A stretch of 64,000 nucleotides of DNA from contig JAVTVX010000004.1 in the NCBI GenBank assembly GCA_033439265.1, forward strand, positions 24,623,201 to 24,687,200, read 5' to 3'. Source of the DNA: Dillenia suffruticosa. Its lineage: Eukaryota; Streptophyta; Magnoliopsida; Dilleniales; Dilleniaceae. Made by a program: the position numbers and the translations under genes. This document shows, in pieces, positions 1-64,000 of this stretch (the first letter of the stretch is position 1; each line of letters starts with the position of its first letter). The notes below the pieces were generated by a model. That model ran no database searches, had not been told where the DNA came from, and was given only the letters and a program-made list of their open reading frames with translations.

Positions 1-640
1 GAGGTTTCTCCATTGTGACGTAAAGGCCAGAATTTCAAATCAAGAATATGACATCTCAACTTGCAGAGGAATAGGACTAACATATAATTAACTGTCCCGT
101 TCCAAACTTGGGGATTTCCTTTACTAGGCTACCCTATGGGTGTGGCTTGTTGCTTGTTGCTTGTTGCTTGTTTCTTGACACTTGATTGAAAAGGTCAAGT
201 TCTCTTTTCAAACTTCGTTGGATCATGTGGAATTGCTTAGCCATGTTGTGAGAATAACAGCAGCTATTTAAGCATCGACTGCCTCCTCCAAGATGGTTGG
301 TATCAGACTTTCCAAGACTTGAATTACAGCCAACCCTTGGGTCAATGGGCCTATTCTTAGGTTTAAGGGACAAATCTACCAAGTATAGGCCAAAATTGAC
401 CTGGCGATGGTTCTGTCAGATACCATTTTCATAGTGTTGCCAAACTTGCAACCGTTTTTGTTATTGACTTTTCACGTAAGTGCGTGATGATATTAGCAGC
501 GCTGATTATGTGATTTTATTTTTGCTTGTTGGTGCGTATTATCGATTCGTGATATCGCATTACAGCATAAACGTGACAGCCGTTCCCTAATTTCTGAGCC
601 ACATAATACATCTTTCTGTTGTTTCTAATTCTTCCATTTG
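1..640. other. No gene recognised; short CTTGTTG repeat
   Basis: The only structured element is four to five copies of a 7-bp CTTGTTG unit near 143-175. The minus strand around 134-382 is open but matches no family I know. A TGGTATCTGACAGAAC string on the minus strand near 412-425 resembles a degraded retrotransposon primer binding site, which is speculative. Confidence 0.3.
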
Positions 641-699
641 TAATTGCAATTTGCAGCCGTTGAGAGAAGGAGAAGGAAGAAAAGGAGAAGAGACTTTTC

Positions 700-930
700 T
701 ATCACGTTGACTTCACTCTCTCTGGTATTCTCTCTCTCTCTCTCTCCCCCCCCCTCTCCCTGCAAAGTCCCCCAAATCCTAATACCCAATCCCTTTGCCT
801 TCCCTCTTTCTCAATCTATCTTTTATCCCCCAAATCCCTATTTTCACTCTTCCTTAATATCTCTCTCCTCGTCCCTCACACTTGCATTTCTTCTTCCACT
901 CTCTATCTCTCTCTCTTAATTGTGTTAGCT
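700..930. repeat. Pyrimidine-rich low-complexity tract
   Basis: CT-rich sequence on the plus strand with TCTC microsatellite stretches. It resembles a CT-rich plant 5' leader, and a GTGAGT splice-donor-like site follows at about 1020, but no ATG-initiated reading frame exists. The open frame across it is a composition artefact. Confidence 0.5.
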
Positions 931-1399
931 AATTCTTTTTTTATTTTTTATTTTTGGTATCGGCTTAGTTGAGAGTGAAGAAGAAATTAGCACCGTCAAA
1001 GGACTTGGAAGTGAGATATTGTGAGTTTTATTTTTGTTAAATGTGTACATATATATAATAAATGTATGAATTAGTGCTTGGTTAAATTCATTATTTTTTA
1101 ATAGATTTAATGTGTGATTAGAATTTGATTGGAAAAAATTATTATAATTATTATTTTGGAGGGGGCAGATTTTTGGAATTGATATATATACAGGTATATA
1201 TATATTTATACACATATTGGGTTGTTTTTTGGAAATGGTAGCGTTTCTGGTTATTATGTGGTTTGTGGAGAGAGAGAGAGAGAGAGATGTGGGCAGTGGA
1301 TTTCTTAGTTCAATTTTAGAATAAAATCATCTGATGGTGTAGAGTTTGTTTCCGAAAACAATAAACTGAGTATTAATTTTAAATTTTAAGATCGGCCAT

Positions 1400-2235
1400 T
1401 TAAGATCAATGTGGGAGAAATGAGAGAAAAAAATTATCCACAGAAACTCTACTACTGATGATGCATTAATTTAATTGATTCGAATTCTCTAACACTTTAT
1501 TTCTAAGTTATCTCCCCAACTAAATTCTTGACATTCATATCTTTACGGATAATTTGCATCCACATTAACAGCCTACCCCTAACCTTTCAATAAATCTCCT
1601 ATATTTAAGGTATCCTTCCTTCTAGTTGGTGTGCTTTTGGGTCTTCGCTATACATGTTCAAACTATTTTAAACGATATTCTTTCATTTTATCCACAAATG
1701 AACCATTTCTAATTTAGTACGTATTTTTTTATTTTTAATCATATTTTTTTTTAGTTTTATCATACATCTGTCTTAAAATTCTCATTTCAATTACAATCAT
1801 TTTATACTTTTGTTGTTTAATGAATCAATACTCGCTATTATACAATAATGTAGATCTTAATTGTCGTTCTATAAAATCTCCCCTTCAAGTGACATCGTGT
1901 GATTGCAAAGAAATTTAGATGTACTTCCTTATTTCATCCGGCCCGCTTGGATCCTTACTTACCCATCTATGTTGTCATCGTTTTGAATGATAGATCCAAA
2001 GTATCTAAAACGTTTACCTTTTGATATATTTTGTTTTCTTAAGTTAATCATTTTTTCATTATACTGATAATTGTTACTAAACTTATATCTCATATATTTA
2101 GTTTTTAACTGACTCAGTCTAAATTCGTTAAATTCTACTAAATCCCTCTGTAACTCCAATTTAGAACTAATACTCTCCTTAGTTTCATTGATCAGCATTT
2201 TATTATCGGCAAAAAATATATATCAAGATATTTTA
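1400..2235 (-). mobile_element. LINE relic, reverse transcriptase C-terminus
   Basis: Minus-strand reading shows KLELQRDLVEFNEFRLSQLK, KTKYMRYKFS, then FRYFGSIIQNDDNIDG, VRIQAGRMK and MRILRQMYDKT, which is the thumb and C-terminal region of plant RTE/LINE reverse transcriptases. It is related to 16990-17440; both share the string CATATCTTTACGGATAA on the plus strand near their 3' ends. Frames are broken. Confidence 0.8.
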
Positions 2236-2453
2236 TTTTAGATGTTTCTCGTTATTTCATTTATTACTATTGCAAAAAGGAGAGGGTTTAACGCAAAAAA
2301 TTAATAATTTTTATATAACAATTTTATTTCATTTGCGGTAAAAAATGTGAGAAGGAGTTTTGTTATTAGGTTTGTTTTTTCAATTTTAGATATTATACTA
2401 TATCGTCTCATTTTAATTGGGGGGTTTTGTTTTGTACGTTTGTTATTTTTTGG

Positions 2454-2706
2454 TTAGAACCCTGAGAACAGAAATTTCTTTGGGATTAGGTACCTGCTTC
2501 TAGAGTATCTGAATGCTGTATGGGAGTTAATTGGAAGCTTAGTGATGGGCTACATATATGGCCCAGGTAGCAAAGAAGAATGGCTCTCAGTATTGCTCAG
2601 GGTGGTAGGTCTGGCTCTTCCTGGAGTTTCTGCACACAGCCCTACAAATTATGTCGACTGTGTGAGGCTCGGAGCATGTAGGACTCTTCAGATGTCTTCA
2701 TTTTGA
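2454..2706 (+). other. Unrecognised open exon-like segment
   Basis: A frame of about 83 codons stays open from a TAG at about 2454 to a TGA at about 2704, preceded by a TTTTTTGGTTAG acceptor-like sequence. The translation includes LNAVWELIGSLVMGYIYGPG and LLRVVGLALPGVSAHSPTNY. Base composition is clearly richer in G+C than its surroundings, as in an exon. I do not recognise the product. It could be a terminal exon, a captured gene fragment or a non-coding RNA exon. Confidence 0.3.
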
Positions 2707-2959
2707 TTTATTCTTCGGCGTATTGGTGGTCACTATGAAAATTCTACGTTACCTATTAGCAATGAATTGTGGTCCTAGCAATGAGAACAAAGTTTGCGGC
2801 CTTGCATTTACTCTGAGCAAGATGATAATGCTCTCTTTACAAACCATGTCCTTGGAGGGTCAAGTCATTTTGTTATTGCTTAAATGTGCACCCTAAATTG
2901 TGTCCGCTCTTTGTATCCTTAATTTTCTTTTACAGCATGTTGTTAATGAAGTAATCTCC

Positions 2960-4369
2960 ATAAATCTCTTACTTGGATTAAATTCTGTCCTACATCCATA
3001 GAATTAATACGTTAGAAATGGTGACAAAGAAGTCACCAATAATTCATTGAACTTAAGAACTTTAACCCTTTCATTCCATTAAGGATCAGAGACTTTCTTG
3101 ACGTCACCATAGAATTCAAGCAAAACTTGATGGGCACCCCTGTTTTACCGCCTATAGAAATAGCTGATTGTGAAAGGAAAATTAAGATAGATGGTTCAGG
3201 TTTGTTTCGCCTAGGGTTCTATGCTAAATTTTTAAGAGCTCTTGGAGGTTGATTAAGAGACTTGGGAAAGACTCGCTTTAGTTTGACAACCAGGCAATCA
3301 TATATATTTGGCGATGAGCTACCATTACCATTACAAGATGAATTCGATCAGCATGCACAATGACTCACAAAACATACAAATCAAACATTATTAAATATGG
3401 TATCTTAAGTGGTCACGGAAGGTCCTAAGTGAGTAGAAGTAAACTGATTCATGTAGTCTCCAAACCAATCCATGGCAGACCCTGAAGTAAACAAACTCAC
3501 CTAGCATCGTAATGGGTTCATCCTATGGAAAATAGCTAAGGCTCAATAGAGATTCAACAAAGGTGAGGACCCCAATGACACTGAGCGAGGGTTGCTACAT
3601 TTTGATGACTTCCACTTACTTTTTACCAGCCAACACTAACATGCATCGAGGAAGCATGACATCCTTGCATGTAGCTAGTCCTGTTGCATAAATTGACAGA
3701 ATATCCCCAAAGCAGATTTCAAGGTTGAGTCTTGAACCATCCGTGAGAAAGAGATGTATCCTTTACTAGTGAAAAATGTCAAATGCAAGCTTAGCTGCTT
3801 GAACTTGGGCACTAAGTTTTCTTGATCAACTTTAAATAAGCCAAGTTTGAACATCTCAAAATTCAGCTCATCTTAGCTTTCTCATTGCAATCCTATTTGA
3901 GAGTCATTTAAGGAGGCTATGTCATAAACTCAATAGTAGTTTATGCCTAACAACCTAGCAGATATCAAGATAGGAAGAGTGTAGACACAAATTAATCACA
4001 ACTACCCATGAGTCAGGAAGAGCATAAAATTGAAATATTCTGCTGTCTTAAGGTGATCTTACGTTCTTGATTATCTAACCATTACAAAATTTCTGCAATA
4101 TAAAATCCCAAAGTTCACATACATTGTAAATGTTCTCTTCCAAAAAAGAATGTAATAGATAACAGGAAATAGGATGAATTATTGGCAAAAGACCCCTTGA
4201 ATGCTGCACCCAAAGAATTGAGAAGGCTGCAGTGCAAGTAAAATCATTTCCACAGACTCCTCCATAAAATGTCAGCATCTTTATCTGAATGACTAGTACA
4301 GAGCTCAATGCCATCTGCAGTAGAGTAGACCTCGACAGAAAATGGAGAAAACAATCTTGTGCATGAAGT
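2960..4369. other. 3' flank of the H+-ATPase gene, nothing recognised
   Basis: Sequence downstream of the proton-pump stop codon. The part next to 4369 must contain the 3' UTR, but no unambiguous poly(A) signal can be chosen. An open minus-strand frame at 4075-4314 has no recognisable domain and lies in the likely 3' UTR. Confidence 0.4.
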
Positions 4370-7300
4370 TCAGACTGTACGAGCTGTTTGAATCACATTA
4401 ATGTCCAAATTCTTAAGCCTCACAACTGAGTCTACATGTCCTCTCAAAGTATGCATTTCTCCTAGCCTGCAGATTTGGGGTCATTCCATTAATCAAAGTG
4501 TGTGAAAGAAATCATTGAACAGGATAGCATCTCAAGGGTGGCAAACAAGTTGCAACAATCCAGTGAAAAGCAAATCATGAAGAGGTCCATGTGAAGACTG
4601 GCCAATGTAGATCAAAGTTGACATTACCTGGCAATTTCTGCACGACGCCTAGCTTGTTCAGCAATCAGAGAAGATCGCCTACCATTAATTTCAAATTCTG
4701 AAGACATCAATCCTTGGAGAGTTCTCTGAGAAAGGACCCACTTGGCTTCTCTATCTTCTTTCCCGTAGTCTTTCTTAGAAGTAAAAGCCGTCTGTTGAAA
4801 CATATAATTAGATTCATTCAGTAAGACATGGCCAAAAAATCATGACACCAGATGTGCCAGACTTACCTTTCTATCAAACAATAGATTCCAGGCTTCTCCA
4901 CTTAATGCATAACGGACAGCAAATTTGATAATATCCAATGGTATATAAAATATCAAACTATAAAGCCAAATAATGCCTGCCCAGCCCCATCCAATGCCAC
5001 TAATCGAAGCAAAGTCAATATCTGCATAAACTGCAATCAAGGTAGCCACCTACATGCCAATAAAGTAACAGAGATTAACCACATTTTTGGGTTCAATTCC
5101 TTTTACAAGCAAGTGATTTCCATTTTTATAGTAAAACAGGAAAAAAAAATGAAAAACAAAAAGAAGAAAAGAAGAAAAGAAGAAAAGAAAAAAGTTGATC
5201 CTTTGTGTGTGTGTGTGTTGTGTGCACTTTTTTTTTGGGGGGGGGGGGGGAGGGGATGCCTTGGACAATAATATGTTTGAATAATTACCAGTTGAGCGAC
5301 CACAAAGGCAAACATCAGGAGTGTCCCAGGTCTCTCCAAAAATGACCAACTTTGACTGCGAGTGACAAAAATGAGAGCTTGACTAATAATGCTGACTTGC
5401 AAATATATAGCCGATGAAATTTCCTCTGTGCTGCTGGATAAAGAACTCACGTTGAAGTGGTCCTGCACAAAGAGAAAATGAGCAAATCTTTCAGGAAAGC
5501 AAAACATCATATACGAAAGAAACAACTCAGATGAGTTTGATACCTCAAAGAAAGTTGTTTCAGCCACAACCCAGTAAAACAAGACAGTAACTAATGCTAG
5601 ATAAGTGCCAATCACAATGCCAGTTGCAAAGATCTCATTGAGTTTCCAACTGTCAGGTTTTGGAGATGGTTTCACACGATCTTTGGAAATAGTCATGATA
5701 GTCCCTGTTCACAAAGGAGACAAGATAAATGCATGTTTTGAAGGAGTCCAAACTATTTTATACTCACTCATACTAGAGCTTGAAACAATCTTTATACTCA
5801 AGTCATACAAGAGCTTGAAATAAATCTCTCTTCCATTCGTCAGTTCTGGATAACCCCCCATAGCAAGGAGAATGACATAAGAGCACAGACATCATCCATT
5901 AACATCTCTATTGTAACTTAAAATTCTAGGGCACACCACTTTAAGCAAGGGTACGACAATTACAAATTCTCAAAAGCTTCTCTTGCAACAAATTCTATTG
6001 CCACACCTTTATCCCATACTGAAATAGCTAAAAGTCACTACCGACCAACTTCAAAAGTACAAGGATGCAAGAAAGAGATGGTATCGAACTTCAATCATCT
6101 GGCTTAGGCCAGAATGGAGTTATGCAAAGCATAATGACGTATTTTGACTCATTTTATACAGGTTCCCATGACAATGATAAACTGGAAACTTAATTGATTT
6201 CTACAAAGTATAGCCCTGATTGACTATTGAAAAACTTGCAATTCACTGTGGATCAATCCTTATAGTAGTTATGAGAACTTATAATTTGAGCAAGAGAGGC
6301 AATGGATAGGGAAATACATATTCTAGTTCTATAAGGTACGGTATAATCATGGAATAACTTCCGAAAATTTTCAGTGATAAATTTCAAGCTCAAAGGATGT
6401 TGCTAGAATCATATTGATGATATAACTAATAGATAATATTCCATTTGAAACACATGGGCCTACATTTGAAGAAGTTTCCAAAATAAAATGCTCTTTCTAT
6501 TCCAACTAGTGACCTTTGTAAAGTACCAAATTGACATGGAAGGTCTATTTTTATTATAATTTCTGCTTATATTTCGATATTTTCTAAAATATTTATCTTT
6601 GACTGCTTTGACCTTCCCACTAACGAGATGCGTGCACATTATTCATTTATGTCAAACTGCAAAACTGATTGCAAGGTTAGTCCATTCCTTTGATTTGACC
6701 CCACCCATGTGTTTAAGTACATTTTGGGACTTGAAAATATATGATTTGAGATCTTACCATCATTTAATATCGCTATAATCAGGACCATAAAAGGTGGGAA
6801 GTCATACTCCCAAATTAGTGCTAGGAGCATAAAACCAAGCTGCAAATCAACAGTCAAATATTAATCAACAATACTATGTGTTTGCAGTATAAGTGAATAC
6901 AATGCTACTGGAAAACCATAAAGCAAACATACCACAATCCTTATTGTTATTGAGACAGCATATATCTGTGCATCATGCAAAATAGCTCAGAGACAAGACA
7001 AAAAAGTTGTGAAATAAGGAATTAATCATGGCATTGTTAAGGGACCTTGTCCCTCCTATTAACACCAACTGATGCATCAAAATGGTACTTGATTTTAACT
7101 AATTTTACTACTGATTTGACTATATATATTTGTTGATCAAGTGTCAAAATAAAGAAATGCCCATTTAAAGTCACTAATAATTAAGTGGTCAAAGTTGTAG
7201 TTGCATTAGAATTTTGAGCAGGATTAGTTGTTCAGTGCATGTATATTTTAAGATAATATCATAATTACTTTATAAAGAGGACTGATACTTAACTGTATAA

Positions 7301-10300
7301 TTCTTCATTCTCTGGAATATAGCTCGACTAGTTAAGACAGCACTGATTATCACACTTAAGCCAGGCTCTGTCAAGACAATATCTGCTGCACTTCTTGCAG
7401 CATCTGTGGAATCCGCCACTGCTATTCCAATATCTGCTTTCTTCAAAGCAGGCGCATCATTCACTCCGTCACCAGTCATTCCACAGATGTGTTTCTTTTC
7501 TTGTAGAATTTTCACAATTTCATACTTGTGCTCTGCAAATTAGTTTAGGATAAAAGCAACAAACATTATATTCAGCATCTTTATATCAGTAGCGAAAAGA
7601 TTGAACCGATATATCAAGGGGGATATAATATATCTGCAGAATTACTGACATGTGCGGGAAAAATTAATCAGCATACCAAGGACTACCAAATAGTTTCACT
7701 TTTTCTTCTAATGGGGAAGAAGTAGGATTCTTCTGAAACCCCATAAGGGTATAACCTACCATAAGAACAGAGTTCAATCTGCTTATAGAGACCACTAAGC
7801 CAGAGGTTTCACATCGTGATGACTGAATTAAATAATTGTAAATGAAAAATGATTCTAAGATGGACAAGCAAAAGTTATACCAAAATATTCCTGCACTTGC
7901 GAAAGCAATCAAAGGAAGCTTTATGAGAATGGTATAAAAATTCACATACCAGGGAATACACCAGCAAAACCATCTGCCTTTTCAATGAGCTCATCAACTG
8001 GAAGAGCTTCATGCTCATCTTTGTCACGGCCCAACAATGATGAAGAAGGGTACATGTTTGTGCCCATGCCAAGTCGTCGGCCAGTTTCCTTTGCAATTGA
8101 CAATTGATCACCTACATTTTCAGATAAAAGAAAAGTAAATTATTTCCTCTACAAAAATAAATAAATAAAGAAATGACTTGTTATTAGTTCATACAAGTAT
8201 GACAGTATATGCTGACATATATATGTTGCTGTTAAAAATGTTAAATCAATAAAAAGAAAGATCCAAAGCGTAAATTAAGCCATAATGTGTATGTACCTGT
8301 AATCATTTTTACGCAGACCCCAAGGTTAAGTGCCCTACGAATGGTTTCAGCACTATCATGTCTTGGGGGATCAAACAAAGGCAGCAACCCACAAAACATC
8401 CATGGACCCCCAGGACTGTCTTTTGATTTCTCTGGAACTGCCTGAAAAAGAATTTCAATAGCCTCTGAAGATGGTAACACAATAAACATATGCGCCTCCC
8501 TATTCTAGTAAATATTCCTACCAAACTACAGTCCGACACAACAGAAATCAAGCAGTGTCAATGTCTACCACATGTTTGCTCATAGTTATTCTACAAAGTC
8601 TCACACAAATTGATTAGTTTCTGAAGAATTCTACCATATTTTGTGATTAAGGCAGTTTGATAGAGCTAATAGTTTAGTGCTAAATTGATTAGTGCAGAAC
8701 TTTAAGTATTGAAAAATAAATTGTTAAGCGTATAAATATTTTGGTATACAAAAAATGACTAAATTACAGAATTTGACCTCTAGTAGTTTTCGATATTATA
8801 TATGAGATACGAACACAAGTAGGTAACCAGTGGGGGTGGGGAGGTGGGTTTGGCAGCTGGGCTGGGAAGGAAGGGTGGACCTTTCTTTTTGGCTTCGTGC
8901 CAGATGAGATGATGATTCTGGTCAGGTCCTGTGTGTGTGCTCTTTATCACTATCTGATTTCAGCAACCAATGATAAGCCAACAAATTTTGGCCTTTTTTT
9001 TTTTTAATGTTATCCCCTGGAAGTGCTGAATATGTAGCAACTTTCATAATATGGTACTAAACGAGTTTACTACTAAAATTTCAGCATGAGGCCAGCTTTC
9101 TTTGTTGAGCCAATAATCCAACAGTCCCAATTAATTTCCAGTTATCCTCCCTTCAAAAAGATGAAAGGCTCATAGGATACAACATGGAAAGTGATACTGG
9201 TTTTGTCTTAGTTAACTATACAAGCCTATCCAAACACAGTAAATAAAGATAAAAAAGAAAAAAAAAATGTAGTACCTGATAAGCAACACCAAGAGATCGC
9301 AGGCCTCTTTCAGCAAACTTGTCGATGATGGCATGCACTTTTCTTGCAATTTCTTGTTTCTCTTGGCAAAGATTTAGAATCTGCATTTTGCAAATTGACA
9401 GGCTGTCAGAGAAAAATGAAAAATAAATAACAACCAATCACACACATCAATTAAGAATCAGTTAGAAAGTGGCTCAAACTTTAAACTTGAGAACTTAATA
9501 GCAGCTTGGAATGCTATGACACAAAACCTGCCAGTTGCAAAGATGCCTTGGATTGTCTTGTGATGGTGCATTTATTTGGACATTCTGATCATTGGAAAAC
9601 AGTTCCTATGTCTTTATTGGGAATAAGTTTGTTTTTCTTTCATGACGCTAGTAGTCAGCAGCTGGGTATTAAAACTATAATCCTTGGTAGACATAGAGAG
9701 ACAGATTGCAGGACTGCCTTCTCCCCTCAGCTTGGAGCCTGCAGAGTTGGATCTAGACAGCCTTAGAAAGAGCAGCACTGGGATTGAACAGGCCCACAAA
9801 CAACTGGGACAGAGGCCTTAAACACATCCAGAGAGGGGAAATCACCACATGCCAATATCAAGTATTGCAACTTCTAAGCGGTGGGGTGAGGTGCCAAGAC
9901 TACCAGCTAAGCTCGAGCATGAAAAAATTTTGCTTCCTCTCTTCTTTTTACCATCATGTCTGATTCTTTTTGCTCTTTTCAAGGAGTCCTAAAAATCAAC
10001 TCTAACATCATTAACCTCAAGGGATGAATTAAGGGTCGCATTTACAGTTCGAAAGGAAGTCAGAACACCAGCAACAGCTGTGGCAACACCTGTGCCCAAA
10101 GTGTGGGCACGGCTAGGTTGGGGACACCTGCGCCCCACACTTCTTTTTTTTTTAGTTTTATTATTTTTATTATTGTGTATTACTTTTATTCATAATATTG
10201 TCCAGGGTTTTCTCATTTACTTTCCTAGTTTACTTAGGAATCTTAAAAAAAAAAAAGAATCTTTATGCTATTTATCCATCACATTCTTTATTGTAATATA

Positions 10301-13300
10301 AACTTTAGACTTTGATTAATACAATTTTGAGGATTTCCTCTCAACCCTAAACTGGGTCTTATCATTTGGGGGAATTCCCAGATTTAGGGTTTGGGTTGAT
10401 CAAACTCAACCCATCCCTTTTGTTTTGTGTTGGTCTCAGGAATTTTGGATTCTAGAATGATAAGGGTTGTAGAAAACAAAATATCTCCAGGGTTCTAGAA
10501 TGATTGGATAATGTACTAGCAGTTAGAAGGAGGGTATGGTCATAGACCTATTGATGCATGGAAAGGGATAAGATGGTTGTTAAAGAAAAGAGTTTTTGAC
10601 CAACAAGCATATCTGGCCATCACATACAAAATTTCAAAGTAGTGAGGATAGCCTGATAACCCCAAAAGTAGAGTTGGTTGAACTCATAGTAATTACTACT
10701 TGGGTTACAGAAGTTGAGTCTGGATCTGGGTTGAAGGTGAAAAACGAAAAGAAATCAGCAGAACCAAACTTTTGTGACTATTCCAAGGTTGTTTGTGAGA
10801 TTGGGGAGGAGGAATTGACATGAATGTTGGTCCCGCTATAACATCTGAAGTTGAATAGTTGAGTCCTCCTTTGGCAAGTGAAAAACTTATTCTCAAGGAG
10901 ATAAATGAAGGAGCTCTCAGTGTGGAAGATGCTTGGGTTGTTCTAGAAAAGGCGATTGAAGATCAGGGATATATCGATATTATGGTTGTTGAAACAATGG
11001 AAGGGGCAAAAGGGGGTTTGAAACTTGGAAGTAATGAAGGGTTAGAGGATTTTGTTTCAGAAGAAAGTTTAGTTTTCGATTCTGCATCTAACAAGATTCA
11101 TGATGCCTGTTGAAAATATGGAGTGCAATCAGCCCAAGTGAATGCCCAAGAGAGTGCCCAAAGGAAGCCAGGAACATAACCTAGAAAATGTTCTGGGTGC
11201 TCTGGGTTCTGGCCACCATAATGTTGCTGCTGTTCAACCTTGTCTAAAGTCCAAGAAGAGTCTTCCATAAGGTCCAAAATGGAAGTTCAAAAAAGCCTAG
11301 AAAAGGCCCATAACACAGCCCAATCTACCAAGGGCATTTTGAGCAGAATTTCTAAGAGCTAGTTTTTTTCTTACTGCCGGCTAGTTTTTTTATCTCTACT
11401 GGCTAGTTAGTTGGTGTTCCCTATAAATAGGACTCTTCTATCCTCATTTTGCAAGCAAGCAAGAAATTGTATTCTCTTGCTTTGAATGTTCTATGTTGTG
11501 GAAAAGTTCTTATGTTCATTTTTTTTAATTAATACAAATTCATTCGTTTGTTCTTTCAATCATTCTTTTGTTTTGATATCAAGTTTTCAACATGGTATCA
11601 GAGCAAGATAATATCCCAAACTCTTCAACCGAACCAATTTCAAGATTGCTGGAGTCTTTCTTGCAAAAACCAGAACCTGTTCATGCTCAACCCTTTTCTT
11701 CCATCACTCTAAATTCTTCCAACTACTTTCAATGGTCAGCTCATGTAAAAAGGTCCTTGAATTCAAGGAACCTTCTAGATCATGTCACAAAAACATCGAT
11801 GGAAGAATTAAGCCCAGCATATGAGGAGTGGAAGAGGAAAGTTGACCAGGTCTTCATACTTCTCTCTAGCTCTATGGATCAAGTCCAAAGAAATATGGTC
11901 ACTTGTGCTCCAAATTCAAAAGCACTATGGGATCAAATGTATGGCCTTTATGGTCAACAAAAAAGTTTGGGAGGGATATTTGAAATCAAGAAGCAAATTT
12001 CAAATATCTGGAAAGAGGGAAAGGTTCTCACTCAATTGTTTGGAGAGTATGAGGACCTTTGCAATGACTTGGAGACATTAAGGCCAACTACTACTAACCT
12101 TAATGTCTTGCAATGAAGAAATGACGAAGACAAGTCCTTTGGTCTTCTCATTTCCCTGGGAGAAGCTTTCACTCATGTTTGTCAGGAGATTCTCAGGATG
12201 AAGGACTTCCCTTCCTATCAGGAAGTGAGGTACATGATTCAGAGGGTCGAGGCAAGCATGAGGCTGGAAGAATCTTCCCGAAACACCGAAGTTGAAGGCC
12301 ATGCTTTCAAAGCAAAGGTAGAAGATCGAGTTGCCAATAAAGCTCAACAGGTCAAGATTGGAGCCCAAAAAGAGAAGTCCTCACAGCCCAGAATATGCTC
12401 ATATTGCAAGAAACCAGGGCACATCAAAGAGAAGTGCTAGAATCTTTACCATACTTGGTGCCGGATTACATCAAAAAGAAGAGGTAGCCCCAAACCTCCT
12501 TAGCACAAACCTTCTCGGCCTTGGCTCAAAATGCGATGCTTGAAGCTGCTATTGATGAGCTTACCAAGATGCTCCAACAAGTCAAATCTGCTATGGATGG
12601 CCAAGGTACTTGTCTAAACTTTTCTTTAAATTACAGGGAATAGGTGGTAGATTTGGGATGTGACTTTCATATGGTTAGGAATAAAGAAAAAATTAAAAGA
12701 TTAGAACCATTACCTAGCCATAAATTAGTTAAAGTTGATAATGGAAATGATTTGCATGTTAAAAACTTAGGAGAAGTAGAATTTTTTGGGAAAAATTCTA
12801 AGACTTCATATGTTCCAGAATTCACTTCTGATTTAATGTTCATTAGCAAAATAATTAGGGACCTCAATAGCAAAGTTGTCTTTGATCCTGACAAGGTTGT
12901 TTTTTAGGATTGCAAGACAAATCGAGTGATTGGTAGAGGATAGAGGAAGAACAATCTATATTTTTTGAATCAAGATAATCATGCACTTCAGACATGCCAA
13001 GATAAGAAGATAGCTACTTACTATGGCATCCTAGATTAGGACACCCTAATAAGTAGGTTTTAAAATGTCTATTTATAACAAAAAATTATAAAAATAGATC
13101 AAGTAAAGCTTGCATTTTTGGGAAAGAAACATGAATGTACTACCTATATTTTGAAACCATATCTAAGAATGCTTTTGACCTAGTATATTCAGATATTTGG
13201 ATGTCTCCTGTTACATCGATAAGAGGTTACAAATATTTTATCTCTTTCATCGATCATAAAACTAGAGACACTCAAAACTAGATACACTTGGATCTACATG

Positions 13301-16300
13301 CTCTTCACTTAGGTACATGCATTTGAAACTTTAAAAAACCTTCCTCATGTTTGTCACCAAACAACATAATGCAAATGTTAAGATTCCTAGACCCGATAAT
13401 GCTGGAGGAAACCAGAATAATGAGTTCATAAATTTTCTAGAAGAAAAAGGGATAATTCATCAAACCTCTTGTCTATATACTCCTCGACAGAATGGAGTTT
13501 CCGAAAGTAAAAATTGACATCTCCTTGAAGTGGCAAGAACTATAATGTTCATGTTAACACCCCCAAAGAATCCTGGAGTGATGCAGTTAATGTAGCTGCT
13601 CACCTCATTAATGAACTTCCCACTAAAAGACTCCAAGGGAAATCACCATTGGAGTTAATTAGAAAAACTATGCTAGACATTTCTCATCTCAAGATTTTTG
13701 CATATGTTTGCTATGTGCATATCCCAAAATAATTTAGGGACAAATTGGAAAAAGGGTAGGCGTTATAGGATATGCAATTTTTCAAAAAGGCTATATATGT
13801 CTTGATCGAGTGGCCAACAAAATATGCACATAAAAACTGTAATATTTGTAAAAAATGAGTTTTATTTTACAGAAACAGGACAAGAAAAGGCTTCAAAAGA
13901 TGAAGATTTGCAAGTCTTCCTATATGCTCCACAAGAACCAAATTATATATCAAGAAGAGAGGAAAGTTTGGAGTAAGGGGGAAAACCAAAAAATTGTGAA
14001 CAAATCAAAAATGGTGGATCTGTACTTTCTAATTTGAGGAAAACAAGGAGCAAGAGGAAGATCAATCTCAAAATGCCTCTCTCACAACCAAAGAAGAGGA
14101 GTCAAGTGACTCACCACCATCTCCTCCACCTCTCAGAAGGTCAAAAAGGCTGTGGCTTGCCCTATTTATATGAATGAATCGTAGGGTTTATTACTTTAAA
14201 GTAACCTTGTATCACATCTCTAATTTTTATATTACAACAAATGTTTCCCAAAGTTATCAGGCATTCTTCAGTAGTGTTGACCAAGCTCAGGAGTCCAAAA
14301 GCTTTGAAGAGGCCAATGATCACCTAAAATAGAGGAAGGCGATGAAAGAAGAGCTGGACACTCTCATTAAGAATAGGTTTTGGGAAATAACAACTCTCCC
14401 AAGGGAGAAGAAAGCAGTGGGATGCAAATAGGTCTATAAGATTAAGCATAAAAGTGATGGCTCAATTGAGTAGTACAAGGCCAAACTTGTAGCCAGGGGA
14501 TTCATTCAGACCTTTGAGGTGGATTATATGGAAACATTTGCTCTCATTGCAAAGATGAGTACCATTAGAGTTCTCATGTAACTTGCCATCAGTTGGAGCT
14601 AATTGGTATATCAAATGGATGTCAATAATGCCTTTCTACAAGGAGAACTAGAAGAGAAAATTTACTTGCATCTACCTCAAGATCTTCCCCAAGTGCTTGA
14701 AGGAAAGGTGTGCATACTAAGGAAAGCCATCTACGGCCACAAACAATGTCCACGAGCCTGGTATACAAAACTTAGCTCAGCTCTTCTTAGTAACAATTTT
14801 AAAAAGTGCAATAGTGATTCATTCTTATTTACTAAAACTTACTAAAACTGGAAATGAAAAAATCACTATCGTACTCATATATATCGATGACATTATAGTT
14901 ATTGGGAAGACTCGAACCAAATAGATCAAGTAAGAAAATTTCTTAAATCTAAATTTGAAGCTAAAAATTTAGGGCTACTAAAATACTATTTATGAATAGA
15001 ACTTGTTTACTCTACCAAGAGACTTATCCTATCCCAAAGAAAGTATGTTCTTGATCTATTGCAAGAAAAGGTAAATTGAGAACAAGACCAATCGTGAGCC
15101 TTGTCTCAACCACTGATGAAGGAAAAGAGGATGATCAGCCCTTCAGATATGTGCCGAGATATCAAAGGCTTGTTGGGAAACATATTTATGTGACTATTAC
15201 CAGCCTGATATTGCGTATGTTGTCAGCTAAATTAGTCAACATATGCATACTGCTAAGGTGAGACATCGGAGACCGACAAAAAGGATTCTAAGTTATCTCA
15301 AAGGAACTCCAGGAGGAGGAGTCTGGATGAAGACCAACCAAATCTCGAAGATCATGGGCTATTGTGCACTGATTGGGCTGGTGACTCAAAGGACAGGAGA
15401 TCTACCACATGCTATTGCATGTTTGTTGGAGAAAACTTGGTGTCCTAGAAGAGCAAGAAGCAATCGGTTGTCTCAAGATCTAGCGTAGAAGTTGAATACC
15501 AAGCCATGAAAGCAGCAACCAATGAAATTGTCTAGTTGAAGGCTCTGGTTGAAGAGTTGGGGTTTCCAATCACATTCCCAATCAAACTCCTCAGTGATAA
15601 TCCACTTGCTATCCACATTGCCTCCAATCCTGTCTTCCATGAAAGAATGAAGCATATAAAGGTTGATTGTCACTTTGTATGATAGAAGGTTAAAGACAAA
15701 AGCATTGCCACTTTGCACGTGAAGAGCAATGAGCAGCTTGCTGATATCTTCACCAAAGGAACTATGAGCAGCTTGCTGATATCTTTACCAAAGAACCACG
15801 GCCAGTCACTTTCAAGACATCCTCAGCAAGTTAGGCTCCATAGACATCTATTCACCAAACTTGAGGGAGAGTGTTGTTGAAAATATGGAGTGCAATCAGC
15901 CCAGGTGAAGGCCCAAGGGTGTGCTGAAAGACTAGCACAAAGGAAGCCAAGAACATAACCTAGAAAATACTCCTGGTGTTCTGGGTTGTGGCCCAATCTG
16001 GCCAGAACCTAGGTCGCTAATGTTGCTGCCAAGGAGAGTCCTTCATAAGGTCCAAAATGGAAGTCCAAAGAAGTCCAGAAAAGACCCATAACACAGCCCA
16101 ATTTACCAAGGGCACTTTGGGCAAAATTTCTAACGACTAGATTTTTTCTCTCTACCGGCTAGTCTTTTTCTCCCTACTGGCTAGTTGGCTGGTGTTCTCT
16201 ATAAATAGAAATCTTCTCTTCTTGTTTTGCAAGCAAGCAAGAGGTTGTCTTCTCTCGCATTGATTGTTCTATGTTCCAGAAAAAGTTCTTATGTTCAAAT

Positions 16301-16890
16301 GTTTTTCAATTAATACAAATTCATTTGCTTGTTTTTTCAGTCATTCTTATGTTCTGATATCAAGCTCTCAACAACACCAACCCCATGACCAGCATGTTCT
16401 AAGTCGGACATTGTTGCTTTCTTTTAGTTTTATTTTTATTATGTTATTTTAATTTTATTTAGAATATTGTCTAGGGTTTTCTCATTTACTTTCCTATTTT
16501 ACTTGAGAATTTTTGGACCGTTTAAGCATGATGTTCTTCATTGTAATGCAGACTCTAGACTTTGATTAATACAATTTTGAGGTTTCCCTTTGAACCTTGG
16601 CAGGGTTTTACCCTTTTGGTGCATTCTCGCTTTAGGGTTTGAGATGATCAAATTCAACCCATCGCTTCTGTTTTGCGTTACCCATTCTCTTTGTTATATT
16701 CTTCTTTTGTTTATCATGATATTATTATTCTTGGTCTATCAATAACCAGCAAATTTGCATGGCATCTGTGAAATTCTAGTGGATCACGCTGCAGAGAAAG
16801 TCGGGGAAGATGTCATCATAAATAACTTTCAAATTTTCTTCCCATAAGACAATACTTATGAGGCTGTTAACACTCAACGATCCCCTCCCC

Positions 16891-16955
<65 letters not shown>

Positions 16956-19900
16956 AAAACCACTTTGCTATCTTCTACAATAACAACAAACTAAATGTTA
17001 ATCCCAAATTTTGGCATCGGCCGTTTGAGATCTATAAAAGAGAAAGGAAGAGGAGAAAAAAAAAACTATCCTTATAAGAACAACAACAATAACAATAACA
17101 ATATTAAATCTTTGACACTCATATCTTTACGGATAACTTGTATTCACGTTTTCAATGGTTCACCCTGATATTTCACTAAATCTCCTACATTTAAAGTCTC
17201 ACTCCTCCTAACTGGTGCATTTTTTGATCTTCGTTAAACATGTCCAAACCACCTTGATGATATTATCTGATCTTATCCACAGAACTCAATCTCAACTTAA
17301 TACATATCTCTTCAGTTCTAATCCTATATTTTTTTGTTTTACCACACATCCATCTAAGTATCCTCATTTTAGTTACAACTATTTTATGCTCTTTTTGTTG
17401 TTTAATGGCCCAACACACGTGCCACATTTTGCTATCTTCTGGTGCTCAAAATTCGGGGCAATCATCCTACTTTCTAGTAATATCCTAGCCTCTCATAAAA
17501 AGTTTATTAGAAATAATATACAATCTGGTCTTCACTGAATTCCTCTGAAGCATGTGCATACCTGTTCAGGAGCTCCTTTGCTTGCACGATGCCAGTTTCC
17601 CTCAGAATCAACATATGTAATTGCAGTCCTTTTGTCCACAGGGTTGAAAGGTAGAAAATGCACTTCTGTAATATTTGCACGTGCCTGTAGACATTCCCTT
17701 TTGAGTTGCATAAGAAACAAACAAGCACCAAACCCCCCTCCCCCCTCAAAAAAAAAAAAAAAAAAGAAAAGGAAAAGGAGAGGAGTTAATATTCATAAAA
17801 TAGTATTTCTGCTACCTCCTTTGGATCAGCAAGCATGTTAATGATGGCAGCATCAATGGCATCCTGATTTTCTAGTCTTGATGCTCTGGCTGCAAGCAAG
17901 ACAATAGTGTCTTTGTCCATATCTTTATTGAAGACCTACACAATATAGCCAGTCATTACAGGTATACAAACAAAAAATTAACAAAAGTGGCAGATCACGT
18001 ATGGTTTGTTCTGCACAATACAAGCTTCTAGCAAAGGCATTGAGAGATGGTATGAACCTCATGCTCCTGCAATGAATGGTCCCTTTCAATCATGATATCA
18101 TGCCGTACCAATTGGTTTATCTTTGAAAGAAGAATATATTAAGCTTAACATTAACAATCTTCACATAAATATTGAAGGAACCACACTAACTATAGTATTC
18201 TAGGATACAAAGCAGTATAAATATGTAGAGATAGCTGCAGCTGCAAGTTGAACCACTTTTTAAGGAACTCTTCAAGGGGCTTCAGCTTCTACTTGATAAT
18301 AGACTCAAAAGCTTGGATCCAAATAAGCTACAATAGGGCAGTAAAAAATTACTCGGAACCAAAACAAAAAAAAAGCACTGAGCTGATATCCCAAGCTTGT
18401 TAAGAACTTGAGAAAGTGTATGAAAATGTTTTCGAAGATGAAATAACTTCAATTTTGACAAGAAAAGAAAAATCATGAAAATTGTGATAATTAAAAGTAG
18501 CATAAAGTTTTGGACACAATAAATTAAACTGAATGGTGAAATAACCTACTCCAAAAGCCAAAGCATAAGCTGGTGGAAAACTGTGCACTCATATATTTGT
18601 ATTTATATTCCAACCCTCCCCCTCAATTATGGGTCTGCGATGACATTTAAGAAGATAAAAAAAAAAAAAAGTAAAATAAAGGGATTAAAGAAGCATGGTA
18701 TCCCAAGTTTTGTAGTCAACAATTTCTTCTTAGATACTGAAAGCAATAGCCAACTTCCCAATAGCTTAAGTTGATAAAACAGTGTCTTTAGATATTTAAT
18801 ATCTAACAGGTACTTTTTAAGACTTTCAGAAAATAGCTGAGGTTATAAGATAATATCCAAAAGAAAAAACTAGGCCAATTGTTTCCACTCTCTGGTTTCA
18901 AGAAGATAAAATAAATGATATGAAAAAAGCCTTCAGTCTTTCAAATTCAGAAAACTAATGTAACAGCCCAGAGATCACTATCTCCAAATTATATCAGATA
19001 AAAAAGCAACAACAACAAATTAAGCTTTGATCCCAACACCAGATAAAAAAGCAAAAGAAAAAAAAATCAACTTCATGCGATCTCCTTGTGCATACATATC
19101 CTGCCAATTACTCTATAGTGACAGTTTTCCAACACAAAATTGCAGGCATTACTGAACGATGCTCCCAATTCTCCTTTTTTTTTCCCTAATTTTTTTACCT
19201 CAATAAGGTTTCTGTCAACAGTTAAGCGATTCAGAGTAAGAGTCCCAGTTTTATCGCTGCAGAGAACATCCATCCCAGCCATTTCTTCAATTGCAGTCAT
19301 TCTTTTTGTGATAGCGCCCTAAGGAAAATCAAACATAGAAGAAGAAATCTAAATCAGCCAGGACCAGAATGCATGGAAATCAAACTAGTTTATATTATTC
19401 TACTTATTATTTCCATGGCACAGAATACATTCAATAGAACCCAGGACCAGAATGCATGGAAATGCAAACTAGTTTATATTATTCTACTTATTATTTCCAT
19501 AGCACAGAATACATTCAATAGAACCTAAGAGTTGATAGAAGCAGTTAGGATTCTCTAGACAAGATGGCCTACGGTAGCAAATATATTAAGAAAGACATTT
19601 CAACTTCTAAAGACCAAAAGAGGCATTTTACTAACATACCATACTGATAAATTTTATGAAACAAGCATCTACTCCAAAAGCACAAGCTTGTTGAGTAAGA
19701 TGTTTTATTATTATTATTATTATTTTATATCTTCAACATATACTACTGGCACAACTTCAAGTGCACTTATCTGAGTCCAAAACCTTGTCAATCAAAAGGC
19801 AATACAAAATGGGCAGAGAAGTTTTACCATATTAAGAGATCATAAAATTACCTGTTGAGAAAGTCGATGGGAACCAATGGCAAGTGTGACAGATAATACT

Positions 19901-22900
19901 GTTGGCATGGCAATGGGAATTCCTCCAATTAAGAGAACAAGAAGGTTGTTGATCCCACTCCTGTATGATCGATGCTGTATGGGAAACATCACAATGATCT
20001 CCAGAATCATCCCAACAGCTATGGAGCAAATGCAGAAGTTCCCAATTGCAGTAAGAACCTGCAGATTGAAACATATTTCATATCTTATGTTGTTTGCCAA
20101 TGGAGTCTAAATCTTAATCAGAATATAGGAGGGTTATGATATTAAATATGAATTCCGTTGGTTAATAATCATTTCAATATCAATTACTAATCGTTTAACT
20201 TAATAAAGGAATCCCATTTGTTTTCAACGATAATCTAAATTTAAATGCAAAGTGATTATTTAAACCCAAAGATCAGGAGAAGAGAAACAGATCTATGTGC
20301 AGATAAGGTACTAAAGTCTGCTGCTCTATGGCATTACCAAGATAGAGCTGCAGGATAAAATCAAACGCAAAAAATTATGTTTTCTAACTAAGAAATACCT
20401 GACTTGAGAAACACTTAGTATTGCAATTCATTTTATCATCTTATGAAAAGCTCCAGTATTTCTACCTTCCACTGTGTTAACTTCGCCTCAAAAGTTAAGG
20501 CCCCCAAAAGGTTAGGTGTTTTATATGGTCAATGATTCTTAATAGGATTAATACGAATGGTTTCTTGCAAAGGAGCGGGCCTTTTAAAGCTAAACCCTAA
20601 GAATGCTATTGTCTTACAGAGAAACACCAGAATTTGGGTTCCTATTTAGATTGACAAACAAAGTGAGAGTCCTCAGAAATCAGTCTATTCCTGCTGCTCT
20701 TATGTGGGATACTTGGGTACTCTATTCTTCAATATTGACTTTTGCAACCCGGGGCTTTTAAAAGGATAGGTTGAATGACATGGAAACCAGTGGGGGGGGG
20801 AGAGCTTTGCTTGTTCAGTCCTCTCCTTAAGAGAATTCCTCTTTGTCTTTGTCTAATGCTATAACCTCTTCCCCCCACCCAGAGAAGATAAGATGCTTCA
20901 TCTAAAAGCAGAAATGGCATTACAATTAGCTTGTTAAACCTGTAAAAATATCCAAGTCATTATGAAGCATTCACGGATAAGTAAACAATCAGTCTAAGAA
21001 GTTTGAGCCTGTAGAAGTGATGCTTTATCACCTTCTGGAAATGCCCAATAACTTCAGTGGAGTCAACCAAATGAGCCGCTTTACCAAAGAAAGTATTAAC
21101 TCCAGTTGCAATCACTACAGCTTCAATCTCTCCATGCTTACACGTTGAGCCAGAGTAAACTTCATCACCAGTTTTCTTTGTTACGGGGAGAGACTCTCCA
21201 GTAAGAGCTGACTGCAAAAATGAATTTTGAATCCTTTATGTTATAATGCATCATATCAATTGTAAATTCTTTTGTTCAATAAACACACATGACTAAACAA
21301 TTGGTCAAAACAACAAATAATCCTCTAAATTTTAGGTCTACTTTCAAATATCCCCTTGAACATTTAATGCAGTCAATTACCCTCCAAAACTCTTAAAACA
21401 AATGTCAACCAACTCAACAAGTGGATGCAATAAATGTTCCATCCACTTAAAAGTCAAGTGCGAGGCACTGACCACATATGTTTCTCTTCCTCCTATCTAA
21501 CGAAAATGTAGAGAGAGAAGAGAAGGATTTATTTGGAGTCTACATATGAAAATTTTAATTGGGCAAATCAAATTTAGTGAATAATTATCATCTGAGCACA
21601 AGTCGAAACCCAAAAGAATTCACCAAAAAATGTTAATTAATACTTGAAATTTGATGAACTTTTCGGGAGAGAACAAAAAGGAATGATACAATTCACATGA
21701 ACAGTTCAGAGGCTAGATTTAGATCTTTTGCATAAAGTCAACATGGAAACCGTATTCAGAACACATTGAAAACTTTTTCAAAAGTTTTGGGAGGTAGTTA
21801 ACTGCATTGAGAGTTTAGAGGTCTATTTGAAAGTAGGTTTAAAGTTCAAGGGGATTATTTGCATTTTGGCCCTAAGCAACTAAATGACAACAAAAACTTC
21901 ACAGCCAAGTCGAGAGCTAACTGCAAAGGTGATTTCAAATCATTTGAAATTATATATCCACTAAACACTTTGTTGAATAATCATGTGAAATTACAAATTA
22001 AATGGACATGACTCTTATAAATATATATGATATCACCAACTAGTCTATCCTTTACCTGGTCAACTTTCAGTGGGTCTCCTTCAAGTAGGCGAGCATCTGC
22101 AGGGATGATATCACCAAGCTTGATGCTAATAATATCTCCTGGAACTAGAATTGCCGCATCTTGCTCTTGCCAGTGCCCATCCCTCAGAACCTGCACTAAA
22201 TGATGTGACATCAACTCTAACTTGTTATCAGCACAACATTTTTCTGAGGCAGAAGGGAAGTATAATAACAGCCCAAGCTGTCATAATCAACATGTAGCTG
22301 GCTATTTATCTTTGAAAAGGAACAGGAACTGATTTAAGCATATCAATCCTAATTTCCGTCCCATCCAGAACACATGACCCTCCTAAAAAAACGATCATAC
22401 AGACACAACCACAAACACCCCCTCCAAACACACATATGCAGATCACTAATGTAGCTTGCCTACAGGATGGTTCCTTTATACAAAATGAAATGAAGATTAG
22501 AATTGGAAGACTGAAGAAAAATGGCCCAAAAATCTCAGTCAAGTGCCATGAAAGAGAGGGAGAGAGGGAGAGAGGGAGAGAGATGTATAAAGTTTATTAT
22601 TCACTGAATGAATAGCCCTAATTCCTTGAATGAGTCCCCAGCAACTTAAATAAGCAGGCAACTCTTCAAGGTTCAACAAGCATATGAATAGGAACATATC
22701 AAGAAAATCCCCAAACATCTAACACTTCTTATATAACCAGAAATTCCAGAAATCCATTATATTACCAATTATTTGAGTAATTCAGCCACAAAACAGAAAT
22801 GGGAACGATAGAAATTTCATCATTTTCAATGAGTAAAGTTGGAAACTTTTGAGGGGAACGATAGAAAAATGGGAATGACAGGAATGATCAAGCTCTTGAT

Positions 22901-24898
22901 TACAAAAAAGGTGAATCAAAAGTCTTAAAGTGCCTCCAGAAACCACTCAATCTAATGTGAAACCAAAGAAAAGGGCCCGTATAGAGAGAGAGAGAGAGAT
23001 AGAGAGAGAACTCTTTAAAATGGCATAGTGATTCCTGTTCACTTATTTGTGGGCCCTGTGGTATTGTGGTGCATCATCTCTTAGTGTTACCTAATTGCCT
23101 TCAGATCAAAAAGAGAAAGGGAAATAGAAAAAGAAGAAGGTCCATTTGTTTTGTTGAAAACTGATTCACTTCTGAACAGCCAGACTACACGGAGTTTAAT
23201 CACCTTACATGCTTACAACAATTGGCAAATCAACAACTTCTGGTTATTCATACAGCTTGTACTATAGATCACCTTGGGATAATTTGGAAGTTGATTCCAT
23301 AAAAGCCGAAAAAGAAGCAAAAACAAAATTTTTTTACAAATATAGTTAAGAGTATTTTGATTATTCTAGAAATGAGTTTCAACCCACAAAACTGTTCCTG
23401 AATAGTAAAAAGTGTACTAGTAGGCACACCTTTGTTTTTGGAGCTAAACGGGCCATAAGTGCAGCTGCAGCATCCCCGGCATTGTTTTCCTCTATAAAAC
23501 TGATTGTTGAATTGATTAATAAGAGGCAAACAATTCCTACAAAGTCCTGCCAATCAGGACCCTGCCCCTGAAATATCAATACCGGAAGAATAGTTATGAA
23601 ACACAATAATACAAGCGAAAGATTTAGGAAATTTGGAGAAAAGTAGAAGTGCCCAAAAGCAGATCCCATTATGAGACTGCAAGGATCATTGTACTTACTC
23701 CACCATTAGCTAGGACAATTGCCATTATTGCTGCAGCCTCCATAACCCATGACAAGGGATTCCACATAAAACTAAGAAATTTTAGAAACTTGTTCTCCTG
23801 CATCAAAATGATTGCACATTTAAGGTGGAATTTGGGAATTAAATCTATGAATGAGGACAAAGAATTATCTCAATCGGTGACCAGCCAATAGGCATATGGA
23901 CTCTCAATAAGCATTTCCAGCAGTCATTCTTAATCCTCTTAATTAGGTCGAGTTGGCATATCAAAGTAAGATGTTTTCTGAGAATTTTCAACCAAGCACA
24001 ATTTCATAATTACTGAAAATACTGCAATAGAGACTACATCCTCCTCATAAACAAAGTCATGAGAGGTTAACCGAAAATTAAGTGCCTGGACCCATAAGCC
24101 TACGAAAACATTAAGCAGTTTCTTGACCACAAAAGTTTCAAGTTCTTTTCCTCCTTACCAACCAAAAACATTGCTGGAAAGTACCTAGTTTCTAGTTGTA
24201 TTGTATTGAATCTCCTAAGGGATATTAGGTGACTTCAATTAAAAAATCAAATGCCAGCACATAACTATTCACTTTAGTGATTTGACAGTTAAAGCTTCAA
24301 AACTAGTTTAGGCTGGATAATGAAGATATCATCACCATCGCTGAGAAAGAGAACAACAACAGAAGCAAGCATATTATCTTTTGACAACCTGAAAAATTGT
24401 ATTGAATGTCCTAAGGAATATTAGGTGCTTCAATTAAAAAAATCAAACGCCAGCATGTAACTTTTCACTTTACTGATTTGACAGTTAAAGCTTCAAAACT
24501 AGTTTAGGCTGGATGAAGATATCATTGCCATCGCTAAGGAGAAAGAGAAAACAACAGAAGCAAGCATATTATATTTTGACAACCTGAAAAAGTAATTGCA
24601 AAGATCATCAATTATAAAAAAAATGGATCATACTGGTTTTTCTTCAAGCTTGTTTAAGCCAAAAATTTGCAATCGGGCTTGAGCATCTTCAGAAGAAAGT
24701 CCTTGTGGTGATGTCCTCAATTGCTCAAAAACTTCTTCTAGAGGTAAACGCTCCTGTTATGACAGGCATTCAGAGTGGCTTGGCAGAAAAAAGTCCAAGA
24801 TGTGTAAATTTAAAATATTTGAATCAACTTACCAGATCAATTCCTTCTCTGTTGAAATTCTCAGGATCCAGCAAAGGTTTATCCAGATCCTCAGCCAT
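4370..24898 (-). CDS. AHA10-like: P3A-type plasma-membrane H+-ATPase, AHA10/PH5-like
   Basis: Couples ATP hydrolysis to proton export across a membrane. The spliced product is about 950 residues, against 948-956 usual for the family. Seen: TGES actuator loop (about 190-193), phosphorylation motif CSDKTGTLT with catalytic Asp337, KGAPEQ in the nucleotide domain, GDGVNDAP hinge (about 594-601), AILND with Asp691 (equivalent to the proton-binding Asp684 of AHA2), hydrophobic segments where the ten helices are expected, and a C-terminal regulatory tail from about 865. The start ATG ([10 protein letters not shown]) fits the family N-terminus. The tail ends QTARTV. The AHA10 branch ends AHTV, whereas most family members end YTV; the penultimate Thr that recruits 14-3-3 when phosphorylated is kept. 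AHA10/PH5 relatives acidify vacuoles in seed coat, petals and fruit. Branch assignment is inference from the tail and exon 7-10 residues. All 21 exons keep frame with no stop, so the gene looks intact. Confidence 0.97.
10140..10437 (+). repeat. Left member of an older direct-repeat pair around the copia element
   Basis: Shares with 16417-16690 the blocks AGGGTTTTCTCATTTACTTT, GACTTTGATTAATACAATTT and a TTAGGGTTTG...TCAAACTCAACCCATC end. Same order, same orientation and about 300 bp suggest two LTRs of an older element into which the copia inserted. The 670 bp between this repeat and the copia LTR would be internal sequence. No primer binding site was recognised next to it. Confidence 0.6.
10438..11107 (+). 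other. Unrecognised sequence between older repeat and copia LTR
   Basis: Two short open stretches, 10596-10823 and 10859-11113, show no family I recognise. The position fits the remnant internal region of the older LTR-flanked element, possibly gag-like. No cysteine-histidine knuckle or catalytic motif is visible. Confidence 0.3.
11108..11592 (+). repeat. 5' LTR of the copia element
   Basis: Begins TGTTGAAAATATGG and ends TTTTCAACA, immediately followed by the primer binding site. It contains a TATA box (CTATAAATAG, near 11420) typical of the LTR promoter. It is similar to 15875-16373 over its whole length. Confidence 0.93.
11592..12440 (+). pseudogene. Copia gag relic with CCHC zinc knuckle
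   Basis: Nucleocapsid-type protein of the copia element. The reading frame opens at an ATG overlapping the primer binding site. It shows the retrotransposon gag pattern ([19 protein letters not shown], then a KALWDQM...FEIKKQI region). A TGA at about 12114 breaks the frame, but it can be followed on to a zinc knuckle [14 protein letters not shown] (12396-12437), which is C-X2-C-X4-H-X4-C. The premature stop makes it a relic. Confidence 0.88.
12640..15845 (+). pseudogene. Copia pol relic (PR-INT-RT-RNase H)
   Basis: Pieces of pol in several frames. The protease region at 12644-12907 has the usual DSGA motif degraded to DLGC. An [10 protein letters not shown]-like pre-integrase segment lies near 13025. 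A weak integrase core runs 13160-13700. The reverse transcriptase has [20 protein letters not shown] (from about 14605) and the catalytic YIDDIIV (about 14877). RNase H has [14 protein letters not shown] (from about 15366) and a C-terminal part to 15690. Many stops and frameshifts. A 43-bp stretch is tandemly duplicated at about 15727-15800. Confidence 0.88.
15875..16373 (+). repeat. 3' LTR of the copia element
   Basis: Starts with the same TGTTGAAAATATGG as the 5' LTR and ends CTCTCAACA. A purine-rich tract (TTGAGGGAGAG) lies directly before it. A TATA box (CTATAAATAG) lies near 16200. It is a little longer than the 5' LTR because of small insertions. Confidence 0.93.
16417..16690 (+). repeat. 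Right member of the older direct-repeat pair
   Basis: Counterpart of 10140-10437. The copia 3' LTR ends only about 45 bp before recognisable homology starts, so any internal domain of the older element between the two has been lost. Together with the missing target duplication this points to a deletion or rearrangement after insertion. Confidence 0.6.
16893..16953. repeat. (GA)n microsatellite
   Basis: About 61 bp of uninterrupted GA dinucleotides in H+-ATPase intron 10. Other GA tracts in the window lie near 1267-1288, 22555-22583, 22984-23010, 39818-39843, 58930-58965 and 61526-61559. Confidence 0.97.
16990..17440 (-). mobile_element. 3' end of an RTE/LINE-type retrotransposon
   Basis: Minus-strand translation gives the C-terminal part of a plant LINE reverse transcriptase: [24 protein letters not shown], then [20 protein letters not shown] and a [17 protein letters not shown] segment. 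The 3' tail holds GTT repeats (reverse of AACAACAACAATAAC near 17080). It is truncated at the 5' side and broken by stops. It lies in H+-ATPase intron 10, next to exon 10. Confidence 0.75.
17936..19198 (-). other. H+-ATPase intron 8
   Basis: 1.26 kb. Close to exon 8, at 19005-19030, the minus strand reads TTGGGATCAAAGCTTAATTT and GTTGTTGTTG, the 3' tail of a plant RTE-like LINE. Nothing else recognised. Confidence 0.5.
19358..19524. repeat. Tandem duplication of about 83 bp in H+-ATPase intron 7
   Basis: 19358-19440 and 19441-19524 are nearly identical adjacent copies that begin CCAGGACCAGAATGCATGG. They differ at only a few positions, so the duplication is recent relative to the other repeats here. 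Confidence 0.88.
21302..21871. mobile_element. Mutator-type MITE in H+-ATPase intron 5
   Basis: Arms of roughly 95-100 bp at 21302-21400 and 21770-21871 are inverted complements, with ends GGTCAAAA and (reverse strand) GGCCAAAA. The flanks CTAAACAAT and CTAAGCAAC match at 7 of 9 positions and fit a 9-bp target-site duplication, as in Mutator-like elements. There is no coding capacity. The element is intronic and the neighbouring exons are unaffected. Confidence 0.65.
22191..23429 (-). other. H+-ATPase intron 4
   Basis: 1.2 kb without recognised coding or mobile sequence. Contains GGGAGA and GA simple repeats at 22555-22583 and 22984-23010. Confidence 0.6.
24200..24592. repeat. Tandem duplication of about 196 bp in H+-ATPase intron 2
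   Basis: 24200-24395 and 24396-24592 are two adjacent copies of one sequence with scattered substitutions and small indels. Both contain TTTAGGCTGGAT and end TTTTGACAACCTGAAAA. No coding potential or terminal inverted repeats were seen, so this looks like a local duplication rather than a transposon. Confidence 0.8.
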
Positions 24899-24906
24899 AG
24901 TTCAAG

Positions 24907-25796
24907 CTGGAAAACCAGGGTTTTAGAAAATAAGCATCAAGCATGCACTCAAGAGAGCTGTTAATGCACGTTCAGCATGCACATGGTTTTGGATATTAAT
25001 GCAGCAACAAGAGACAGGCCGAAAGGGCTCAAATAAATTAAATAAAAAGCAGCTCTATCTTTTTCCATCTAACAAATATAAATAGAAAAAAGATGGTCTG
25101 TTAGACCAAGGGCCTTAGGTCCAGTGGTATCAAAGCTCTTCTCTTGACCTAAGGTCTCGAGTTTGAGCCCCTATGGTCCAGTGTTAGACCAAGGGCCTTA
25201 TGGTCTGTTAGGACAATAAATTTTCTTAAAACCTGAGATAACCGTTGAAAACACAGCTTGCAATATCTCTATCAAATTAGAGGCTTTCAAAGTTGGATTT
25301 GGCGAAAGGTTTGCATGATATGTCTAGGGCAATCAAGAGTGTATAGCATGATATTGGAGAAGAAAAAAGGAATATAAGCAGCACATCAACCTCCAGTGCA
25401 TCAGCCTAAAAACCAATGCTGACAGGATAGAGATAAAATTCTCAGTAGTACTGCATTCAAATGATGGCAATGTGATGAAAACACAAGTCTAAATCTAAAC
25501 ACAATAAACATGGTGACATTTGGAAGGGTTGTACTACCACGGCATATCTAACAAATTATTAGCAAATGATGGCAATGAGAAGGAAGCACAAGGTATTATT
25601 ATCAATTTGCAACGGTTTGGGCAAATAATATTTGATTCAAACTCCAAAATCCTCAAGGAAAGCAGCAGTAACAAGAAAGATGATGAAAATGAAGAAGCCG
25701 CATTGAACTAAGAAAATAGATGAATGAACAGACTAAAAATAGCGTAATGGAATGGACTGGCATGGGTGGGTTCGAGTTCCACTTACTGTTGTCGGA
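24907..25796 (-). other. Putative 5'-UTR intron of the H+-ATPase gene
   Basis: On the minus strand a GTAAGT donor lies at 25791-25796 and a TTTTCCAG acceptor ends at 24907, eight bases before the ATG. An untranslated first exon would then start at 25797 and reach roughly 25900-26000. Introns in the 5' UTR are common in plant H+-ATPase genes. The interval contains a SINE-like tRNA-derived fragment. No transcript evidence is available, so this is inference from splice signals and position. Confidence 0.5.
25099..25200 (+). repeat. tRNA-derived SINE-like fragment flanked by 19-bp direct repeats
   Basis: The segment has an A-box-like TAGGTCCAGTGGT (25116-25128) and a B-box-like GTCTCGAGTTTGAGCCCC (25154-25171) about 35 bp apart, the internal polymerase III promoter layout of plant SINEs. 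An identical 19-bp string, TGTTAGACCAAGGGCCTTA, lies on both sides (25100-25118 and 25182-25200). No cloverleaf can be folded, so it is not a functional tRNA gene. It lies inside the proposed 5'-UTR intron of the proton pump. Confidence 0.45.
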
Positions 25797-25924
25797 AGCT
25801 GAAGAAAGTCTCAAAGCCCCCTAGTAATTCAGCAAGAAAGTAGATTAGAAGAGTGCAAGTGGAGATTGCATCAGGCAGTGGCAGCGGCAGTGGCAGTAGT
25901 GGAGGAAAAGGCGCAGAGAGAGAT

Positions 25925-26050
25925 GGATCTATAAAGGAGGAACAACTAGAAGGGAAATGATGATTTGGTAGCTGACCGTTGGTTGGCGGTTCACGACGAA
26001 CTAATCCGAAATCGGCCATATGAATATCTTAATTGTTGACGTGGTGGGAT
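25925..26050 (-). promoter_or_regulatory. Candidate proximal promoter of the H+-ATPase gene
   Basis: A TATA-like tract lies at 25929-25935, reading TTTATAG on the minus strand. About 45 bp further upstream, 25976-25992 reads AACCGCCAACCAACGGT on the minus strand and contains AACCAAC- and CNGTTR-type MYB sites. A W-box core TTGAC lies at 26036-26040, overlapping a GACGTGG motif. Relatives in the PH5/TT13 branch are controlled by MYB-bHLH-WD40 complexes with a WRKY partner, so this arrangement is suggestive. Motifs this short occur by chance, and the TATA orientation is not ideal. Confidence 0.35.
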
Positions 26051-26327
26051 GGGAGAGCAAACGGAGAAGAAAAAGTCGTTGCCCAACAATCCTTCCTAAC
26101 CTGACTTTCAAACCTAACGTTCCTCTCCCCAGTCCCCAGCCTCAACCCTCGAAGCCTCAATCAATTATAATACGCAACTCCGATCTTTCCAACGAGACTC
26201 GGATAATTAAAATAATAAATAAAAATTGCATTGCTATTTTGGATGCTTTGTACGGAAATGACACTAATTTTATAAAAATTTTTTAAAATAATACAGTTTA
26301 AAAAATATTTATAAAACTAACCCACCT

Positions 26328-26561
26328 ATGTCGTGATTTCAAGTCACGACATGCACTGTTCATACATGTCGTGACTTCAAGTCACGACATATGTTTAAAA
26401 CGTGGTATGTCGTGACTTGAAGTCACGACATAGGTCATGTCGTGACTTGAAGTCACGACATAGGTCATGTCGAGACTTGAAGTCACGACATAGGTCATGT
26501 CGAGACTTGAAGTCACGACATGATTATTCTAATGCCATGTCGTGTGTTGAACTCACGACAT
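26328..26561. repeat. Cluster of seven 25-bp palindromes (copy A)
   Basis: Copies start at 26328, 26366, 26407, 26437, 26467, 26497 and 26537. Each is arm ATGTCGTGACTT or a close variant, one central base, and the reverse-complement arm. The four from 26407 to 26521 are spaced exactly 30 bp apart with a 5-bp AGGTC linker, giving a tandem array. The copy at 26537 is of the AACTC arm type. Confidence 0.95.
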
Positions 26562-26787
26562 GTTTCTGCCTACTGCCCAAAATCAATTTTCATATTATAT
26601 GCTGTCTAAATTTACAATCAATCAATTATAATACGCAACTCCGATCTTTCCAACAAGACTCGGATAATTAAAATAATAAATAGAAATTACACTGCTATTT
26701 TGGGAGCTTTGTATGGAAATGACACTAATTTTATAAAAAAAATTTAAACAACACCGTTTAAAAAATATTTATAAAACTAACCCACTT

Positions 26788-26924
26788 ATATCGTGATTTC
26801 AAGTCACGACATGCACTGTTCATTCATATCGTGACTTGAAGTCACGACATATGTTCAAAACGTGGTATGTCATGACTTGAAATTATGACATAGGCCATTA
26901 TGTCGTGAGTTAAACTCACGACAT
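26788..26924. repeat. Cluster of four 25-bp palindromes (copy B)
   Basis: Copies start at 26788, 26826, 26867 and 26900. The first three are decayed versions with ATATCG or ATGTCATG starts. The last is a perfect palindrome with arms ATGTCGTGAGTT and AACTCACGACAT around a central A. Confidence 0.93.
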
Positions 26925-26985
26925 ACTTCTGCCTACCGTCCAAAATCAATTTTCATATTATATGCTGTCCAAATTTACAACACAA

Positions 26986-27279
26986 AACAAACACTACAAT
27001 ACAAGACAAATACCACAAACTCCGATAGTGACCAAATTAACCATTCTGCTATTCAAATTTATAACGTAACACAAATACCACAAACTCCAATAGTGGCCAA
27101 ATCAACCATTTATCGACCTCATAACCATATTTCATATACAATACTCTCCAAATATCATAACTGATCAGCAACAAATCCCAAAAACTAAAAAGTACTAAAT
27201 AAAGTACAATGAAAAAAATAAAAAAATAAAATTAATTTTATTAATTTTAATAGAAGTTACAAATTACAAAAAAAAAAAA
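26986..27279. other. A+T-rich 3' flank of the PMD relic
   Basis: Contains a short tandem duplication around CAAATACCACAAACTCC (27007 and 27071) and the presumed 3' UTR of the PMD gene. No coding frame. Confidence 0.45.
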
Positions 27280-29234
27280 TCAATGTCGTCGTCTTCTTCT
27301 AGTATACTGTCTAAGACCTAAAATTACTCTACTACCTATAAAATCATTACGAGATACTAATCTCATATAATCTATCTGTATGATCTGGGAGGGGCCTACA
27401 TCCTGCTGATGGGGATCAGAGAAAACAGACGGGGACACATGATACACCAGTGGTGCATCATCTCTCACACCCTGTGTCAGTCCCTCATCCATAAAGCTAT
27501 CGGGACGAACTCCCCTATGAGGAGCCCCCGGAGTGAAAACCTGAGAGAAGTCATCAAACACAGGCGTGTAGAAATCTGAAAACTCATCGAACGTAGTAGA
27601 AAGTCCTGCGAAATTCTCGGATTGCTGTGACGGTGGCGGTGACGCATGTTCGAACGAGCGTCGAGGTCTCGTACGCTGTCCTCTCCCTCGTCGTCGTCCA
27701 CGTGCTCGGCTTGCATCACCACCGTCTGCACAATCTATCTCGGGGCGATCATTGAAAAGACGTGTCATATCATCTGCCAGAACCGAGATGGCCGACTCAG
27801 CAAGGCCATGAACGTCAGCACCAGGATTGTCTCGTATCTCGTGCAAAGTGTCCCACTACAAACAATAATGTGAAAAATAATTAAAACAATAAATTAAAAT
27901 TTTTGATTGAGAATGAAAAGAAGGTAGTAGAGAAAAACTTACCACTTAAGTCAAAGAAGCTCCCCGACGACCGACAAATCTGCAGGAGATGGAGCGAAAC
28001 TAGACTGAATAGTCAGGATCGAGCGCAGGTCCGAAGGAGGTATTTAGCGGAACTAGATGGTCGTGTCGGTGATTCCAAAGATCAATGTACACTGCATGTG
28101 CTGCCGACCAATCAACCTCTAGAGTACCCCGCGTGCTCGTATCGTGGAGTCTGTCTTCGGTGTCACACTCACCCGGAACGTATTGCAAGCCTCCAAACTG
28201 TCGTAACACCCTATCTGGGAAGTGCCACTCCACGATACTAAAACAAATTAAAGGGACCCGTGCGTACCAAAGATCCTTCCCCCTGTGACAGTAGTCGGGG
28301 AGGGATGACAATACATCATCCGAATACGGGATCCAAATGACCTAATCAACCGTCTGCCTATCGAGTGCCTCCCTATAAACGGAAACTACGTGTGTAGGGA
28401 ATATAGTGACATCAAACTGAGTGTGCCACCGCAAACCGAGTGGTCCATCCCCATTTACGTACAAACCTCGTCGAATAGGAGCCATATACGAAAATCGCTC
28501 CCACCCCCAAATCAGTAACAAAACTAGCCCCCCCAAATCTCACGTGCATGTGCATGCGTAGTTATACAAAACTGTCTGTATAGATATACCAAACACGCAG
28601 ATCCCCGACTAAATCTACCTGACAACTTTAAATCCTCTAAAAATAACCTAAACTGTAAATATACAAAAGTTCCTGTTTTATCAGAAAACAGGATACCCCC
28701 TATCAAAAGTAAAATATAAGCCCGTGTCTACCGTAAAATTGTTATATCATCAACACCGGCGGCCAAATTACTAAAAACCTCAGACAACCACGGCATGCTC
28801 AAAGTGTAACCTCTAACGGCAGACTGTGGTGGCCTAACACCTAAAAGTCTCTTGTATACATCATCTCATGCCACTGCCGTCATCCTAGAAACGAGGGGAT
28901 GGCCATCCACAGGTAACCCTAACAAAACCTCAATATCCTGAAGGGTAATAGTGATCTCACCATGGGGAAGGTGAAAATTATGCGTCTCAGGCTCCATCGC
29001 TCGACCAGAGCAGTGATAAAATGCCAATCAAACTGAATGAAGCGAAGTCGAGCAATGCCGCTCCAAAAGAGGAAAGGCTCTCTCGTCGATGTGACGGTGG
29101 TCCCAATGGCATAACACGGCCTCGCGTCGACGGCAAGTGAGCGTAACCGTCATGCTGACTCCCTCCCAAAGGTGAGAAGAACGGTGTCATCGCTGTAACC
29201 AGAGCACACTCGGATCAGAACGACTTGGATCCAT
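27280..29234 (-). pseudogene. Plant mobile domain (PMD) protein relic, MAIN-like
   Basis: Related to MAIN/MAIL1 and the so-called protein phosphatase 7 long-form homologues. Exon 1 (27943-29234) starts MDPSRSDPSVLWLQ and carries the conserved [86 protein letters not shown] and RVPLICFSIVEWHFPDRVLR blocks. Exon 2 (27280-27855) after a GT-AG intron gives a low-complexity C-terminus ending in a run of Arg. There are at least three in-frame stops and two frameshifts within the domain, so it is a pseudogene. It lies downstream of the transposase in the same orientation. Confidence 0.88.
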
Positions 29235-29491
29235 CTGCAAAATAGAGAAAGAAAAAATAACATATTAGATTACAAATACGTAATGTTAAAAATAAATTAC
29301 ATTTCAAATGCTCAATTAATTTAGATTACAAGTAATCATTTAAATAAATAGAAATACACATTTATAAACATGAATGTCATAACACATTACAACTGAAAAT
29401 ACCAAAAGTCAAATTTACGAAAAACAAATACATGATATCCGTTATAATAAGAAATACATAATTTTTAACTAAAACACAAAAACTATCTATA

Positions 29492-32400
29492 TCAACACGA
29501 TATGGTTGGGCAATTTTTTCGGTTGTGACCCTGTCTCCCACAAATACCACATTTCATTTGTGTCGTGCTTCTTCTCCGATTATGACCCTTGACACTACAA
29601 CTGCCGCACGATACCTGCGAAGATGATTCTCGGATATCCATCTCGTTATGATATCGAGATGACTTTGGTCTCCCTTTCTCACGTCTTAGTGATACGTCCG
29701 GAATGATAGTTGGGTACGATCCAATTGGCCATCCAGATCTATCTCCTACCGGTGAAAAATATAACTCGTACACTTTAAGTTGATGTTGCCACGTGTACCG
29801 TTTTCCGACAATCATATGAACATCCATCATGGTCCGTGATAGTGCAGCGATTGCATGCGAGCAAGGTATTCTATACATTTGTCATTTCCCACATGTGCAA
29901 TGTTCATTGTTGACGTCGACGATCTATTTATTTCTTCCCTTGTGGTCATATCGTGTTTATCTATAACCTGTTTCTATCTCGAAAATCTCATTCTCCCTAC
30001 TAAAAGAGACAATTGTATGAAGATCAGCGGTGTTCATCCACCCTCCTAACATGGCATTTGCATACTTCGTATACCGCTCTCCTCTTGCCATCCCCACTTT
30101 CGCCTCAGCGATTCTACCTTCAAAATAATTCATCGTATTATAAAATGTCTTGGTGTGTCGTTAAACAACCAAATATAAAATATCTATTTCCAACAATACG
30201 AATATAGCGCGAGTAGAGTCGTATCCACAGAGAACAGCATGTCTATTTTTTTTAATAAAGATGAAAATAAAAATATAGGGGGGATTTTGATGAAATAATC
30301 TAAAATAATTAAACAAACAAATCAATGAAAATTAACTAAAATAAAATGACTAGATAATACCAATTAAAGAAAAGGATGTCAATTAAGGTAAAATTTCGCG
30401 AAATGAGTTATTTCCATCTTGATATGTTTGATTGATTATCGATACAAAAATTATTTGATATTATGCGAATAAATTGGTTATAGCCGCTAAGTACCACGAA
30501 ACGACCAATCTCTCCTTACTTTTTCGGTAATCAAGATACCATCGTTAATTACTTTTCTAATCGAAAGACAACCCAAGAGACCCTCATTAGATTTAATATT
30601 CCGACAGCATTACGATATAGAGAGACCCAATTCTAATCAGTAAATTTCAATCTGAATTTATTTAAATTAGATTATCTAATCTCTTGATATAAATCCTACC
30701 GCTTCGAGACCATAAAATTATGTCAATTACCACTCCATTAAAAACACACAAAGCTTACTGTTTTTAAATGGTTGTAGATTATTCCAGAGTTATTAAATAT
30801 AGGCATCTATTTAATAATCTCAAAACAATCATAAACACTAAGTATAGAAATTAAATAAATACCCATAAATATCAAGCAAATAAGATCATTTAGATCTCAC
30901 AATTATCATTTATCAAGATTTCAATAATTTTTTAACTAAAAAAATCAATTAAAAACAAAGCATGAAAAAGAAAACTCACTAAAATACTTTATTGATGTGG
31001 AAGAAAAATGAAATTATAAGAAGCATGTCCATTCCCCGTTGTAGCTTTGTTTCCCCTAATATGTGCCTCATTTTTTATTCCAAAAGCAAGGAAGAAAACT
31101 CCTTGAAACTGCCGGCTGCAGCCCTTTTGGGGCTACACACCCAAAAGTGCCTCCAAAAAGTATGAAACACTCATATATATATAGTAGTAGTAAACCCTCA
31201 AATTTCTTCCTTATTCAAATTGATTTTTAAGAAAGAATAAATTTCCCTAAAATATAATATTCTAGAAATTTAAAATAAAAGAAAAATTTCTAAAAATCTG
31301 AGATTTACATTTTTAAAAATTCATTTTCCTAAATATTAGGAATTGAATAAAAATTTTCAATATCTCCAATTCCATCCGAACTTCCTCTTGAATATGCAAT
31401 TGGGAAAGGAAATTTTACTGCAATAAACCTTCAAAACCTCTCGCTTGTTTCTTGAAATCCACGTGCCAACATGCTAATGAAAGAGTATTGCTGTCCAATT
31501 TTTCATACTTTACAAAATTACTCCAATTTAACTTCTTTTTCTTCATTTTCCATAATAAATCTCCTCCTAAATCAAATGTCACAAAATATAAATATTAGTA
31601 TAATATTTATTCAAAAATAATATAAAATCAATCGCAAATATTACACTTATTTAAACCCTATCATGTCTTCATTACCAAAGCAGCAACGGGGAGATTTCTT
31701 GCACCTTTTAGCACGATATTATAACTTTCACTGATATTGGTCGTCATATTGCCATAACGAAAGCTACCATCGTGAGAGAGAGTCCACTGTTCAGGGCTAA
31801 TGTTCACGAAGTAATCGGGGGCATCAATTTTTATCTTCTTCATTCTCGTCATATATAGATCAAATTTCTTGCGTTGTGATTGTAATGCAGCAATTACGGG
31901 GACTCTCTTACAAGCCTGACTTTTATGATGTGTGTGAAAGTTACTAGCGACATGTCTCATGCAAAAACGCCAAACGACATGCGGAGGCGACCATCCAAAC
32001 TCTGGACGAACAACAGTAGCTTTTATCCCTTCATGTCGATCTGAAATCAAGCATATTGGTCCCTCCCTATCTAACACAACATAGTCTCGCACACACTTTA
32101 AAAATCATGACCACGACAACCCAGCATTGACACATGTATGCGGTCCCTCCACAACAGTTATCATAAAGGCATCAAGTAGTCTTATTTTACGTGCATACAA
32201 CCTCCACCCACAACTTTCGTCCCTTTAAGTATATACCGCTGTTCAAAGTGTAGGGGTTGATCTCTTAACACGAAATTGATAGTGATTCTCCACATGATGC
32301 ATTTTTACAAAATGTATAAGTTCATCTTTCGACTCAAAACTCATACATTTCTTTACTTCATTGTTAAAACTCCCACTATCGATTGTCAATCGACAATCTT

Positions 32401-33090
32401 CCTCAAAAGTGACATAACCATCTCCTCCCGGTGCAATTCGCATGAAAGGAATTGACTCATCAACTCCGCTATAGAGATATCTCCTACCACCATGAATGGG
32501 TGCAGGCTGTGAAGATGACCCCAATATCGTCTGGTTTCCATAATTACGACCACTAGTACGACCAGCTTCTCTACCATCTTCTTCTTCATCATCATCCTCT
32601 TCTTCGGCATCTTGCTCCGCCTCCTCTTCGACCAATTCTTCTTCATCCACATCATTATCCATGTCTACTATTGCAACATCCACTCGAGATTCGATATGTG
32701 GATATTCTTCATCATAATCGCAATCTTGTTGTATAGGGACAAACGTCCGACCATTGTATATCTTTATATACAACTCATGACTTGTATCCACTCCCATAGC
32801 CACCGCAAACTCCATCAAGTTCAGAATGTCATCATCATCATTGATCGGTACCAATACGTACCTTACATTCCCTCTTGCATGTGTGACATAGGATAACGAA
32901 GAAATATCTCTATGTGTTGTCTTGTCAAATTGATTCCAAATCCCTTACAGACCATGGTTACCAACTCATTAAAAAATATATCTTTTTTCACCCGAATCAA
33001 CTTCGAAAGTTCACGGTCATAGCCCACTCTATTCTGACCCTTAACAATTTCACAATTTGTGTAACATAACAATTTCACCATATCCACCAT
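29492..33090 (-). pseudogene. MURA transposase relic of the Mutator-like element
   Basis: Would encode a DDE transposase. In minus-strand order: N-terminal domain (32863-33090), a frameshift, an acidic linker rich in Asp/Glu followed by a zinc-finger-like domain with KRSTPTL..DESCGWRLYARK..HTC (32100-32854), the second half of the MULE domain with CLISDRHEGIKATV and RFCMRHVASNF (31661-32092), an inserted 1.5-kb element, then TFYNTMNYFEGRIAEAKVGM, a SWIM zinc finger (CTC...IPCSHAIAA) and a C-terminal CCHC knuckle CGICGRQGHNRKNC (29492-30145). The segment between the zinc-finger-like region and LISDRH is missing, including the first catalytic Asp. Stops and frameshifts are also present. It is not functional. 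Confidence 0.9.
30151..31663. mobile_element. 1.5-kb solo-LTR-like insertion in the MURA relic
   Basis: The insertion starts TG and ends CA, and is flanked by a perfect 5-bp duplication TGTCT (30146-30150 and 31664-31668). Removing it rejoins the MURA frame from ALVMKT to FYNTMNYFEG. The A+T-rich sequence has no coding frame, which fits a solo LTR or a small non-autonomous LTR element. Orientation cannot be set because TG...CA is symmetric. Confidence 0.8.
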
Positions 33091-33812
33091 TTCTATTTAA
33101 AATCAAAAAATATTTTATTAATATACATTTCAAAAAAACAATTTCAGAAAATACAAGTATCTTTCCTACGAATCGTATCATAAACAAAATTTAACTATAA
33201 ATAATAAATTTAACTATAAGTAATAAATTTAATATAATTTTCATTTAAAACCCTATAATTAAATTTACAACAAAACAACAAACAATAAACAAAATTTATC
33301 AAAAAATATTCTAATTTTATTTAACTACAATTAATAAATAAAACTAATTTTACTTTTAATACATTTATCAAAAAAACCCTAAAACCTAATTTTATCCAAA
33401 ATTAAAAAAACCTTAATCCCTAATTTGTCATTCATTTCCAACAAAAACCTAAACCCTAAAACATTAATATCTAATTACATCTTTCCAAAATATAGTTAAA
33501 TCAACAAATAACATATCAATTGAATAATGTACATTAAAATTTAATCAATTTAAACATATAAAATTTTAAATTTCAAGGAGTACAAATAACAATTTACCTT
33601 CGTCAAATTTCGCGTGTGAAATTTTCAAAAGCAGTGGATCGCGGTCAATTCATTTCCCTCAGGTTGCAGATGTCCTTGGCTGTTGCAGTTCGTGCGCGCA
33701 GAGGTGGAGAAGGTTTTCGTCTGTGGCGGAGCAGGGAGAAGCAGAATGGGGAAGAAAGAAAGAAAAAAGAGAAAGGAGAAAACAAGAAGGGATCGGGGGT
33801 TTAAGTTCGAGC
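33091..33812. other. Presumed MURA promoter and leader region
   Basis: A+T-rich to about 33600, then a more G+C-rich purine tract (33690-33790) rich in GGAGAAGG-type repeats. It lies between the transposase relic and the right-end palindrome, where the promoter of the Mutator-like gene is expected. No motif stands out. Confidence 0.3.
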
Positions 33813-33837
33813 ATGTCGTGAGTTAAACTCACGACAT
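33813..33837. repeat. Single 25-bp palindrome at the right end of the Mutator-like element
   Basis: Perfect dyad with arms ATGTCGTGAGTT and AACTCACGACAT. It is identical to the copy at 26900-26924, so the same arm type lies nearest the coding region at both ends of the element. Confidence 0.93.
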
Positions 33838-33901
33838 GATCAACTCAAGACAGGGAGGATTCGATTAAAAAAATTTTAAATTTGTTAAAAATTTCATTTC
33901 T

Positions 33902-34757
33902 TATCGCATAATAGAATTACTTTCATATTAATAAAACGTATCCATCCAAAAATAGGATAACCGAGAGGTCTGACAGTTGAGAGTGAGGATGATCGAGAGA
34001 TTAAGAAATAGCATGCTTCTTGAGTAAGAGAAGGTTGAAAGGCATAAACTATAATGCTCGACCGAGAAAGCACTCAGTTGAGAGGTTGAGATTATGTATG
34101 ATCTAATAGGTTCGGATAGTCCCGATCTTAGGTAACGATCCTTTGGACCATATACTGTCAAGGAGAAAAACCATAGGACCATAGTCAGTTGCAAAACTCT
34201 ATTAATTCAAGTAAAGCGTTTTTGGATTACAACAATAGTCAAAACAAAGACTAGATCTAGTAATAATTGCCAACTCACGTCAGAGAATGCAACTACCATC
34301 ACACAATAAACAGCCAAATTAGAGAACATTAGAAGATCTCACCAAAATTATAGGTTTTAGGGCAACACTACAAACAAACTTGAGAGTACAACAAACAATC
34401 ATTTAACGTACAAAAATTGAATTTCTATGTACTTAATAAGCCCACAAAATTTCAGCCAAAACAGAAGAAATTCATTGTTCGATTGTTGCAAGAAGACAAC
34501 TCCCAAACTCCCTCTTTTTCTACCTCAACCTCTCGTCGATACTTCCACTCTCTCAATATTTTTTTGCACACCTGGGAACGACATGCCCCCCACAAATTGA
34601 TATCTTATTGATAAACACCCTCCAAAGTGGCCACTCTACCATTACTATTGATTAGGCTCCAAATTTAGTAGGCAAGTCATTAATTTTGGCCCAATAATCA
34701 AACCTAAACAGGGCATTCATGGGAATTATCCTGTTTGTAGATACAAGGTCGAAGATT
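33902..34757. other. Intergenic, nothing recognised
   Basis: No family, inverted repeat or RNA gene was recognised. A minus-strand open stretch at 33928-34194 lacks any known motif. Confidence 0.3.

Positions 34758-34758
<1 letters not shown>

Positions 34759-34849
<91 letters not shown>
34759..34849. repeat. (GA)n microsatellite, about 91 bp
   Basis: Uninterrupted AG repeats, the longest simple repeat in the window. The reverse strand reads as a Ser-Leu repeat frame, which is not a gene. Confidence 0.98.
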
Positions 34850-34850
<1 letters not shown>

Positions 34851-35339
34851 GCAAGGGAGTTGAAAATTTGGGAAAGAGCAAAGAAGTGAGAGAGAGAGTT
34901 GGGTGAGTCTGTCTTCAGTGGTAGAAGAGGAGGCAGAGACTCATATTCCAATCCAAATTCTTCAAATGATTATTATACTGAGACTGCAATTTCAAGCCCT
35001 GGCCATGAAGTGGAAAATTCTAGAAAGAATTTGTACTAATTTTTACCCGCCAGAAGAACATCATAAATATTGGCCCCCTAAATTGTTTTGTTATCGTTCG
35101 GTTTTTACCTCCCAAGTATGTCACCGCTCTTTCTTTGACTTCGCCAAGGGTGAAGACTCTATTCCATTTTCTATCTTCCTCTCTCATTTCTTTCTCAAGT
35201 CAAGAACACCCCTGACTTTTTTAATGACAAATAATGAATGCGTGTAATTTTGATATTCTGGTGAGATATTTTTGTTGAATCGTATAAACGGTGAAACTCG
35301 TTTTTAAGAGTATTTAATCTTGATGTGATTTCTTTGTGC

Positions 35340-36010
35340 TATACATTTTTATAATATTAAAAATGAAATATAATATAAGAATATAAATATTAAAACTCCA
35401 ATGCTCCAATTAAAATATTATAATTCATTAGATTTATATGCAATATCTATTATTACTAATATAAAAATAAATATTTTCAAAATATACGATATTTTTTAAC
35501 ATTTTTTTAAATTCAATACAATATAATAAAAATTATTTGAATTTAAAAAAGGCTATAGATATATGCTAATATGATTGAAAATGTATTTTTATAAACATGA
35601 AGAGCAACTTTTTTAGATCGGATCATAGATATTATGGGGCACATGTGAACGTATATCGAAAAACAATTTTTTTCAAAATAGACCTCTGGAGACACGTGTG
35701 GTGTGCATATTGAAAAGAAACTTTTTCTATAATGCCTAATGATCTTTCGAGGCGTGTGTAGGTGAGTGAATGGTTGTTTTGGGAATCCCTTTCTAAAAAT
35801 AATATAAAATTACGAATCCTAATACTTTAATATTTTAATTAAAATATTATAATAGGTTGAATTTATATAAAAAATTTATTGATATAATTATGAAAATAAA
35901 TATTATAAATATAAAAATAAATAAAATAAAATATTTTTAAAATCAAATTAATAATCGTTTTGATTTTGATATAAAATATATTTTTTTAAATATTATTAAA
36001 AGATTATTTA
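35340..36010. repeat. A+T-rich direct repeat with about 450-bp period
   Basis: 35350-35540 and 35800-36000 share the order TAATATAA..AATAT.AA..CT..AAT, AATTAAAATATTATAAT and AAAATAAATATT, separated by a less A+T-rich stretch with GGCACATGTGAACG and GACACGTGTGGTGTG strings. This is one and a half units of a diverged repeat with no coding frame. Confidence 0.5.
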
Positions 36011-36317
36011 TAAAACAAAAAATATGAACAAAAAGCTAAACTTTTTTCTTCCTCTTCATCCTCTCCTTACTTTCCCTTCTCATTTTCTGGATAACCAAAT
36101 CATTAATTTTGTTATAAAATTATAACTTTGAATACATTTGAAAGTTTACAACTTAATAGGAAGAATTTTTTTTTTTTTTTTTTGTGGGTTAGTATTGAAT
36201 CTAAATACGAGTCAAAAGTTTAAAATTACTGACGCTAATTATCTTTAACGATTTTAATTCACATTAAATTCCGCATGTAATTTTGTCAAACCAAATTTGC
36301 TTGCCGGAAAATTTGAG

Positions 36318-36678
36318 TTTTGTTCCAAATTAACCGTAAAAAAAAAAAAAAATTTAAAACATCACCCCTAAAAAAATATTTCCAAAACTAATACATATAT
36401 GTCATGATTTGAAGTCACGACATTACTGTTCATTGAACAGTATCATGTCACGACTTCAAGTCACGACATGACATTATTCATCACGGTTTCATGTCGTGAC
36501 TTCAAGTCACGACATGATACTATACATGTCGTGACTTGAAGTCACGACATGATACTGTTCAATGAACAGTAATGTCGTGATTTTAAATCATGATATGAGT
36601 GTGTTAGATTTGGAAATATTTTTTGAGGGGTGTTGTTTTAAATTTTTTTTTTATTTTTAAGGTTAATTGGGAACAAAT
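36318..36678. mobile_element. Foldback element built from five palindromes
   Basis: About 360 bp that is itself an inverted repeat: the left arm begins TTTTGTTCCAAATTAACC and the right arm ends GGTTAATTGGGAACAAA. Inside, 25-bp palindromes start at 36399, 36445, 36491, 36526 and 36572 with spacings 46, 46, 35 and 46. The 46-bp spacers around 36424-36444 and 36551-36571 contain a second dyad, ACTGTTCA and TGAACAGT. The outer sequence matches the left end of the Mutator-like element, so it is probably its non-autonomous derivative. Confidence 0.85.
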
Positions 36679-36771
36679 TTCACACGGGCTAGATGACTAT
36701 CAACCGAAGAAAAGGGATTGACATCTCTTTCCCGACACAATTTCTCCGCGGCCCCAGCTTTGCCGCGTCTT

Positions 36772-36874
36772 ATTGTATCGAGCAAAACCAAACCCATTCT
36801 TTGGTGCTTCCTTTGCTGCTCTTCTATTGTATCGAGCAAAACCCCTTCTTTGGTGCTTCCTTTGCTGCTCTTCT
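36772..36874. repeat. Tandem duplication of about 50 bp upstream of the RTFL gene
   Basis: 36772-36825 and 36826-36874 both read ATTGTATCGAGCAAAACC ... CTTTGGTGCTTCCTTTGCTG. It lies between the foldback element and the RTFL promoter. Confidence 0.88.
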
Positions 36875-37083
36875 ACTCCTGTCCGGTAGAACTCACGTAA
36901 TTCGGACTCCTAAAAAAATTAAAAAAAGAGGAAAAGCTATGCTCACGTTCAACCCCTCTCTATCGAAATCCGAGCTGATCTTGCTGCATATTTCCATACA
37001 TATCCCACCAATTTCGAAACTGGCCATGTTCATTGTCCCCTTCTTAGAAAGCTGAGCTTAGTCAATCTTGTTTGGATTTGAGA

Positions 37084-37094
37084 ATATATATATA
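37084..37094 (+). promoter_or_regulatory. TATA-like tract of the RTFL gene
   Basis: ATATATATATA lies about 120 bp before the RTFL start codon, leaving a leader of roughly 90 bp if transcription starts about 30 bp downstream. No upstream ATG lies in that leader before 37213. Confidence 0.45.
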
Positions 37095-37212
37095 CGGTGC
37101 ACCATCCACACCCACGGACTCGTGAGTGTCCACCACACAGAGGCTTTTGCTCTGGTGTGACTGAGTACCATCAGATTATCAAGTATCTCTTGCCAATATA
37201 CTATCATTGGCA

Positions 37213-37386
37213 ATGGTTGAAGTCCAGCAAATCAAGAAACGCGTTGTCAATGCCCCCTCAAAGAGGAAGGGGCGAGGCTTCACAGGCAAGTGCGCTTCCT
37301 TGATCAAGGAACAGCGAGCCAAAATTTACATCCTTCGCCGCTGTGTGACCATGCTTTTGTGTTGGTACATTCATGGAGAGGACTAG
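37213..37386 (+). CDS. RTFL/DVL: ROTUNDIFOLIA-like / DEVIL small polypeptide
   Basis: Encodes 57 residues starting [10 protein letters not shown], with a basic N-terminal half (SKRKGRG) and the family signature [20 protein letters not shown] near the C-terminus, followed by YIHGED and a TAG stop. RTFL/DVL peptides are plant-specific, associate with the plasma membrane and restrict polar cell proliferation in lateral organs when over-produced. They are normally 40-150 residues and intronless, as here. The ATG is the first in frame after a TATA-like tract. The signature of about 20 residues is unambiguous, so a real gene is likely despite the short frame. Which family member it is cannot be told. 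Confidence 0.93.
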
Positions 37387-37811
37387 ACGTTCGCAACGAT
37401 TTAACTCCACCGTGCCCAAAAGACATGGAGTACCTACCAGTAACCAGCATATAGAGTAGAACACTCACACCTATAATCGTTCCTTCTCCCATATTCCTGC
37501 CTAACTTCTCCACCTTTTGCCTTGGCGAGCCACCAGACTGATCTATTCCGGTTTTTGGCTCTTGTGCGGCTGTAATTTTGCTTTCTATTGCCTCGCGCTT
37601 TTTGACTCGATTCATTTATTGGGTTTCTGCAGGCGGTAGATCTATTTGACTGCATTCGCACTTGTATCGAACTGGATCAAAGAGGTCGCCACAGACATAA
37701 GGGATTTTATCTCTTGAAGTTGTAAATCGTGGTTCATGCTTTATGGATGCTATTTTTCGCTGTTGGCAGTTAAAATTTTTGCTTCTCTCTTCTTTTCTTT
37801 TCTTTTTTTTT

Positions 37812-37846
<35 letters not shown>

Positions 37847-38975
37847 GTTGAAACTCGAACCTAAATCTATTATAAGAAGTGGAGAATTGGTGCTACTTGA
37901 TCTGACGGTCATTTTGCTTCTCTTTTTACTCAATGAATGTGCACGCTATTACCGTTCAGCTTTCTTTTACTTCCATTGTTCTCTCTCTCGCTCGCCCGCC
38001 TCCCTCCCCCTCTCGTAGGATTGATTTTGGTACGTCATTTTTAACATATTATAATCAAATGATTCGACGAGGGCTCTTTTAAGTCCTGTTTATGGTTTTT
38101 CGTTCTTATTATTTTTTACAGTAAAAAGCTCAATTATGACCATTTGCATGTGGATTATTATTATTATTATTATTTTGGGTGAAAACATGTGGATCAATAA
38201 ATTCATGAGGCACGAGATATTGTTTATACTTGGGCTCGCCTAATAAATGCTTTGAAAACCTCTCACCTTGTCGGGTTCATGTGGGATCGGTTGAGCGTTT
38301 TCCGTCGGAAAAAATAGAAATTTTCTCCTGTCTCCAATAATAAAACATTATTTGTAACATTTATGCAATTACAACAGCCACACCGGTTTATCACTAGTTT
38401 GACCAGAATTGATCGCGTAATCCACGACCTGCACACCACCAGCACCTTTCTCTGGTTCAATGTCCGTTGTTCTCTCTCTTTCTTTGGAGCAAAGTCTGGT
38501 CCTGCTTTATTTATTTATTTATTTTTTCTCGAAATGTTATACAGTTTTTGAGTTATTTACCAACCTTGAGAGCCTGAACCCAAATCCTGTGACGATCCCT
38601 TTCTTTCCAAAAATCCTTTCCCATTCTCCTTATCGGCTGCAAACAAATGCAAGCTAAATTGCAATTCGAAAATGTCACCAAATGGAGATGTATGAACCCG
38701 ACAAAACTTGGAATTTGCGAATCTGGTGAAGAGTATTTTTCAGGCATATTGAAATAAGCTATTATATCAATATTAAATCCCCATTAAGGTTACTATTTTG
38801 GGTGCCCAAATATACAACTTTTTTCATCCGCAATGCCAATTCGAAACCCCATCAAACAAGGCAGTTTCATGACTTCTTCCAATCCAGCGCCAAAACCAAG
38901 ATTAAAATCCAAATCTCCCCCAAGTCCAGATTTTGCCTGTGACTCCTTGGGCCATGTCTAGTTGTGTTTATGACA
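37387..38975. other. Intergenic between RTFL and the phosphoesterase gene
   Basis: The two genes converge here, so it holds both 3' UTRs. A C/T then poly(T) tract lies at about 37783-37844. Open stretches on both strands (for example 37304-37615 minus, 38363-38657 plus) show no known domain and no family-like composition. Confidence 0.4.
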
Positions 38976-41900
38976 TCATTGATCGATCCAATCCTTGAAT
39001 AGCAACACCATGTAGAGAGGAACGTTAACAGCAGCAATGACTGTAAGCATTTGAAATGTCGTAAACACTCTCTGGCACACCAACACTTTTCTTGGTTTGC
39101 CTGTTTTAGTTGATAATTTCACTTCTCCATCCAAATGAGTATCCACAACTGTATCTGCCTTAAAAGAAGCCTCGACGTCATTATGCTTTCTAGCACTTGG
39201 CCGCATTATAGCAGGACCCCTATGGCATAAAAGACAAACATGATAAAAATAACTCCGTCAATGTCATGTCCAGAATGAGGAAAACTCAACAAGAACAAAG
39301 TGTGACTCACTTGAGCACTGCACAAAAGTGACATGCATATCCAGGAAATTGTACAAGTAGTTCAGCAAATCTCATCTTAATCAGGTCATCTAACTGCAAT
39401 GGGAAGTCCTTTACTTTTGTTTTTAACAGATAAGCCGTTAAACATTAAACTTATTGCAGTATTTTCTGTGACTAATGGAGCTTACTGTGTCACAAGTGAT
39501 GTGTCCACGTTGTGAACTCCTACGTCACTCAAAGGACTAAAGTGTCACATCCTTGAAGTTTTAAGACTACTCCGTATACAAGTTGAAGTTCAAGGATCAA
39601 TCAGTGAAATGACAAATCGATTAAGCAGAAGCAAAGTGTCAGCCCTGAGTACCAATTTTGAGTAACGGAAGTTGCAGTGATGGTGGTGGCCTAGTCAGGG
39701 CTGTACGTGATAATCGGACCAGCCTTGCAAAGCTAAATGAAAGCAATTAACATCTTGTGTTGGTCATGTTTGTTATTAATTGTAGCTCATGGATCCCATC
39801 AAAGAAAAAAAAAAAGGAAAGAGAGAGAGAGAGAGAGAGAGAGGGAGGAGACAAAATCTTGTAGAGTAACCAGCCCGAACATCAGCCCTACAAAGTACAA
39901 AAGATTGACACTAGCTATTACAATAGTCGAGAAGGATAAGACTGGAAGATTATGTTGGAACATGAGGTCAGTAAATCCAAAACAAGACTAAGAAGACGGC
40001 TTCAAGGTGTGTTGCAAAACCACTTTAGAGACTTATTTCGTCCCCACCACTAAAAGCATCACAACTTAGGCATCACACCTAGAGCAAGAAAGCATCACAC
40101 ATTCTAGGCTTTGACAGAACTCAAAGCAATATTGCTAGAAAATTAAAACTCTTATTCTAACTTCTCATAATAAGGTCACAATCCTTTAAATTAACATTAA
40201 ATTTAAGAAAAATACAATGACTCTTCTAACAAAAATTGAAATGGGAATAACTTTATAAATTTCTAGAAACCAAAATAAAATAAAATAAAGACAGACTCTG
40301 AATAGAAATGTGAATAGGACTTGTTCTCAAGCTCCAAAAAAAGAAAAGATAAAGGGATGATTAACAATTGGAGCTTTAATCCCTTTCAAGATGCTTCTTT
40401 GCTTTAAAGATGTGCTCTAGTAGCTATTCCTTGGTGTCTTTGGGAGAAAGTGAAATGTTAGGATTCTACAAAGCAGTCTATTGATCCCTTGCTGTTTCAG
40501 GACAAAAATCCTTTTTATACTTCTCTTTAGGTTCATACTTTCAGTGTCTTTAAAGATATAGTTTAGAATATTTGAAAAGCGATTCAAAAGCAATCCTTTA
40601 TTTGGAGTCTTTCTTATTTCACATCACTAAAGCCTTATCAATATTTTCTCTTTATCTAATACAATTCATTTTCTATCCACAAAAAGAGCAAAAAAAGAAA
40701 AAAAAGAAAAATGAAAGCAATAGCCTAAAACTTCTTACATGAATCCTAAAAAATGGTGAATGGAATGGACAATAAGGAATGAAAAAGCTGATTAATATAC
40801 CTTTCAACTAATCTTGTTTCAGCTGAACGAGTAAGAGGGACATTTTGCACCTTCTTAACAAGATGCATCGATCCTTCTGCGTCCCAAACCATCTCATATG
40901 CAACATTTTCATCAACTTTCTCTTTTCCTCCAGCTTCAAAAATATTGCAACTCTTTAGTGTTCTTGAATATTCCACCAGATTGTGCAACAAATGCATGGC
41001 ATTTGATGGCCGAAAGAGGAGTACCATAACAGTCATAACTAATAAAAGAAGATACCTGGCATTTTTTGCAAGCATAGTCAGCAGGGACCACAACTAGCAC
41101 AAGTTTAGTGAAAGAAATATTTCCATAGTTGAATGAGGAGGTTTACCACAGGTAAATAAATGTCTGAGCAGGAAGAAAGCACAAACTAACAGATACCAGA
41201 TCTTCTGAATTAGATCCATTTGGACGAAAAGAGTTACTAACAGACATAAGCATAAAAGATGGATACACGTTTCCTTGTTGCCAACTGATAGTCCCTAATG
41301 TATGCTGCCAAGTATGACGAATTAAATGCCATAAAATTAATAGCTGCTCTAAATACCAAAGACCAGGATGTTACCTCTTTTACGGGCCTGCTTGAACTGT
41401 GGGTCACTATGCACTGATCGTGATCATGACCAGATAAGATCAGCACCTGCAGAAACCACAAATCACAGCAAGTACAAAGGACTATCCACAAACAAATTTC
41501 CTTTCAAAAAATGTTTTCAGCAGTTTACCACTTCCAACAAGAGACTTTTCAAGGTGGAAAAGGAAAGCATACAGGTTTAAGCAAATCAAGTAGATACTTT
41601 GTTGTTTGCTCGGTGATGTAATTCTGGTATCTGTAGATTGAAATGGGTAGTCATTACAATTAAGAGATTAAATACAACTGAGTGATACGCAAACATCACA
41701 GAAGAAGGAAGAAGCTCACATTATAGCATGATCACGAGCTGCCCGAGAAATACGCTATGCATGAAACAAACAAATGCAGTTACATACTGACAGAGAGTCA
41801 TAACATGCTATAAGGGCCAAAAATGAGGACTTAAAGATAAACACAGAAGAGGCTAAAATAGATATTCATTATAAGAAAAAAAAAGAAGCAATTATGCCAG

Positions 41901-44900
41901 ATAATTTTGAATGGAAAATCCACACCTGGTTAATGACTGGGGAATGGCGATGAGAACCACAATAAGTCTCATCTGGCCGATACAATGGGATATGCGTCAA
42001 CAAAACCTTTGGATTTGATGCAGCACCTATAAAGACCGAAAAAAGGAAAAGACTGAAAGACAGGAAGTGCAAATATAAAAACAGCAGAAAAGGCTTGTGT
42101 ATCACTAACTACTCAAGCATAAAGAATCAGAGCTAGTTAATGACAAGTATTGTGCTTTCTAGACTCAAGCACAGGATGAAAGGGTCATAGATATTTTATA
42201 TGCTTCCCCAATTCTATGACCACCAAATTTTGTCAAAGATCTTTCATATCAGCACAGATTTTATTTCTCTTATGGACTCTATATATTCCTTCTGGTGGCA
42301 GCTTTCTTTCTCATTTTTCTAGTCTTAACTTGATGCAGTAAAAAGGATACCCAGCTTGTGACAGCAGTTTCTCATTTCATTTTTCTACTTTAGGAGATGA
42401 AAATTTTAACAGCGAAAAATTACATAAATGTAACTCCCAAAACGTTTCCCTTTTCTCTATGTTTGGTTGAATAGGGGGTATTTTGTATATGGAGTAAAAG
42501 GTTAAAAGGAAAAAATTTTAAACACCAGAATCAATTTATTTCATATTTTCTCTCTAAACACATTCAATAAGTTTTCTCTCTCTCAAGAAACAAAATTGAT
42601 TTGTTCTCTCTTTAAAACTAATCATACATTAATTTTCTCTATCTAAACAAGTCAGGTTAATTTACATTTTCTCTTTTCAAATATATTAATTTTAAGTTCT
42701 CTACCTCTAAAAAGCCTAAAATTGGTTTTTCTCTTTCTAAAAATAAACACATTGATTTTCTTTTTCTAAAAAATCAATTTAATTCATATTTTTCTCTCTA
42801 AAAAATCAGTTTAATTTATATTTTCTCTTAGCCAATTCATTAATTTTAAATTTTCTTTCTACAAAAACCAAAATTAACTTTTCTATCTCTAAAACTAAGT
42901 ACATTAATTTTTTCTCTCTAAAAAAATCAATTTAATTCATATTTTATTTCTTTAAACACATTGCTTTTAAATTATCTCTGTCTAAAAACAAACTTTAGTT
43001 TCTTTCTAAAACTAAATATATTATTTTTTATCTAAAAAAATCAATTTAATTCAGATTTTCTCTCTCGACAATCATTGATATTAAATTTTCTCTTTTTACA
43101 AAAAACAAATTATTTTTTCTCCTCTACCATTAAGCACATTAATTTTCTCTTACCAAAAAATCAATTTAATTCATATTTTCTCTCTCCAAACACATTTATA
43201 TTAAGTTCTCTCTAAAAAACCATATTTAATTTTACTTTATAAAACTAAATACATTAATTTTCTCTCTAAAAAACCAATTTAACTCACATTTTCTATTGAT
43301 TTTAAGTTTTTTTTCTCTCTAATTTTCTCTCTTTAAGAAAAATTAAATAAATTTAAATTTTCTATTTAAATTTAATATATATATATATATATATATATAT
43401 TAATTTTCTCTCTACGAATAAATTTAGTTGACATTTTTGTTTCAAAAATACATTTTTTTTTCCAATTTCCTCTTGTGTTACCCCACCCCCAGGCTACACT
43501 ATTTACCCCATGAAAACTTAGGGGGTTAAGCATGAATGCCAAAAGGAAATTTTAATGGGGGCAAATTACCCCCTTCTCCCTCCTAGGCATCACCGAAAAG
43601 GTTTAGTAGACAATCGAAAGACAAAAATAACATAAATAACCTTGTGTGACGCTATTAACAAAATCCCAGGTGGCTGATGTTAGATTTGATCGTGGATCCC
43701 CTGCAAATGATAACAGTCCTGTAACTTCTATCTCTATCAAACCATGAAGATCAGATCATTTATCTCTGCATAACTAAACACAACATATATACACATATAT
43801 TCAAAAGCAGATAATTCAAATACTTATGGACTATCCAGCAACAGAAAGTACTGAAATTTACAGCATAGTATAGTAACATCACGAGCATCCTGTGTTATTG
43901 GAGAAGCTCATCATTTTATAAGACTGGCCTTAAGCACCACAAGTTGTGCAAAATCTTCTCATTAATTGCAAATAATTTTTGTTGATATCCATGCAATTAG
44001 CATAGCTTCAATATGCCTCTGTCATTATTTTTCTTGACAGAAATTTATAGCATTAAGGGTGTAAATATTTTTTGATGAATAAAAAGCTATATTAAGGCCT
44101 TCAAGGGGAGGCCACCCAAAAGGAAATTACAAGGCTAGAAACTTAATGCAAGTATAAAAAAAAGCTACATCCAGGTCTATAGAATTTCGAGAAGCCCAAA
44201 AAGAAAAGGAAGATATCTACTTAACTTTTAGCTGATGTAAAGAGCTTTCTCTATCCTTCATTCTCGCCACGCTAACTAAAAAATAGACAAAGGAACCAAG
44301 CTCAAAAGACGTCTCTTCACCTTATGCATAGGCAAATACAATCAAATCTAAATATCATCTTCAATAGTTCCCACCATGACCCAAGAAAATATACTACAAG
44401 TTTTTATACTACCCTAACCTCTTATGTACAAGTCTAGGCCATGCTACCATATGCAAGAGTGGTTTAAAATGTTTTGAAACCTCCATGGTTTATGTGCCAT
44501 AGTTGTGCCTCTTTGGTCAAGATTTGGGTTCGGAATGTGTAGCCCGTACCATTCTCCGACACTTGAGTTAGACATCATCCCTGATGACTTAGTTGCCTCG
44601 TAGTCCGTTATTAGCTTAGTGAATTGCCACAACTTCTCGACTGGCTCCTAGCTAGTCTCAAACATAGACAAGTCTCGCCATTTCACCAAGTATTCCTCTG
44701 TTGGTGCACGATTCTTGTGACGAATGATATGATCCAATAGTATTTCTTCAGCTACTTTGTTGTATTCACTCCTCATCCCAGCAGGTGCTCTTCAAGACAT
44801 GTTTTGTGAAGGGTCATGGGGATCTTTGTAGTATGGCTTGAGTAGACTCACATGGAAGACCGGATCCAGTTGGGATAGTCCCTTGGGTAGCTCCACTTTA

Positions 44901-47900
44901 TAAGCCACTTTCCAAACTCTTTTAAGAATGGTGAAAGGTCACTCATACAGTCACATTAGCCCCTCATAGATCTCTCGGATTTGCCCACATTGGTATAGCT
45001 TTACCAACACTTGGTCCCCCTCATTGAACTTGCGGAATGTTCTCTTATGATTGACCCACTTCTTCATTTGTTGTGAGACTTTTTGCAAGTAAAGCTTGAC
45101 TATGTCCGCTCGCTCTTGCAAATCCTTGGCGAATCGATAAGCAAGAGGGCTCGATCCCTTGTAGCCGACAACAATGCCTTTGGGGGTTGTTGGTTGAAAC
45201 CCTAAAACTACCTCGCATGGACTCTTGCCAATCCTCACATTTTTCTGCAAATTGTACGAGAATTGGGTCACGTCCAGCAACTTAACCCAATTTATTTGGT
45301 TCACTGCCACATAGTGCCGAAGATGTACTTTAAGCACATTGTTAACTCATTCCATTTTCCATTTGTTTGTGAGTGCATTGTTGTTAACATGTTAAGCTCT
45401 GTCCCATGCAAACAGAAGAGTTCCGTCCAGAAGCGACCCATGAAACGTGAGTCTCAATCATTTACTATCAAAATTGATAGCCCTCAATATTTGACTACGT
45501 GCTTCACAAAAACCTTGCCAGTCACTTCTACGGTGCACTCCTTAAGGACAGGAATGAAATCAGCATAGTTGGACAAACGATCCATTATCACCGGCATGCC
45601 CGTGCATCCTTCTGATTTGGCCAGCCTCACGATGAAGTCCATAGAGACACTGTCCCATATTCATTCGGGGATTTCCAACAGCTGCAACAATCCAGTGGGC
45701 AGTTGGTTCTCCACCTTGTCCAGCTAGCACACAAGACAAGTATGTACATAGGCCTCCACATCATCCCTTAACCTTGGTCAACAGAATCGTTCTTGCACCA
45801 GGGATAGTGTGATGTACTCCCGGATGGCCAGCATAATGACTGTCGTGGCATTCCTTAAGGATGTCCTGCCTCAACTTGTCCCACGCAGGCACATACATTT
45901 GTTGGCCTTTTGTGTAGAGGATTCCGTTCTCGAGCCAAAACCTTGTGATCATGCCTTGCTTGACCAACCGTTTGAATACATGAGCTTGTCAATCATGTGA
46001 CAGCCCTTCCTTGACACGTTCGATGAGCTGTCCCTCTGGTGCACTTGCCCTTAGGGCAATAGCACTCTTATGGCTGAGAACATTGGCCACAAAGTTGGTC
46101 TTACTTGGACTATACTTGAGAGTTTCTTTTGGGATTGGTGGTAACTTACGCCCTATTGTCTGTCTTAATTTTGAATGGCATGGCGGCTTTGAGATAATAT
46201 TCCCAAACTCTCAAGCAATGAACAACTGCAAGTATCACCTTTTCATGTGTTGGCCAGCATCGCTTAGCTTGCGGCTCTCGTATGCATTTGGGTGGATTTC
46301 TTGCATAAGAACCCCCAAATTTGGATGCATCGGTGTGCACTTGAATAGTTTAGTGAAATCTGGAAGGGCGTCTTGTGACTGCATCCTTTTAAGGCCTTGA
46401 ACGCGACTTGGCACTTGGAGGTCCAACTCCATGTTTGCCCACTCTTCAATAGGTGGGTTAGAGGTGTAGCTATGGCCGAGTGCCCCTCTATGAATCGATG
46501 ATAGTAGTTCACAAACCCAAGGAATGATCATAACTCTGTTGCCTTGATTGGTGCCTCCCACTCCACGATGGCCTTGATCTTTTGGGGATCCATACAAGTC
46601 GTGCTGACTCCCACAACGTGCCCCAAAAATGAGACTTGTGTTAACCCAAATGAGCACTTCTCTTTCTTCACGTACAAGTGGTTGTCTTGAAGTGCTTGGA
46701 AAACAAGTCGAAGGTGTTCCATGTGCTCCCCCATGCTACTGTTGTATATTACAATGTCATCGCGGTACACCACGACGAATTTGTGCATGAACTCTGCTAA
46801 TACCCATTACTTAAGGGTGCAGAAAGTGGCTGGTGCATTAGTTAAGCCAAAAGGCACAACTAGAAATTCATAAGACCCGTACCTCGTAATTATTGCTGTC
46901 TTGGGCTCGTCTCCTTCCGCTATCTGCACTTGATAGTATTCCTTGCATAAGTCTAGCTTAGAGAACACCTTAGCCCCATGTAAACGGTTGAATAGATCGA
47001 CAATGAGTAGGATAGGATACTTGTTCTTCACCGTTAGCTTTTTGAGGGCCCGATGGTCATTGCACATATGCAAGGTACCATCCTTTTGGAAGAGAATGGG
47101 TGCTCCATTTGGGTTCTTGGATGGTTGTATGAATTTGGCCTCCAAGAGCTCCTTGAGTTGTCTCCCGAGAAGTTCATTATGAGACATGTGATAAGGCGGT
47201 TGAGAGATTGGCTTAGCACCATTCACTAGCTCAATAGCGCGGTCCACCTCCCATCTTGGTGGAAGTTCCTTCGGAAGGTCCTCGGGCATAATGTCTTTGA
47301 ACTCCTCTAAGACCTCTGCTACATCAGGTGGGATTGATGCCTTTATAGTTGACTTGGGTGTTAGGATCCTTCTTATGAATGATTGCTGCAAATGTTGGCT
47401 TGCGCCTTGAATTCTTTTATTGAGTTGATGCAGGTTCAAATCCTTTCCGCGACATAGTTTCTCAACTTGCATAATGAACATTGTGTCCTTACTCGGCACC
47501 ACGATGGGTTCTAAGTAGTATATGAAATCCATGCTGAAGACGACAACATAATCATCTAATGGGGTAATAGAGAAGGTGGTTGTATCTATCCATTAACCCA
47601 TCTAAACGGGCACATTCATGGCTTTCCCCTCGAGTGAAGTCCACTCGCCATTTATGCCCCTGAACTGCCCCTTTGCAGGCATCCACGTTAGCCGCAGCGT
47701 GCATGCCATGTCCCGACTAATGTAGTTAACCTTGACATGTCTACTAAGGCCATCATGTTATGCCTGACCATGCAGACATCCACGTACCTACGGCCCCTCT
47801 GCTGGTTTTGTACCTTGGCTTGGACCATATGGAGGAGTCGCATACATGCTACCTTCTATTGTTCCTTGGTTTGGCACAACCCTTGTGCTAACACAACAAT

Positions 47901-50900
47901 CTTGCGCCAGCTTGGTCAATCCATAGCAGAGTGTGACCCTTGGCACAAGAAGCAACCCTTTGACTAGCAAGGCTTGTTGTACAAGCTCGGATCCGGCTTG
48001 GTTCTGTCAGCTTTGCTTGGCTTTGGAGATCGATTGGCCTTGTCTCCCAAACCTTTACCTTGGGCTTCTTCCCCTTGTCCTTACCCAGTTCCTTTCATTG
48101 GAATTCAAACAAAGACTAGGTAGTGGCCATGGCTTGAGTGATGTCTTGCACACCTCTAGCAACTCAAGCTTGGCCCGAAGGCTTAGGCCATCCATCAATG
48201 TGAACAAGACCTCCCTACGGACAAAATCCGAGATCAGCGTTAACTTGGAGAATTCCTGCACATACTCGCAGATGTGGCTGTTCTTGTGTTGGAGTCGACG
48301 GAGTTTTGCCCTTGCTTCATCCTCTGCATCCATGGGTTGGAATTGTCTTTTTACTTTGACATTGAATCCATCCCACGTGGTGATGGCATCAACTCCTCTA
48401 CATACATCATCACACCTACATCACCATATCAATGCGGTGTCCCTAAGGTATAGCGGAGCCATGCATACCTTGGCAACATCATCCAAGACGCCCACGTATT
48501 GAAATACCTATCCAGCCCATAGAGAAAGTTCTTGGTTCTTTCCTTGGCCCTCCATGGGTCTCGATTCATGGCACCTCAATCCTTGGTGCCAGCACAATAG
48601 CACCCACTAGCCCTTGTGACCAGTAGGCATTGAGTTTGGCCCTTGGCTTGTGGAGTTCCTCTTGAAAGAAGGATGGCTCCCTGCTAGGCACATTGGCACC
48701 CCTTGCCAATTGTGCCTGGCATGCCTCCAGCTTGCCTTTGAGCTTCGCAACCTCGTCTTGAAGTGATTAGACCATGAGCCTAATGGCCTCATCCACCGCC
48801 AACAGCAGCCTGATTAAGAGCACCTTGTATGCCCTCTTGCGACATGTGTTGGTCCAACTCTTCCCATCAGTCATGACCGGCACTGGCTAGCTCCTCCCTT
48901 GCTAGCCTCTTCTCAAAAGAGGCCATCACCTCTTGGACCCCCGACTTGTTCTTCTGGTCTCTGCCACCCCTTGCACTCTTGTCGGTCCCCCTGCCGGCAT
49001 GCTCTCCCCCACCCCCCCTCTCCGTGGGGTTGGAAACATCGGAAACTGAAGCCATCCTGTCCCATGAATTTGCCTTAATGTCGCTCTAATACCTATTGTT
49101 GCGGGTTGACTCTTGGCTTGTAGCACTAGCACTCTCTAAAACTATCAAAGAGTGTTGCTAGTTCAACCTAAGGTTGAACGATTATCTAGACATTGGAAAC
49201 ATGAGAGATGAAGACAAACGAGGAAACTAGTAGAGAATTTTGTTGGTTTGTACTCACAACTTTGATTGATGTCTACAATTGAGGGGTTTGGCCTATCTAT
49301 AAGCAAGCCAAAGAGCTCTTGAGAGTTCTAGAGAATTCTACAAAGTTGCCACAATACTTCACCTCTAGAACATCTCTAGAACATTTTACAAGTCCTTATA
49401 CTACCCTAACCTCTTATGCACAAGTCTAGTCCATGCTACCATATTCAAGAGTGGTCTAGAAAGTTCCGCAACCTCCATGATTTATGTGCCATAGTTGGGC
49501 CTCTTGGGCCAAAATTCGAGTTAGGACTGTGCAGCCTGTGTCACAAGGGAAATGAGTGGCCAACTACCGGAGATCTAGCCTGTAAAAGAGAGAAATATGA
49601 CTTCAGAGTAAATTGCCTTTCTTTTTACCCCTTCCACCAAATAGAATCAGCCGCTAAACATCCAATTTCTAATATTGTAAAAAAGCAAAAAACTCAAACA
49701 CTCTACGCAACTCCCTATCTTTCACATTGTGCAAAAATAAAGCAACATTTCCATCTAAAGACCCATCATCCAACACATTGAAACGATCACCTACCCTGCT
49801 TTCCTTCAAACAAGCTAGCATATAGATGTTAGGAAATTGTAAGTCGATTCACTACATCAAACATCCTATCAAAACAGAACACGATCTCGCTTTCCCACTC
49901 TACATTGGACAACAAGGCAAAAACTCTGTCCAGCCCTTATCAATACACTTCCAAATTCCTACATCATACAGAGCCCTACTAAACTTAGCTTTCCACCCAA
50001 ACACTCCTCTCCAAATCTAGCCACTACAGCTTTCTGCCCTAAATAATCTTGCTCAATCATAAACCGCCAGTTATTTATTTATTTATTTATTATTTTGATT
50101 TTTATTATTTGTTTATTTATTTGTTTATTCATTTATCTTCATATTTATTTATTTATTTATTTATTTTTCTTTTTTAATTATCTTCATATTTGTCTCACAA
50201 ATTGCCGACCCCAAATTATTGGAATTAAAGCTCAGTTTGTTGTTGTTTTAATCATAAACCGCCAGAATCACTTTCCGATAAATGCGTTATTAAAATTCAT
50301 CAACAGCTTTATGCCTAACCCACCCCTCTCCACAAATTGTTGCACAATGTCCCATTTCCCCAAATGATACTTATACTCATTCCCCACCTCATCCTACAAG
50401 AATTTACGCTGAATCCTCTCCACCTGTTTGGCCACATGACTTGGAATGGGGAACAAGGACACAAAATAAAAGGTAAGCTCATCAGAACACACTTAATCAA
50501 AGTAAGTCGTCCACCTTTTTACAAATAACAACCCCGCCATCCTGTCAACCGCTTCTCAAACCCATCCACAATAGGATCCCATAAAGCAACCTCATTGGCC
50601 CTTGCTCCAAGTGGAAGATCTCTGAAGGGAGCTGAATCAACACCCTACCACCTCTGGCAGCCATGACCCATTAACACCGTCACCAACAGGAATCAACTCA
50701 TTTTTCCCCGAATCAATTTTCAAACTAGAGACCGCCTCAAAACAGACCGACGAGTTTCTCGAATAGAATAATTGAAGAGGATCACAACCACAAAAAAAAA
50801 ATATTTGTATCATCAACAAAGAGTAAATGCGAGATTACCTCCCTTTGACTTTCTGTACCAACCTAAAACCCACTCAACATGCCCTCCTCTGCAGCCTTTC

Positions 50901-53900
50901 TCAACATCGTAGACAGAACTTCCATGACCAAAATAAACAACTGCGCGAGTGGATCTCCTTGGCGAAGACCATAGCAAATCCATTGAGGCCGAGAGCTTTA
51001 TCTCCATTACAACCAGATAATGCCGTCCAAATTTCCTCTTCATTTAAATGGGATTCCAAAACCTCTTGTTCCAAAGTAGTAAGACCATCAAATTCCAAGC
51101 CATCCACAGTACAAACCCCTATAAAAATTAGAGATGGTTGGCGTTAACTCATTTGAATCTATCAGTCTCCCTTCCACTTCTAACTTCTCAATAAAATTCC
51201 TCAGCTTATGAACAGTCACCATCCAATAAAAATACTTGGAATTAAAGTCACCTTCCTTAAGCCACAAGACCTTTGTTTTCCACCTCCATGATATTTCCTC
51301 CATCAAGGTCATCATTGTCGAGTCTGCCTTGAAGCACTCCTCTCCATCTGCTCATCATCATTCACATCCTCTCTCTATTCTTTAAAATCCAGCCTCGTTA
51401 TGCTTCCCATCAAATCAGATTTCCACTTACTAACACTTTGAAGACATCTTGGTTCCACTGTTTTAAAGAGACCTTCAAGAGCCACTTTATAACCATGACA
51501 GCCCCTGACTTGCAACTTATTCCACCATGTCTAAATTAGCCCATTAAAACCACCCGCTTTCAACCACATATTCTCAAATATGAAAAGTATTGACCCCCAT
51601 CTAATGGTTGCACCTCTGGGAGAAAATGGTAATGATCTGAAGTAGGCCATTCAAGCACTCGCTGCACAAAACCACACAACTTTTCATCCCACTCTGCAGT
51701 TACTAAAAATCTATCCAACTGGGAGAAACAAGGATTCTCCCGAGAGTTTGATCAAGTGAAACAACCTCGATCAATGGCAGGTCCAGCAAATCATAGTCAT
51801 GCACAAAGTCAGAAAAACTCCAGCATAGCACTAGTGAAATCCTCATGTCCCATCCGCTCATGAAGGAAAAGCTTCGTATTAAAATCACCACATATCACCA
51901 ATAGATGTTACCATCTGTCTAACTCCCTCATTTTCTTCTAGAAATACCCTCATTCGCGGCCCTTCAACAGGTCCATACACCCCTGTAAACACCCACACCC
52001 ACACCCACACCCAACCAGTAACCACTCCCCAACCCATTTGTCTATTAACTGAATTTTAACTTTATCCCACATGAGCAAAATGCCCCAAAAAATGCCCCCG
52101 AAGCACCAACAGCCCCACACTCTACTCAACCACAGCTCCACCCTGGCCATATGGTTCTCACAATACTCTCATCCATCCCATCAAATTTTGCCTCTTGTAA
52201 ACACACTACCCACCGCCTCCATCTTCTCAAAAAATCTTTAATAACCTCTGTTTTCCCTGTTATCACCTACACCAAGCAAATCAAAGATATAACTCTACAA
52301 TCCATTCATAATGACTCACCCCTTCCCCGATCTCTCGCTACCACACTACTTCTGGCTTCTCTATTTACCCTCCTCAGTCATAATTGACATCAAACTCCAA
52401 TATGTAAATTAAAGAGAATTGCTTTCCTATCCCTTTTCAAGTGCTCCAAACTAAAGTCTACAACTATGCTGATGCATGAAGCCATCGAGATGGATTGAAA
52501 AAAAGTCTTGTCCCATAGAAAGATATATCAACAAATTGATTTCTGAAGTACCTCTTTTTTTTCCCCATCCAAATGCTTCTTTCATGATCATATATTGTAA
52601 GAGAGAAGGAAAAAAAAAAAAAAAAGAAGATACAAAAGGTTTGCAGCCACTGATAACTTCCACATTACTCCCGATAATCATCAATCTTAACCCTCATGAT
52701 TAAGGGTGGACATTGGCCTGGCAGCTCAATCCACCCAGCCCTAACCATATAGGGATCAAGATAAACAAAAAATTTCATTATTAGTATCATATTAAATCTC
52801 AGATAGATAGCCAAGCAAATATGTCAGACAAAACAAAAACGAATCAGAAAGGAAACAGGTTGTTTCTTCAATTACCATCCAGAGTTTGGGCATCAATCGC
52901 TACAAACTCCACTTCACCAATTTTAAATTGATAGTTTCTCTTCTGAAACTGACTTTCATAGCGGGTGATGACCTACATGAATGTAGTACAAGACAGAAGA
53001 AATTTAGTTCAGAAAAGAATGTGATGTCAGCTATCAATAACAGTAAATATTACCATGGACAGAATGTGAGATAATATAATTTGATAAACATATATGCCAT
53101 TTCTGAGCAACAAGTAGAAAACTTGTAACATCCAACTATACTCCCTTTTCTCAAATTAGAAAGATCCTTATCAAAGTAAAATACTAAGGCCCAATTTTTC
53201 ACTATGTCCAAAAACATCTATCCGATTGCATGTGCTTTTGAGGACCCCACTCACGCAAACATTTGATTTTGATTTCATCAATTTTCCCAGAAAACAAATA
53301 CAAGGACTCATGTACTCTACACACCATAGCACCTAACATCCTGAGAGGAAAGATCCTTAGAAAACGGGAATAACTAATTTTCTATTTCATAATAAGAAAA
53401 CATTTTTATTCTATTCTTTATTTTTAAATTAAACTAGGAAATACAATTACAATAGCTAGGCTGTATTTGACTCTTTTTGATTAATTTACAAGCATGTAGA
53501 GATCCTTCTCTTTGCTTCCATCTAAATTCCAGTTTCTCTTCTCTTCCATCTGGTTCAACTAAACACAACATTAGCATCAAAGGGTTTTGATGTTTTGATT
53601 GCTTTGATCGTGATTGCATGCCTATTTTTCAACTTGAATTGAAAGTTTTTGAGGTTCGCCACATGGGGGAGACATTCAATTTCAGCCAATTGGTAGAGGA
53701 CAAGGGGAGGAGATCTATTGGCCTGATTTCCTTAGGCCAAGACTGCACTCGCTGGCTATGTGGATTATTGGTGTGCTCATAATCAGATTACAGTGGAGGA
53801 TTTTAGAGATCATAGTTTTGTGGGTGAAGAAAAGTCAAAATAATGAAGGTCTATTCTTGGAATTAATCTGTTATTCCGGAGGGTGGGACAGAGGCAGAGT

Positions 53901-56900
53901 GTGTCTACTAGGTGGTGCGAAATTTCGAGGTTGGTTTGCCATAGATGATGCTCTGTGGAGGATTTCCCAGGATGGGTAAGGATTACTTTCCTGATATCCT
54001 TCTAGGGAAATGAATCTTCTTACAATGTTTTGCACTAGGAATTGGGGTCTTAATTTTTGGGGTGCTTATACCTGTGAATCTCTCTTTCATCATCTAATTA
54101 TCTTACCCAGAACCCTCTTTATCATTTAAATAATTTTATTTGGAAGGAAAAGGTTGCCGACAGGATTAAGGCTTTTACTTGGGAAAGTCATCTTTGCTTG
54201 GGAAGCCACAATTTCACAGATAAAGCAAAAGTCCAACGACAAGGCTGCATATGCCAACTACTGCCCTAATTAAACTCTTTTTGAGAAGATCAATGGATTT
54301 CAAAAACCCTCTATTCCCTCTTCCCAAGACCATTCAAATTATCTTGCCATCGAAGAATTTAAGATAATTGATTTTGGCGGGACTATTATAGTTAATAGGA
54401 TTAAAACTAATGACCTATTGCAAGTGAGGAGATCTAACAAGGTTCTAACATATCTGTGCCATGCATTTTCAAAAAAAAAAAAAGGAGGCGAGCAATTGTC
54501 TGTATTTACAGCACATATGCTTCTGAGATGCTTGGGGAGCCATGTGTTGCTCCAAATAATTTTGACGAGCTTTCACTTGTTGAGTTCAGAGGTTGTGGTT
54601 CTGGTAAGGATGGGAGAATTCTTTGAAGAACTCCATGAAAAGGATTATATCAGATATCTGGTTAGAGACAAAAGGTCTGATTTTCAAGGACTGGTGCCTT
54701 CATATCAATGTCCCTTTGGAGATGACAATTCTTTTATGCTTCTCTTGAACAGTTTCATTCATAGGAGCCTTTCAAGGTTATTGGTTTCAACTTTTTCATA
54801 AGGATGGGAAGGCTTTTCTAGGTTCTTGAAGAGATGAATTATCATCTCATATAACATTTTGAACTTCATTTTTTACAGTGAAAACTACAGAAAAAATACC
54901 CAATTTTCAAATGGATTGCACATAAAAACCCTTTTTTCTCCCCCCCAAAATGATATTCTTTATATTTTGAATTTTCTCATAGAAGTTCCTTTTTATGTTA
55001 AAACATGTGAAATCCACCAGCTTCATAGGGTGTTAGCATCAACAATCCACACTAGAGCACATGCTTTCAACTCAAAATACATTAATGCAACCTAAAAATG
55101 AAAACAAAACTGCAAAAGGAAAAGACACTAATAAGCTGAAAATAAATGGAAGTGCAGAAAATTCAAATGACAGGCAAAGGAAGAAAATCAAGCAATGATT
55201 AAACAACTTATCCATTGATGAAATTTCTCAGATAAAACAATAAGTAGAAAAGCATAACCATAATTAAGTTACATTAAGAAATAGAGTACCTGAGGCCGAT
55301 AAGAGTGAAAACCAGTATAGCCAATATCATGGTTTCCAGGAATATAGTAGACCTGGATACGCGAATCCCTTTCTTGAGTATTCCAATCAAAAATATGCTT
55401 GAAGCGGCTCAGAGATTCCAGCCATCTAAAGGTTGACATAACATTTTGTAGCAGAATGTTATAGCAGACTCTACCAAGTGGTTGAAAGAAAAAATGCATC
55501 TCTGATTTTCGCAATCTTTGGGGAAAAGAAAGTGTTAAATAGAGAATAAGAAATCTTCGTAAAAGAAAAGGAAAGAAAAGCAATAATTGAAGCACCTTAG
55601 AGATAGAACTCATGGTTATGTTGCCAAAGATTAGATCTCTTTCTCATCAATAACCAAAAGACCCCCCAAAAAAAAATTACTGGAATTACTGATTGCACAG
55701 CCATGCTTGACCCCAAAAAAATTTGATCTTTGGCCTGGGTAAAGGGGAATTGATCCATCACGAAGACAAAGTTTTTCTACTCCAATAAGAAAAGTCCTGG
55801 GTAATGTTTTAAATTTTTAGTAAATTCAATAGTCTAAAAATAATTTGCCCGATTTTTAGTATTTTAGAAATTTATATCTTCTAAATTTATTTTCTATTTT
55901 ATTAAGAACTTTCTAATATATTAAGCTAGTGTTCTTTTTAAGTTCTAGAGTTTTAGAAATGTTCTATATATTTAGTGAATTTTGAATCCTGTTATATTTC
56001 TATATTGATTGAGACTGTTTTAAAAAGGTTTAGGAGTGATATTAGGTTGTTCTAGCACTTACAAATATTTTTTATTGATGCAAAACGTGAAAAGAGTAGA
56101 TGAATGAACGAGCAAGTTTAAGGTTTAGTTATTTGTCTTGAAAGCATGTGCCTAGGTTTTCTTTTGCTTGCTATCTTATTCTTTTCTTCTATGTGCACTT
56201 GTTGATCAAAGTTCTCTCTAATATTTAATCAATTAATTCTTCACAATTTTCAACCACAAAGCCCAACTATTATCATACTTTAATTTGCTTCAACACTTCT
56301 TAGTTTGTACCAATAGTTCGTCCGATTGAAGGCAACTTACCCTAGTTGTCCTACATCAATTACATTAACCAGCATTTCCATAATACAGCCAAAAAGGAAC
56401 AACCAAACATATGCAGTGAGAAGCAAAAGCAAGTGAAACTTGGAAGATATAAGAAAAGCAAATACAAAAAGAAATATAATCAATCTAAACAACTCCCTAG
56501 AAGAGGAGAGGAAATCCATCGCCATCTTTAAAGCAGTTGAGACATTTAAAATATAATAAAAGAAAGAGCATGTCGCAAAAATTAATAGACGATAGAGAGA
56601 GTAAGAGAATAATAAGACAAAATGAGAGAGAACAATGTCTTCAATGTATTCATCATCAGATCAATTTAAAGAACCTCCCACCCAGAGATTATGCAAAACA
56701 ACCGATTGCTTTGAAAGTATAAACTTGGATTTCAACAATGTTTCATCAAATAAGCTCTTCTCCAAAGAGAAGAGCTATATCAACCACCAATCATTTAGAC
56801 ATATCTAAATCCCACCCCACCCCCCCCAAAAAAAAACCTTTTCTTAATTCTAAGATCCTCAAATATCTAACTTCCATGTGAAAGGAACTAGGTAACCCTT

Positions 56901-58926
56901 TCAGGAACCAATAACAAAGGAAAGGACCCCCACCCAAAAAAAGGGGGGAAAGGACCAGGTACCAATAACAAAGCTAATGAAAGGAACTAGGGATGAAAAT
57001 ACATTAATCAATCCTAAAACAGGGGTAGGACCATATCTTACCCTATAGGCCCAAATTTAAATGTTTGCATCCCTGATATATGTAGGTCTTAGTCCTTCTA
57101 AAGCAAAGTCTTCCATGTAGAAAAAATTGATGCAACACATTAGCTTTTAAATGAAGCAATTCTAGCAGATTTGCTCTGAAATTGTTATACTCATATTCAA
57201 AAGCCAACTCGAAGCCACTTGCATCCTCAGCAATCCTTTGCCCATGAATGAATATACAACACTTTTCCATGCTAAATGCTACAATACAGACATTCTACCA
57301 TTTTTTATGGTAGTTTAGCTTCCTCGCTACACCGAGTTATCTAAACTCCATGTCAAGAAAATCATTCGCACATAACAAACATACCCAATGCCCATCAAAT
57401 ATACCAAGCAAACTATCCTCATTTCTCCAGCTCTAGGATAGCACGAAAACAAATAGCCTCTCATTTATAAAGCACACACTCCCTCCATCCTACTTTTAGT
57501 CACAAAACTTTTACCTTTTCTTGTCCCAAACTGAGTATCAGATGCTATGTTTTTCAATAGAATAAATAAATAATTTTACTATTTTACCCCCCAAAAGTAA
57601 ATGGAGCAACTTCATTTAGGGACATTTTTGGTAAAAAAATGTCTCTTAACAAATAAAAGTAATTAGTAATTCTTTTCTTAATATGTGTGTTTGGATCACT
57701 TCATCGTTCAAAATGTGATGGTGTAACATATATCACAAGAAAAGGCTTTGAAAAGTCTCCTCTTCTACAACACATTACTCGTATCAATAGGTGAGAAATA
57801 TGGACCAAATGAAAGCCTAAACTTGGGAACATTGCTGATTATGTTGATGAAATTAGCCAAAGAGAAAGGAGCATCCAAGGCTGAAAAAGATAGTCAAAGA
57901 AAGACATTCAAGGGATTTCCTTTGGCTATCGTGGTTCCATATTCACATATCAAGCATAAAAGGAGAGAAATGAAACCCCAGAAATAAGTAACAGGAACAT
58001 GACGACTCCAGACCAAACATCCTCTCAAATTGGAGACAAGACCCATCTCCCACTCCAAAAGATAATAAAAGAAATCTCTCTCACTTTCTCTCTCTCTGAG
58101 CTCCATTTGCCATGTTTTCTCCATAATTCTCGATCTATTTCAAAATAAAACTGCTCTCTTTCTTTAATGTTTGCCTCCAATCTCTTGTGGATGGTTCTCA
58201 GTTTTCTCTCTTCAAAATTATCAACCATCATTCTCAACCTTTTTACTATACCCATTCCCTTTCAATGATAGTATAATACAACAGCAAAACTTTAGACCTC
58301 CATTCCTACTAGGAAATTCCAATGCAAAGCTGACGTTTCTGCGAAAGCAAAAGACTTATGGCCAGAACAAGAGAAATACCAGCTCTTGCCCCAGATTCGA
58401 ACCTATTGTCCTCTGTACCCAAAAAGATGCTGCATGGTATTAGCAATCTAGTTAAACATCATTACGTTATATTAGAATAAAATGAAGCAATAAGGCCAAA
58501 CATGGTGTCAAATCATGTAATAGTGAAACCCAGAATGTCTCCTCCATCATTACTCGACTCCGCAGAGTATATGAAACAAGCCTGTTAGAGATTTTGCTTG
58601 AAATATCTCAATTCCTTAACATTAATTTTGGTGGATTTGCTAGCGAAAAGGTCAAGGGGATCCACCCAGCCTCTTTGGGTTGTAATTTGTTGTGTGTGGA
58701 TAGAAACAAAAAAAAAAAGAAGAAAAGAATCTCCAAGGATTAATTTCTTTCCATTTAGCTTCTGTGATAGGATAATATTCATTTCTGCCTTATCTGACAC
58801 TGTTATGCATCAAGAACTCTTGATAGGGTTCCATGGACCACTTCTCCAAAATAACTCCCGTGCTTGAAAATAAATTACCTAATATTTGCAGAGCTTCTAA
58901 TTGAATTCCTCATTAATTTATATATA

Positions 58927-58967
<41 letters not shown>

Positions 58968-59367
58968 GAAAAAAGAAAACCTGTTAACCTCTACAAACAT
59001 GAATGTCACGGAAAAGTCCAATATTCAATTTTGAAGCCTTACTCTTCATCAGACAAAATATGGCCTCCATCAAAATAATCACCAAGAAACAATATCACAT
59101 CAGGTTTGAGAGGCAAAATAGATGCAAGGTATGCTCTGCGCATGAACAAATCAGTGTAGAACTGTAAGATCTCCAAAGCAAGGGATTTCTGAACATGACC
59201 ATGGGATGTCCTATCTGTAAGCTGTTGAAAGACAGGAGCTTATACTAGGTAAAAACATAAAGTGGACATATGACAAAACCATTAAGTACAATAAAAGGAG
59301 AACCCACCTGAGGATCAGCGAGAACAGCAACTTTGACAAGGTTGCCAGGGTATATTACTTCACTCGT
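38976..59367 (-). CDS. Metallophosphoesterase of the Cdc1/Ted1/MPPE1 type, N-terminus not found
   Basis: Calcineurin-like phosphoesterase of the ER/Golgi family that includes yeast Cdc1/Ted1 and mammalian MPPE1/PGAP5, which removes an ethanolamine-phosphate from GPI-anchor mannose. Twelve exons give about 480 residues. Metal-binding motifs seen: [35 protein letters not shown] and LSGHDHDQC. Downstream are a membrane segment ([16 protein letters not shown]) and a second near the C-terminus ([20 protein letters not shown]) before the end KDWIDQ. All junctions keep frame. The first exon found starts [12 protein letters not shown]. Family members have about 45-50 further N-terminal residues with a signal anchor; that exon was not recognised up to 64000. 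Metal chemistry and GPI role are family knowledge, not visible here. Confidence 0.93.
39220..40800 (-). other. Last intron of the phosphoesterase gene
   Basis: 1.6 kb between the membrane-segment exon and the terminal exon. It holds a short GA tract near 39818-39843 and otherwise nothing recognised. Confidence 0.5.
42530..43430. repeat. Diverged tandem array, unit about 115 bp, in intron of the phosphoesterase gene
   Basis: The block AATCAATTTAATTCATATTTTCTCTCT recurs in degraded form at about 42531, 42655, 42772, 42927, 43038, 43159 and 43273, mostly 110-120 bp apart. Between them the order ACACATTnATTTTAA, TTTTCTCT, AAAACCAAA, TAAATACATTAATTTTC recurs. Sub-units all end in TTTCTCTCT, suggesting a shorter ancestral unit of about 30-40 bp. 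An (AT)n stretch lies at 43376-43400. Not coding. Confidence 0.75.
44390..44551 (-). repeat. Truncated 3' LTR of the chromovirus
   Basis: Matches the outer third of the 5' LTR, starting on the minus strand TGGTACGGGCTACACATTCC. The remaining two thirds are absent, so a deletion removed the end of the element and its target-site duplication. Confidence 0.8.
44560..49060 (-). pseudogene. Chromovirus gag-pol relic
   Basis: Gag-like N-terminus [17 protein letters not shown] (49055), gag domain ([14 protein letters not shown], 48055-48333), reverse transcriptase with [12 protein letters not shown] and the catalytic box VYRDDIVIY (46528-47532), RNase H pieces (46146-46512), integrase zinc region with [14 protein letters not shown] (45761-45967), integrase C-terminus (44951-45337) and a chromodomain [20 protein letters not shown]...EYLVKW...EPVEKLWQF (44600-44770), in which the Trp of the SWEP motif has become a stop. 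Many other stops. Confidence 0.88.
49097..49543 (-). repeat. 5' LTR of the chromovirus
   Basis: On the minus strand it runs from TGACACAGGCTGC to CAACCCGCAACA, 447 bp. The outer 160 bp match 44390-44551 (shared block TATACTACCCTAACCTCTTA). Confidence 0.85.
49544..52400 (-). mobile_element. L1-type LINE relic
   Basis: Minus-strand pieces in order: endonuclease start [20 protein letters not shown] (near 52160-52230), endonuclease core with [10 protein letters not shown] and [14 protein letters not shown] (51700-52000), connector [20 protein letters not shown] (51250-51300), [18 protein letters not shown], reverse-transcriptase box LFVDDT (near 50808-50825), [30 protein letters not shown] and a C-terminal DRELRRVFE segment (49660). 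Frames are broken throughout. The chromovirus LTR cuts its 3' part at 49543. Confidence 0.88.
50060..50235 (+). repeat. TTTA-rich tract and RTE-type LINE 3' tail
   Basis: A (TTTA)n tetranucleotide stretch at about 50070-50170 is followed by AAATTGCCGACCCCAAATTA and GTTTGTTGTTGTTT, the typical 3' tail of plant RTE-like LINEs. It sits inside the L1-type LINE, in the opposite orientation. Confidence 0.55.
53640..54840 (+). other. Degraded retroelement-like sequence in phosphoesterase intron 3
   Basis: Plus-strand pieces include [50 protein letters not shown] and [20 protein letters not shown]. The last resembles the reverse-transcriptase zinc-binding domain of plant LINEs, the earlier ones a LINE-associated ORF1-like protein. 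Stops in every frame. Family assignment is tentative. Confidence 0.45.
55426..59042 (-). other. Intron 2 of the phosphoesterase gene
   Basis: 3.6 kb, A+T-rich. At 57478-57510 there is a Stowaway-like end (ACTCCCTCCATCC) without a matching partner. A (GA)n tract lies at 58930-58965. Open stretches at 57748-57987 and 58025-58255 have no recognised domain. Confidence 0.5.
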
Positions 59368-59689
59368 CTGAGCTTATGTGCAAAAACAGATAGATTCACA
59401 TAATTAATCAACATAAAGACATAAAAATGTGTGGGTGAAATACCAAGACATGTATATGCAGAGATCTCTACTATTGTCTTCTCTATGCTGAAGCTACATA
59501 AATAGGGGGGGCTAATATAGCCACAGTACTAGAGGCATGCAACAAGAAAGAGCAAGAAATAATGAGAGGACTTCAGCCAATTAAGGGCACCCATTGGACC
59601 TCATAGGGTACATCTAGCAACTTGATTATTAGATATAGATTTATTCACAACAAAGAAATACAAAAACAAAAGAGTGCCAAAAAGGTGGT

Positions 59690-60250
59690 TGCAAATAGGG
59701 ACTACATAATAAAAGAATATGCGGCACCAACATCATTGACCTAAAGATTCCTAAAACTTACAAGTCAACCTCAAAGATAAAAATTTCAAAAAGTTATCCA
59801 TGAAAGCCATCAAGAAAACTCCCTCAAAACTCTTCTATCCCTTTCCTTCCAAACCAACCAAAACAGCTAGAGGAAGCATCCTGACAAATCTTCTCCTCAT
59901 TAGACAAACCCCCACACCACTCCAAAACCACAACTAACTTTAACAAAGCCTAAAGCAACATAACCTATATGCAAATGAGAGAAATAGTTTTCCCATAAGG
60001 ACTGGATCCATGTGCAGTGAAGCAGAAAGGGATACACACTCTCAAACTCTCATTTGCATCATAAGCACCTATTAGCCAAAACAATGTCTCTCATTTGGAG
60101 ATTATCTTTAGTTAAAGTCCTTTGCCAAATCATCTCTGAGGGAAGGAAAGCAGCTCTCTGAGGGCAAGAGGATTCTCCAAGTAAACTTCCAAGGGAAGAA
60201 AAGCCATAGTTCCATCTCTACTTGATGTGGGACAACATTCAAAATAAGCT
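59690..60250 (-). mobile_element. LINE C-terminal fragment (zf-RVT-like)
   Basis: Minus-strand frames give MRDIVLANRCL.CK.E.ESVYPLLLH and ALLKLVVVLEWCGGLSNEEK, which match the zinc-binding reverse-transcriptase region of L1-type LINEs. Frames are interrupted. It lies upstream of the first phosphoesterase exon found, probably in the first intron. Confidence 0.5.
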
Positions 60251-61523
60251 AGAACCAAGTGCACATTGCGGCTGAAGCATTTTCAAAGTTCCTACAGCCA
60301 TCATTCATACATTAAATGCGTTTTCATCATTTCCAAATGGGTTAAATCTCCTTTTAACTATTCTCATAGTTCACAGCAAAGTTTAGTTAATTAATGTTTC
60401 TCTTTCCTTATTTTCAAAATTCTCATAATTCCTAGCTTCTTAAATGTTTCTATCTATCTTGGAGTTTTATTCTAGCATAAATAAGTGCTGCCAGATATCA
60501 GACGGAATCCTTCTTCTTGAAATCTCAATACAAGTTTTAGCCATTTGGCATGTTTTCCATAACTTTGCATAGTTCTTTTCATCTAGTGAACGATATCACT
60601 CTCATACATCTTCTTGAACGATATCAAGGCATTTCCTACTAAGCTTATACTGCGACACTACTTATGGAGTTCTTGTAAGTGCTTATGGGCTTTAATCAAT
60701 TGTTTTCATGAAAATCTTATGATATTTCAGAGCATTTTACAGAAATATTTCAGTTACAAAAATCTTCACTCTAATTAATATATGTGACTTTTTGAGAGAC
60801 AAAATAGAAAAGAAACACAATGTTTCTTAGCATTCTCTAAGCACATTATAATATTTGTTGACCGCAAAAGTACATGATGGGGAACCCTCCAAAAATTTTA
60901 TCAAAAGTTACAGATAGTAATTAATATAATGTGTAAGGAAGTTTGATGATTCTCAAATTCTTTTTCTTGCAAGTGTTTTTTCAATTCGTTGGACTGCTAC
61001 AAATTAACATACAAAAGATGAGTGTAAAAGAGATTAGAATACTAAGACAGCAGAAGAAATGATAATTTTAGAGTAAATTAGGAGTATGACCAATAGTAGA
61101 TAGGAAAAAATAAAATACATTAAGATGGTCCACACATGTTTAAACAAGACTGCTTGATGCCCTTGGTAGAAGAATTATAGCATATAAGTTGAAAGTGCTT
61201 CAAGAAATAAAGGAAGACCTACAATGTGAATACCGTTGCCCTTTTTCTTTTTTTTTTTATGTGTAATTATTTTTTTGACTAAAAAAAAGGAATTAAAAAA
61301 AATACAATTTAAAAATAAAAAAAAATAAAATTAAAAGAGATAGATTTTTATCCCTAAAATCATGGAGAAAGAGAGTTAGTTAAAGAAAGAAATTAGATTT
61401 AAGTTAAAAAGATAAATTTAAAATTCTTTCAAATCATCTTAAATCCTAAAATTTCTCTTAGATTTGAAATAAAAAGAGTTGTTGAAGTTTTTTTTTCATG
61501 TTTCAATTGGAGTTAAATTGAGG

Positions 61524-61565
<42 letters not shown>

Positions 61566-64000
61566 TTGGAAGTAAGCAGGAAATTTGAGAATTTGGGAGA
61601 AATTCTTGAGTGATTCTTATTCCTAAAATAGTTTTAGGAAGACTTAAACTTGAGAGAACAAAACTCAATCGGAGAAAAGAGTTACCGGAATCCGGAAATT
61701 CAACCTCTCATTGTTTTTGGACAGTTTCAAGTAACCATTTTTTAGATTTCGATTTCTCTCTCCATAGTGAATATTTTTCTAAGATTTTTAGACAATTGTA
61801 AAGTTGATACTTGGTAGATTAATTGACCTAAGCTGGACCTGGAATTCTCAAAATCATGGAGAAAAATGCACTCAAAAACCCCCTATCACAAATTGGAATA
61901 ATCCAGATTTTTAATTCTGTTTGGAGTAGCCAACTTTAACCGCTTATAACTTTCTCGTCTAAACTCCTTTTCCTATGATTTTTGGAGCATTTGAAAGATC
62001 ATACTTCAGAAAATAATTCATTTTTAGAAAGTAGACTTAGAATCCCATCAGGTGTAGGTCAAAAATCATGTGGAATACCCCCTATCAATCATGTAAAAAC
62101 CAAAAAACAAACTCAGGGTACACCTTCAACTCGATTTTCCGATGACCTAAAGTTGCTGTCAGTGACTCCAATCGATTCTAAAATGATATCCATACTTCCT
62201 ACTTTTAGGTGCAAGTATTAGTTATCTCTTTCTGACACCAGACCACTATGAAAATTGGTGATCAAACTAGCCAAAAAACATCTAGGACACCTTGAATCCC
62301 ACATTGGACAGGAATTTCTACTAGGGTTTATATATATATCAACTTTTTCAACCCCATGTCACAACCTTGGTAACACATGGACCAACTAACTTTTTGACCC
62401 TGACCTGAACCCGACACCTAATGTCACGTGTAATCCACGTGGCAGAGACTGACCGACCATAGAGGGACACGTGATGATAGTTGACCACATGGGTGGTGAC
62501 TCGATACAATGTGACGACTTGATACAATGTGACATGTGGCAAAGTGTGCCATGTGGCACTACGTTGAGCAGCCATGTATATTACATGTGGCTGAAATTGT
62601 ACATTTGGAACAATTAGATATTGAAACGTGACATAGAAAGCCATATGGTAAGATGTGCTTCATTATACAAAAATTTTATATTTTTTGTGTTGTTTCTATC
62701 TTTTTTGTTAGGGATTTTTAAGCCTGATCATGTGTGGAGGACTAGGTAGGACCTAATCACACACAAAATGTGAATATTTGGTTTCTAGGATGTCTTTTCT
62801 CGTATTTCGTTTATTTTGAAAATATTTAAAATTTGGACTAATTTATTCAATTCTACATTTTATTTTATTAATTTAGTTACATTGATTTAGAATTTAAGAA
62901 AACTCGACTTTGTCAATTCATTTAATTTAGTCAAACTTTTGTTTTATAAAGTATTCTTCTCTTTCTGCTATTCGCTATATTATTTTATTTATATTCTAAG
63001 GTGTCAAGTTAGGCTGGTGATAGTGTTGGCCGGTTCAGTAACCCGCCGATACCTTCATGTTGGTAGCATCCTGGGTTAGGGGTGTTATATACAATCCGTA
63101 AATTTTCAACTTAACCATTCACATTGCTATTAATGAATAATAGCCAAATAGGAAGTAAATCAATGGACCCAAATAACCATCTCCAACTAAGTTGGGACCA
63201 AAAGCATTGTTGAGTCGGATGAAGCTATCTCACAAAATAAGAGCGCTTTTATAGATGGTAGTGAAATCTTAGATTTGGGTTTAACTACTACGGCAGTTGT
63301 TGATTATGTAGAAAAATCATTGTGATGTAGGAGAAACTAAAATACCAGAAAGCGTTTAATTTTTTTTAAGGTTTCTATTTGGGATGTTTTTATTTTTTTA
63401 TTTTATTAATTAGAAAGTTTTAATTAATTAAAAAGTTTTTAAAGGTTTTGTCCTAACTAGTGTAAATAGGAAAATAATTGTCATTTACGGATACTGTTCC
63501 TTTTTTTTCTCTTTCAATTTTTTTTTTTTTTTTGGTTTTTTTAAACCTACTTATTTTTCCAACCACAATCACCCAATTATACCCCTAATTATTGGGATCT
63601 AATTTCCTTAAACCCTTCCCCTGTGTCAATTTTTCCCCCAGCAAATCAGATTAATTTTGCAAGATTCAGAAAATATTTTATCTGAAATCAGAATTTTTTT
63701 CCCATTTCCGAAACAAATTAGAATTAATGATTGAGGACTTGACTCAAGTTGTACAAGCCTTCTGACAATGCAAACCCTACAAACAACTCGAGTTTTCAAA
63801 TCTGGAGGCAGAAGAGGAAGTCGGGAATGTGAACCCTTTTCATGAAGCTCAACTTGCAAATCAAGCAGCATTAGGTGGATTAGAAGAGTAGTTACTATAT
63901 GCTCTTCATCAGAATGACAGAGTTCTTTTATTGAAGAGTTTAGATGCAATTTTTGATGAACACAATGTGATAGAAAATTTGATCTTCAAGTGAGGATGGC
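60251..64000. other. No gene recognised; A+T-rich with LTR-like debris
   Basis: The missing phosphoesterase first exon was looked for here and not recognised. 62340-62640 is richer in G+C and holds three ACGTG cores (62426, 62437, 62469) and repeated TGTGACATGTGGC-like strings after a TATATATATATC tract at 62328-62339, which looks like a retrotransposon LTR promoter. A (GA)n tract is at 61526-61559. The minus frame at 63626-63949 has no recognised domain. Confidence 0.35.

Follow-up and report, generated by a model that had tools for sequence, protein, structure and literature searches.

Palindromic 25-bp sites in the TIRs of a Mutator-like element family and the symmetry of their cores

Mutator-like elements (MULEs) with repeated subterminal motifs are already known, and we know of no answer to how MULE proteins stay specific among the many related families that one genome may hold. 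A 64-kb stretch of DNA, here called the window (the whole stretch analysed), brings this question to a single locus, as it carries a series of near-perfect palindromes whose two arms appear to have changed together. What these palindromes belong to, whether their symmetry is really kept, and what might read it are considered below.

Palindromes and the elements that carry them

A motif scan of the window recovered all 17 near-perfect 25-bp palindromes named in the original prediction. Fifteen have at most 3 mismatches over 24 arm bases and the other two (26867 and 36572) have 4 each; a chance origin is ruled out by 100 shuffles of the window, which gave 0 such palindromes, and by a reversed control pattern, which gave 0 in 596 Mb. 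Five copies are perfect examples of the main version (TGAC), and the two perfect copies of the AG version (TGAG), at 26900 and 33813, have both arms changed as had been claimed, with a third, less perfect copy of this type at 26537 to be added. The central base is G, C or A as predicted, except at 36572, where it is T on the plus strand. Outside 26328-36596 the window contains only three isolated 12-mer half-sites with no more than 2 mismatches (9839, 44670 and 51882). The features are as follows, with the strand where one applies:

Palindrome starts: 26328, 26366, 26407, 26437, 26467, 26497, 26537, 26788, 26826, 26867, 26900, 33813, 36399, 36445, 36491, 36526, 36572
26157..26616, plus strand: unit A, in which the left TIR of the element is duplicated in tandem together with some 88 bp of neighbouring sequence
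26328..26352: palindrome beside the unit A leader, outer arm C10>T
26366..26521: five TGAC-version palindromes of unit A (26366, 26407, 26437, 26467, 26497)
26537..26561: TGAG-type palindrome, the innermost in unit A, with one additional one-armed change
26704..33837, minus strand (the strand of its genes): decayed Mutator-like element, which keeps its left TIR and whose right TIR breaks off immediately outside the innermost palindrome
26704..26924, plus strand: left TIR, unit B; terminus GAGCTTTGTATGG, then an AT-rich leader and palindromes 26788, 26826, 26867 and 26900
26900..26924: TGAG-type palindrome, the innermost in the left TIR
28000..29027, minus strand: remnant of a plant mobile domain (PMD) gene (PF10536), in several pieces separated by stops
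29492..33096, minus strand: remnant of a MuDR-type transposase, in pieces 29492-29881, 31661-32104, 32243-32944 and 32863-33096
30152..31662: insertion of roughly 1.5 kb, nested within the transposase gene, with ATGTCTT on both flanks (30145 and 31663)
33813..33837: innermost palindrome of the truncated right TIR, TGAG type
36315..36681: 367-bp foldback element, non-autonomous and belonging to this family, with palindromes 36399, 36445, 36491, 36526 and 36572
36424..36442: a different palindrome, of 19 bp, TACTGTTCATTGAACAGTA, with a 25-bp palindrome on either side
36553..36571: the 19-bp palindrome again, TACTGTTCAATGAACAGTA

The palindromes had been described as clustering at the left end of a Mutator-like element and lying near its right end; the element is real, but the clusters are parts of its TIRs. 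Long DNA matches of about 84-92% connect the window element with five relatives (L039, L050, L060, L061 and L062) and span from 26701-26704 on the left to 33832-33852 on the right, where homology to the larger elements stops at 33832, 33835, 33837, 33837 and 33852. By this homology, the palindrome at 33813 is not simply a copy near the right end but sits innermost in a right TIR that has lost its outer part. The two ends of the window element share no convincing TIR outside the palindromes because the right TIR is truncated, and inspection of the element ends and the foldback, including a comparison of the foldback's flanks, gave no convincing target duplication for the window's own elements. 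In unit A, palindromes 26407, 26437, 26467 and 26497 are spaced at 30 bp, the last two with an outer-arm T7>A change.

Both genes of the element are decayed. PF10536 scores above the cut-off at 28000-28341 (E 4.1e-18) and 28866-29027 (E 1.8e-13) and below it at 28342-28539 (E 3e-4) and 28524-28727 (E 4.1e-8), and the PMD of the relative L062 gives E 2.1e-48. The window transposase has only sub-threshold Pfam matches (MULE domain 15.0 bits, cut-off 27.6; SWIM 15.9 bits, cut-off 19.6), and three of its pieces are 80-93% identical in protein sequence to relatives. Among the ten pieces of relatives scanned, the MULE transposase domain PF10551 is above the cut-off in L061 (E 2e-12), L050 (3.8e-14), L039 (3.7e-14) and L062 (8.8e-8), and a SWIM zinc finger in L062 reaches 32.7 bits (cut-off 19.6), whereas the MuDR-type N-terminal DNA-binding domain PF03108 stays below its cut-off of 25 in L062, L061 and L039 (18.7-23.4 bits; E 4.7e-5 to 1.4e-3). 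At a lesion near 32114-32118 about 490 bp found in relatives are missing, and the nested insertion is missing from L050, L060, L061 and L062. In both the window and L062, the PMD lies downstream of the transposase domains and in different stop-to-stop frames.

The separate foldback element filled with palindromes was confirmed, and it is a non-autonomous derivative of the same family. Long, internally repeated inverted arms make up most of it (153 bp each, 86% complementary, with 54 bp between), and its other full-length genomic copies are at most 89% identical.

A search allowing 3 mismatches found the palindrome at 1340 places in the genome holding the window, which its PMD and MULE content marks as probably that of a plant; hence it is not a product of duplication at one locus only. 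Palindrome-bearing TIRs stand at both ends of L039, L046, L047, L050, L060, L061 and L062; TIRs measure 117-262 bp in all seven of these larger elements, selected for having palindromes at either end, and 219-262 bp with 4-6 palindromes per end in the full relatives L060, L061 and L062. Target duplications of 9-10 bp, within the MULE range of about 9-11 bp, flank six of the seven (L046 is without), and duplications of 9 or 10 bp with at most 1 mismatch flank 16 of 23 foldback copies, where shifted flanks would give 0.0 (count without L010/L029, L028, L030, L016 and L035); further copies inspected include L010 with a duplication of 10/10, L030 with 8/9 at a poor terminus, and L028 with none. 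The array begins about 85 bp inside the terminus at both ends of the larger elements as well as in foldback derivatives. In 87 terminus matches, which may include double entries and were obtained via palindrome or foldback similarity and are thus biased toward conserved palindromes, conservation is higher in the arms than in the leader (mean majority frequency 0.943 vs 0.824, p 7e-5). As judged from these sequence comparisons, the palindromes are the subterminal part of the TIRs of a MULE family with transposase and PMD genes.

Symmetry of the arms across the genome

The shell ATGTCG....TTNAA....CGACAT is common to sister elements of this genome; their four-base cores differ from one element to another and are mostly alike in both arms. 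Symmetric cores number 277 for TGAC, 64 for TGAG, 196 for AGTY and 15 for CGTY, and in the three kinds of hybrid searched the arms were rarely mixed: 18 TGAC/TGAG were observed vs 116 expected, 1 AGTY/CGTY vs 29, and 0 TGAY/AGTY vs 230. In the first 50 of 1097 core-free matches, 159 of 200 core positions are symmetric vs 102.7 after shuffling (reached in 0 of 20,000 shuffles), and 15 of the 50 cores are fully symmetric. In the same 50 matches, the arms agree at position 7 in 41 cases vs 17 and at position 9 in 49 vs 24; position 10 covaries little (30 vs 21.7), position 8 not at all (39 vs 40), its changes never being symmetric, and the two arms of AGTY cores frequently disagree at the last base (5 of 10). 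For the core types, therefore, the arms are not independent, and genome-wide the dyad is kept while the sequence changes, as had been proposed.

Within the window, this proposal fares less well. Judging by its place in the arrays, the AG version is a single type tied to one position and passed down at the TIR's inner edge. It is innermost in 15 of 16 arrays, the sixteenth of which had been mis-oriented (the count excludes one single copy and five arrays without a clear call). The compensated copies seen in the window are thus not separate events, and when AG copies are set aside the remaining covariation is not significant (2 observed vs 0.86, p 0.22), which rules out independent compensation on the window's evidence alone. 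Since the types are inherited, the genome-wide counts are counts of copies, not of events, and the independent two-armed events may amount to perhaps a handful.

Comparison with described foldback and Mutator systems

The likenesses given here refer to what the available portions of the cited texts describe. Galileo, a foldback-like element of Drosophila, has long, internally repeated TIRs as here and belongs to another superfamily (P); symmetric family-specific cores are not described in that portion, and the word palindrome is missing from the text (PMC3688188). Muta1 and other mosquito MULEs resemble this family in having 8-9 bp duplications, a long TIR with 9 subterminal repeats and many TIR-keeping non-autonomous copies, and are termed type 2 foldback, but their subterminal repeats are 12-bp tandem ones and their imperfect palindrome, a motif of 10 bp, is at the terminus (PMC5225508). 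Similarly, Tm1 Mutator/Foldback elements of root-knot nematodes have 9 bp duplications and their TIRs consist of repeated motifs, although the motif is a tandem one of about 14 bp with no palindromic unit in the part available, and Mcmar, a Tc1/mariner-like element in the same source, is of a different superfamily (PMC3169594). In plants, MuTAnT and FARE are foldback MULE derivatives alike by description, FARE1 having long palindromic repeats at both ends, and MULEs with tandem TIRs have a tandemly duplicated TIR like unit A, while arrayed short dyad sites are not described for any of them in the portions at hand (PMC4486113, PMC3310237). PMD-carrying MULEs combine a MULE transposase with the plant mobile domain as here, but in grasses and Amborella the two are described as fused in one protein, whereas the PMD here is downstream and in separate frames (PMC5418596).

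Candidate readers of the palindromes

It is probable that the palindromes are dyad-symmetric sites for a dimeric protein of the element, most likely the transposase. Serving for recognition in the subterminal part of Mutator-type TIRs, they would offer two equal half-sites to a dimeric or paired protein, the array would provide avidity at both element ends, and the core would confer family specificity. Foldback copies would be mobilised by borrowing the element's recognition, and in silenced copies methylation-driven C>T decay would wear the arms down singly. The PMD protein could be an alternative binder. Counting against a binding site is the window's recent tandem duplication, in which unit A, aligned with 26617-26980, is identical at 91 of 100 palindrome bases and 240 of 263 flanking bases, so that palindromes and flanks have decayed equally (91% vs 91%).

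The sister families, with words changed on both halves, suggest paired proteins that read family addresses. More tentatively, and with some doubt on our part, several sister families of MULE type in one plant genome might each have a dyad address of their own (a fixed shell and, equal in both arms, a core of TGAC, TGAG, AGTY, CGTY or single others) that co-evolves with a dimeric protein of the element, with the innermost TIR site of its own fixed type and the array maybe read by position. If true, transposon end recognition, or anti-silencing, would have a naturally occurring specificity code that is legible from sequence. Palindromes with core differences in both arms, together with the few hybrids, form a natural variant set for tests of binder and specificity.

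We consider it unlikely that the palindromes are targets of an accessory protein made by the element (PMD or other) that counters silencing, as VANC does in the VANDAL elements of Arabidopsis through short non-coding motifs. The family carries a PMD, and captured PMDs have been speculated to serve anti-silencing (PMC5418596, available part); moreover, VANDAL elements are MULEs whose dense, short non-coding VANC targets differ among families and co-change between related elements, much like the palindromes here (PMC5735166, PMC10398659). In the parts of those two sources available, however, the motifs (including those of VANC21) have one orientation instead of being palindromic, TIRs are degenerate, unlike those of the seven elements picked here for palindromes at both ends, and a VANC gene takes the place of the PMD. 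No VANC-type Pfam domain matched among the window ORF pieces scanned (part of all pieces), and short foldback copies keep the sites though they need mobilisation only.

A DNA mechanism that maintains symmetry with no reading protein, either hairpin-templated (quasipalindrome) correction or foldback gene conversion, seems rather improbable. The two arms are complementary, and as single-stranded DNA the foldback has a strong fold (z -26.6); two-armed transversions are common (62 vs 66 one-armed), and two-armed C10>T changes number 10 vs 4.6 expected. These transversions, however, are chiefly a few stable types and no spectrum, and position 8 never changes symmetrically in the first 50 of 1097 matches. 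Most C>T and G>A changes affect a single arm (197 one-armed vs 30 two-armed), so the arm-to-arm version of the gene conversion that had been suggested is disfavoured. The C10>T and one-/two-armed counts omit L010, L016, L028, L029 and L035, which repeat other loci, and L019, which does not and was dropped in error; the one-/two-armed counts also omit L059, a repeat of L041, and, because of overlap with other loci, L003-L006 and L056.

It is very improbable that the palindromes act as RNA hairpins, with foldback transcripts giving small RNAs or microRNA-like precursors: strong folding is predicted (RNA of 26240-26625, z -15.8; the foldback likewise as DNA), but it is common to any inverted repeat, a hairpin does not require a fixed shell with a changing core, and an Rfam search of 25800-37200 at gathering thresholds had no match, ruling out a known RNA family there.

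A source among the viral and prokaryotic collections searched was also ruled out, with 0 exact matches to the palindrome in viral contigs, which likewise held no relative of a transposase piece. Two soil MAG contigs contain one identical palindrome, in unrelated DNA. Six 17- to 25-mers were not found in the literature text searched; 12- and 13-mers do occur in print, in five papers, one instance being a portion of a PCR primer.

Palindromes and the elements that carry them

The family of 17 near-perfect 25-bp palindromes described in the original prediction was confirmed, with 15 of the 17 at no more than three mismatches from the consensus ATGTCGTGACTT-N-AAGTCACGACAT and the remaining two at four. 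The palindromes lie at three sites, listed below together with the surrounding features.

Features of the window
11577-12113: Copia-type gag piece of another retrotransposon (PF14223, E 3.4e-6)
26157-26616: unit A, a tandem duplicate of the left terminal inverted repeat (TIR) and adjoining sequence
26328-26924: 11 palindromes
30152-31662: insertion of ~1.5 kb in the transposase remnant, with ATGTCTT on both flanks
near 32114-32118: gap of ~490 bp in the Mutator-like element (MULE), from comparison with relatives
33813: one palindrome, outside which the right TIR is missing (comparison with relatives)
34761-34849 (approximate limits): long GA microsatellite in the interval separating MULE and foldback
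35366-35484 and 35795-35913: a pair of direct repeats sharing 73% identity, in the same interval
36315-36681: foldback derivative, with five palindromes in 36399-36596
36424-36442 and 36553-36571: 19-bp perfect palindrome TACTGTTCAWTGAACAGTA, alternating with the 25-bp palindromes
46807-47592: reverse transcriptase piece of another retrotransposon (PF00078, E 3.3e-10)

At all four window ends, the half ACTGTTCAT comes after the outermost palindrome, and the leader-adjoining palindrome carries an outer-arm C10>T that is absent from some relatives. With the arms of the 17 palindromes oriented outward and inward, 18 outer-arm and 7 inner-arm substitutions were counted.

The placement of palindrome clusters in a Mutator-like element also held. 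Long stretches of the window element are ~86-92% identical to elements elsewhere in the genome (loci L050, L060, L061, and L062), and this comparison revealed its lesions. Decay since the tandem duplication has been equal in palindromes (91/100 identical) and flanks (240/263), which counts against special conservation and is expected of dead copies.

Genome-wide, the 25-mer was found at 1340 places in 596 Mb at three or fewer mismatches, and its reversed control at 0. Seven larger elements have palindromes at both ends (the four relatives plus L039, L046, and L047), and their TIRs, which measure 117-262 bp by local alignment of each element's two ends, start at GAGCTTTGTAYGG or a close variant of it, followed by an AT-rich leader and then the palindromes. 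All except L046 are flanked by target duplications of 9 or 10 bp with at most one mismatch (6/7). L062 encodes a MULE transposase domain and a SWIM finger, with a plant mobile domain (PMD) downstream; its matches to zinc knuckle and MuDR DNA-binding domains score below the cut-off.

A genome search with the window foldback yielded 592 candidates, 40 of which were scored, giving 89 matches over both strands. The foldback element proposed at the right-hand cluster was confirmed, and other full-length copies are up to 89% identical to it. Target duplications of the same lengths and tolerance flank 16 of 23 copies, compared with 0.0 expected from shifted flanks; the window foldback was among the 23, and none was found for it. 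One more of the 23, L020, has an 11/11 duplication, and three copies outside this set have one perfect duplication, one of 8/9 at a poor terminus, and none, respectively.

Core types and symmetry of the arms

Inside a fixed shell, the four core bases are TGAC in the main version and TGAG in both arms of the AG type, whose compensated changes had been attributed to selection or gene conversion acting on symmetry. Since AG copies are innermost in 15 of the 16 arrays orientable by an automatic rule (five undecided arrays and one single copy were left out), and the exception is a mis-oriented array with its leader on the opposite side, those in the window are best read as inherited, and separate compensations there were not supported. 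Among window pair positions, 5 had matching changes in the two arms and 15 were one-sided or otherwise; by shuffling, p was 0.0026 for the full set of 17, 0.044 when a single AG copy was kept, and 0.22 without AG.

The second type of palindrome, ATGTCGAGTTTT-N-AAAACTCGACAT (AGTT), occurs in arrays resembling the main ones, in elements whose ends, judged by eye, appear related. A third has the core CGTC.

Sister elements with other cores
L033:2055-2159 and 3215-3319: AGTT type, ends similar by eye
L048:3515-3632: AGTT type, ends similar by eye
L055:2581-2643: AGTT type, ends similar by eye
L013:999-1068: AGTT type, ends similar by eye
L015:996-1065: AGTT type, ends similar by eye
L051:604-1713: foldback element with CGTC cores, terminus GAGACATGTTCC, 10/10 target duplication TTGAATAATT, and a middle resembling long inverted GA/CT-rich repeats

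Across 267 palindromes from 49 sources, one-armed and two-armed changes numbered 66 and 62 for transversions, 197 and 30 for C>T and G>A, and 49 and 3 for other transitions (Fisher p 9e-13); as the loci were picked for carrying the 25-mer or resembling the foldback, and two-armed counts are largely inherited TGAG, AGTY, and CGTC types, these palindromes are no random sample of events. A pattern with the shell fixed and all eight core bases free was found at 1097 places (control 0). Among the first 50 listed, all on contigs C1 and C2, the arms agree at 159 of 200 core positions versus 102.7 shuffled, or 83/104 versus 51.9 with one place per cluster, and no shuffle reached either value. Covariation of left and right arms, for which the original prediction proposed a genome-wide test, was seen in these 50 at positions 7 (41 versus 17) and 9 (49 versus 24), with 30 versus 21.7 at position 10; position 8 shows no effect, with agreement of 39 versus 40 shuffled. 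Only 15 of the 50 cores are fully symmetric, and in 5 of the 10 AGTY sites the arms differ at the last core base, one having C and the other T.

Exact counts, which represent copies with intact shells and not independent events, gave 277 TGAC/TGAC and 64 TGAG/TGAG sites with 18 TGAC/TGAG hybrids (116 expected), 196 AGTY/AGTY sites (Y free per arm), and 15 CGTY/CGTY sites with one AGTY/CGTY hybrid (29 expected). TGAY/AGTY hybrids numbered 0, compared with 230 expected from TGAC and AGTY sites, and an exact genome-wide search for TGAC/AGTT also returned 0.

Putative readers and known systems

Alignment of 87 terminus matches places the start of the first palindrome ~85 bp from the terminus. Its arms are more conserved than the leader (0.943 versus 0.824; p 7e-5), a difference to be read with the caveat that these ends were found through their similarity to the palindromes or the foldback. 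At the centre, 218 of 235 type-1 sites have G or C, in about equal shares. A dimeric element protein would read two equal half-sites, which would explain both why the types are symmetric and why silenced copies decay in one arm. The transposase is probably the better candidate for this reader, and it is rather unlikely that the PMD or another accessory protein serves instead. A repair mechanism copying arm to arm would also keep symmetry, but is not favoured, since it should have left decay symmetric too, whereas silenced copies decay in one arm.

Galileo has a proximal transposase site ~70 bp from its end and further sites in repeats (PMC3688188), and in VANDAL elements VANC reads short motifs that differ between families (PMC5735166). 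Repeated subterminal motifs are already known from foldback MULEs (PMC5225508, PMC3169594, PMC4486113), and palindromes inside long TIRs from Mcmar, which belongs to another superfamily (PMC3169594). In an open-access library (most subscription papers and repeat databases lie outside it), no TIRs of 25-bp palindromes with two-armed core differences between sister families were found.

At G000:C2:177351-177444, four palindromes with cores GGAC/CGAC overlap head to tail at 23-bp spacing, so that here the palindrome itself forms a short tandem array.
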